The notes below the pieces were generated by a model, which worked only from the letters and a program-made list of their open reading frames with translations, was not told where the DNA came from and made no database searches. Positions 1 through 38,271 of a DNA stretch of 38,271 bases are shown here, one piece after another. The stretch is from contig JACPYP010000008.1 in assembly GCA_016195985.1 (NCBI GenBank), positions 1 through 38,271 on the forward strand. The letters are read 5' to 3'. How positions within the stretch are numbered: the first letter of the stretch is position 1; the number at the start of each line of letters is the position of its first letter. The position numbers and the translations under genes are program-made. Source of the stretch: Acidobacteriota bacterium (GTDB lineage: Bacteria; Acidobacteriota; Holophagae; Holophagales; Holophagaceae).

Positions 1-186
1 GGCGGCCACCTGCGTGGCGCCTCCGGTGGCCGGCGACAGCCCGGGAGCCGTGGCTCCGCTGGTCTTGATGTGATCCATGAAGGGCAGGAGGGTGCCGTAG
101 ATCTGCACCTCGCTCGCCTGCGCCGCCGCAGTGAAGGGCAGGGCACAGGCTCCCGCCAGGGTGAATAGCAGGGTTCTGGATTTCAT
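1..186 (-). CDS. Porin-like outer-membrane protein, N-terminal fragment
   Basis: Only the first 62 codons are inside the window; the gene runs off the left edge. The protein starts MKSRTLLFTLAGACALPF and shows a clear Sec signal peptide (Lys/Arg, hydrophobic core, cleavage near AAAQA), followed by SEVQIYGTL. That stretch resembles the first beta-strand of general Gram-negative porins, which typically begin with a 'VTLYG' strand after the signal peptide. The ATG at 184-186 has a strong GGAGG six bases upstream. The likely role is a trimeric outer-membrane channel, but with the barrel missing this rests on the N-terminus alone. The AraC regulator upstream on the same strand and a palindrome between promoter and start suggest regulated expression. 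Confidence 0.6.
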   Translation of the reverse strand, partial: MKSRTLLFTLAGACALPFTAAAQASEVQIYGTLLPFMDHIKTSGATAPGLSPATGGATQVAA

Positions 187-209
187 CGCAAGCCTCCGGC
201 TGGTTGCTT

Positions 210-259
210 AGTTGCAACTTTTAAACGGTTTATATGACTAATTACCCGTGGGTACTCAA
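210..259 (-). promoter_or_regulatory. Putative promoter and palindromic operator of the porin-like gene
   Basis: Reading the minus strand, TTGAGT (259-254) and TATAAA (234-229) form a plausible -35/-10 pair with a 19-bp spacer. Just downstream lies a perfect 10-bp palindrome, AGTTGCAACT (210-219), where a repressor would block initiation or elongation. The region is clearly AT-richer than the neighbouring genes. The regulator is not identified; the AraC-type gene next door is a candidate, but AraC proteins usually bind direct repeats. Confidence 0.4.
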
Positions 260-360
260 TGACTCAGGGCATGGGCAAGAGTAGTCCCGGGCCGCCGGTT
301 TCTCCTGGTACCCGGCCGCCCAATTCTGGTAAATCCCGGATCAGAGGGCCCGAGCGGGCC

Positions 361-1212
361 TCACCTCGATTCGTCCAGCGGGGAAGGCGGGGGTTTGACG
401 AGATTCCTGGCCTTCCGGAAACCCGAAGGGGTCTCGCCGGTGACCTTCCGGAATGCCTTGGTGAAGTTCGATTGGTCCTCGCTGCCCAGTTCGGCGGCGA
501 TCTGCTGGATGCTCAGGTCCGAATGCAGCAGCAGCCGCTTGGCCTCCAGCATGCAGCGCTCGATGATGAGGTTCTGGGGCGTCTTGCCCAGCACGGCCCT
601 GCAGGCGGAGGCCAGCCGGCGGGGGGTGCATCGCAGCTTCCGGACGTAGAACTCGACCTCCTTTTCCGAGGCGAAGCTGGCGTCCAGCTGGCGGAGAAAG
701 GCCTGGAAGAGCTTGAAGTCGGTCGTATGGTGGGCCTGCCTGCTGGCGGCCTCCTCCCTGATGCGCGGCTGGAGGAGGTGGAGGAAGGCGGACATCAGGT
801 GCCGCAGCGCCGCGCGCGTTCCATCCGCCTTGATCTTGCCGATGTCCCATATGAGCCGGGCCAGGTCGGAAGCCTGACGGCAGAGGTCATCCTTCGGGAG
901 GGGGAGATTGGGCGCGGCCAGGAAATCCGAGAACACCCAGGAGGCATCCGCATCCAGGAAGTCCTCGTCGAAATCGAACATCCAGCCCTCGGCCTGGATG
1001 TCCGGCAGGTAAAGGTGCTTCTTGCCCTTGGCCACCAGCATCACCCAGGGCCCGTGGATGCGGGTCTCCTCTCCGTCCACCCAGTGGGATCCCGTGCCCT
1101 CGATGACGAAGAAGACCTGATGGAAGGGATGACTGTGGGGCACAGGCTCCCCCATGCGCCAATTCAGATTGCTGCGCTCATCGAGAGGCCAAACGCTGAA
1201 CAGCGAGTCCAT
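361..1212 (-). CDS. AraC-family transcriptional regulator with N-terminal cupin domain
   Basis: A 283-residue protein when started at the ATG at 1210-1212. The N-terminal half has a cupin-like sensor pattern (PHSHPFHQVFFVIEG, then GPWVMLVAKGKKH). The C-terminal ~100 residues carry the two helix-turn-helix motifs of AraC/XylS proteins: LSIQQIAAELGSEDQSNFTK and the closing motif FRKVTGETPSGFRK. Longer in-frame starts exist at 1254 (ATG), 1281 (ATG) and 1296 (TTG), but that stretch uses AT-rich codons (ATT CTT TTA TCA AGT GAT) unlike the rest of the gene and overlaps a good promoter, so I prefer 1212. No clear Shine-Dalgarno precedes this ATG. The ligand is unknown. The porin-like gene 174 bp downstream on the same strand is a possible target. 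Confidence 0.85.
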   Translation of the reverse strand: MDSLFSVWPLDERSNLNWRMGEPVPHSHPFHQVFFVIEGTGSHWVDGEETRIHGPWVMLVAKGKKHLYLPDIQAEGWMFDFDEDFLDADASWVFSDFLAAPNLPLPKDDLCRQASDLARLIWDIGKIKADGTRAALRHLMSAFLHLLQPRIREEAASRQAHHTTDFKLFQAFLRQLDASFASEKEVEFYVRKLRCTPRRLASACRAVLGKTPQNLIIERCMLEAKRLLLHSDLSIQQIAAELGSEDQSNFTKAFRKVTGETPSGFRKARNLVKPPPSPLDESR

Positions 1213-1266
1213 GGAAGTATTCCGGATAATAGGATCACTTGATAAAAGAATCATGGGTTCAATAAT

Positions 1267-1296
1267 TGTATACTGCAACATCTCAATCGAGCTCAA
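1267..1296 (-). promoter_or_regulatory. Putative promoter of the AraC-family gene
   Basis: On the minus strand TTGAGC (1296-1291) and TATACA (1272-1267) are separated by 18 bp. Transcription would start near 1260, downstream of the longest possible start codons of the regulator, which supports the shorter protein. This lies in the divergent gap facing the S41 protease gene. Confidence 0.45.
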
Positions 1297-1316
1297 CCGG
1301 CGGGCGCTTCCGCGCG

Positions 1317-1322
1317 TATGAT
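1317..1322 (+). promoter_or_regulatory. Putative -10 box (TATGAT) of the S41 protease gene
   Basis: TATGAT lies 31 bp before the preferred ATG at 1354, giving a short leader that contains the GGAGA ribosome-binding site. No convincing -35 hexamer is seen, which is common for promoters in this window. Confidence 0.35.
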
Positions 1323-1353
1323 CCCTGGACCCCTCATGAGCCCGGAGAGCCGC

Positions 1354-4300
1354 ATGCGCCTGCTTCCCCTTTTCTCGACTGCCCTCGTGGTGGCCGCCTC
1401 CGTCAGCGCCTCAGCGCAGATCGACGCCCGGCTCATGCGGTATCCCGACGTGTCGGCCTCGCAGATCGTCTTCACCTACGCCAACGATCTCTGGCTGGTG
1501 CCCAAGACCGGCGGGGTGGCCCAGCGACTCTCCACCCCCAAGGGTGAGGAATCCTTCGCCCGCTTCTCGCCCGACGGGAAGGAACTGGCCTTCAGCGGCA
1601 ACTACGACGGCAACCTCGACGTGTACACCCTGCTCGTCATCGGCGGCGTGCCCGCGCGGGTGACCCACCATCCCCTGCCCGACCGGCTCGTGGACTGGAC
1701 GCCGGACGGGAAATCCCTGCTGATCGCCTCGCCCATGGAATCGGGCAAGGACCGCTTCAACAAGTTCTTCCTCGTTCCCAAGGGCGGCGGGCTGCCGCAG
1801 CCCCTGCCCCTGCCCTACGCCGAATTCGGCGCCCTGTCGCCGGACGGCAAGGTGCTCGCCTACCAGCCCATCAGCACCGACTTCCGCACCTGGAAGCGCT
1901 ACCGCGGCGGCATGGCATCGGAGATCTGGCTCTACAACCTGGAGAAGAAGACCGCGGAGCGCCTGCCCAGCCTCGATGGTTCCAACGACTCCATGCCCAT
2001 GTGGCACGACGGCAGGCTCTACTTCCTGTCCGACCGCGACGGCGTGAAGCGCAGCAACATCTGGTCCTACGACCTGGCCACCAAGGCCTTCAAGCAGATC
2101 ACCTTCTTCAAGGAATACGACGTTCATTTCCCTGCCATCGGGCCTGACGACATCGTGCTGGAGGCGGGCGGCCGCCTCCACCGCATCGAACTGCCCTCCG
2201 AAAAGATGGTGGAGGTGAAGGTGGAAGCGGTGACCGACCAGGCCACCCTGAAGCCCCGCAGCGAAAACGCCGCCAAGTTGCTGAAGCACCCGGGTCTCAG
2301 CGCCCAGGGCAAGCGCGCCGTCTTCGAGGCCCGCGGCGAGATCTTCTCCGTGCCTGCCGAAAAGGGCTACGTCGTCAACCTGACCCGCACACCCGGCGCC
2401 GCCGAGCGCCATCCCGCCCTGTCCCCGGACGGCAAGCAGGTGGCCTATTTCAGCGACCGCAGCGGCGAGTATGAATTGTGCGTCCGGGCCGCGGACGGCA
2501 GCGGCGAGGAGCGCCAGATCACCCACCTGGGGCCCGGCTTCCGCTACCGCATCAGCTGGTCGCCCGACGGCAAGCGCGTGGTCTTCGCGGACCAGACCAT
2601 GCGCATCAACCTCTGCGATCTCGACACCGGCAAGGTGCAGGTGGTGGACAAGGGCCACTTCATGTTCGAGGAGCCGCTGGAGGCCTTCCGCGCCAGCTGG
2701 TCTGCGGACAGCCGATGGTTCGCCTATCCCATCGACACCCCCAACCAGAACAGCGTGGTGGTGCTCTACGACACCAAGACGGGCCAGCGGCACCCCGTGA
2801 CCTCCCCCTTCTACAACGCCGGCGATCCCGCCTTCGATCCCGAAGGCAACTACCTCTTCCTGTCCACGGGCCAGCAGTTCAGCCCCACCTACAGCGACCT
2901 GGACAGCACCTGGGTCTACACCGCCTCCACGCGCCTGGCCGCCCTGCCCCTGCGCAAGGACGTGGTGTCGCCGCTGGCGCCCAAGAATGATCTCGACGCG
3001 CCCAAGGAAGAGAAGGGCAAGGACGAAAAGAAGAAAGAGGGCGCGGACAAAACGGACTCACCCAAGGCCGTCGACATCGACCTGGACGGCATCGAGTCCC
3101 GCATGGTGCTGCTGCCGCCCGCCGCTGGCTACTACGCGGATGTGGCCGCAGCCAAGGGCAAGCTGGCCTACCGCCGGGCTGCCCACCTGAACGCCAACGG
3201 CGAGACCAAGACCACGCTCTACGTCTACGACTTCGAGGAGCGCGAGGAGAAGGCCGTTCTGGCGGACGTGGACGGCGCCCTGCTCAGCGGCGACGGCGCC
3301 AAGGCGCTGGTGAACCGCAAGCAGGACTACGCCCTCGTCGACCTCAAGCCCGACCAGAAATTCGAGAAGAAGCTGCCCACGGGCGAACTGATGATGACCG
3401 TGGATCCCAAGGCCGAGTGGAGGCAGATCTTCAACGACGCCTGGCGCCTGGAGCGCGACATGTTCTACGATCCCGGCCTCCACGGGGTGGACTGGAAGAC
3501 CATGCGCGCCCGCTACGGCAAGCTCATCCAGGACTGCGTCACCCGCGAGGATGTGAACTTCGTCATCGGCGAGCTCATCTCCGAACTGAACGCCTCCCAC
3601 ACCTACCGCGGCGGCGGGGACGTGGAGCAGCCCGCCCGCATGAACACGGGCCTGCTGGGCGCGGATTTCGCCGTGGAGAACGGGCATTTCCGCATCAAGA
3701 AGATCCTGCGCGGCGCCGACTGGGACGCCCAGGTGCGCGGCCCCCTGGCCCAGCCGGGCCTCAAGGTGAAGGAGGGCGACTACCTCCTGGCCGTGAACCG
3801 CATTCCGCTGGATGCGTCCAAGGATCCCTGGGCGGCCTTCCAGGGCCTGGCGGGCAAAACGGTATTGCTCACCGTCAACGACAAACCCACCGCCGCCGGC
3901 GCCCATGACGTGGTGGTCGACACCGTGGCCAACGACTACCAGCTGCGCTACTGGGATTGGATCGAGGCCAAGAGGCGCTACGTGGAAAAGGCGACCAACG
4001 GCCGCCTGGGCTACATCTACGTGCCCGACACCGGCATCGGCGGGCAGAACGACCTCGTGCGGCAGTTCCGCGGCCAATGGGACAAGGCCGGCCTGGTCAT
4101 CGACGAGCGCTTCAACAGCGGCGGCCAGATCCCCGACCGTTTCGTGGAGCTGCTGAGCCGGAAGACCATCAACTACTACGGCGTGCGCGACGGCCAGGAC
4201 TGGCAGTGGCCCGCCGTGGCCCATGACGGCCCCATGGCCATGCTCATCAACGGCTGGAGCGGATCGGGCGGCGACTGCTTCCCCTTCCTCTTCAAGAAGA

Positions 4301-4608
4301 CGGGCCTGGGCCCCCTCATCGGCCGGCGCACCTGGGGCGGGCTCATCGGCATCAGCGGCGCCCCCGGCCTCATCGACGGCGGCAACGTGACCGTGCCCAC
4401 CTTCGGCATCTTCTCCAAGGAAGGCCAGTGGATCGTCGAGAGCTACGGCGTCGACCCCGACATCGAAGTGATCGACGATCCCGCGCTCATGGCCCAGGGC
4501 AAGGATCCCCAGCTGGACCGCGCCATCCAGGAGGTGGCGGCGGCCATCAAGAAGAACCCGCCCGTGCACACGCCCAAGCCGCCCTATCCCAACCGCGCTG
4601 GCTTCTAG
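1354..4608 (+). CDS. Secreted tricorn-like S41 family peptidase with beta-propeller and PDZ-like region
   Basis: A 1084-residue protein, close to the ~1070 of tricorn proteases. Order: signal peptide (MRLLPLFSTALVVAASVSA, cut near SAQ), then WD40-like PD40 propeller repeats ('SPDGK' motifs at several sites) to about residue 530, a Lys/Glu-rich linker around 545-575, the S41 core, and a PDZ-like segment (GLKVKEGDYLLAVNRIPLD). The tricorn catalytic set appears complete: Ser748-His749 (NASHTY), nucleophile Ser971 (GWSGSGGD) and Glu1029 (VESYGVDPDIEV), all close to tricorn Ser745, His746, Ser965 and Glu1023. It probably degrades oligopeptides in the periplasm. The ATG at 1354 is chosen over 1318 and 1336 because it has GGAGA six bases upstream and the signal peptide begins there. 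The next gene starts 1 bp after the stop. Confidence 0.93.
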   Translation: MRLLPLFSTALVVAASVSASAQIDARLMRYPDVSASQIVFTYANDLWLVPKTGGVAQRLSTPKGEESFARFSPDGKELAFSGNYDGNLDVYTLLVIGGVPARVTHHPLPDRLVDWTPDGKSLLIASPMESGKDRFNKFFLVPKGGGLPQPLPLPYAEFGALSPDGKVLAYQPISTDFRTWKRYRGGMASEIWLYNLEKKTAERLPSLDGSNDSMPMWHDGRLYFLSDRDGVKRSNIWSYDLATKAFKQITFFKEYDVHFPAIGPDDIVLEAGGRLHRIELPSEKMVEVKVEAVTDQATLKPRSENAAKLLKHPGLSAQGKRAVFEARGEIFSVPAEKGYVVNLTRTPGAAERHPALSPDGKQVAYFSDRSGEYELCVRAADGSGEERQITHLGPGFRYRISWSPDGKRVVFADQTMRINLCDLDTGKVQVVDKGHFMFEEPLEAFRASWSADSRWFAYPIDTPNQNSVVVLYDTKTGQRHPVTSPFYNAGDPAFDPEGNYLFLSTGQQFSPTYSDLDSTWVYTASTRLAALPLRKDVVSPLAPKNDLDAPKEEKGKDEKKKEGADKTDSPKAVDIDLDGIESRMVLLPPAAGYYADVAAAKGKLAYRRAAHLNANGETKTTLYVYDFEEREEKAVLADVDGALLSGDGAKALVNRKQDYALVDLKPDQKFEKKLPTGELMMTVDPKAEWRQIFNDAWRLERDMFYDPGLHGVDWKTMRARYGKLIQDCVTREDVNFVIGELISELNASHTYRGGGDVEQPARMNTGLLGADFAVENGHFRIKKILRGADWDAQVRGPLAQPGLKVKEGDYLLAVNRIPLDASKDPWAAFQGLAGKTVLLTVNDKPTAAGAHDVVVDTVANDYQLRYWDWIEAKRRYVEKATNGRLGYIYVPDTGIGGQNDLVRQFRGQWDKAGLVIDERFNSGGQIPDRFVELLSRKTINYYGVRDGQDWQWPAVAHDGPMAMLINGWSGSGGDCFPFLFKKTGLGPLIGRRTWGGLIGISGAPGLIDGGNVTVPTFGIFSKEGQWIVESYGVDPDIEVIDDPALMAQGKDPQLDRAIQEVAAAIKKNPPVHTPKPPYPNRAGF

Positions 4609-4609
4609 C

Positions 4610-5683
4610 GTGAGATCCCTGATGCGCCTCCCCCTCCTGGCGGCCCTTTGCGCCTGCCTGCTCCAGACTCTGCTCCAGGCCCAGGCGCCCGCGGAGGGGG
4701 ACGCGCACCTCAAGGATTTCCGTTTCCGCTCCGGCCAAGTCCTGCCCGATCTCCGCATCCACTACCGCACCTTCGGTTCCCCCCGGCGCGACGCGTCGGG
4801 GGTGGTGCGGAACGCCGTCCTCATCACCCATGGCACCACGGGCAGCGGGGCCCAGTTCCTGCGGCCGGAATTCTCGGGCCAGCTCTTCGGCCCCGGCCAA
4901 CCGCTGGATGCCGCGACGTATTTCATCGTGCTGCCCGACGGCATCGGCCACGGGCGGTCCAGCAAGCCCAGCGACGGCCTGCACGCCCGCTTTCCGCGCT
5001 ACGGCTACGCCGACATGGTGGAGGCCCAGCGGCGCCTGCTGGCGGAAACCCTGGGCGTCACGCACCTGCGCCTGGTCATGGGCACCTCCATGGGCGGCAT
5101 GCACACCTGGCTCTGGGGGCAGCTCCACCCCGGCATGATGGACGCCCTCATGCCCCTGGCCAGCCTGCCCACGCAGATCGCGGGGCGGAACCGCGTCTGG
5201 CGGCGCATGGTCATCGACGGCATCCGGCAGGATCCCCAATGGCTGGGCGGCGAGTACAAGACGCAGCCCCAATCCCTGCGCCTGGCGGCCCAGATGCTCC
5301 ACTTCATGGGCGGCAATCCGGTGCTGCGCCAGGCGGAGGCCCCCACCCTGGCCAAGGCGGACGCGGCCATCGACACCTACGTGGCCGGCTACCTCAGGAC
5401 TGGCGACGCCAATGACGTGCTGTACGCCCTGGAGGCCTCCTGGGACTACGACCCGGGCCCGGGCCTGGAGCGCATCCAGGCGCCCCTGCTGGCCGTGAAC
5501 ACGGCGGACGATCTCATCAATCCGCCCGAGCTGGGCATCCTCGAACAGGAGATCAAGCGCGTGCCCAGGGGCCGCGCCGTGGTGCTGCCCCTGAGCCCAC
5601 AGACCCGGGGACATGGCAGCCACACGGTCGCGGCGCTGTGGAAGGACCTGCTGCTGGAGCTGTTGAAGCAGTCCGAGCCCTAG
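4610..5683 (+). CDS. Exported alpha/beta hydrolase, homoserine acetyltransferase (MetX)-like
   Basis: A 357-residue protein with a signal peptide (LLAALCACLLQTLLQA). The core matches the MetX-like alpha/beta-hydrolase group: oxyanion region LITHGTTGSG, nucleophile elbow GTSMGGMH (Ser160), acid Asp300 in NTADDLINPP, and the late histidine motif RGHGSHT. True MetX acts in cytosolic methionine synthesis; an exported version next to a secreted protease more likely hydrolyses or transfers acyl groups outside the cytoplasm, which is inference. Two starts are possible: GTG at 4610 (1 bp after the protease stop) or ATG at 4622. Neither has a strong ribosome-binding site, so translational coupling to the protease gene is likely. 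Its stop overlaps the convergent downstream gene by 4 bp (CTAG). Confidence 0.85.
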   Translation: MRSLMRLPLLAALCACLLQTLLQAQAPAEGDAHLKDFRFRSGQVLPDLRIHYRTFGSPRRDASGVVRNAVLITHGTTGSGAQFLRPEFSGQLFGPGQPLDAATYFIVLPDGIGHGRSSKPSDGLHARFPRYGYADMVEAQRRLLAETLGVTHLRLVMGTSMGGMHTWLWGQLHPGMMDALMPLASLPTQIAGRNRVWRRMVIDGIRQDPQWLGGEYKTQPQSLRLAAQMLHFMGGNPVLRQAEAPTLAKADAAIDTYVAGYLRTGDANDVLYALEASWDYDPGPGLERIQAPLLAVNTADDLINPPELGILEQEIKRVPRGRAVVLPLSPQTRGHGSHTVAALWKDLLLELLKQSEP

Positions 5684-6435
5684 AAAACCTCTTTGAGGAA
5701 ATCCCTCATGTGCTGCCAGCTGCGACGGTGCGCGGCCTCGTTATAGGCGGCGCCCTTGCTGTTGTCGTTCCCGGCCTCTTTCTGGGTGAAGGCGTGGACG
5801 GCGCCCGCGTAGGCCACGAACACATAGTCCGCCTTGGACCGGCGCATCTCCTCCTGGAAGGCGGCCACGTCCTTGGCGGGCACGAAGGGATCGTCGGCCC
5901 CGTGGCAGACCAGCACCTTGGCGGCGATGGGGGCCGGCGCGTCGCCTTCGGGCACGTCCAGGCCGCCATGGAAGGAGACCACCCCCTTCACCGGCAGGCC
6001 GGCCCGGGCCGCCTCCAGGGCGCCGGTGCCGCCGAAGCAGAAGCCGATGACGGCGATGCGGCCGCCGTCCACGCCCTTCTGGGCCTTGAGCGCCTCGAGG
6101 GCCGCGGCGATGCGGCGGCGGTACAGGGCCCTGTCCCCCTTGAAGGAGCCCGCGAGCTTGCCCGCCTCGCCGGTATTGGCGGGGCGCACGCCCTCGCCGT
6201 AGATATCCGCCGCCAGGGCCACGTAGCCCAGCTTGGCCAGATCATCCGACACGCGGCGTTCGTGATCCGTGAGGCCCATCCACTGGTGGATCACCACCAC
6301 GCCGGGCGCCTTGCCCTTCAGGGCGGCGGGCCGGGCCACGTAGCCCACCAGCCTGGTGGCGCCTTCGGTGTAGGACAGGGGCTGGCCCGCGAGGGCGGGG
6401 ATGCCGAGCGAAAGGACCAGGGCAAGGGAACGCAT
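5680..6435 (-). CDS. Dienelactone hydrolase family protein, exported
   Basis: A 251-residue protein with a short signal peptide (MRSLALVLSLGIPALAGQ). The alpha/beta-hydrolase fold has the dienelactone hydrolase triad: Cys133 in GFCFGG, Asp182 in GADDPF and His214 in GAVHAF. The nucleophile is cysteine, as in this family, not serine. The family hydrolyses dienelactone in chlorocatechol breakdown, but most genomic homologues act on unknown esters. The ATG at 6435 is chosen because GGAGG lies five bases upstream; an in-frame start at 6483 lacks this. A -10-like TAGGAT sits at about 6462-6467. It converges on the MetX-like gene, sharing the palindromic CTAG as both stops. Confidence 0.88.
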   Translation of the reverse strand: MRSLALVLSLGIPALAGQPLSYTEGATRLVGYVARPAALKGKAPGVVVIHQWMGLTDHERRVSDDLAKLGYVALAADIYGEGVRPANTGEAGKLAGSFKGDRALYRRRIAAALEALKAQKGVDGGRIAVIGFCFGGTGALEAARAGLPVKGVVSFHGGLDVPEGDAPAPIAAKVLVCHGADDPFVPAKDVAAFQEEMRRSKADYVFVAYAGAVHAFTQKEAGNDNSKGAAYNEAAHRRSWQHMRDFLKEVF

Positions 6436-6559
6436 GGGACCTCCGGGATGGGAGTCCGATCCTATGGCTGTTTGAACGTCCATTCCACAAAAAGCTAGTG
6501 GTGTCCGCTCGAAATACCAGGTGCGATCTCAACGCCCATGGACACCACGGGGCGGGGGT

Positions 6560-6607
6560 CTGGGGGCGTGGCAGCGCCCCCAGCGGGGTGACAGCGCCCC
6601 CAGCGGG
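6560..6607. terminator. GC-rich hairpin and 16-bp direct repeats downstream of dut
   Basis: CTGGGGGCG and CGCCCCCAG (6560-6568, 6575-6583) form a perfect 9-bp stem with a 6-nt loop. The right arm lies inside a 16-bp sequence, CAGCGCCCCCAGCGGG, that is repeated exactly 20 bp later (6572-6587 and 6592-6607). It sits just after the dut stop and probably terminates dut transcription, although no clear T-run follows. A further 9-bp inverted repeat, GTGGTGTCC/GGACACCAC (6498-6506, 6540-6548), lies nearby. Confidence 0.4.
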
Positions 6608-6626
6608 TTATTTCAGGCGAGGCACA

Positions 6627-7082
6627 CTAGCGCCCCGTGCTGCCGTAGCCTCCGCCACCCCGCTCGGTGTCGCCCAGGGCCTCGACGCTGGCTTCCGGCA
6701 TCCAGGTCCAGCTCTCCACCGGCGCCACCAGCAGCTGGGCGATGCGTTCGCCGCGGCGCAGCTCGAAGGGGGCCTCGCCATGGTTGACGAGCAGCACCTG
6801 CACCTCGCCCCGGTAGTCGGCATCGATGGTGCCCGGCGCGTTGAGCACCGTGAGGCCGTGCTTGAGGGCCAACCCTGACCGGGGCCGAACCTGCCCTTCG
6901 AACCCCGGCGGAAGGGCCATGACCAGGCCCGTGGGCACGAGGCGGCGCTGTCCCGGGCCCAGCGTCCAGGTCTCGCCCTCAGGCAGGGCCGCCCGCAGGT
7001 CCATGCCCGCCGCGTGGGGCGTGGCGGCGGCGGGAAGGTCGAGGCCGAGGCCGTGGGGAAGTTGATGGACGGGTATGCGCAT
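6627..7082 (-). CDS. dut: Deoxyuridine 5'-triphosphate nucleotidohydrolase (dUTPase)
   Basis: Hydrolyses dUTP to dUMP and pyrophosphate, keeping uracil out of DNA and supplying dUMP for thymidylate synthesis. The 151-residue length is typical of the homotrimeric enzyme. All five motifs are visible in order: AGMDLRA (1), PRSGLA (2), the long [11 protein letters not shown] segment with the catalytic Asp (3), RGERIAQL (4) and the C-terminal glycine-rich [10 protein letters not shown] (5) that closes over the substrate. The start at 7082 gives a normal N-terminus ([11 protein letters not shown]) and is preceded by GGAAGG; a longer in-frame version from 7148 adds 22 residues with no family match. 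Transcribed alone, divergent from the chemoreceptor gene. Confidence 0.95.
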
Positions 7083-7259
7083 CTCTCGACCTTCCCACGA
7101 ATCCGGGGACGGTGGCCAGATCCCCACATGCCATCGTTTTTTGCCCACCGCCAGGCTTGAGCCACCCGGAAATCATCCCCTGCGCCGGGACGACCGATCT
7201 CGGATCAGACCGCGCCGGGCCTTCCGGATCCGGCGCCAGGGAGCGAGAGAGGTTGTCCC

Positions 7260-8939
7260 ATGAGCCGACTCGGCCAGGCCCGCAAACTCCAGACCATGGT
7301 GATCGGCCTGGTCTCCCTGGTCATCCTGATCGCTTTCGCGGTGGTGGCCACCCTGGTCCGCAGCGAGATGCGAGCCAAGGCCATCGACAGCGAACTGGTG
7401 AAGGCCCGCACCATCACCCTGCAGGCCGAGTCCACCCGGGACTACATGGCCAAGCTGAGGGCCGGGGGCGTGTACGACGACGCCAAGCTGGCGAAGGACG
7501 TGAACCTGCTGGTCCAGGCGGTGCCCATCGTCACGGCCATGAAGACCGCCGGAGAGAAAGCCAAGGAGGCCGGCTTCGAGTTCCGGGTTCCCAAGGAGTT
7601 CCCCCGCAATCCCAAGAACCAGCCCGACGCCAAGGAGCTGGACGTGCTCAGGAAGCTGGCCGCGCGCCAGGCGGAGCCGGGCACGCCGGACACCTGGTTC
7701 GAGGATTCCGCCATGAACGCCGTACGCTTCTTCCGCGGCATCCGCCTCACCCAGGACTGCCTGGCCTGCCACGGCGATCCAGCCACCAGCAAGGCCCTGT
7801 GGGGCAGGCAGGACGGCACCGATCCCACCGGCGTGCGCATGGAGGGCTGGAAAACCGGCGAGATCCACGGCGCCTTCGAGGTGATCTCCTCCCTGGAGGC
7901 CCTGGACCGCGACATGGCCCGCATCACAGGCTGGATCGTGGTCCTGGGCGCCATCGTGTGCACCCTCAGCATCCTGGCCATCACCTGGTTCCTCAAACGG
8001 CGGATCTTCAGCCGCCTGGCCTCCGCCACGGCCCTGATGCGCCAAGTGGCCGAAGGCGATCTCACCGCCCGCATCGAAGACCGCCGGAACGATGAACTGG
8101 CCGACAATTTCGACGCCTTCAACACCATGGCCCGGAGTCTCAAGGAGATCGTGCTCCGCATCCAGGACAGCGCCGAAGCCATCCAGGCAGCCTCCGGCGA
8201 GATCGCCGCCGGCAACCTCGACTTGAGCCGGCGCACGGAAGCTCAGGCCGCCGGGCTGGAAGAGACTGCCAGCTCCATGGAGGAAATCACTGCCAACGTC
8301 AACATGACCGCCGAGAATGCCCGGGGCGCCGATGACCGCGCCGTCCAGGCCCGCAAGGTGGCCGCGGAGGGCGGCGCCGCGATGGGGCAGGTGGCGGAAG
8401 CCATGGGCGAGATCGATACCTGCGCCAGCCGCATCCAGGAAATCATCACCGTGGTGGAGGAGATCGCCTTCCAGACCAACCTGCTGGCCCTCAATGCCGC
8501 CGTGGAGGCGGCCCGGGCCGGCGAGATGGGCCGCGGCTTCGCCGTGGTGGCGGCCGAAGTGCGCAACCTCGCCAAGCGCTCCAGCGACGCGGCCAAGGAG
8601 ATCAAGGGGCTCATCCACGATTCGGTGAGCAGGTCCAAGGAGGGCTCCAACATCGCCAACCGCGCCGGCCGCACCATCCAGGAAGTGGTGGAGAATGTGC
8701 AGCGCGTCACCGAACTCATCACGGACATCGCCCGCGCCACCGGCGAGCAGAGCCTGGGCTTGAACGAAGTGAACAAGGCCGTAGCGCAGATGGACGAGGC
8801 CACCCAGGAGAACGCGGCCCTGGTGGAAGAGGCCAGCGCCGCCGCAGAATCCCTCAACCGCCAGGCCCAGGAACTGGCCGCCATGGTGGCCCATTTCCAG
8901 ACCGGCGCTTCGGGCCTGCGCACCCGCGCCGGCCGCTGA
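7260..8939 (+). CDS. Methyl-accepting chemotaxis protein with a c-type haem (Tll0287-like) sensor domain
   Basis: A 559-residue transmembrane chemoreceptor. Order: TM1 (about 13-33), periplasmic sensor (about 35-220), TM2 (about 222-245, [18 protein letters not shown]), HAMP (about 246-300) and a cytoplasmic signalling domain with the conserved hairpin tip ([38 protein letters not shown]). The sensor carries the haem-binding CLACH (Cys167, Cys170, His171) near its end, in the setting of the DUF3365/Tll0287-like family, so haem is probably attached in the periplasm and senses redox state or a small gas. There is no C-terminal NWETF-type pentapeptide for CheR docking. The ATG follows an AGAGAGG ribosome-binding site. 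A strong hairpin follows the stop. Confidence 0.93.
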
Positions 8940-8959
8940 CCTCCACCATCCGTCGCGCG

Positions 8960-9006
8960 GGGGAGCCGCCCCGCGTACCCTGTAAGCAGCGGCGGGGCGG
9001 GTCCCC
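8960..9006 (+). terminator. Strong hairpin after the chemoreceptor gene
   Basis: GGGGAGCCGCCCCGC (8960-8974) pairs with 8992-9006 over 15 bp with one mismatch, enclosing a 17-nt loop. It begins 20 bp after the chemoreceptor stop. The loop contains TACCCT (about 8975-8981), which could be the -10 box for the following lipoprotein gene, so terminator and promoter may be nested. Confidence 0.5.
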
Positions 9007-9030
9007 GTCTTTGACGGAGAGGAGATGCCC

Positions 9031-10218
9031 ATGGCCCGGAGGGACCAGCGGTCGCTGGATGCGCGCCGCCTCCGGCGCGGCCCGTCGAATCCCAGGCAGG
9101 CGCTTCGCCTTCCGGCCCTGGCGGCGGCCTTCCTCTTTCTCGCAGGCGGCCTGGCCTGCAAGCGGGAGGATCCCCGGATCCGGACCCTCACGGAACAGGC
9201 CGCCCATGCGGACGAAGCGGCCCAGCAGCTGCGCCAGGCCTGGAGCGATCAGTTCAAGCGGCTGTCCCGCGCCCGAGTCGGCTCCCTTCCCCCCGAGGCG
9301 AACCTCCTGCTGCTCACGGCGGAACAGAAGCAGGCCCTGGAGACCCGCGTGAGGATCGAGAAGGACAGCTCCCGGAAGGGCCTTCTCAGGGAAATCCTGG
9401 AGAAGGACGCCGAGCTTCAGGCCCTGAACGGCCAGCTGGCGGCCCTCCGGGCGGCCCTGCCGGAACCGGAATTGGTGCGGCCCAACGACAGCCACTACGG
9501 CATGGCCCTGCGCTTCCTCCGGGCCCGCGGGCAGTCCGAGGCCGAGGCGCGGCAGACCCTGAGCCGGGCGCCCATCTTCGAGCGGCTTCTGCCGGGTTTC
9601 GAGGTCTACCACTTCTTCCACCAGGGCGCCTACGGCACCTGGGTGTCCCGGGGCAAGGCGGCCATCTCGCCCGGAGATTTCGCCCGCCTGGACCCCGACC
9701 TGCCCATCAGCGAGCGCGATGCGGCCCGGGCCGTCGGCCAGCGGCTCCGGCGGGAGCTGGCCGCCCTGGAAACCGAGCGCCGCTCGATCGAGCAGGAGGT
9801 CGCCGGCATGCAGGCGGAGCGGGCCCGCTACATCGAGGGACGCACCGCGCTCCAGTCCGAGAACGCCCGCGATCTGGCCCGCCTGAATTCCCTGCACTAC
9901 CTGGTGGGCGTGCGGGACCAGCTGGAAGCCGGCGGCATCATCGTCGTCCCCCTTTTCGGCAAGGATCACTCGGGGCCCAACTGGAGTGACGCGGCCTTCA
10001 CGCAGCACCTGGACCTCCGCGCGGGCAGCCGCCTCAGCATCCGGGCCCAGGATCTGGGCCTGAAGGAGATCGGCCAGGTGAGCGTCGTTCCGGGCTCCTA
10101 CGCGGCCGGAGAGCACTACCGGCTGACCCTCAGCGCCGACCGCCAGGTGGCCACCATCGAGTTGCTGGCCCTTCCCCGGTTCAAGAACGACAAGGTGGTC
10201 TTCGCCATCACGGAATGA
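9031..10218 (+). CDS. Predicted lipoprotein with long coiled-coil segments, function unknown
   Basis: I do not recognise this 395-residue protein. The N-terminus is very basic, then a hydrophobic stretch (LPALAAAFLFLAGGLAC) ends at a cysteine followed by Lys, a somewhat atypical lipobox. Residues about 30-150 and 230-290 are rich in Ala/Leu/Glu/Gln/Arg and look like coiled coils. Between them is a compact segment with GFEVYHFFHQGAYGTWVSRG. The C-terminal ~110 residues look like a beta-rich domain (LSIRAQDLGLKEIGQVSVV, YRLTLSADRQVATIELLAL). The ATG at 9031 is six bases after GGAGAGGAG; the ATG at 9025 would abut it. It lies between a chemoreceptor and a membrane hydrolase gene, without obvious functional linkage. 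Confidence 0.75.
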   Translation: MARRDQRSLDARRLRRGPSNPRQALRLPALAAAFLFLAGGLACKREDPRIRTLTEQAAHADEAAQQLRQAWSDQFKRLSRARVGSLPPEANLLLLTAEQKQALETRVRIEKDSSRKGLLREILEKDAELQALNGQLAALRAALPEPELVRPNDSHYGMALRFLRARGQSEAEARQTLSRAPIFERLLPGFEVYHFFHQGAYGTWVSRGKAAISPGDFARLDPDLPISERDAARAVGQRLRRELAALETERRSIEQEVAGMQAERARYIEGRTALQSENARDLARLNSLHYLVGVRDQLEAGGIIVVPLFGKDHSGPNWSDAAFTQHLDLRAGSRLSIRAQDLGLKEIGQVSVVPGSYAAGEHYRLTLSADRQVATIELLALPRFKNDKVVFAITE

Positions 10219-10315
10219 AGGGCGCGCCGGGCATGGTACGATGCTGGATCCGCATGTCGCCGATCGAGGCCCTCGCCCGCGCCTACGGCAACCTCACAGT
10301 CCGCCCAGAGTCGCC

Positions 10316-10870
10316 ATGTCCTCCCTCTTCGGCCACGCGCTCGCGGGCCTTGCCATCAGCGCCGCCTGCACCCGGAGCCGCCCGCCGCGCCGGGTCTGGA
10401 TCTTCGCCGTGGCCTGCGCAGTGGCGCCGGACCTGGACTGGTTCATGGACTTCTTCCAGGTCTCCCAGGGCGCCAGCCCCGCCCACCGGGGACTGAGCCA
10501 TTCCCTGCTGGCCGCGCTGTTCATCGCCGCGGCCGCCATGCTCATCGGCTTCCGGCCCCAGCTCCGCAGCGTCCGCCACTGGGCCTGCATGCTGGCGGCG
10601 GCCTTCTCCCATGGCCTCCTGGACGCCTGCACCTTCGGCGGCACCGGTGTGGCCTTCCTGCTGCCCTTCTCCAACGCGCGGTTCGTGGGCGCCTGGCAGC
10701 CCATCTTCGTCTCCCCCATCCCCCTCTCGGGCAAGCTGCTCGATTGGCTGCTGTTCTCCCTGGGCACGGAAATCGTGTGGATCGGCCTTCCTGCCGCCTT
10801 GGTGTTCGTCACGCCCCAGGCGATGCTGCGGCTGCGTCAGCGATGGAGGCGGTCCGAAGAGATCCCCTGA
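10316..10870 (+). CDS. YdjM/DUF457-type membrane-bound metal-dependent hydrolase
   Basis: A 184-residue inner-membrane protein with about four hydrophobic segments. The histidine/aspartate pattern of the LexA-binding/YdjM metal-hydrolase family is present: an early GHALAGLAIS, VAPDLDWFMDF, HRGLSHSL and FSHGLLDACT. These would bind metal near the membrane face; the substrate is not known for the family. The ATG at 10316 begins the family-like N-terminus (MSSLFGHALAG); an upstream in-frame ATG at 10241 adds 25 residues with no family character. A possible -10 box, TACGAT, lies at about 10236-10241. It converges on rlmN with only 23 bp between the stops. Confidence 0.82.
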   Translation: MSSLFGHALAGLAISAACTRSRPPRRVWIFAVACAVAPDLDWFMDFFQVSQGASPAHRGLSHSLLAALFIAAAAMLIGFRPQLRSVRHWACMLAAAFSHGLLDACTFGGTGVAFLLPFSNARFVGAWQPIFVSPIPLSGKLLDWLLFSLGTEIVWIGLPAALVFVTPQAMLRLRQRWRRSEEIP

Positions 10871-10893
10871 GCCTCAGGCAGCTCAAGCGGACC

Positions 10894-11970
10894 TCACTCC
10901 CCCTTCACCAGCTGCCCGCAGGCGCCCTGCACATCGCGGCCCCGGCTGCGGCGCACGGTGACGAAGCAGCCGCGTTCCTTGAGCCAGTCCGCGAACTGCT
11001 GCACGCGGTCCTCCCCGGGCTCGCGGAAGGCGCTGGCCGCATGCTCGTTCATGGGAATGAGGTTCAGGTTGTGGCCGCGGCGCAGGTCGCCCAGCCACTG
11101 GGCCAGGCGATCGGCATCGGCCTCGGTATCGTTCTCGCCCGCCAGCAGCACGTATTCGAAACAGAACTTCTCGCCGCGGACCGGCCCCCAGGCATCCAGC
11201 GCCTGCCGCAGCCGCGCCAGGTTCCACACGCGGTTCACGGGCATGGTGCGGCTGCGCGCCTCGTCCGTGGTGGCGTTGAGGCTGAGGGCCAGCAGGGGCC
11301 TCGGCTCCATCCGGGCCAGTTTCTCGATGCCGCTCACCAGTCCCGACGTGCTCACGGTGATGCGGTTCTTCCCAAGCCCCAACCCCGCCGGATGGCACAT
11401 GAGGCGGATGGCGCGATGCAGGTGGTCGAGGTTGTGCAGGGGCTCGCCCATGCCCATGAACACCAGGGTGACGAGGTGGCCCCGGTCGGGGCCCAGCTGG
11501 GCCATGAGGGCCAGCACCTGGCCCAGGATCTCGCCGGGCTGCAGGTTGCGCAGGATGCCCATGCTGCCCGTGGCGCAGAAGGTGCAGCCCATGGCGCAGC
11601 CCACTTGGCTGGAGATGCAGTAGGTCACCCGGGGATTGCGCACCCGACGGGGCATGTGCACGGCCTCGATCCGCTTGCCGTCGGCAAGTTCCAGAGCCAG
11701 CTTGGTGGAGCCGTCGCCGGAAGGCTGCTGCTCCACGAGGCGCGGCAGGCTCAGATCCGCCGCGCCCTCCAGCCAGCGGCGGATGCCCACGCCCAGATCC
11801 GGCGCGCCCGCCTTCCAGGTCCAGGGGCGATGCAGCCGCTTGAAGGTTTCCAGGCCGCTGCCTGGACAGCCCAGGGCTTCCAGATCCTCCGGAAACAGGC
11901 CCCAGGCCGAGGGCAAGCCGCTCCGCTCAGGGGCGGGCGCATCCCAGGGCTGCTGGACCACCTTCGTCAT
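10894..11970 (-). CDS. rlmN: Radical SAM rRNA/tRNA adenine-C2 methyltransferase, RlmN family
   Basis: Methylates C2 of adenosine 2503 in 23S rRNA, and in many bacteria A37 of some tRNAs, tuning decoding accuracy. The 358-residue protein has the radical-SAM cluster motif CAMGCTFC (Cys125, Cys129, Cys132), the SAM-binding MGMGEPLHN, and the C-terminal cysteine (Cys351 in GACGQL) that forms the methyl-cysteine/RNA intermediate. The family's other catalytic Cys belongs to the same chemistry; Cfr resistance enzymes are close relatives, but a chromosomal single copy favours RlmN. The ATG at 11970 has no Shine-Dalgarno; instead TAAACT ends six bases upstream, so the mRNA is probably leaderless. Confidence 0.92.
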   Translation of the reverse strand: MTKVVQQPWDAPAPERSGLPSAWGLFPEDLEALGCPGSGLETFKRLHRPWTWKAGAPDLGVGIRRWLEGAADLSLPRLVEQQPSGDGSTKLALELADGKRIEAVHMPRRVRNPRVTYCISSQVGCAMGCTFCATGSMGILRNLQPGEILGQVLALMAQLGPDRGHLVTLVFMGMGEPLHNLDHLHRAIRLMCHPAGLGLGKNRITVSTSGLVSGIEKLARMEPRPLLALSLNATTDEARSRTMPVNRVWNLARLRQALDAWGPVRGEKFCFEYVLLAGENDTEADADRLAQWLGDLRRGHNLNLIPMNEHAASAFREPGEDRVQQFADWLKERGCFVTVRRSRGRDVQGACGQLVKGE

Positions 11971-11976
11971 TGCTTC

Positions 11977-11982
11977 AGTTTA
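11977..11982 (-). promoter_or_regulatory. -10 box TAAACT directly before rlmN (leaderless mRNA)
   Basis: On the minus strand TAAACT is followed by six bases (GAAGCA) and then the rlmN ATG. Initiation six to seven bases after a -10 box would start the mRNA at the A of the start codon. The same hexamer at the same distance precedes the M16 protease gene. Confidence 0.5.
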
Positions 11983-11989
11983 GCCCGCC

Positions 11990-12574
11990 TCAGTCCCGGG
12001 GCTGGAGCAGGTGCCCCAGGTGGACCTTCACCGCGGGCCATTCCGCCGCCAGGATGCTGTACACGCAGGTATCCCGCAGCACTCCGTCCGCGCTGATCCG
12101 GTGGTGGCGGAGGATCCCATCCTGATGGGCGCCCAGGCGCTCGATGGCCCGGCGGCTCGCATGGTTGTAGAAGCTGGTCCGGAATTCCACGGCGACACAT
12201 TGAAGCGCCTCGAAGGCATGTTCAAGCAACAGGCGCTTGGCCTCCGTGTTCAGCGGCGTGCGCTGCGCGCTGCGGCGGTACCAGGTGCCGCCGATCTCCA
12301 CCCGCCGATGTTCCAGCTCCGCATTCAGGTAGCCGGTCAGCCCTGCGACGCGCCCGGAGGAAACCTCGACCACCGTGAAGGGCAGCCAGGTCCCCTCCGC
12401 CTGAAGCCGCAGGCGGCGCTCGATCTCCGCCGCCATGGCCTCCGGCGAAGGCACCGGCGTGTACCAAAGCTTCCAGAGGTCGCCGTCGGCCACAGCTTCC
12501 TGCAGGCCCGGGAGGTGATCCGGACGCAAAGGTTCCAGGCGGACGCAACGGCCTTCGAGGAGGAGGGGTTCCAT
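11990..12574 (-). CDS. GNAT family N-acetyltransferase, RimJ/RimL-like
   Basis: A 194-residue acetyltransferase beginning MEPLLLEGRCVRLEPLRPDH, the usual opening of RimL-type GNATs that acetylate N-terminal amines or small molecules using acetyl-CoA. Features seen: VAGLTGYLNAE on beta-4, an acetyl-CoA region (LNTEAKRLLLEHAFE) and the late VEFRTSFYNHASRRAIERLGA, the typical 'N..S..a..klGf' signature. The start at 12574 lies two bases after the stop of the upstream GNAT gene (TAGGGATG), so this is the third gene of a minus-strand operon. The substrate cannot be told from sequence. Confidence 0.87.
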   Translation of the reverse strand: MEPLLLEGRCVRLEPLRPDHLPGLQEAVADGDLWKLWYTPVPSPEAMAAEIERRLRLQAEGTWLPFTVVEVSSGRVAGLTGYLNAELEHRRVEIGGTWYRRSAQRTPLNTEAKRLLLEHAFEALQCVAVEFRTSFYNHASRRAIERLGAHQDGILRHHRISADGVLRDTCVYSILAAEWPAVKVHLGHLLQPRD

Positions 12575-12576
12575 CC

Positions 12577-13038
12577 CTAGGCCCTGGCCGCCAAAGCCGC
12601 GTGCTCGGCCTGGTAGTCCTCGATGGGGCCGGGATTCCAGCCCTCGCGGACCGCTTTCCAGCCGTTCTCCACCTTCGCCCAGCCCACATGGGCGTAGTAG
12701 TCCTTGGCGATGGGAGAGGCCAGCAGCACCCACTGCACGCCCTCGCCCAGCTCCACGGCCAGGTCCAGCAGGCGCCGCCCCACGCCCGTTTTCTGGCAGG
12801 CGGGATGGATGGCCAGGTCGCAGATGTAGCCGTCGAAGGCGAAATCCGTCCACCCCCGGAGCAGGCCCACCAGGCGCTCGCCGTCATAGGCCGAGATCAC
12901 CACGTTGGAGGCCTCGAACATGCGCCGGATGCGTTCGGGATCATGGATGGGGCGGCGCAGCGGAGCCGCGGCGTAGAGGGCGCGGATGGCCTCCACCCCG
13001 GGACGGTGGTCCGAATGGAAGGTCAGCGCCTCGCTCAT
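12577..13038 (-). CDS. GNAT family N-acetyltransferase
   Basis: A 153-residue GNAT of a different subgroup from its neighbour. The acetyl-CoA motif reads CDLAIHPACQKTGVGRRLLD (the Q-x-x-G-x-G/A loop). The C-terminal SPIAKDYYAHVGWAKVENGW matches the 'a..fYe..GF' strand of this family. Its ATG overlaps the TGA of the AhpD-like gene (ATGA at 13035-13038), and the next GNAT follows two bases after its stop, so all three are probably co-translated. The substrate is unknown. Confidence 0.88.
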   Translation of the reverse strand: MSEALTFHSDHRPGVEAIRALYAAAPLRRPIHDPERIRRMFEASNVVISAYDGERLVGLLRGWTDFAFDGYICDLAIHPACQKTGVGRRLLDLAVELGEGVQWVLLASPIAKDYYAHVGWAKVENGWKAVREGWNPGPIEDYQAEHAALAARA

Positions 13039-13484
13039 GCGGGCACCTGGGGGAGGTCCGGCTGGAAAGCCACGCCCAGGCGGTTCCAAGCGTTGATGAG
13101 CGCGATGGCGTAGGTGAGATCCACCAGCTCCTGCTCGGAGAAGTGCCGCGCCGTCTCCTGGTACAGGGCCTCGTCTACCTCGTGGCGCCCCAGCTGCGTC
13201 AGGGCCTCGGCCCAGGCCAGGGCCGCCCGTTCCCGGGGGGTGAAGAGTGGGGCTTCGTGCCAGGCGGCCAGGACGTTCAGCCGCCGCTGGGACTCGCCTC
13301 CCTTCAGGGCATCCGCGGCATGCATGTCCATGCAGAAGACGCAGCCGTTGAGCTGCGACACCCGCACCTGCACCAGTTCCCGCAGGCTGGGCTCCAACCC
13401 CGAGGCGCGGAGGTGCTTCGAGACCTGCAACAGGCCCTGGTAGGCCGCTGGGGCCCATTCGCCGTGATATTTCGAGGTGCGCAT
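13035..13484 (-). CDS. Carboxymuconolactone decarboxylase family / AhpD-like alkylhydroperoxidase
   Basis: A 149-residue helical protein with the AhpD core motif NGCVFCMDMHAADA: the redox pair CxxC and the following His. It fits the AhpD-type peroxidase subgroup better than carboxymuconolactone decarboxylase, because both cysteines are present. It may reduce organic peroxides. The ATG at 13484 has TTGGAG six bases upstream; a longer ORF from 13535 lacks this. First gene of an operon with two acetyltransferases, divergent from the MocR regulator gene, which probably controls it. Confidence 0.88.
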   Translation of the reverse strand: MRTSKYHGEWAPAAYQGLLQVSKHLRASGLEPSLRELVQVRVSQLNGCVFCMDMHAADALKGGESQRRLNVLAAWHEAPLFTPRERAALAWAEALTQLGRHEVDEALYQETARHFSEQELVDLTYAIALINAWNRLGVAFQPDLPQVPA

Positions 13485-13569
13485 GCTGACTCCAAGGCCA
13501 AGGGGCCATCTCCAGAATCGGCTTGCATGGACCATTGAAAAGATCCATTTTTGAAATTTGGATTAGACC
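13485..13569. promoter_or_regulatory. Divergent control region between the AhpD-like operon and the MocR gene
   Basis: This 85-bp gap is AT-rich on its right half. It holds an inverted repeat ATGGA (13527-13531)/TCCAT (13544-13548) with a 12-bp spacer, and the near-direct copies GGACCAT (about 13528-13534) and AGACCAT (13565-13571), the second overlapping the MocR start codon. MocR-type regulators commonly bind direct repeats in the gap next to their own gene, so these are candidate sites. No clear Shine-Dalgarno precedes the MocR ATG. Confidence 0.35.
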
Positions 13570-15030
13570 ATGCGCCCCTGGACCTTCCCCGTCGCCCTCC
13601 AGACCGGCCCCGAGGCCGGCACGCGGCACCCCCTCTTCCAGCAGATCGCCCAGGCCATCCGCGGGGATGTCCGCCGGGGACGGCTGAGGCCCGGCGACGC
13701 CCTGCCCGGCTCCCGCAGCCTCGCCCAAACCCTGGGCGTCCATCGGAACACCGTGCTGGCCGCCTACCGGGAACTGGAGGCCGAAGGCTGGACGGCTTCC
13801 GCGCAGCGGACCACGCGGGTGGCCTCCGACCTGCCCGAGACGCCCGCGCGCAAGGCCCGCCGTGAACAGGGGCCCGGCTTCGATCTGGAACTGCCCGGGT
13901 CCGCCCTGGCCCGGCCCGGCCTCCGCGAGACTCCGCCCCACCTCCTCTTGTTCGGGGGCGGGCTGCCCGATCTGCGCCTGGTGCCGACGGATCTCTTGGC
14001 CCGGGCCTACCGGCGGGCCCTCCAGGCGCCCTCGCTGCTCGGCTACGGCGACACCCGTGGAGAGCCGCGCCTGCGGACCGCCCTGGCGCGCCTGCTTTCG
14101 GAAATGCGCGGCCTGGCCGTGACCGCAGAGCAGGTGCTGGTCACCTCCGGCAGCCAGGGCGCGCTGGATCTGGTGGCTCGGAACCTGCTGAAGCCGGGCG
14201 ACCGGGTGGCCGTGGAGGATCCCGGCTATCCCGCGGCCTGGGCCACCCTGCAGGCCTCCGGCGCGGCCCTGCTGCCCCTCCCCGTGGACGGAGCCGGCCT
14301 CCAGGTCGAGCCCCTGGAAGCCGCCTTGGAGGAAGGCCCAGTGCGGGCGGTCTACCTCACGCCCCACCACCAGTTTCCGACCACGGTCACCATGAGCGCG
14401 GCCCGCCGCCTGCGCCTGCTCGATCTCGCCCGCCGGCACCGCATCGCCATCCTGGAGGACGACTACGACAACGAATTCCACTTCGAGGGCCGCCCCGTGT
14501 TGCCCCTGGCCAGCGAAGATCCCGGCGGCGTGGTGATCTACCTGGGCACCCTGTCGAAGATCCTGGCCCCGGGCCTGCGCCTCGGTTTCATGGCGGGCCC
14601 GCAGCCCCTCATCGAAGCCCTGGGCGCCCGCCGCGCCGCCTCCGAAGGCCAAGGGGACCATGCCATCCAGCGCATGGCCGCGGAACTGCTGGAGGAGGGC
14701 CTGCTCCAGCGCCACGCCCGGAAGATGCGGCGGATCTACCTCGCCCGGCGGGGCGCCCTGGCCTCGGCGCTGTCGGAGCACCTCCACGGCGCGGTGCGCT
14801 TCGAGGTGCCCCCGGGCGGCATGAGCCTGTGGCTCCAGGTGGATCTCCAGATCGATGTGGACCGCTGGGCCCAGCGGGCGGAAAAGGAGGGCGTGGCCAT
14901 CTACACCGGCCGCCGCTTCGACTTCCTGGGCCGGCCCCGGCCCAACCTGCGGCTGGGGTTCTCCTCTCTGAACGAACAGGAGCTGGACCGGGCGGTGCGC
15001 CGCCTGGCCAGGGCCCTGCCCGGCCGATGA
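13570..15030 (+). CDS. MocR-type regulator: GntR winged helix fused to an aminotransferase-like domain
   Basis: A 486-residue protein with two parts. Residues about 15-85 form a GntR helix-turn-helix (FQQIAQAIRGDVRRGRL, then LAQTLGVHRNTVLAAYREL). Residues about 115-480 are a fold-type I PLP-dependent aminotransferase domain, with DDYDNEFHFEGRPV and the PLP lysine in GTLSKILAPGLRLGF. MocR/PdxR proteins use bound PLP or an amino-compound adduct as the signal and control vitamin B6, GABA or taurine genes. Here the divergent target is an AhpD-like/acetyltransferase operon, so the effector is not obvious. The ATG at 13570 gives a full-length family N-terminus. Confidence 0.92.
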   Translation: MRPWTFPVALQTGPEAGTRHPLFQQIAQAIRGDVRRGRLRPGDALPGSRSLAQTLGVHRNTVLAAYRELEAEGWTASAQRTTRVASDLPETPARKARREQGPGFDLELPGSALARPGLRETPPHLLLFGGGLPDLRLVPTDLLARAYRRALQAPSLLGYGDTRGEPRLRTALARLLSEMRGLAVTAEQVLVTSGSQGALDLVARNLLKPGDRVAVEDPGYPAAWATLQASGAALLPLPVDGAGLQVEPLEAALEEGPVRAVYLTPHHQFPTTVTMSAARRLRLLDLARRHRIAILEDDYDNEFHFEGRPVLPLASEDPGGVVIYLGTLSKILAPGLRLGFMAGPQPLIEALGARRAASEGQGDHAIQRMAAELLEEGLLQRHARKMRRIYLARRGALASALSEHLHGAVRFEVPPGGMSLWLQVDLQIDVDRWAQRAEKEGVAIYTGRRFDFLGRPRPNLRLGFSSLNEQELDRAVRRLARALPGR

Positions 15031-15066
15031 ACAGGGAATCCGCATGTCGACCTGGCCCTGCCTGAA

Positions 15067-15090
15067 AAGATCTCCACGAAGATCTCCACG
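15067..15090 (+). repeat. 12-bp tandem duplication AAGATCTCCACG
   Basis: Two exact copies of AAGATCTCCACG (15067-15078, 15079-15090), plus AAG of a third, lie in the 112-bp gap between the MocR gene and the M16 protease gene. The gap also has GCCTGAA near its start and TTCAGGC near its end, which could pair over a large loop. No gene is visible in this gap. Confidence 0.6.
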
Positions 15091-15142
15091 AAGCCCGCGA
15101 AGACGCCCTTCGTGTCGGTCTTGAAGCCCCTGCCTCCGGACT

Positions 15143-16414
15143 TCAGGCCACCAGATCCTTCGGCCGGATGTCCGCGCCGCGGCGCGTGCCCAGAGCGCTG
15201 ACGCCGAGCTGCGCGGGGTCGAGCAGCTGCCGGGCCACCCGCAGCACGTCAGCGGTGGTGACGGCTTCGATCTCGGCCATCTGCTGATCGAGGCTGCGCA
15301 GCTCGCCCAGGTGGATGGCCTGGTGGGCCAGACTGAACATGCGGCTGCTGCTGCTCTCCTGGCTGAAGACCAGGCTGGTGCGGGCCTGGAGCTTGGCGCG
15401 GTCCAGCTCGTCATCGGCCACGCCCTGTTCGCGGACGCGGGCGCACTCGGTGACCGTGCGCTGCACCAGTTCGCGCAGCTGAGCCGGGGCGCAGCTGGCG
15501 CTGATCTGCAGGGCGCCGGTATCGGCATAGGGGCTCACGTAGCTGCCCACCTGGTAGCAGAGGCCGCGGCGTTCGCGGAGCTCCATGAACAGCCGGGAGG
15601 CCATGCCCCCGCCCAGCACGTGGCTGAGCAGGTGCGCCGCGGCGCGGTCCGGCGAGTGGTGGTCCGGCGCCGGGAAACCCATGACCAGGTTGGCCTGCTG
15701 CAGATCCTTGCGGGGCGCGTTCAAAAGAAAGGGCCTGGTGGTGGCGGCCGGGCTCGGCGCATGGGCCGTGCCCCTGGGCAGCCGGTCGAGGATGGGTTTC
15801 AGCAGCTCAAGAAAGAGGCCAGGCTCGATGGCGCCCGCAGCGGCGATCACCAGGTTCGGCGCCCGGTAGGTGTGATCGAAGAAGGCCCGGGCCTCCGCGG
15901 GGCCATAGCCCGACACTTGGCCGCGGCTGCCCAGGATCGGGTGCGCCAGGGGCGTACCCTCCCAAAAGCCGCCGTAGAACATCTCGCTGACCCAGTCGTC
16001 GGGCTGGTCTTCACTCTGGGCGATCTCCTCCAGGATGACGCCCCGCTCGCGCACCAACTCTTCCGCGTCGAAGCGGGGCGAGGTCACCAGCTCGCCCAGC
16101 AGGTGCAGCAGGTCCGGCAGCTGGTCGGACAGAACCTTGCCGTAGAAGCAGGCCACCTCCTTGCCGGTGAAGGCATCCACATGGCCGCCCAGGCGGTCCG
16201 TGGCCGCGGCCAGCTCGTCGGGCGTGGGGTAGGCTTCGGTGCCCTTGAAGACCGTGTGTTCCAGGAAATGCGCCAGCCCCTCCTCCGCCGGATCCTCGTG
16301 GCGCGACCCCCGCCGCACCCAGAACCCCACCGCGCAGCTGCGCACGTGGGGCAAGGGTTCGATCAGGATCTCGGTGCCTTCGGGCGTGAGGGTTTGGAGC
16401 GGGGCTTCGGCCAT
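15143..16414 (-). CDS. M16 family zinc peptidase (processing-peptidase-like)
   Basis: A 423-residue single-unit M16 peptidase. The inverted zinc motif HFLEH (His49, Glu52, His53) is intact, and the third ligand glutamate lies in ERGVILEEIAQ (Glu129/130), the expected ~76 residues later. The C-terminal half shows the usual M16 pattern (GLCYQVGSYVSPYADTG). There is no signal peptide, so it is probably cytoplasmic, like many bacterial YmxG/PqqL-type proteases that degrade peptides. The ATG at 16414 has no Shine-Dalgarno; TAAACT ends six bases before it, suggesting a leaderless mRNA. Confidence 0.92.
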   Translation of the reverse strand: MAEAPLQTLTPEGTEILIEPLPHVRSCAVGFWVRRGSRHEDPAEEGLAHFLEHTVFKGTEAYPTPDELAAATDRLGGHVDAFTGKEVACFYGKVLSDQLPDLLHLLGELVTSPRFDAEELVRERGVILEEIAQSEDQPDDWVSEMFYGGFWEGTPLAHPILGSRGQVSGYGPAEARAFFDHTYRAPNLVIAAAGAIEPGLFLELLKPILDRLPRGTAHAPSPAATTRPFLLNAPRKDLQQANLVMGFPAPDHHSPDRAAAHLLSHVLGGGMASRLFMELRERRGLCYQVGSYVSPYADTGALQISASCAPAQLRELVQRTVTECARVREQGVADDELDRAKLQARTSLVFSQESSSSRMFSLAHQAIHLGELRSLDQQMAEIEAVTTADVLRVARQLLDPAQLGVSALGTRRGADIRPKDLVA

Positions 16415-16420
16415 TCCAGC

Positions 16421-16426
16421 AGTTTA
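16421..16426 (-). promoter_or_regulatory. -10 box TAAACT directly before the M16 peptidase gene (leaderless mRNA)
   Basis: On the minus strand CTGTAAACT is followed by GCTGGA and the ATG. Box, spacing and missing ribosome-binding site match the rlmN promoter exactly. Confidence 0.5.
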
Positions 16427-16457
16427 CAGGGGTGGTTCCTGAACCCGAGTTGGAAGC

Positions 16458-17738
16458 TCACCAGAGGGGGTCCACGGTTTCTGCCAGGATGGCCACCGGT
16501 GGTCCATCCTCTCCGGCGGGCCATCCTCCCTTGTTGGAAAAGCGCAACGCGCTGAGGTAGGGCCGCGCCGCCGGATCCACCCGGACGGTGATGGAACCGC
16601 CCTGACCTCCTCGGCCATCGAGGCCACTGGAACCGTCCGACCCCGCGAAGCCATTGGCCCCATCCGGACAGCCGGACCCGCCCGAGCCACCAGCGCCGCC
16701 CCGGCCCCCTCGGCCACCCGTTCCGCCCCGCCCGCCATCGGCCCGGAGCAGGAGACTTCCTCCCTGGGGATCCACGAGGAAGAACTGGGTCCGGCTGGGA
16801 GAGACAACCTTGACCTGCAACAGGGGATGGGCGCCGGATCGCAGCCCCACCCACACCTGGAGACCGGGCCCCGCGGCCCCGGGCCCGCCGTCCCAGCCGG
16901 TGCCGCCAGGCCAGCCATCGGATCCGTTCCCGCCTGCCTGGAGATGGTTCGGGTCACAGGAGCCGGGGCTGCCCGGAAACCCGGACATGCCATCGAGTCC
17001 ATTACCCCCTGGAGCACCTGGATCCCCGGAGTGATCGCTAAGGAAGACCCCGTCGTAGCGGACCGGAACATCCAACTCGGCGGCGAGGTCTCTGCGGCCC
17101 ACGAGTTCAGCGCGGAGATGCGGCAGCATCCCGTCACTGCTTCGGGGATCCTCCGGCAGAGACACGTTTCCGGAAGCATCCACCTGGATCCCCGTGGCCT
17201 GGAACGTGAAGTTGTCCCATCCCACCTGCCCTTTGCCCCGCCCCTCGGTGACCAGCACCGGTCCCGCAGGCTGAACGGCCGAAATGACCAGGGGCAGGCG
17301 TTGGCCCGGCAGGATGGCGGGCCCCTCGGGAAGCTGGGCCTGGAGGGCGTCGATCGCCACCTGGGCCAGCCAGATCCGCACGCTCAAGGTGGCGGGAAGG
17401 CTCCAGGCCACCTGATGGCCACTGGTGGCAGTGACCCGGAACTGGGCCCCATCCTCCTCCAGGCTGGCGGCCTCCACCCTGTAATGCTGAGACTGCGCCC
17501 CCTGGATCGGCACGTTGTTCCGGTACCACTGATAAGCCAGGCTGCCCGGGCCGGTGGCGAGGCAGGTGAAGGTGGCGGATTCCCCTGCCCTCACCTTCTG
17601 ATCCGCGGGAGAAGCCAGGAAAACGGGCCCTTCGCGGACCGGGCTCGCAGGCTGCGCGGGCAGAGCGGCACGGTGTCCCATGCACCCCCCGAACAGAAGG
17701 CACAGGGATGGGATCAGGAGAGAGGGCATGCGACTCAT
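16458..17738 (-). CDS. Lipoprotein with Ig-like domain and collagen-like glycine-rich tracts
   Basis: A 426-residue predicted lipoprotein: signal LLIPSLCLLFGGC with the lipid-bearing Cys19. Residues about 40-115 form an Ig-like domain with the Cys...Trp...Tyr pattern (ATFTCLATG, YQWYRNNVPIQG). A beta-rich middle part follows. From about residue 235 there are three glycine-rich tracts with Gly-X-Y character (GAPGGNGLDGMSGFPGSPG; GGNGSDGWPGGTGWDGGPG; GGRGGTGGRGGRGGAGGSGG), separated by a beta domain (LQVWVGLRSGAHPLLQVKVV). It ends in another beta segment. It is probably a surface or periplasmic structural or adhesive protein. The ATG at 17738 follows GGAGA seven bases upstream; the long upstream reading frame is not coding. 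Function unknown. Confidence 0.82.
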   Translation of the reverse strand: MSRMPSLLIPSLCLLFGGCMGHRAALPAQPASPVREGPVFLASPADQKVRAGESATFTCLATGPGSLAYQWYRNNVPIQGAQSQHYRVEAASLEEDGAQFRVTATSGHQVAWSLPATLSVRIWLAQVAIDALQAQLPEGPAILPGQRLPLVISAVQPAGPVLVTEGRGKGQVGWDNFTFQATGIQVDASGNVSLPEDPRSSDGMLPHLRAELVGRRDLAAELDVPVRYDGVFLSDHSGDPGAPGGNGLDGMSGFPGSPGSCDPNHLQAGGNGSDGWPGGTGWDGGPGAAGPGLQVWVGLRSGAHPLLQVKVVSPSRTQFFLVDPQGGSLLLRADGGRGGTGGRGGRGGAGGSGGSGCPDGANGFAGSDGSSGLDGRGGQGGSITVRVDPAARPYLSALRFSNKGGWPAGEDGPPVAILAETVDPLW

Positions 17739-17863
17739 GGTTTCTCCGCAGCGCCGGAATTCTGGCTGCAGCGTCGAATGTGGAACCTTCCCGCCCTGGG
17801 GCCATCCGGCGAAAGTCCTGATGGCTCTGATCCCGACTTTAGTCGTGCCGGGCTTCCCTCCCC

Positions 17864-18661
17864 CTACCCCTCCGCCTCGCTTCCCGCCAGTCCGAGGGGC
17901 GTGCGGTGCAGCTTCCAGCCCGCCAGGGCCCAGCAGAGGACGCCGAAGGCGAGAAGGGCCAGGCAGGCCAGCGCGGGATGGGTGCTCACCTGCTCCTGGG
18001 CCAGCAGCTGGCTGGTGCCCACCTCGGCGGCCCGGCTGCCCGCCAGGCTTTCGATGTGGTGAGTGAAGGTGAGTCGCTGCAGGATGGGCGGGAAGATCCT
18101 CACGAGGGGTTCCCAAAGGAAGAAGTAGAGGGCACCCCAAAGGGTGCCCCGCTTGAAGAAGAGGCCCACCAGGGTCATGAGGGCCAATTCGCCCCACCAG
18201 GCGCTCACCAGGGCCACCAGGCGGCCGGGCAGCAGGGCGGGATCTCCGCCGATGACCTGGAGGCCCAGGGTGCCGAGGACGAGCCAGGCGGCGCCCCAGA
18301 AGAACCAGGGCAATCCCTTGCCAAGAGGCAGGGCCCAGACCGGTGCGGGGCGCACCAGCATGAGGGCCAAGGTGCGCTGTTCCATGTCCTCGCGGATGCC
18401 CGCCGGAGCCGCCACCAGGGCCATGATGGGCAGCATCATCTTCACCAGCACCTCATGGAAGATCTTGAGGACCTCGCCCGGATGGGGGTGGCTATCCCCC
18501 GCGCCCTTGATCTGGGCCACGGTGTAGATGAGGAGGCTGAGCCCAACGGGCACCATGACCAGGGCGGCCAGGACCCAGCCGCGCCCCTGGAACACACGGG
18601 GCAGGTAACCCCGCGCCGTGGCACGGATCGTCGCCAGAGGAGTCGGGATGGCAGTGCTCAT
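17864..18661 (-). CDS. ABC-2 type transporter permease
   Basis: A 265-residue protein with about six membrane segments (e.g. VLAALVMVPVGLSLLIYTV, MLPIMALVAAPAGI, WFFWGAAWLVLGTLGLQVI, ALACLALLAFGVLCWALAG). The segment AGIREDMEQRTLALMLVRPAP is typical of ABC-2 permeases at the coupling helix ('E.e.gTl..ll..P'). The ATG at 18661 is preceded by GAGGTG. Last gene of a four-gene operon, 70 bp after the nearest ATPase. It pairs with that ATPase to form an exporter; the cargo is unknown. Confidence 0.85.
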   Translation of the reverse strand: MSTAIPTPLATIRATARGYLPRVFQGRGWVLAALVMVPVGLSLLIYTVAQIKGAGDSHPHPGEVLKIFHEVLVKMMLPIMALVAAPAGIREDMEQRTLALMLVRPAPVWALPLGKGLPWFFWGAAWLVLGTLGLQVIGGDPALLPGRLVALVSAWWGELALMTLVGLFFKRGTLWGALYFFLWEPLVRIFPPILQRLTFTHHIESLAGSRAAEVGTSQLLAQEQVSTHPALACLALLAFGVLCWALAGWKLHRTPLGLAGSEAEG

Positions 18662-18731
18662 TGGCACCTCGAATGGCAGCAGAGAGGAACAAGTCGGGGG
18701 GTGTTCGCGCAGCGAGGAACCCCGGAGCGCA

Positions 18732-19652
18732 TCAGGCGTGATCTTTCGTCAGGTACTGGAAGACCGCATCGAGGTTGAGATCCAGAGGATCCAGGGCCTG
18801 GAGCGGGATGCCGCCTTCGGCCGCGGCCTTCTGCAGGCGGGGCAGGATCTCCCGGGGCGAGCGCACGGAGATCACCACGGCGCCGTCCTCCACGCGCAGG
18901 GCCGCCAGTTCTGGCTGTTCCACCGCCCAGCGGGCCAGCACCTGGGCCTCGCCCGTGAGGCGCAGCTCCACGGGGTGGCGGTCCAGCAGCTGGCGGATCT
19001 CCGTGACCGAGCCTTCCGCCAGGAGCCTTCCGCGAAACAGCAGAAGGATGCGGTCCGTGAGCTGGGCGATCTCCCCCAGGATGTGGCTGGACACCAGGAT
19101 GCGGGTGCCCTTTTCCGCCAGGCTGCGCAGCAGGGCCATGAGCGTGAGCCGCGCTTCGGGATCCAGGCCGTTGAAGGGTTCGTCGAGGATCAGCAGCTCC
19201 GGCCCATGCATGAGGGCCTGGGCGAGGCGGATGCGCTGGCGCATGCCCTTGGACATGCGCGTGAAGGTGAGGTGGGCGCGGTCTGCCATGCCCACGGTCG
19301 CCAGGGCGCTGGCCACCGCCGCATTCAAGGCTTCGCCGGACAGGCCCGACAGCTCGCCCATCATGCGCAGCCAGCGGTCGGCGCGAAGGCCCGTGGGCAG
19401 ACGGTCCCCTTCGGGCACCAGGCCCAGCCTGGCCAGCACGGCCGGGTTGCGGAAGGGGGCCTCGCCGAAGACTCTCACCTCGCCGCCCGATGGGGGCAGC
19501 AGGCCCGAGAGCAACTGCAGCAGGGAGGATTTCCCGGCGCCGTTGGGTCCCAGCAGCCCCGTGATGCCGCCGCCATCGGGCAGCTCGAAGCTGGTGGGGC
19601 TGAGGCCCAGGATGGGGCCATAGCGGAGGGAGGCGCGGTTGAGGCTGATCAT
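18732..19652 (-). CDS. ABC transporter ATP-binding protein
   Basis: A 306-residue ATPase with Walker A GPNGAGKSS, Q-loop region, ABC signature MSKGMRQRIRLAQ, Walker B LLILDEPFNGLD and H-loop VSSH. The ~90-residue C-terminal extension is usual for ATPases working with ABC-2 permeases. The ATG at 19650-19652 overlaps the TGA of the preceding permease gene by one base (TGATG), so the two are translationally coupled; the TTG one codon upstream is less likely. Third gene of the operon. Confidence 0.92.
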   Translation of the reverse strand: MISLNRASLRYGPILGLSPTSFELPDGGGITGLLGPNGAGKSSLLQLLSGLLPPSGGEVRVFGEAPFRNPAVLARLGLVPEGDRLPTGLRADRWLRMMGELSGLSGEALNAAVASALATVGMADRAHLTFTRMSKGMRQRIRLAQALMHGPELLILDEPFNGLDPEARLTLMALLRSLAEKGTRILVSSHILGEIAQLTDRILLLFRGRLLAEGSVTEIRQLLDRHPVELRLTGEAQVLARWAVEQPELAALRVEDGAVVISVRSPREILPRLQKAAAEGGIPLQALDPLDLNLDAVFQYLTKDHA

Positions 19653-20512
19653 CAAATCACCGCTTCAGAGGGCCGCGTGCGCCGGGCGGCCACGAAGGTC
19701 CAGAGGGAGATGTGGAAGGCCGTGCCCAGGACCGCGGGCAGCCAGGCCACCAGCGGATGGTCCATGCCCACCAGGAGCTGGGGCCAAGTCTCCGCCAGCA
19801 TGATGGGATTGAGGGCGTCCACGGCCGTGATTCCCGTGAGCCCGTGGATCATCGAGGCCAGGGTGCTGGAGCCCAGCACCAGGCCCAGCACCCAGCCGAT
19901 GCCCGCGCGGGGCGTGGCCGCCATGCTGGAGGCTCCCACCGCCAAGCTGCCCATGAGGGCCGAACTGATGGCCATGGCGGGCAGGAGGCGCAGGGGAACC
20001 GTCGCCCACACGGGACCATGGAGGCCCGCCAGCAGCAGGGACAAGAGCCAAGGCAGGATGGCGAAGGGAAGGAGGACGAGGAAGGGCAGCAGGGAGGCGA
20101 AACCCAGCTTGGCGAGCAGGTAGTCCTTGGGCGAGACCGGGTGGGCATACATGAGCGGCCGCACGCGGTAGAGCGTGTCCCGGGCCACCAGGCCGCCTCC
20201 CACCAGGGCCACCAGGAACCAGAGCAGGTAGGTGGCGGGATCGAGCAGCTTGGCCTGGAATTCCGGCCCCTGGCTGATCACGGTGCGGGCCAATTCCTCC
20301 ACGCCCTTGAGGGCGGGGTTGGTCTGCAGAAGGAATTTCACGTAGATCCACCCCACCTTCACCAGGAGGAGGAGCAGGAACCCGAAGCTGAAGAAGCGGC
20401 CGATCTTCTGCCGCCAGAGGCGGGTGAAATCGAAGCGCATGAGGACCAGGAAGGGCGGCTGACCCTGGTGGAGGTCCGGCGCCGGCGGAAGCGTGGGGGC
20501 GTAGATGGGCAT
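19652..20512 (-). CDS. ABC transporter permease
   Basis: A 286-residue membrane protein with six or more hydrophobic helices (FGFLLLLLVKVGWIYVKF, LLWFLVALVGGGLVA, LLPFLVLLPFAILPWLLSLL). The cytoplasmic segment ARDTLYRVRPLMYAHPVSP is characteristic of ABC-2 permeases of the antibiotic/lipid exporter type. The ATG at 20512 lies four bases after the stop of the upstream ATPase gene; an upstream in-frame extension to 20593 would overlap that gene by 77 bp. Second gene of the operon. Confidence 0.88.
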   Translation of the reverse strand: MPIYAPTLPPAPDLHQGQPPFLVLMRFDFTRLWRQKIGRFFSFGFLLLLLVKVGWIYVKFLLQTNPALKGVEELARTVISQGPEFQAKLLDPATYLLWFLVALVGGGLVARDTLYRVRPLMYAHPVSPKDYLLAKLGFASLLPFLVLLPFAILPWLLSLLLAGLHGPVWATVPLRLLPAMAISSALMGSLAVGASSMAATPRAGIGWVLGLVLGSSTLASMIHGLTGITAVDALNPIMLAETWPQLLVGMDHPLVAWLPAVLGTAFHISLWTFVAARRTRPSEAVI

Positions 20513-20516
20513 GGGT

Positions 20517-21461
20517 TCAGGCTCCCTGGCTCGAAACCGTGGCGGCGCCGTCACCGTGAAGGGCCCGCAGCAGCACTTCGTCCAATCGATCATGCCTTGG
20601 CGTCACCTGCACCAGGGTGGCTCCCCGGGCCTGGGCCCAGCGGAAGGCTCCCGCGGGGTCGGCTTCGATGAGTTCCAGATCGTAGAGGCCGTTGCGGGCC
20701 TCCAGCACCGAACCCAGCTGGGCCAGGTCCGATTCCTGGTCCGGGCTGAGGGGGTCCAGGAAGCGCAGCTCCACGCGCTTGGCCAGGGCCCTGCGCAAAC
20801 CCGCCATGGAGCCCGCGGCCTTGATCTGCCCCTGGTCGAGGATCACCAGCTGGTCCGCCACCCGCTCCACATCGCCCAACAGATGCGAAGCCAGGATGAC
20901 ACCCGTGCCCAGTTCGGCGTGAACCCGCAGCACCAGGTCCAGCATGCGGCGGCGGCCATCGGGATCCAAGCCGTTGGTGGGCTCGTCCAGGAAGATCAAT
21001 TCGGGGCTGTGCACCAAAGCCTGGGCCAGCTTCACCCGCTGGCGCATGCCCGTGGAGTATCCGCTCACGGGCCGGTAGCGGGATTCGTCCAGCCCCACGA
21101 AGTAGAGCACCTCATGGGCGCGGTCCCGGGCGGATTCGGGCGTCAGGCCGCTGAGCTCGCCCCAGAAGGCCACCTGCTCGTAGGCTGAGGCATCCTCGAT
21201 GAGGGCGTCGTACTCGGGCATGTACCCGATGCGGGACCGCAGTTTGGCGGATTCGTCGCCCCCCAGCGGCACGCCCAGCACCAGCCCCGTTCCGCGGGAG
21301 GGCTTGAGCAGGCCCAGAAGGGCCTTCAGGAGGGTGGATTTCCCGGCGCCGTTGGGGCCCAACAGCCCCACGACGCCCCTCTCCAGCGTCAGGGTCAGCC
21401 CCTTCAGGGCAGGCGTTGCCGCGGCGGCGTAGCGGACTTCCAGGTTCTCGAAGGCAATCAA
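20517..21461 (-). CDS. ABC transporter ATP-binding protein, first gene of the exporter operon
   Basis: A 314-residue ATPase: Walker A GPNGAGKST, signature YSTGMRQRVKLAQ, Walker B LIFLDEPTNGLD, H-loop ASH. Its signature and Walker regions are close to those of the third gene, suggesting that the two ATPase/permease pairs arose by duplication and may form one heteromeric exporter or two. The start is TTG at 21461, chosen because GGAGG lies five bases upstream and the next residues (IAFENLEVRY) are the normal family opening. Divergent from the 7-TM gene at 21574. Confidence 0.92.
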   Translation of the reverse strand: MIAFENLEVRYAAAATPALKGLTLTLERGVVGLLGPNGAGKSTLLKALLGLLKPSRGTGLVLGVPLGGDESAKLRSRIGYMPEYDALIEDASAYEQVAFWGELSGLTPESARDRAHEVLYFVGLDESRYRPVSGYSTGMRQRVKLAQALVHSPELIFLDEPTNGLDPDGRRRMLDLVLRVHAELGTGVILASHLLGDVERVADQLVILDQGQIKAAGSMAGLRRALAKRVELRFLDPLSPDQESDLAQLGSVLEARNGLYDLELIEADPAGAFRWAQARGATLVQVTPRHDRLDEVLLRALHGDGAATVSSQGA

Positions 21462-21573
21462 CAGGGCCTCCAGCTCAGGTTCACGGCGATTCCAGGATGA
21501 AGGCGGCTACGAGGCGGCCCCCGAATGGATTAGGCTGTACGGCATCATCTTCCCATCCAACTGAAAGTTCCGC

Positions 21574-22788
21574 ATGCAACTCCTGGACTGGCCATTTCTC
21601 GATGCCCTGCAGACCGGGGCCTTGGCGGCCCTGTTCGTGAGCTTCGGCAGCGACGCCATCACCCGGCGGGACAAGATGATGGGCTGGCTTTCCATCACCT
21701 GTTTCCTCGTGGGCCTCCGCCACGCCACCCTGGCCATTGGCACCATGCCCGCCATGAATCCGGATCTGGTGGACAGGGCGCAGAGCCTCGAGGTGGCCCT
21801 TGGCTTCATCACCCTCTGCCTGGCCCTCACCAACCTTTTTCCCAAGCATGTCCCTCCGGCCTTTCCGGCCTGGGTCGCTCTTGGGCTCGTGCCGAACTTC
21901 ATCCGGAACCTGATGCTGGCCCATCCGGGCTTCTGGGATTCCCTTCTGCACAATGCCGCCAACCTGACTTACCTCGCCGGCTGCGGCCTGATGATCATCT
22001 GGACCCTGAAGGCCCACCAGGACCGGGATCCCATGGGCCGGAGGCTGTTTCTGGGCTTCCTGGGCCTCACCCTGCCAGTGGTGGTGGAGATCGTCGCCCT
22101 GAGTCTCTTCGACCTCAAGATCCGTCTCTCGGGTTTCAGCCTGATGATCCTCGCCATGGCCATCGGCACCTCCTGGCAGTGGCTGGCGGTGAACAGCATG
22201 GAGTCCCGCATCCATGCCGCGGAATCCGAAGTGGAAGTCTGGCGGAGCCTGGTGCCGGGGCACGCCTTCCGCACGGACCGGCCCTCGGCTTCCATGGCCG
22301 CGCTGTTCGGCCCCAGTTGGGCGGATCGCATCAAGGCCGTTCCCGAGGCTCATCTTCTCGGCAGCGACGGCGCCACCTACCGCGTCAGCAGCCGCCCGCT
22401 GCATCAGGGAGAGCGCATCGGCTGGTACCTCCGCCAGGAAGACACCCAGCCTGGCCACCATGGTTTCTTGTCCGGCTGGACCGTGGGCCTGGGCCTGGAT
22501 GATCCGGAAGAGCACGCGCGGATCCACGATCTCCTGAAGGGCTGGGGCGCCGACGTGCACGTGTGGGGCACGGTGCCCCCCCGCGAGGGCCCCTACCCCA
22601 GCGTGCTGGTCTGGGCCCGGGAGCCGAGCATCCTTGCCGTATGGCGGGAGGATGACCTGCTGCGGCGGCGCACCCGCTGGATCCAGATCGGCGGCCCCAA
22701 CACCAAGGGCCCCCACGCGCGCCTGGAGCCGGGAGCAGCCCAGGAGGTCATCCAGCTGGCCCTGGAACAGCTGCTCTCCCGGCGCTAA
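21574..22788 (+). CDS. 7-TM membrane protein with C-terminal cytoplasmic domain, function unknown
   Basis: A 404-residue protein I cannot assign. The first ~200 residues contain about seven hydrophobic helices (e.g. LALGTLAAL-type start, WLSITCFLVGLRH, LGFITLCLALTNLF, LTYLAGCGLMIIW, LFLGFLGLTLPVVVEIVAL, FSLMILAMAIGTSWQWLAV). The rest is soluble, with the stretch AAESEVEVWRSLVPGHAF and later GWTVGLGLDDPEEHARIHDLL. It looks like a 7-TM sensor module, but no histidine kinase, GGDEF or HTH motif follows. The ATG at 21574 has only a weak ribosome-binding site. Divergent from the ABC exporter operon with 112 bp between them, so a link to export is possible but unproven. Confidence 0.8.
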   Translation: MQLLDWPFLDALQTGALAALFVSFGSDAITRRDKMMGWLSITCFLVGLRHATLAIGTMPAMNPDLVDRAQSLEVALGFITLCLALTNLFPKHVPPAFPAWVALGLVPNFIRNLMLAHPGFWDSLLHNAANLTYLAGCGLMIIWTLKAHQDRDPMGRRLFLGFLGLTLPVVVEIVALSLFDLKIRLSGFSLMILAMAIGTSWQWLAVNSMESRIHAAESEVEVWRSLVPGHAFRTDRPSASMAALFGPSWADRIKAVPEAHLLGSDGATYRVSSRPLHQGERIGWYLRQEDTQPGHHGFLSGWTVGLGLDDPEEHARIHDLLKGWGADVHVWGTVPPREGPYPSVLVWAREPSILAVWREDDLLRRRTRWIQIGGPNTKGPHARLEPGAAQEVIQLALEQLLSRR

Positions 22789-22860
22789 CCAGCCCGGGGG
22801 TTCCGGCACTGAAGCTGGTGGACTTGCCCGAAAGCGGCCCATCCATCGGAGAATGGGTTC

Positions 22861-22995
22861 ATGAGCATGAAGCACGAGCGAAATACCACTTTGGCGAAGC
22901 CGACGCCCGAAGGGCGCAGCACAGGGAGGCTTCGCCTCGGCAAGCGGAGCTCGCAGGAGCACGTGCAGTGTGCGTTGGGCGGAGGTGCCGCGTGA
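22861..22995 (+). CDS. Possible 44-codon leader ORF overlapping the dnaE start
   Basis: Begins MSMKHERNTTLAKPTPEGRS and ends ...LGGGAA. Its TGA (22993-22995) overlaps the GTG start of dnaE (22992-22994) as GTGA, the arrangement of a translationally coupled leader. GAGAAT ends six bases before its ATG, like the leaderless genes of this window but with a weaker box. GC at third positions is lower than in dnaE, and the DNA contains small palindromes (GCCCgaaGGGC, GAGGCttcGCCTC), so it could instead be a structured leader or a repeat remnant. Confidence 0.35.
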   Translation: MSMKHERNTTLAKPTPEGRSTGRLRLGKRSSQEHVQCALGGGAA

Positions 22996-25900
22996 GCTTC
23001 GCCCACCTCCACCTGCACACTGAGCATTCCCTTCTCGACGGCCTCACGCGCATTCCCGATCTCGTGAAGAAGTGCCGGGCTTCCGGCATGCCGGCCGTGG
23101 CCGTCACCGACCACGGCAACATGTTCGGGATGATGAAGCTCTTCGACGCCTGCGAGAAAACCAAGGACGCCGAAGGCAACTGGGCCGTGAAACCCATCCT
23201 GGGCTGCGAGGTGTACGTGGCCCCGAAGACCCGCTTCGACCGCAAGCTCGAGGCCAAGAACGCCACCGGGGACGAGGGGCTGGAAGACTGCGTGGATCCC
23301 AGCGGATCCCGCGACGCGGGCTACCACCTGGTGCTGCTGGCGAAGAACCCCACGGGCTTCGCCAACCTTTCCAAGCTCGTATCCGCCGGCTTCACGGAGG
23401 GCTTCTACTACAAGCCGCGCATCGACAAAGATATCCTCCGCGAGCACAGCGAGGGCCTCATCGCGCTCTCCGCCTGCCTCGGCGGCGAGGTGCAGGCGCG
23501 CATCCTCCAGAACCGGCTGGATCAGGCCGAGCGCGTGTCCAGGGATTTCCGCGACATCTTCGGCGAAGACTTCTATCTGGAGATCCAGGACCAGGGCTTC
23601 GACAAGGAGAAGGAGATCATCCCCTTCCAGCAGGAGCTCGCCGGGCGGCTGGGCATCCCCCTGGTGGCCACCAACGACGCCCACTACCTCAACCATGAGG
23701 ACGCCGACCTGCACGACACGCTGCTCTGCATCGGCACCAAGACCACCAAGGCCAAGGAGCGGCGCATGCGCTTCTCCACGGACCAGTTCTTCGTGAAGAC
23801 GCCCGAAGAAATGCGGGCCGTCTTCCCCGGCCATCCGGAGTACCTGGAGCGCACCCTGGAGATCGCCGCCAAGGTGGATCTCTTCCCCATCACCCGCAAG
23901 CCCGTGACGCCGCGTTTTCCCGTGCCCGAAGGCTACGATCTCGAATCCTACTTCGTGCACGTGGCCAAGGAGACCTTCGAGCAGCGGCTGACGGAATGCC
24001 GCCCCCTCTGGCAGCTGGGCGCCCTCAAGCATGCCGAGGAAAAGTACCGCGAGCGCCTGGCCTTCGAGCTGGACATGATCCTCAAGATGGGATTCCCCGG
24101 CTACTTCCTGCTGGTCTGGGATTTCATCCGCAAGGCCCGGGAGATGGGCGTGCCCGTGGGCCCCGGCCGCGGCTCGGCCGCCGGCAGCATCGTGGCCTGG
24201 TCCATGAAGATCACGGACATCGATCCCATGCAGTACGACCTGCTCTTCGAGCGCTTCCTCAACCCCGAGCGCGTGTCCATGCCCGACGTGGACATCGACT
24301 TCTGCCGCGACGGGCGCCAGCGCGTCATCGACTACGTGACCGAAAAGTACGGCCAGGACAAGGTCAGCAGCATCGTCACCATCAACCAGCTCAAGACCAA
24401 GGCCGTCATCAAGGATGTGGCCCGCGTCTTCGAGAAGGATTTCGCCTTCGCCAACAACCTGACCAAGCTGGTGCCGCAGGAACCGGGCAAACCCATCACC
24501 GTGGGCGAGGCCCTCGAGAAGAGCGACAAGCTGCGCGAGCTGTATGAGAGCGATCCCGAGGTGAAGAACATCCTCGACATCTCCGCACGCCTCGAAGGCC
24601 TGGCCCGCAACACCGGCGTGCACGCGGCCGGCGTCATCATCGCCCCGGACGAACTCACCCGGTTCGCGCCGCTGAGCATGGATAAAGACAAGAAGGTGAT
24701 GGTGCAGTACACCATGGTGGAGGCCGAGCGGGCGGGCCTGCTGAAGATGGACTTCCTGGGCCTGGAGACCCTCACGCAGATCGCCAAGACCCAGGAGGTG
24801 ATCACGCGCCGCCACGGGAAGCCCATGGACATGACGTCCATCCGCACCTTCGACGACAAGAAGACCTTCGAGCTCTTCGCCGCGGGGGACACGGACGGCG
24901 TCTTCCAGTTCGAGTCCGGCGGCATGAAGCAGCTGCTTCGCCAGCTGGGCCCCGACCGCTTCGACGACCTCATCGCGCTCAACGCCCTCTTCCGCCCGGG
25001 CCCCCTGGGCGCGGGCATGGGCACCACCTACGTGGAACGGCGCCACGGCCGCGAACCCGTCACGTACATGTTCCCGGATCTGGAGCCCATCCTCGCCCCG
25101 ACCTACGGCGTGATCCTCTACCAGGAGCAGGTCATGCAGATCGCCTCGCTCATCGCCGGGTATTCCCTGGGCGAAGCGGACATGCTGCGCCGCGCCATGG
25201 GCAAGAAGGACAAGGAGAAGATGGCCAAGGAGAAGACCAAGTTCATCGAACGCGGCGCCGAGCGGAAGTACGACAAGACCAAGGTGGCCGAGCTGTTCGA
25301 CTTGATCGAGTTCTTCGCCGGCTACGGCTTCAACAAGAGCCACAGCGCCGCCTACGCCATGGTGGCCTACGAGACCGCCTACCTGAAGGCCAACTTCAAG
25401 GTGGAGTTCATGGCCGGCCTGCTCTCCACCAAGTCGGGGCGCACCGACGACGTGGCCAAGTACGTGCAGAACTGCCGCGAGGGCGGCATCGAGGTGCTGG
25501 GCCCCGACATCAACGAATCGGCGCTCGACTTCACCGCGACGGGGGACCTGCAAATCCGTTTCGGATTTGCAGCCGTGAAGGGGCTGGGCGACGCCGCCCT
25601 CCAGGCCATCATGGAGGCCCGCCAGACCGAGGGCCGCTTCAAGGACCTCTTCCACGCCCTCAAGAGCACCGATCTCTCCAAGGCCAACCGCAAGGTGTGG
25701 GAATGCCTCATCAAGGCCGGAGCCTTCGACAGCCTGGAGCCCAACCGGGCCGCCCTGCTGCAGGGGCTGCCCGACGCCGTCTCCGCAGCCTCCCGCGGCA
25801 GCGACGACAGCGGCATGACCAGCCTCTTCGACGATGCGGAAATGGCCACCCTCAGCGACGACTGGCGCGTACCCGAGAACATCGAACCCTGGGACCGCAA

Positions 25901-26624
25901 GACCCGCCTGGCCGCCGAACGCGAGGTGCTGGGCCTCTTCGTGAGCGGCCATCCCTTGGAGGAGTTCAAGGATGCCATCCAGGTGCACACCCACGGCACC
26001 CTGGCCAAGGTGCTGGAGGATGCCACTTCCGGCCGGTTGAAGGATCGCAACGAGGTCACCATCGGCGCCATGGTCTCCACCGTGGCCTTCAAGACCAACC
26101 AGAAGGGCGAGCCCTGGGCCATCCTCGTGGTGGAGGATCTGGCCGGAAAGATGGAAGTCCTCCTCATGGCCAGCAAGTGGGATCCCGTCACCAAGAAGCC
26201 CGGCCTGCGCCCCTTCGAGCGCTACCGGCACCTGGCGGTGCCCGAGGCCATGCTGCGCATCACGGGCGAGCTGCGGGTGGAGACCATCCAAGGCAATGGC
26301 CAAGGCAACGGCGTGGAAGGCGAAGAGGACGAAGAGCAGACCGTGGTGAAAATCTTCGCCACCATGCTGGAGCCCTTGGAGGGCTTCCAGGGCCTGGGCT
26401 TCACGGGGGCCCTCGTGCGGCTGCCCCCGGGCGAGTGCCCGCCCCGCATGGCCACCATCCTGGCCGGCCACAAGGGAGAGCTTCCCGTGACCTTCGAATA
26501 CCGATCGAAGGAGGGGCTGGTGGCCCGCGTGAAGGCCAGCCACGATCTGCGCCTGAGGCACGACCCCGACCTGGCGGAAAAGCTGGCCAAGGAAACGGGC
26601 TGCGCCCTCACCTGGACCTACTGA
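22992..26624 (+). CDS. dnaE: DNA polymerase III subunit alpha
   Basis: The replicative polymerase, 1210 residues, slightly longer than the E. coli protein. Order: PHP domain (FAHLHLHTEHSLLDG, VTDHGNMFGM), then the catalytic palm/fingers/thumb with MPDVDIDFC at Asp432/Asp434, the PRGPG-type VPVGPGRGSAAGS, GYGFNKSHSAAYA with the fingers helix, a tandem helix-hairpin-helix region, and the C-terminal OB-fold (GAMVSTVAFKTNQKGEPWAILVVEDL). The GTG at 22992 is chosen because GGAGGT lies five bases upstream and family similarity begins at the next residue; a longer frame from 22818 has no family match. Confidence 0.96.
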   Translation: MSFAHLHLHTEHSLLDGLTRIPDLVKKCRASGMPAVAVTDHGNMFGMMKLFDACEKTKDAEGNWAVKPILGCEVYVAPKTRFDRKLEAKNATGDEGLEDCVDPSGSRDAGYHLVLLAKNPTGFANLSKLVSAGFTEGFYYKPRIDKDILREHSEGLIALSACLGGEVQARILQNRLDQAERVSRDFRDIFGEDFYLEIQDQGFDKEKEIIPFQQELAGRLGIPLVATNDAHYLNHEDADLHDTLLCIGTKTTKAKERRMRFSTDQFFVKTPEEMRAVFPGHPEYLERTLEIAAKVDLFPITRKPVTPRFPVPEGYDLESYFVHVAKETFEQRLTECRPLWQLGALKHAEEKYRERLAFELDMILKMGFPGYFLLVWDFIRKAREMGVPVGPGRGSAAGSIVAWSMKITDIDPMQYDLLFERFLNPERVSMPDVDIDFCRDGRQRVIDYVTEKYGQDKVSSIVTINQLKTKAVIKDVARVFEKDFAFANNLTKLVPQEPGKPITVGEALEKSDKLRELYESDPEVKNILDISARLEGLARNTGVHAAGVIIAPDELTRFAPLSMDKDKKVMVQYTMVEAERAGLLKMDFLGLETLTQIAKTQEVITRRHGKPMDMTSIRTFDDKKTFELFAAGDTDGVFQFESGGMKQLLRQLGPDRFDDLIALNALFRPGPLGAGMGTTYVERRHGREPVTYMFPDLEPILAPTYGVILYQEQVMQIASLIAGYSLGEADMLRRAMGKKDKEKMAKEKTKFIERGAERKYDKTKVAELFDLIEFFAGYGFNKSHSAAYAMVAYETAYLKANFKVEFMAGLLSTKSGRTDDVAKYVQNCREGGIEVLGPDINESALDFTATGDLQIRFGFAAVKGLGDAALQAIMEARQTEGRFKDLFHALKSTDLSKANRKVWECLIKAGAFDSLEPNRAALLQGLPDAVSAASRGSDDSGMTSLFDDAEMATLSDDWRVPENIEPWDRKTRLAAEREVLGLFVSGHPLEEFKDAIQVHTHGTLAKVLEDATSGRLKDRNEVTIGAMVSTVAFKTNQKGEPWAILVVEDLAGKMEVLLMASKWDPVTKKPGLRPFERYRHLAVPEAMLRITGELRVETIQGNGQGNGVEGEEDEEQTVVKIFATMLEPLEGFQGLGFTGALVRLPPGECPPRMATILAGHKGELPVTFEYRSKEGLVARVKASHDLRLRHDPDLAEKLAKETGCALTWTY

Positions 26625-26674
26625 GCCCCCACCCGCATTCCGGATTCGCTCGAGGGCTTTGAGGACGAAAAAGC

Positions 26675-26827
26675 GGAACACCGAGGCCACAGAGCGCCGC
26701 AGAGGGCACAGGGACCGACCCCGGTCGGGGGCCCGCTGCGGAAAGCCGCGGGTCCGCGATCACCGGCCGGGCAGCCCTGCATGGGGGTCTCTGTGTCCTC
26801 CCCAGATCTCTGCGGCCTCTGTGTTCC
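26675..26827. repeat. Long imperfect inverted repeat between dnaE and cysE
   Basis: The left arm (26675-26722) starts GGAACACCGAGGCCACAGAG. The right arm (26783-26827), read in reverse complement, starts GGAACACAGAGGCCGCAGAG: 18 of 20 match, and similarity continues through GAGG(G/A)CACAG(G/A)GACC. Between the arms is a smaller hairpin, CCCCG-GT-CGGGG (about 26719-26730). The arms resemble the purine-rich 'CACAGAGG' repeats dispersed in many bacterial genomes. It may act as the dnaE terminator as a giant hairpin. No gene is visible in this 245-bp gap. Confidence 0.7.
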
Positions 26828-26856
26828 AGCCTTTCCGTAACCAGGGGAGAACCGAG

Positions 26857-26862
26857 TATTCT
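26857..26862 (+). promoter_or_regulatory. -10 box TATTCT directly before cysE (leaderless mRNA)
   Basis: TATTCT is followed by seven bases (CTCTCCC) and the cysE ATG. No Shine-Dalgarno is present, so the transcript probably starts at or next to the start codon. Confidence 0.5.
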
Positions 26863-26869
26863 CTCTCCC

Positions 26870-27766
26870 ATGTCGAAGCCCTGCTCCGAGTCCCGGCCGG
26901 ATCTCCACGCCATCGTCGAGTCCCTCACGGAGGCTTCCGCGGCCTTGTCCGAAATGCCCCTGGGACGCCGCAAGTTCCCCTCCCGCACAGCCCTGGCGGT
27001 CCTGGTGGAGGAGTTGCGGGCCCTGCTCTTCCCCGGCTACTTCGGAGCCTCGGAACTAAAGGCGGAGACCCTGCCCTACCACCTGGGCGCCCAGCTGGAA
27101 CGGGTCCGCCTCGGGCTCTCCGATCAGATCCAGCGCGGCCTCATGGCCTCGGATCCCGCCTGCGGCGACTGCGGCGCCCGCTCCCTCGACCTGGCCAGCG
27201 CCTTCCTGGCCCGGCTGCCCGAGGTGCGGCGCCTCCTGGGCACCGACATCGCGGCGGGCTTCGAGGGCGATCCCGCCGCCGTGAGCCCCGAGGAAGTGCT
27301 GTTCTCCTACCCGGGCCTGCTGGCCATCACCAGCCAGCGTCTGGCCCACGAGCTGCTGAAACTGGGCGTGCCCCTGCTGCCCCGCATGATCACGGAGCAG
27401 GCCCACAGCCTCACGGGCATCGACATCCATCCCGGCGCCCAGATCGGCGAGCGCTTCTTCATCGACCACGGCACCGGCGTGGTCATCGGCGAAACCTGCG
27501 TCATCGGCCGCAACGTGCGCCTGTACCAGGGCGTGACCCTGGGCGCCAAGAGCTTCCCCCTGGACGCGGAAGGCCATCCCATCAAGGGCGTGCCGCGCCA
27601 TCCCGTGGTGGAGGATGACGTCATCATCTACTCCAACGCCACCATCCTGGGCCGGGTCACGCTGGGACGGGGTTCGGCCATCGGCGGCAACGTCTGGCTC
27701 ACCCGCAGCGTGCCGCCCGGAAGCGTCATCACCCAGTCCAACGAAAAGGACGGTATGCCCGCATGA
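26870..27766 (+). CDS. cysE: Serine O-acetyltransferase
   Basis: Transfers acetyl from acetyl-CoA to L-serine, giving O-acetylserine for cysteine synthesis. The 298-residue protein has a long helical N-terminus, then a left-handed beta-helix of hexapeptide repeats. Catalytic and substrate motifs are visible: TGIDIHPGAQIGERFFIDHGTG (catalytic His with nearby Asp), VIGETCVIGRNVRLYQGVTLG, and the loop HPVVEDDV. The N-terminus is longer than in E. coli CysE, resembling the EpsC/plant-like type. The ATG at 26870 fits the leaderless promoter just upstream. The last four bases overlap the next gene (ATGA). Confidence 0.93.
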   Translation: MSKPCSESRPDLHAIVESLTEASAALSEMPLGRRKFPSRTALAVLVEELRALLFPGYFGASELKAETLPYHLGAQLERVRLGLSDQIQRGLMASDPACGDCGARSLDLASAFLARLPEVRRLLGTDIAAGFEGDPAAVSPEEVLFSYPGLLAITSQRLAHELLKLGVPLLPRMITEQAHSLTGIDIHPGAQIGERFFIDHGTGVVIGETCVIGRNVRLYQGVTLGAKSFPLDAEGHPIKGVPRHPVVEDDVIIYSNATILGRVTLGRGSAIGGNVWLTRSVPPGSVITQSNEKDGMPA

Positions 27767-28164
27767 ACACCGTATTGCGCTTCCTCTTCTCCGCCATCGG
27801 CCTGCTGGTCGCCTGCACTTTCGTCCACGGCCTGGGCCACGGCACCTTCCTGGACCTGCTGGTGGTGGCCGTCATCCTCGCGGCCCTGAACACCACGCTG
27901 GGCAGCCTCCTCAAGCTCATCGCCTTCGTGCCCATGGCCTGCTCCTTCGGCTGCTTCAGCCTGGTCATCAACGGCCTGGTCTTCTGGCTGGCCGGCACCC
28001 TCTCCGGCCGGCTGGGCCTGAACTTCACGGTGAGCGGCTTCTGGGCGGGGTTTTTCGGCGCGCTGGTCTCCAGCGTGGTGGCCTCCATCCTGAGCGCCAT
28101 CTTCATCCCCAAGGACCGGCGGCGGCCCCAGGGCCCCGCGCCTCGCATCAAGGTCGTGAATTAG
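27763..28164 (+). CDS. Phage holin family protein (superfamily IV, DUF360-like), small membrane protein
   Basis: A 133-residue protein with four hydrophobic helices: LFSAIGLLVACTFV, LLVVAVILAALNTTLGSLL, LVINGLVFWLAG and WAGFFGALVSSVVASILSAIF. It ends in a basic tail (PKDRRRPQ). This arrangement and the A-L-N-x-x-(I/L)-x-(P/S)-(I/L)-L motif are typical of the 'Mycobacterial 4 TMS phage holin' family. These proteins are widespread in chromosomes without phage genes; no prophage is seen here, so a lysis role is unlikely. It overlaps cysE by ATGA and is probably co-transcribed. Confidence 0.87.
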   Translation: MNTVLRFLFSAIGLLVACTFVHGLGHGTFLDLLVVAVILAALNTTLGSLLKLIAFVPMACSFGCFSLVINGLVFWLAGTLSGRLGLNFTVSGFWAGFFGALVSSVVASILSAIFIPKDRRRPQGPAPRIKVVN

Positions 28165-28492
28165 GCCTCACGATTTGCGCCCGCCGATCAAATGGTGTTG
28201 TTCATCGGCCTCAATGTGTCTTTCAGCCGGGCCGCGAGGCGGTCAATCGCGCGATCCAGCCAGAGAAAACCTCTATTTTGATATCTTGCCTCATGGCCTC
28301 AGGATTGAATTCGAGTCAATCGGGTTGCCTGCTGTCGGCTAAACCCGGTCTGATCTTTTCAAGATATAACCCGAAACCACCCATTCCACAGATGGCGCAA
28401 ATGGACCTCGTTTGTGCATGGCCCGTGATAGTCCCTCCATCAAAGCGTGGCAGCACCATTCATCAGGCCAAGTCGCATCAACAAGCAAACAC
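28165..28492. other. 328-bp gene-free stretch with low GC content
   Basis: No convincing ORF, RNA gene or repeat is visible. From about 28260 the base composition drops well below the rest of the window and stays low through the next small gene (for example 26 of 60 bases are G or C in 28501-28560). AT-rich tracts such as CTATTTTGATATC could hold a promoter. Confidence 0.6.
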
Positions 28493-28951
28493 ATGACAAC
28501 CCTCAGGAATTTGGCCGTATTTTTCATTTCATCGCTATTTCTTGTTTTCGGCTGCCATGGCCCAGACGAACTGCCCTCGACTTCACGAAGCGTCCCTTCT
28601 CTCGCAAAAGTGGCGCTTATCGATGGCAGATTCTGGCTTGAGCTCAAGGTTCCGATCAGGCCTCGCGGGGAAGCCTGGAAACTGTCCTTCATCACAAAAA
28701 CGCCTGATGACTTTTCTGGCCGGCATCATCCCCCTGGGTTTTCAACCGAATCCACGGCGCATGAAACCGTATTCCGCTGGATAATCCCCGAACAATTAGA
28801 ATTATGGTTTGGCACAGATGGCTACTTGGTTGATCTGGTGAATGCTTCAGGATCCCAACGACTGACCATCAAACTTCTTGAGGACGCTCCGGATGTTTCT
28901 CAATGGAAAATCGGGATCCTGCCATCCGAATCCAAATCGCTCCAAAAATGA
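28493..28951 (+). CDS. Small predicted lipoprotein in a low-GC patch, function unknown
   Basis: A 152-residue protein with a lipoprotein signal (LAVFFISSLFLVFGC; lipobox VFGC). The mature part has alternating hydrophobic residues (ALIDGRFWLELKVPI, WKLSFITKTP, ETVFRWIIPEQLELWF) and looks like a single beta-sandwich. I do not recognise a family. Codon use is clearly different from neighbours, with many A/T third positions, suggesting recent acquisition or relaxed selection. The ATG at 28493 is chosen because the signal starts there; no Shine-Dalgarno is seen. Convergent with the acyltransferase gene, 14 bp apart. Confidence 0.6.
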   Translation: MTTLRNLAVFFISSLFLVFGCHGPDELPSTSRSVPSLAKVALIDGRFWLELKVPIRPRGEAWKLSFITKTPDDFSGRHHPPGFSTESTAHETVFRWIIPEQLELWFGTDGYLVDLVNASGSQRLTIKLLEDAPDVSQWKIGILPSESKSLQK

Positions 28952-28965
28952 GCTGATGGAGCTCT

Positions 28966-29700
28966 TCAGGGCCGCCTGACGGTCATCAACCCGCGAACCG
29001 CCTCCTCGGCGGCCTTCAGCAGCGCGTCCCGGTCGGGATACTGGGCGGGATTCAGGGGTACGCCCACGCGGATGCGGTAGGGGCCGCCGCGCACCTGCCA
29101 GGTGTCCTTGGGCAGGATGCCCAGCCCGCCCTCGATGGCGAAGGGCACCACGGGGGCCTCCGTGGCGAACGCCAGGTTGAAGACGCCTTTCTTGAACGGA
29201 AGCAGCTTCCCGTCGCGGCTGCGGGTGCCTTCGGGAAAGGCCACGACGCTCTGCCCCGCGCGGATGCGGTCCGCGGCCTTGTCCAGGCTGTGCTTCGCGG
29301 CGCCGCGCTGATCGCGGTCGATGAAGATGAAATCCGCCAGCCAGATCACCCAGCCCAGGAAGGGCACCCGGGCCAGCTCCCGCTTGGCGATGAACACGGG
29401 ACGGCATGGCAGGGTGGAGATCATCAGGGGCGGATCGAAGAGCGAGGCGTGGTTGCCGATGAACAGGGCCGCCTGGGAGCCGTTCCGGATCCCCTCGGGC
29501 AGGGCCCCCCATCCCTCCATCTCTCGGCGGATGCCGAAGGCCCAGGCCGTGAGCCGGATGTAGCGCGGGGCCACCAGCCAGAAGGCCCGGCGGCCGCCCA
29601 TGAAGGGCGTGAGGAGGAAGCACAGGCTCACCGCCAGGGCCAGGGCCAGGCCCCCCAGGATCCAGATCAGCATGGGCCTCAGCCAGGGGCGATGGGGCAT
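28966..29700 (-). CDS. plsC: 1-acyl-sn-glycerol-3-phosphate acyltransferase (PlsC family)
   Basis: Adds the second acyl chain to lysophosphatidic acid in membrane phospholipid synthesis. The 244-residue protein has an N-terminal membrane helix (MLIWILGGLALALAVSLCFLL) and the family motifs: IGNHASLFDPP (NHxxxxD catalytic pair), FIDRDQ, FPEGTRSRDG (substrate binding) and VVPFAIEGG. The ATG at 29700 lies five bases after the cyclophilin stop; an alternative ATG at 29673 has GAGG close upstream. Second gene of a two-gene minus-strand unit with the cyclophilin. PlsC-like proteins can also acylate other lipids, so the exact substrate is inferred. Confidence 0.88.
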   Translation of the reverse strand: MPHRPWLRPMLIWILGGLALALAVSLCFLLTPFMGGRRAFWLVAPRYIRLTAWAFGIRREMEGWGALPEGIRNGSQAALFIGNHASLFDPPLMISTLPCRPVFIAKRELARVPFLGWVIWLADFIFIDRDQRGAAKHSLDKAADRIRAGQSVVAFPEGTRSRDGKLLPFKKGVFNLAFATEAPVVPFAIEGGLGILPKDTWQVRGGPYRIRVGVPLNPAQYPDRDALLKAAEEAVRGLMTVRRP

Positions 29701-29705
29701 GGACG

Positions 29706-30338
29706 CTACTGGGCCGGCAGCAGCACTGCATCCTTGATGAACACGGGGAACTGCGGAATGTCGCCCATGCCCCGGCGCCATTCGGTGCGCACCTTGCCGA
29801 TCTTGTCCACGGCCTCCATGCCGGAAACCACGCGGCCGAAGGCGCAGTAGCCGTAGCTCTCGGCGCCCTTGGGATCCAGGCTGGGGTTGTCCGCCAGGTT
29901 GATGTAGAACTGGGACGAGGCGCTGTGCGGGTTCTCGGTGCGGGCCATGGCGATGGTGCCCCGGCTGTTCTTGAGACCGGCCTTGAAGGTCTGGGTCACT
30001 TCGTTGAGAAGGGGCGCGTGGGTGGGCTTCTCTTCGAGATTCTCCGTCATGCCGCCGCCCTGGATCATGAAGCCGTCGATGACGCGATGGAAGATGGTGC
30101 GCTTGTAGAAGCCCTCCTGCACGTACTGGAGGAAATTCGCCACGGTCTTGGGGGCCAGCTCCGGTTCCAGCTCCACCACCACGGGGCCGTAGCTGGTCAG
30201 GATCTGCACCCGCGGCTTGGCCGCCGGGGCGGGGGTCGCCGCCGCATCCGGCACAGGGGCTTGGACGGGCGGGGTGGCCGGGGCCTGGGCCACCAGAGGG
30301 AAGACCAGGGCCATGGTGCAAATCAGGGTGCGAATCAC
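29706..30338 (-). CDS. Exported peptidyl-prolyl cis-trans isomerase, cyclophilin type
   Basis: Catalyses proline cis-trans isomerisation to help fold proteins in the periplasm. The 210-residue protein has a signal peptide (IRTLICTMALVFPLVAQA), a short Pro/Ala-rich linker and one cyclophilin domain with FHRVIDGFMIQGGGMTE (catalytic Arg in FHR), SRGTIAMART, SSQFYINLADN and YCAFGRVVSGMEAVD. It resembles E. coli PpiA. The GTG at 30338 is preferred to the GTG at 30359 because GGAG lies five bases upstream and the signal peptide begins there. Divergent from the prepilin peptidase gene. Confidence 0.92.
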   Translation of the reverse strand: MIRTLICTMALVFPLVAQAPATPPVQAPVPDAAATPAPAAKPRVQILTSYGPVVVELEPELAPKTVANFLQYVQEGFYKRTIFHRVIDGFMIQGGGMTENLEEKPTHAPLLNEVTQTFKAGLKNSRGTIAMARTENPHSASSQFYINLADNPSLDPKGAESYGYCAFGRVVSGMEAVDKIGKVRTEWRRGMGDIPQFPVFIKDAVLLPAQ

Positions 30339-30393
30339 GGGAACTCCGGGCAGGGACACTTCATTCTGCCGCGAAACGGCCCAAGGTCCCCGC

Positions 30394-30399
30394 TATCGT
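30394..30399 (+). promoter_or_regulatory. -10 box TATCGT directly before the prepilin peptidase gene (leaderless mRNA)
   Basis: CTATCGT is followed by six bases (GGTGCC) and the ATG at 30406. There is no Shine-Dalgarno, the same arrangement as rlmN, M16 and cysE. Confidence 0.45.
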
Positions 30400-30405
30400 G
30401 GTGCC

Positions 30406-31335
30406 ATGTCCTTTTTCGACCTGCCCCCCTGGATGATCTCCCTGCTGCTGGCCCCTTTCGGGCTGGTGCTGGGTTCCTTCGGCAACGTGCTGATCCACCG
30501 TCTGCCCCAGGAAGAACCCGCGGACCGCAACGTCATCACCAAGGCCAGCCACTGCCCCGGCTGCAAGGCGAAGATCAAGCCCTGGCACAACGTCCCCCTC
30601 TTCGGCTGGCTGTGGCTGCGGGGCAGGTGCGCCGCCTGCGGCTGGAAGATCCCCTTTCGTTACCCCCTGGTGGAACTGGTCACGGGGCTGCTCTTCGCCG
30701 CCTCCCCCTGGGTCTTCCCCTTCGGCACCCTCATCTGGTTCAAGGGCCTGGTTTGCGGCTTCGCCCTCATCGTGCTGTTCTTCACGGATTTCACGGAAAT
30801 GATGCTGCCGGATGTCCTGCAGTTCCCCTTGATGGCCCTGGGCGTGCTGCTGACCCTGCCGCAGATCTTCCGCCCCGAGGCTCTGGTGAAGGTCTGGTCC
30901 GGCCAGAACACGCTTCTGCAGGCCCTGGCCTTCCACAATGGCCTGCAGCCCGCGCCGGCCTACAGGGGCTTCGAGCCCGCGGTCACCTGGGAGGCCAGCC
31001 TCATCGGCATGGCGGTGGGCTACGGCGTGCCGGCCCTGGTGAACCAGATCTACAAGTGGATGCGCAAGACCGATGGTCTGGGCATGGGCGACTTCAAGAT
31101 GCTGGCCTGGCTGGGCGCTTTCTGGGGCTGGGCGCCCATGCTGGGCATCCTCTTCGTCGGCGCGGCCATGGGCGCCGCCGTGGGGGTGCCCCTTCTGCTG
31201 TTGCGCCGCGCCAGGCATCAGGAGGCCTCCGGCCAGACCATGCTGCCCTTCGGCTGCTTCCTGGCCCTGGCCACGCCGGTGATCGTGTTCTTCGGCCGGG
31301 CGCTGTGGCTGGGCTATCTGGGGTGGATGGCCTGA
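30406..31335 (+). CDS. pilD: Type IV prepilin peptidase / N-methyltransferase (A24)
   Basis: Cleaves the leader of type IV pilins and pseudopilins at the inner membrane and methylates the new N-terminus. The 309-residue protein has the N-terminal methyltransferase part with two cysteine pairs (CPGC, Cys50/53; CAAC, Cys75/78), then multiple TM helices. The two aspartates of the aspartyl peptidase site are present: Asp128 in FFTDFTEMMLPD and Asp229 in the GMGDFKML motif (GxGD). A larger insertion than usual lies between helices around residues 150-190. The ATG at 30406 fits the leaderless promoter; an upstream frame to 30217 reads into the divergent gene. No pilus genes are adjacent. Confidence 0.93.
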   Translation: MSFFDLPPWMISLLLAPFGLVLGSFGNVLIHRLPQEEPADRNVITKASHCPGCKAKIKPWHNVPLFGWLWLRGRCAACGWKIPFRYPLVELVTGLLFAASPWVFPFGTLIWFKGLVCGFALIVLFFTDFTEMMLPDVLQFPLMALGVLLTLPQIFRPEALVKVWSGQNTLLQALAFHNGLQPAPAYRGFEPAVTWEASLIGMAVGYGVPALVNQIYKWMRKTDGLGMGDFKMLAWLGAFWGWAPMLGILFVGAAMGAAVGVPLLLLRRARHQEASGQTMLPFGCFLALATPVIVFFGRALWLGYLGWMA

Positions 31336-31342
31336 GAACGCC

Positions 31343-32125
31343 TCAGGGTCGCTTCTGCGCGAAGAGCCAGTGCACGAAGGCATCGGAACCATACGCCGCA
31401 TCCCAGGCGTTGTGGCCCACACCCGGGTACTCGGTGTACTGCACCGGGGCGCCGATGGCGCGGAGGGCTTCGGCCGCTTCGCGGGAGGCCTCCACGGGCA
31501 CCAGAGGATCCTGATCGCCGTGGAAGATCCAGACCGGCTTCTTGGCCAGCCGCAGGGCCATGGTCGGCACGGCATGGCCCTGGTCGAAGGGCACGGCCGG
31601 AGCGCCCAGCGGAGAGCCGGGACGGCCCTTGATCCAGCCGCAGATGGGCGCCACCGCCGCGAAGCGCTTGGTCTCCCGGTAGGCGAGGTGCCAGGTGCCG
31701 TGGCCTCCCATGGACAGGCCCGTGAGGTAGACGCGGTTCAGATCGCAGCGGTACTCGCCGAGGGTCTTGACCAGGGCGGCCAGGGCCAAATCCGCCTCCG
31801 CCCCGACCCACTGGGTATCCAGGCGGGCCTGAGGGAACACCACGATGGCCGGGAAGCGGCTGGGGTTCTTCCGGATGGCGGGGCCCAGGCCCACAGCGGT
31901 CTGCTCGCGGCCATCCTCTCCGCGCTCCCCCGCCCCATGGAGGAACAGGATCACGGGCCAGGCCTTGTCCGCCGAGTAGTCGGCGGGCACGTAAATCTGG
32001 TACCGGCGCTCGCGGCCATCCGCCGTGATGGTGCGATCGAGGAAGCCCGTTTCCACCCGCTGGGCCTGGAGGGAACCCCCGCTCAGCAGAAGGGGCAGCA
32101 GACAGACTTGGCGAAGGTCGCGCAT
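31343..32125 (-). CDS. Exported esterase of the prolyl oligopeptidase/PHB depolymerase-like fold
   Basis: A 260-residue secreted alpha/beta hydrolase with signal peptide (VCLLPLLLSGGSLQAQ). Motifs: LFLHGAGERGEDG (oxyanion region, typical of this esterase group), nucleophile elbow TGLSMGGHGTW, acid HGDQDPLVP and His in GVGHNAWD. These enzymes cleave esters such as acetyl- or feruloyl-xylan or short polyesters, but the actual substrate cannot be read from sequence. AGGGG precedes the ATG at 32125 by seven bases. It follows the epimerase gene by 19 bp and is probably co-transcribed; the pairing has no obvious metabolic logic. Confidence 0.87.
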   Translation of the reverse strand: MRDLRQVCLLPLLLSGGSLQAQRVETGFLDRTITADGRERRYQIYVPADYSADKAWPVILFLHGAGERGEDGREQTAVGLGPAIRKNPSRFPAIVVFPQARLDTQWVGAEADLALAALVKTLGEYRCDLNRVYLTGLSMGGHGTWHLAYRETKRFAAVAPICGWIKGRPGSPLGAPAVPFDQGHAVPTMALRLAKKPVWIFHGDQDPLVPVEASREAAEALRAIGAPVQYTEYPGVGHNAWDAAYGSDAFVHWLFAQKRP

Positions 32126-32144
32126 GGGATTCCCCTGGAGGGTT

Positions 32145-32561
32145 CTATTTTGAGTGCGCCCCGCCCTGGCTCAGTTCCATCAGCACGCCCCCGGTTTCCG
32201 CCGGATGGATGAAGGCCACACGGCAACCGTGGGCCCCGTTCCTGGGCGCCTGGTCGATCATCCGCACGCCCTTGGCCAGCAGACCGGCCACGGCGGCGTC
32301 GATGTCGTCCACTTCGAAGCAGACATGGTGGATGCCGGGGCCGCGCTTCGCCAGGAACTTGCCCACGGGACCTTCGGGATCCGTGCTCTCCAGGTACTCC
32401 AGGGTGCTTTCGCCCACGGGGAAGAAGGCGGTCTTCACCTTCTGATCCGGCACCTCTTCCGTATGCCCGGGAGCCATGTCGAAGAGCTTCGCCATGCGGG
32501 CCATGGCCTCATCGAGGCCGCTGGCGGCGATGCCCAGGTGGTTGATGCGCAACAGTTGCAT
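32145..32561 (-). CDS. mce: Methylmalonyl-CoA epimerase (VOC superfamily)
   Basis: Interconverts (S)- and (R)-methylmalonyl-CoA between propionyl-CoA carboxylase and the B12-dependent mutase. The 138-residue length is typical. Two VOC repeats carry the metal ligands: INHLGIA (His), GIHHVCFEVDDI (His) and the final LMELSQ (Glu). The ATG at 32561 has GGGAG six bases upstream and a TACAAT box at 32578-32583, which overlaps an alternative upstream ATG at 32579, so the shorter start is preferred. Confidence 0.9.
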   Translation of the reverse strand: MQLLRINHLGIAASGLDEAMARMAKLFDMAPGHTEEVPDQKVKTAFFPVGESTLEYLESTDPEGPVGKFLAKRGPGIHHVCFEVDDIDAAVAGLLAKGVRMIDQAPRNGAHGCRVAFIHPAETGGVLMELSQGGAHSK

Positions 32562-32577
32562 GAGGTCTCCCTCAGGC

Positions 32578-32583
32578 ATTGTA
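32578..32583 (-). promoter_or_regulatory. -10 box TACAAT of the epimerase/esterase unit
   Basis: TACAAT on the minus strand lies 16 bases before the epimerase ATG, leaving a ~10-nt leader that includes the GGGAG ribosome-binding site. No clear -35 box is seen. Confidence 0.45.
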
Positions 32584-32595
32584 GGGGATCGGGCT

Positions 32596-32765
32596 GGGGT
32601 CCGGGGTCTGGAGCCTGGAGGTACAGATTTTTGAGGCGCCGCTTGCGGCGCGCTGATCTTTTCATGCGGCGCCGACCCAACTAAGTGGACCAACCTAAAG
32701 CCACTGACGCGACCCTCAGGGTCGCCCAGAAAGCAGTGCCTCCGGACTCCAAGACTCCGGACTCC
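32596..32765. repeat. Inverted pair of diverged minisatellite-like arms
   Basis: The left arm (32596-32623) reads GGGGTCCGGGGTCTGGAGCC and continues TGGAGGTA. The right arm (32737-32765), in reverse complement, reads GGAGTCCGGAGTCTTGGAGT then CCGGAGGCA. Allowing one gap, roughly 24 of 29 positions agree. Between the arms lie two perfect hairpins: GCGCCGC-TT-GCGGCGC (32636-32651) and GCGACCC-TCA-GGGTCGC (32709-32725). The whole element fills the 227-bp gap between the yecH-like gene and the epimerase gene. No gene is visible in it. Confidence 0.65.
32709..32725 (-). terminator. Candidate terminator hairpin downstream of the yecH-like gene
   Basis: GCGACCC-TCA-GGGTCGC is a perfect 7-bp stem with a 3-nt loop, 64 bp past the yecH-like stop. 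There is no T-run, so intrinsic termination is uncertain. Confidence 0.35.
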
Positions 32766-32788
32766 TGGCTCTTGGTTCCTGGCTCCCC

Positions 32789-33031
32789 TCAGTGCTGGCA
32801 GGCCGGAGCCATGCCGAGGCTCACGGAGCCACCCACCACGCGGACCTTGCCCTTGCTGCCCAGGAAGGCGAGGACGCCGTCGAAGTCGAAGCTGTCGCCG
32901 TGGCAGTTGCAGTAGATGGCGGAAGGACCGTGAACGGCGGCGGAAGCCGCGCGAAGCTCTTCCACTGAGCAGGTACCGCCCTTCTCCACCAGGAGGCCCA
33001 GCAGATCGTGGCCGTAGAGGGGTTCGGACAT
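32789..33031 (-). CDS. YecH-like metal-binding protein
   Basis: An 80-residue protein resembling E. coli YecH (DUF2492) along its length: the opening GHDLLGLLVEKGG, then YCNCHGDSFDFDGVLAFLGSKGKV, and the closing CQH. The Cys-x-Cys-His pair and the terminal Cys-x-His could together bind one metal ion. The role of the family is not established. The ATG at 33031 has CCGGAG six to seven bases upstream; the ATG at 33055 would place its AGGAG only two bases away. The leader contains a perfect palindrome (see the regulatory feature). Confidence 0.85.
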   Translation of the reverse strand: MSEPLYGHDLLGLLVEKGGTCSVEELRAASAAVHGPSAIYCNCHGDSFDFDGVLAFLGSKGKVRVVGGSVSLGMAPACQH

Positions 33032-33044
33032 GGTGGTCTCCGGT

Positions 33045-33074
33045 TCAGGAGTCATGGCTCCTGAATTCATTCTA
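33045..33074 (-). promoter_or_regulatory. Promoter box and palindrome in the yecH-like leader
   Basis: On the minus strand a TAGAAT -10 box (33074-33069) is followed within five bases by the perfect 7-bp inverted repeat TCAGGAG-N6-CTCCTGA (33064-33045). It would span the transcription start and the 5' leader. It could be a repressor operator, perhaps metal-responsive given the product, or an RNA hairpin just before the ribosome-binding site. Confidence 0.4.
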
Positions 33075-33105
33075 AGGCCTTCCCCGGTGATGGCGGTCAC
33101 GACAC

Positions 33106-34428
33106 TCAGGCCTTCCAGGACTTCGAATACACGTCCAGCACCCCGGTCTTGACCACGTCCAGCCCGGTGTCCGCATCGGTGAGGACCACAGCGTATTCGT
33201 CCGGGCTCGAGGTGTTCTGCCGCCACTGCCAGCCGGTGTAGCCGATGCCTGCGGCGTTCATCCGGCTCAACCCCGCCTCCAGGTAGAACTGGCCAGGATC
33301 CTCGGCGGTGCGCACCCCGAACTGCTGGATGAAGACAGGGACGTTGCGGCTGGCCTTCATGGCCGCCAGAGCCCCCAGCCGGGCATCGAGGGTCGCCAGG
33401 TTCTGGGCCTGGGTGCCGTTGGGATGGATGAAGAGGTTGCCGGTGTAGACCACCCGGTTGGCCCACCGGGGTGCCGCGATGTAGGCCTCGTCGCAGAGGT
33501 TGATGTTGTAGGCATCCCGGGCGCCGACGAGGAAGGGCGTGCGGGTGTCTCCGGCGGCCTCCTCGATGGCGGTCATGAGCTCCTGGTAGAAGGCCGAGAC
33601 CTCGGCCGCGGCGGCGGCATCCCGGCCCGCCAGGGGTTCGGGCAGCAGCTCGTAGAAGGCGATGTTCGGCTTGGTCCTGAGGAGGCCCGCCAGGTGGACC
33701 CAGGCCTCCTTGAACAGCTGGCGCTGGGTGAGGTCGGTCCAGAAGTTGTGGCCGCCTGGGAAGCGGCCGCTGGGATCGCAGTAGGCGACCATGCCCGCGT
33801 TCTGCAGGCCGTTCTGGCCGCAGTTCGAATCGATGGCGGGGATCACCCAGAGCCCCGCATCGAGGCACCATTGGATTTCCTTGAGGAATTGGGCGAGATG
33901 GGCCGGATCGAAGTGCCCGGGGGAACCATCCAGGCGGCTCTCCACATCGGTGCCTCCGTAGAGCCCCCACCAGCGGATGAGCACCCGCACCACCCGCGCG
34001 CCCTGAACCGCCATCGTGGCGGCATCGGTGCTCCGCATCTCGCCCCAGGTGCCTTCATTCATGCCGCGCAGGAGGATGGGAGCCCCGCTGGGCAGGAGCA
34101 TCTGCGAGCCGTTCAGAGTGAGGCGGGCCGGTCCAGCCGGGGGCGGAGAAGGGGAAGGCCCGGGGCCGCCCGGCCCGCTCCCCCCGCAGGCCGCGGCCAC
34201 CAGGGTGCTGGCCAGGGCCACGAGGGCCGTTCGCCGGCTGATCAGCGGGCTGATCTGCGGGCTGATCTGCGGGCTGATCTGCGGGCTGATCTGTGGGCTG
34301 ATCTGCGGGCTGATCTGTGGGCTGATCTGCGGGACATGGGCCCAGGGCAGGCTGGACGGGGACATGGCGGGGAAACCTCGCAGGACAGCGCCCGGATTCA
34401 GATCCTGGCGGAAGGTGGGGGCAGACAT
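33106..34428 (-). CDS. GH5-like (cellulase-fold) Tat-exported lipoprotein with altered catalytic motifs
   Basis: A 440-residue protein. After ~30 residues come seven QISP tetrapeptides, then a twin-arginine signal with lipobox (LISRRTALVALAS...VAAAC). The rest resembles glycoside hydrolase family 5: LRGMNEGTWGEM, ARVVRVLIRWWGL, WCLDAGLWVIPAID, and a late GYTGWQW. The usual acid/base motif NEP is here LLPEP, keeping Glu but replacing Asn by Pro. The usual nucleophile motif (G-E-F/W-G after beta-7) is IQQFG, with Gln369 where the catalytic Glu is expected. It is therefore probably not an active retaining glycosidase and may bind glycans. Starts at 34428 or 34365 are both possible; neither has a strong ribosome-binding site. 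It lies 80 bp downstream of holB on the same strand. Confidence 0.8.
   Translation of the reverse strand: MSAPTFRQDLNPGAVLRGFPAMSPSSLPWAHVPQISPQISPQISPQISPQISPQISPQISPLISRRTALVALASTLVAAACGGSGPGGPGPSPSPPPAGPARLTLNGSQMLLPSGAPILLRGMNEGTWGEMRSTDAATMAVQGARVVRVLIRWWGLYGGTDVESRLDGSPGHFDPAHLAQFLKEIQWCLDAGLWVIPAIDSNCGQNGLQNAGMVAYCDPSGRFPGGHNFWTDLTQRQLFKEAWVHLAGLLRTKPNIAFYELLPEPLAGRDAAAAAEVSAFYQELMTAIEEAAGDTRTPFLVGARDAYNINLCDEAYIAAPRWANRVVYTGNLFIHPNGTQAQNLATLDARLGALAAMKASRNVPVFIQQFGVRTAEDPGQFYLEAGLSRMNAAGIGYTGWQWRQNTSSPDEYAVVLTDADTGLDVVKTGVLDVYSKSWKA
34237..34332 (-). repeat. 12-bp tandem repeat encoding QISP units
   Basis: Seven consecutive 12-bp units, GCTGATCTGCGG on the plus strand with two C-to-T variants (34249-34332), plus one degenerate unit (GCTGATCAGCGG, 34237-34248). 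They lie inside the N-terminus of the GH5-like gene, just before the twin-arginine motif, and encode Gln-Ile-Ser-Pro. A 12-bp unit keeps the frame, so copy-number change alters spacing, not reading. Confidence 0.9.
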
Positions 34429-34486
34429 CCCATAGACCCCGCCCCCGGGCCCGGGTTGACCCTGGGAGCCGCATGCACCAAAGCCC

Positions 34487-34516
34487 GATCGATCTAGGCC
34501 GGATCGATCTAGGCCG
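34487..34516. repeat. 15-bp tandem duplication at the end of holB
   Basis: GATCGATCTAGGCCG occurs twice in a row (34487-34501, 34502-34516). The holB stop codon (CTA on the plus strand, 34509-34511) lies within the right copy, and the left copy carries the same stop in frame. Confidence 0.85.
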
Positions 34517-35528
34517 GCTCCCCTCCCAACGCCAGGGCCACTTCCCGCAGCAGCGGCTCGGGGCTGAGGTTCCGGGGCAGGTGCCTCAGGGCCATCAGCA
34601 CCGCTTCCTGGGGGCTTTTCAAATCGCGGGCTGCGGTGGCCAGCGGCGCCAGCTCCTCGCGCCAGGGGGCCAGGGCCGGGCCCTCGCCGGCCCGCAGGCG
34701 GGCCAGGTCCGCCAACAGGCGCAGCAGCAGTTCCAGGGGTTGGCGCAGCTGCTCTCCCTGGGCCAGGGCGGAATCCTTTTCGGGCAGCAGGGGCCCGGCC
34801 CATTCGGCGAAAGGACGGCCTCCGAGAAGGGCGATCCAGGCCTCCACCTGCGCTTCGGCGCGGCGGAAGGCGGCTTCGTCCAGAAAACGCAGGCTGCCCT
34901 CGCCCAGGGCCGTCCAGCGGTCATGATCGCCTTCCTGCCAGCCGTGGCGTTGGGCCACGGCCCAGGCTTCCCGCGGGGCCAGGGGCGCGAAGGGAATCCG
35001 CTCGCAGCGGCTGCGGATGGTCTGCAGCAGGGCTTCGGGCCGGTGCGTGACCAGGATGAAGTGAGTGTCCCGCGGCGGCTCTTCCAACGTCTTCAGCAGA
35101 ATGTTTCCGCTGGATTCGTTGAGGCGGTGGGCTTCCTCCACCAGGATCCAGCGATGGCAGCCCAGGGGCGGCGCCAGGGCGGCCCACTCGATGACACCCC
35201 GGCTGAAGCGCGGCTGGTTGTTGGAATCGAGCCCTTCCCGGATCTGATCGATGCGGATGACGCCGGCCTTGCCCTCGGGCGCGATGCGGAGCAGGTTCGG
35301 CAGTTCGAAGGGCAGTTCATCCTCCATGAACAGCCGGCAGCCCTCGCATTGGCCGCAGGCGCTGCGCCGCAGGCAGATCTCCCGCTGGGCCAGCTCAAGG
35401 GCCACGCGGCGCTTGCCGATGCCTTCGGGCCCCGTGAACAGCAAGGAACCGCGGATGCGGCCCTCGTTCAGGCGTCCGAGCAAGCGTTCGCGGATGGCCT
35501 GGTGGCCCGCGATGCCAGGCGAGTACAT
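34509..35528 (-). CDS. holB: DNA polymerase III subunit delta' (clamp-loader)
   Basis: Part of the clamp loader that places the sliding clamp on DNA. The 339-residue AAA+ protein starts with GHQAIRERLLGRLNEGRI and has a P-loop-like GPEGIGKRR, the zinc-binding cluster ICLRRSACGQCEGC, WILVEEAHRLNESSGNILLKTLEEPP (Walker B region) and the sensor-1 LVTHRPEALLQTIRSRCERI with the SRC motif. The size and missing C-terminal extension separate it from DnaX. The ATG at 35528 overlaps the tmk stop by one base (TGATG), so the two are coupled; the tmk-holB order is common in bacteria. Confidence 0.92.
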   Translation of the reverse strand: MYSPGIAGHQAIRERLLGRLNEGRIRGSLLFTGPEGIGKRRVALELAQREICLRRSACGQCEGCRLFMEDELPFELPNLLRIAPEGKAGVIRIDQIREGLDSNNQPRFSRGVIEWAALAPPLGCHRWILVEEAHRLNESSGNILLKTLEEPPRDTHFILVTHRPEALLQTIRSRCERIPFAPLAPREAWAVAQRHGWQEGDHDRWTALGEGSLRFLDEAAFRRAEAQVEAWIALLGGRPFAEWAGPLLPEKDSALAQGEQLRQPLELLLRLLADLARLRAGEGPALAPWREELAPLATAARDLKSPQEAVLMALRHLPRNLSPEPLLREVALALGGEPA

Positions 35529-36193
35529 CAGTCGGCCCCGAAGCCGGAGCTGCGCAACAAAGGCGCCACCCGCTGCCAGATGGCGGCTTCCACCTGGTCC
35601 GCAGGGTCCCGGGCGGGAATGAGGGCCACGCGGTTGGGATGGTTCTGGGCGATCGCCAGGAAGCGGTTCCGCACCCGCCGGTGGAATTCCAGTTCGGCCT
35701 CATCGAACCGCGTTTCGGCGAATTCAGCGCCCAGCGCCAGGTTGCGCACCTCCACGCGCTGGAGAGAGGCCTCGGGATCCATGTCCAGCATCAGGGTGAG
35801 ATGGGGCCTGAGCCCCCGCAACACCAGCTCGTTGAGGCGGTCCATGGAGGATTCGGCCACGCCGCTGGCCCCCTGGTAGGCCCGTGTGGAATCCTCGAAA
35901 CGATCCACCAGCACGATCTTGCCTTCCGCCAGGGCGGGCCGGATGAGGGCTTCGAGATGCTGGGCGCGGTCCGCGTAAAAGAGCAGGAGCTCCGCCTCCG
36001 GACACCAGGTTTCGCCACTGCCGTGGCGCTCCAGCAGCAGGCGGCGCAGCTCGCGGCCCAGGGCCGTTCCGCCGGGCTCCTTCGATACCATGACGGGCAA
36101 ATCCAAGCGCCTCAAACGCTCAGAAAGGCGGAGCAGCTGGGTGGACTTCCCCGACCCCTCCACGCCCTCGATGGTGATGAACACGCCCTGCAC
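35528..36193 (-). CDS. tmk: Thymidylate kinase
   Basis: Phosphorylates dTMP to dTDP. The 221-residue protein has the P-loop GVEGSGKST near the N-terminus, KEPGGT (dTMP-binding), VDRFEDSTRAYQG (the DR(Y/F/H) motif and lid region) and the later LMLDMDPEASLQR. The start is GTG at 36193, with GGAGG four to five bases upstream and the family opening (GVFITIEGVEGSGK) right after. A TATCCT box at 36212-36217 gives a ~12-nt leader. Forms an operon with holB and perhaps the GH5-like gene. It works in the same pathway as dut elsewhere in the window. Confidence 0.95.
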   Translation of the reverse strand: MQGVFITIEGVEGSGKSTQLLRLSERLRRLDLPVMVSKEPGGTALGRELRRLLLERHGSGETWCPEAELLLFYADRAQHLEALIRPALAEGKIVLVDRFEDSTRAYQGASGVAESSMDRLNELVLRGLRPHLTLMLDMDPEASLQRVEVRNLALGAEFAETRFDEAELEFHRRVRNRFLAIAQNHPNRVALIPARDPADQVEAAIWQRVAPLLRSSGFGAD

Positions 36194-36280
36194 AGAACCT
36201 CCCTGGATTCGAGGATACCCGGCCCCGGAGGACAGACCCCGGGCACAGTGCTATCCTGCTCGAAACACCAGGAGTTCCAG
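36194..36280. promoter_or_regulatory. Divergent promoters with matching TATCCT boxes
   Basis: TATCCT occurs on the minus strand at 36217-36212 (for tmk) and on the plus strand at 36252-36257 (for the zinc-ribbon gene). Both are followed by short leaders that contain a Shine-Dalgarno. No strong -35 hexamers are seen for either. Confidence 0.45.
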
Positions 36281-37465
36281 GTGGCCGAAGCGATCCATTG
36301 CCCGAGCTGCACCACGCGCTACCGCCTCAGCCCCGAGCGGCTGAAGCCGGCCATCCGCCGTGCCAAATGCTTCAGTTGCGGCGGCGTGTTCCCGGTCGGC
36401 GATGTCGTGCAGCGCTTGCTGGCCCTCCGGCCCGCCATCCAGCCGGATCCCTTGCCCGACGCGCTGCCCGATGCCTTGCCCGACATGTCGGCCGATGTCT
36501 CGCCTGACGTCTCGCCCGATGTCTCGCCCGATGTCTCACATCGGGGGACGGCAGGCTTCACCCTGGATGACGTGGCCGCTGCCCATGCCTACCTGCCGGA
36601 ATCCGAGCCCCTGCTCGAGCCCGACAAGGTGCCCACGCTGGAACTGAGCGATCTGGACGTGGCCGATGCCGAGATCCTCGAGAAGACCCTCGCGGAAACC
36701 CCAGGGTCCCTGCCCGAAACCAAGCCCGGGGGCCCCATTCCCTTCCCTCCGGAGATCACGGAGACCACCCTTTCCGGCTACACCTCCGCCCGGGACGCCA
36801 TCGAAAAGCTCTTCGGCAACGTGCCTGCGGCCGCCAGCGCCCTGAAGGTGAACCGGGAACCCGGCGCCATGGACATGGAAGCCACCATGTCCGCCCTGGA
36901 CACCACCCTGGGAACGGCCCCCACTCCCCCGGCCCCAGGCACTGAATCCGCGGGCGGCAACCCCCTATCCACGGGCGATGGCCCCACGGCCGCGGGCCTG
37001 ACAGAGGAAGATCTCGCCGGGTCCTCCACCTCCACCATGCGCCTGTCCCAGGAAGACCTTCAGGCCATCGTGGCTTCCGCTCCCGCGCCTGCCCCTGCCG
37101 CCGAGCCCACCGTGGCCCTGCGCGCCTCGGACCTTCTCGCCGCCAAGGGATCCCCCGCCTTCACGCCCACGAACGACCCCCAGGAAAGCGGAGCAGAACT
37201 GCTGCGCCTCAAGATCGGCGAGGACATCTACGGCGGCCTCACCATGCCCCAGATCATCGCCTGGGTCGAGGAGGGCCGCATCCTCGAGAACCATCTCGTC
37301 GCCCGGCAGCAGAGCGAGAATTGGCTGGAAGCCCATAAAGTGCCCGGCCTGCGGCCCGTCTTCGAGCGCCTCCGCCGGGAACGCAGTGGCGGCGCCCCCA
37401 GCCTGAGCCTCGGCGAAATCGCCCCCAAGAAGAGCCTCTTCGGCGGCTTGTTCGGAAAGAACTGA
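36281..37465 (+). CDS. Zinc-ribbon (MJ0042-type) protein with acidic/Pro-rich linker and GYF-like C-terminal domain
   Basis: A 394-residue protein. The N-terminal ~35 residues form a zinc ribbon (CPSCTTRYRL...KCFSCGGVFPV), as in MJ0042/zf-ribbon proteins of many Proteobacteria and Acidobacteria. Then come eight tetrapeptides (DPLP, DALP x2, DMSA, DVSP x3, DVSH), a long low-complexity acidic and Pro/Ala-rich region, and around residues 305-365 a segment (YGGLTMPQIIAWVEEGRI, NWLEAHKVPGLRPVFE) like the GYF_2 domain, which binds proline-rich peptides. The end is basic and hydrophobic (KKSLFGGLFGKN). The start is GTG at 36281, six to seven bases after AGGAG. The next gene starts one base after its stop and encodes a very Pro-rich protein, a possible partner. 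Function unknown. Confidence 0.8.
   Translation: MAEAIHCPSCTTRYRLSPERLKPAIRRAKCFSCGGVFPVGDVVQRLLALRPAIQPDPLPDALPDALPDMSADVSPDVSPDVSPDVSHRGTAGFTLDDVAAAHAYLPESEPLLEPDKVPTLELSDLDVADAEILEKTLAETPGSLPETKPGGPIPFPPEITETTLSGYTSARDAIEKLFGNVPAAASALKVNREPGAMDMEATMSALDTTLGTAPTPPAPGTESAGGNPLSTGDGPTAAGLTEEDLAGSSTSTMRLSQEDLQAIVASAPAPAPAAEPTVALRASDLLAAKGSPAFTPTNDPQESGAELLRLKIGEDIYGGLTMPQIIAWVEEGRILENHLVARQQSENWLEAHKVPGLRPVFERLRRERSGGAPSLSLGEIAPKKSLFGGLFGKN
36446..36541 (+). repeat. 12-bp degenerate tandem repeat encoding DxxP tetrapeptides
   Basis: Eight in-frame 12-bp units. The last four are nearly identical (GATGTCTCGCCT, GACGTCTCGCCC, GATGTCTCGCCC, GATGTCTCACAT), while the first four are more diverged (GATCCCTTGCCC, GACGCGCTGCCC, GATGCCTTGCCC, GACATGTCGGCC). 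They encode DPLP-DALP-DALP-DMSA-DVSP-DVSP-DVSP-DVSH after the zinc ribbon. Confidence 0.85.
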
Positions 37466-37466
37466 C

Positions 37467-38051
37467 ATGCAGATCCTCCTCCTCGCCGCGCTGCTGGGCC
37501 TGACCCAGGAGCCGCCCCTGCAGATCCCGCCCCCGCCCCAGGAGGCCCCGGCCCCCAAGGATGAGAAGCCCGCCGCCAACGCAGCCCGGCCTCCGGCGCC
37601 CGGGGTTTCCAAGCCTGCGCCCACGCCTGCCCCGCCGCCCCAGGCCGCGGCCAATGCCGCCTCACCGCTCTCTTTCCTCTCCGAGAGCTACAGCTATGCG
37701 TGGGACCGCGTCATCCCGCTGTCCATCAACCTGGATGGGCTCAAGGTCACCAAGATCTTCTTCAACAAGCGCGTCGTGGAGCCGGGTTTCTTCAGCATCC
37801 TCAAAGGCGCCGAGTTCGGCACCCGGGCCCAGGTGGAGGTCACCAACACCGGCAGCCATCCCAAGGTTCCCGGCTTCGCCGTGGCCGTGATGGACAAGGA
37901 CGGACGCCTTCTGGGCGTGGCCTCCGGCGGCACCAAGGTGGGCACCGTCAAACCCGGCGAAACCGAAACCTTCGACCTGAACTTCAGCCAGGTGAAAGAA
38001 CGCCTGTCCACCGGCGACAAGTTCTACCTGGCCATCGAACTCAGGAATTAG
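37467..38051 (+). CDS. Secreted Pro-rich protein with an Ig-like C-terminal domain, function unknown
   Basis: A 194-residue protein. It starts with a short hydrophobic signal (MQILLLAALLGLTQ), then residues about 15-65 are extremely rich in Pro and Ala (IPPPPQEAPAPKDEK, PTPAPPPQAAANAA), then a folded part that looks like an immunoglobulin/FxLYD-type beta sandwich: AQVEVTNTGSHPKVPGFAVA, DKDGRLLGVASGGT, VKPGETETFDLNFSQV. Such domains often sit in extracytoplasmic proteins. It begins one base after the stop of the GYF-like gene (TGACATG), so the two are probably co-translated; a proline-rich partner for a GYF domain is suggestive but the compartments differ. A weak GGAAAG precedes the ATG. Confidence 0.75.
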   Translation: MQILLLAALLGLTQEPPLQIPPPPQEAPAPKDEKPAANAARPPAPGVSKPAPTPAPPPQAAANAASPLSFLSESYSYAWDRVIPLSINLDGLKVTKIFFNKRVVEPGFFSILKGAEFGTRAQVEVTNTGSHPKVPGFAVAVMDKDGRLLGVASGGTKVGTVKPGETETFDLNFSQVKERLSTGDKFYLAIELRN

Positions 38052-38083
38052 GGCTGTCCCGAAACCCGCGCAGCACGAACCCC

Positions 38084-38271
38084 CGAGGCGCGGGGGTCCG
38101 GGGGGAGGCTCCATGTCCACGAGCCAAGACGAGTGGGAGCGGCGCATCGCGCCGCGTGACATGGAGACGCGCAGCGAAGCGGAGCGTGGAACCCCCGGAG
38201 AGCATCAGCCGAGGACGGCTCCGCCGGCCGAGGCGCGGGGGTCCGGGGGGAGGCTCCATGTCCACGAGCCA
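38084..38271. repeat. Long direct repeat at the window edge with Shine-Dalgarno-like GGGGGAGG and ATG
   Basis: CCGAGGCGCGGGGGTCCGGG and the following GAGGCTCCATGTCCACGAGC occur at 38084-38126 and again at 38228-38271. The copies differ by one G in the poly-G run, and the second is cut by the window end. The period is 144 bp. The intervening DNA carries a perfect hairpin GCGGCGC-ATC-GCGCCGC (38139-38155). Both copies look like a ribosome-binding site followed by ATG, so at least one may start a real gene beyond the edge. Confidence 0.7.
38113..38271 (+). CDS. Possible small ORF, partial, inside the terminal repeat
   Basis: An open frame from the ATG at 38113 to the window end: MSTSQDEWERRIAPRDMETR, continuing SEAERGTPGEHQPRTAPP. 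It has GGGGGAGG five bases upstream, a strong ribosome-binding site. The second repeat copy has the same start in another frame (ATG at 38258). Amino-acid content looks like translated repeat DNA rather than a folded protein, so it may be a shadow of a repeat element. Confidence 0.2.
   Translation, partial: MSTSQDEWERRIAPRDMETRSEAERGTPGEHQPRTAPPAEARGSGGRLHVHEP

Follow-up and report, generated by a model that had tools for sequence, protein, structure and literature searches.

The locus and its gene product

The window, that is, the whole stretch of 38,271 nucleotides that was analysed, carries on its minus strand an open reading frame encoding a GH5-like putative lipoprotein (NVPVFIQQFGVRT; Table 1). 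A preliminary description of this DNA had placed it correctly, together with the CAG codon discussed below. The flanking genes encode a DUF2492 protein (32789-33031), glyoxalase-like and esterase-like proteins, a DNA polymerase III delta-type subunit and a thymidylate kinase. The start codon is uncertain: the homologues favour ATG 34365, as their candidate start codons are found tens of residues ahead of the twin arginines. Counted from this ATG, the CAG codon (33324-33322) specifies Gln348; counted from ATG 34428, it specifies Gln369, the number used in the preliminary description.

A Tat signal and a lipobox had also been assigned to the protein. Twin arginines and a lipobox-like cysteine are indeed visible (SRRTALVALASTLVAAAC), but the NCBIfam TAT model TIGR01409 scores 14.4 and thus stays below its cut-off of 16.7. 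The same succession is found in all 12 rows with a readable N-terminus, i.e. the window, core loci of the genome_contigs collection (L012-L015, L017, L018 and L020-L023) and L007; in L021 it was identified by eye, the regular expression having missed it, and L016 and L019 are truncated by the ends of their contigs. Twin arginines followed by a lipobox-like cysteine also occur in L038 and in L026, a fragment. The PQIS-encoding tandem array was not seen upstream of the twin arginines in homologues whose upstream stretch was read. A second 12-bp tandem array (6 copies, 36466-36537) encodes PDVS repeats in a neighbouring ORF with a zinc-ribbon-like start, so that the window genome may be prone to tandem arrays of this in-frame, 12-bp type. 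Furthermore, a 15-bp direct repeat (2.3 copies, 34483-34517) falls where the DNA polymerase III delta-type gene ends and in the spacer between it and the GH5-like gene.

Table 1. Features of the GH5-like gene and positions of the residues discussed (window coordinates)
Feature	Coordinates	Strand	Basis or remark
GH5-like putative lipoprotein CDS	33106..34365	-	419 aa; alternative ATG 34428 gives 440 aa; homologues with same architecture
Twin arginines Arg44-Arg45 to lipobox-like Cys60 (RRTALVALASTLVAAAC)	34186..34236	-	Sequence; twin arginines and Cys conserved
12-bp tandem array, 8.2 copies, 94% matches, in-frame; PQIS repeats in signal-peptide n-region	34236..34333	-	Repeat detection
GH5 (PF00150 Cellulase) domain, predicted barrel	33214..34089	-	E 3.3e-15; AlphaFold; structural matches
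Asp179, beta-3 column (His in 17/25 readable others)	33829..33831	-	Aligned to His of 6jyz
Pro242, replaces Asn of NEP	33640..33642	-	Alignment
Glu243 (GAA), acid/base position of beta-4 motif LLPEP, kept	33637..33639	-	Alignments and column counts
Asn310, replaces beta-6 His	33436..33438	-	N in 17/17 clade rows vs H in 25/25 readable others
Gln348 (CAG), replaces beta-7 nucleophile Glu, motif VPVFIQQFG	33322..33324	-	Alignments and column counts
Trp379, beta-8 Trp kept	33229..33231	-	W in 17/17 clade rows

Predicted fold and catalytic positions

The match to PF00150 scores 56.8 bits, above the curated Pfam cut-off of 23.5, and covers residues 93-384, leaving 35 residues to the C-terminus. No other Pfam family matches the protein at E up to 1, and no carbohydrate-binding module was found in it by Pfam; membership of a family with other catalytic residues, which the preliminary description had named as a reason to abandon its reading, did not emerge. 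An AlphaFold2 model computed from the window domain and 12 homologues (model residue + 77 gives the protein numbering) has a pLDDT of 79.1 and a pTM of 0.84, with four short stretches below 50. It is a (beta/alpha)8 barrel like those of solved GH5 enzymes, in which Gln348 lies in the seventh strand (model residues 267-274) and the acid/base Glu comes after strand 161-164. Of the 539 structures that Foldseek matched at E 0.001 or better, the best 50 are, by title, GH5-type glycosidases and glycoceramidases. VIA-align gave a Z of 29.8 to both 6jyz (endogalactoceramidase) and 9ku5 (GH5_22), with many GH5 enzymes close behind; since Z is nearly equal across so many enzymes, no substrate was deduced from the best structural match.

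A profile built from seven relatives was aligned to solved GH5 structures. In this alignment Gln348 falls on the nucleophile Glu of 6uje (GEFG) and of 6jyz (GEWG), and LLPEP falls under LLNEP. No other glutamate was aligned on that column. The single-sequence alignment likewise puts Gln348 on GEFG of 3wsu and on GAFG, with Ala, in 4y7e, these segments scoring only 3-4 bits. Hence the replacement of the nucleophile by Gln was borne out by alignment, predicted fold and conservation, which support the loss of the canonical GH5 nucleophile in this GH5-fold putative lipoprotein. By contrast, the preliminary description was mistaken in holding both canonical sites to be altered: the acid/base Glu is present in LLPEP, where only the preceding Asn is replaced, a position that is itself variable in relatives. 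Among the catalytic residues of retaining glycosidases of GH5 and clan GH-A, the beta-7 nucleophile Glu is therefore absent and the beta-4 acid/base Glu present. The barrel had also been thought otherwise preserved. This holds for the fold, but not for the beta-6 His-x-Tyr, which reads Asn310-Leu-Phe312, nor for the beta-3 column, occupied by Asp179. The roles of the beta-2 Arg, beta-3 His, beta-6 His and Tyr and beta-8 Trp are those that we take to be general in GH5.

Conservation and distribution of the clade

The main alignment comprises 44 rows, 17 from the clade of the window protein and 27 others. At the nucleophile column all 17 clade rows have Gln, against Glu in 25 and Gly in 1 of the 26 readable others (L070, a gap there, was not counted). 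An extra control set gave 12 readable non-clade rows, all with Glu, 11 of them new (L075 is the L036 protein, already counted). Together with L098, L101, L074 and eight Acidobacteriota matches (L106-L113), all with Glu, the pooled controls have Glu in 47 of 48 readable distinct non-clade relatives and Gly in one. Left out were L091, which repeats the L074 protein in truncated form, and the weak match L074_p0_984 (E 0.006), which has Asp at this column and does not look like GH5; the PF00150 loci L085, L094, L095 and L096 gave no row with the clade profile and also lie outside the count. These controls were selected because they resembled the clade profile or came from a genome that also has a clade member, and are not a random GH5 sample.

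The beta-6 column is as sharply divided (Table 1). The acid/base column has Glu throughout the clade (17/17) and in 24 of 25 readable others, the exception being Ala in L060. The residue before this Glu is Pro, Ser or Ala in the clade, and N (18), V (5), C (1) or T (1) in the 25 readable others. At the beta-3 column, the clade has Asp in 15 rows, Glu in L044 and Arg in L010; the 25 readable others have His (17), Arg (7) or Leu (1). Arg127 is kept in 17/17 clade rows (others: R 16, N 7 of 23 readable) and Trp379 is also present in 26/26 readable others. In L060 (genome G1191), another GH5-like protein from the Acidobacteriota, the alignment shows Ala for the acid/base and Gly for the nucleophile, so that both catalytic residues seem to have been lost there independently.

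Across the 14 core rows, one of which is the window, 157 of the 339 alignment columns do not vary, among them Asp179, Asp197, Glu239, Glu243, Asn310, Gln347, Gln348, Trp379 and Arg382. Gln348 is encoded by CAG in 11 of these rows and by CAA in 3; its presence in 14/14 by two codons makes a sequencing error very unlikely. Nei-Gojobori (NG86) dN/dS values range from 0.06 to 0.22 in 9/9 pairs, with dS from 0.6 to 1.5. The gene is therefore under purifying selection and maintained. In a maximum-likelihood tree of 41 rows, which leaves out the partial L052_p2, L063 and L070 and predates the later control additions, the 17 Gln rows form one side of a branch with support 100/99. The branches leading to the deep members are long, a situation in which groupings can be spurious, as the tool warned.

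The gene is rare and patchy. Of 77 genomes from the window's family, 7 match at E 0.001. Clade members are present in six of these (G000, G009, G014, G053, G057 and G059, the last as a contig-end fragment without the beta-7 part), and the match in G033 is a canonical GH5 (L009). The scan of genome_contigs gave 15 loci with 66-83% identity over the best segment, on the Holophagaceae side in Geothrix limicola, G. rubra and two Holophagaceae MAGs, and on the proteobacterial side in Massilia, Noviherbaspirillum, Herbaspirillum, another Oxalobacteraceae record and three further proteobacterial MAGs. Twelve of them were aligned with the window and share 72-83% identity with it; L026, a fragment, was excluded, as were L024 (4491-5407, a Rhodoferax MAG) and L025 (5821-7023, Massilia sp. 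H-1), both split between reading frames by gene decay or sequencing error. Ten of 392 genomes match in the Noviherbaspirillum family sample, five being its own seeds and one (G585) frame-split; 1 of 398 matches in the Pseudomonadota sample, the seed alone; and 4 of 297 match in the Acidobacteriota sample, all within the window's family. Among full-length copies in Holophagaceae (Acidobacteriota) and Oxalobacteraceae (Pseudomonadota), identity is 72-83%. The rarity and patchiness in two phyla point to transfer between them, the direction of which the 41-row tree does not resolve. A viral or phage origin was rejected, no relatives being found in viral_contigs or in phage records, and so was spread by plasmids: the sole plasmid match is a distant one from Persicobacter (L044), and the L010 query gave none.

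L044, 26% identical to the window protein, and L010, the second lipoprotein of G053 (28%), are deep members. They read DQVG and DQFG, respectively, with Asp at position 347, and have Asn at the beta-6 His column and Ser or Ala before the acid/base Glu. L044 has no lipobox and carries a Por secretion tail, and L010 has a lipobox without twin arginines. Going by these motifs, anchoring varies within the clade. The ORF adjoining L044 resembles a sulfatase by motif.

When 12 loci, several of them cut by contig ends, were compared by eye, no neighbouring gene was seen in more than two, and an operon clue was rejected on this ground. L016 and L021 have a small ORF in common, and L012 resembles the wider region of the window (tmk, a glyoxalase-like gene and a prepilin peptidase), with the GH5-like gene elsewhere in it. 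In L013 (7085-8557, a Holophagaceae MAG) and L018 (7168-9333, Noviherbaspirillum galbum), the gene is followed directly downstream by a DEAD-box-helicase-like ORF, by chance or as a shared transferred stretch. The GH5-like protein is the only PF00150 match of the window genome, and the sole match in 8 of 13 homologue genomes; four others carry further GH5 proteins, and G053 has two, both of the Gln type. A role as no more than a decoy for an active GH5 paralogue is therefore unlikely in most genomes, but four of the 13 do carry other GH5 proteins.

Possible functions and comparison with known glycosidases

Computed results, namely the predicted fold, the substitution, its conservation, the purifying selection and the absence of a recurring gene neighbourhood, underlie our best reading, to which we give a probability of about 0.58: a non-hydrolysing, surface glycan-binding pseudoenzyme with a GH5 barrel. 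The protein would be exported, probably by the Tat route, and then tethered at the cell surface through the lipobox cysteine. Because the nucleophile Glu is Gln, double-displacement hydrolysis would be lost, and the conserved cleft could instead hold a glycan, with Gln348, Asn310, Glu243 and Trp379 as putative hydrogen-bonding and stacking ligands. Its role might be adhesion or glycan capture. The carbohydrate-binding or structural role suggested in the preliminary description is a reasonable conjecture. Gln in 17/17 clade rows forming one tree group, against Glu in 47 of 48 others, and the beta-6 His changed in concert (Asn in 17/17) support this pseudoenzyme reading. The invariance of Glu243 even at 26-28% identity argues against a pure binder, which would not need to keep the acid/base, and so does the carboxylate at the beta-3 column in most clade rows. 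The lack of a Pfam carbohydrate-binding module, neighbourhoods that hint at no substrate, and the different anchoring of L010 and L044 also weigh against it.

Since the acid/base Glu is as conserved as Gln348 and the beta-3 column carries a carboxylate, altered chemistry and a relocated nucleophile are retained as rivals; the preliminary description left the former unweighed because it counted the acid/base among the altered sites. It is possible, if rather unlikely, that the protein is an active enzyme with rewired chemistry. Glu243 would act as acid/base and Gln348 would orient or stabilise, the nucleophile being supplied by the substrate (e.g. a 2-acetamido group), by water (inversion) or by an acceptor (transferase). 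Glu243 and Gln348, each invariant in 17/17 clade rows, and the kept Arg127 and Trp379 fit such chemistry. Clan GH-A offers a precedent in myrosinase, where Gln naturally replaces Glu at the other catalytic site, the acid/base (PMC6274110). Against this reading, in well-known substrate-assisted families a helper residue adjoins the acid/base on beta-4, where this clade has Pro, Ser or Ala.

Improbable in our view is a still-hydrolytic retaining enzyme whose nucleophile would have moved to a nearby Asp or Glu, Gln348 then implying no loss of function. Asp179 stands where many relatives have His, L010 and L044 carry Asp at 347, and Asp197 and Glu239 are invariant in the 14 core rows. However, neither of the candidates at 179 and 347 is kept throughout the clade, L010 having Arg at 179 and 15 other members Gln at 347, and the alignments place Gln348, not 347, on the nucleophile column. 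Gene decay or sequence error could explain the two frame-split loci among the 15 from genome_contigs (L024 and L025), but as an account of the window gene it is very nearly dismissed by dN/dS well below 1 in 9/9 pairs, by frames open in all 14 core rows and by a Gln kept across two phyla through both codons. More generally, we hold it only tentatively that this deep bacterial GH5-fold clade, with Gln for the nucleophile, the acid/base Glu kept and a beta-3 carboxylate in 16/17 members, might perform glycan chemistry by a mechanism new to clan GH-A, be it substrate-assisted, inverting, by transfer or with a relocated nucleophile.

Like catalytic GH5 members (PF00150, clan GH-A retaining beta-glycosidases), the window protein has PF00150 as its sole Pfam match, a barrel fold and the kept Glu243, Arg127 and Trp379. 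Unlike them, it has Gln as the nucleophile residue, Asn-x-Phe for the beta-6 His-x-Tyr, Asp for the beta-3 His and Pro for the Asn of NEP. Annotation by the family model alone would label these proteins cellulases. No account of this Gln348 clade was found in the literature searched (open-licence PMC papers). However, non-catalytic GH5 proteins have already been described by Aspeborg et al. 2012 (PMC3526467), who also admit alternate mechanisms: GH5_30, GH5_8-related lipoproteins, a Xanthomonas GH5_1 subgroup and Rsi24C-GH5, which interacts with crystalline cellulose. These groups resemble the present clade in being GH5 modules with incomplete catalytic machinery, and one of them consists of lipoproteins. 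They differ in that GH5_30 has fungal members, which lack the essential residues, in that paper, with whose text alone our clade was compared, whereas the clade was found only in bacteria (in the bacterial, viral, phage and plasmid collections); the GH5_8-related lipoproteins carry a large extension at the C-terminus, whereas the window protein ends shortly after its Pfam match; and Rsi24C-GH5 lost the acid/base, whereas our clade keeps it and lacks the nucleophile. Since non-catalytic GH5 proteins are thus known, the present clade would be a variant of that kind which, as far as the published descriptions allow, fits none of the described groups. It is a non-canonical GH5 protein, mostly encoded by a solitary gene, that is common to members of two phyla.

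Myrosinase, which belongs to GH1 in clan GH-A, is an active enzyme. It resembles our clade by its natural Glu-to-Gln change at a catalytic position, according to PMC6274110, and differs from it in that the acid/base is changed there and the nucleophile here. Hence, the conserved half-site of the clade, in which the acid/base is kept and the nucleophile is Gln, is the mirror image of the myrosinase change and lends itself to a simple mutant test of glycan binding versus new chemistry.
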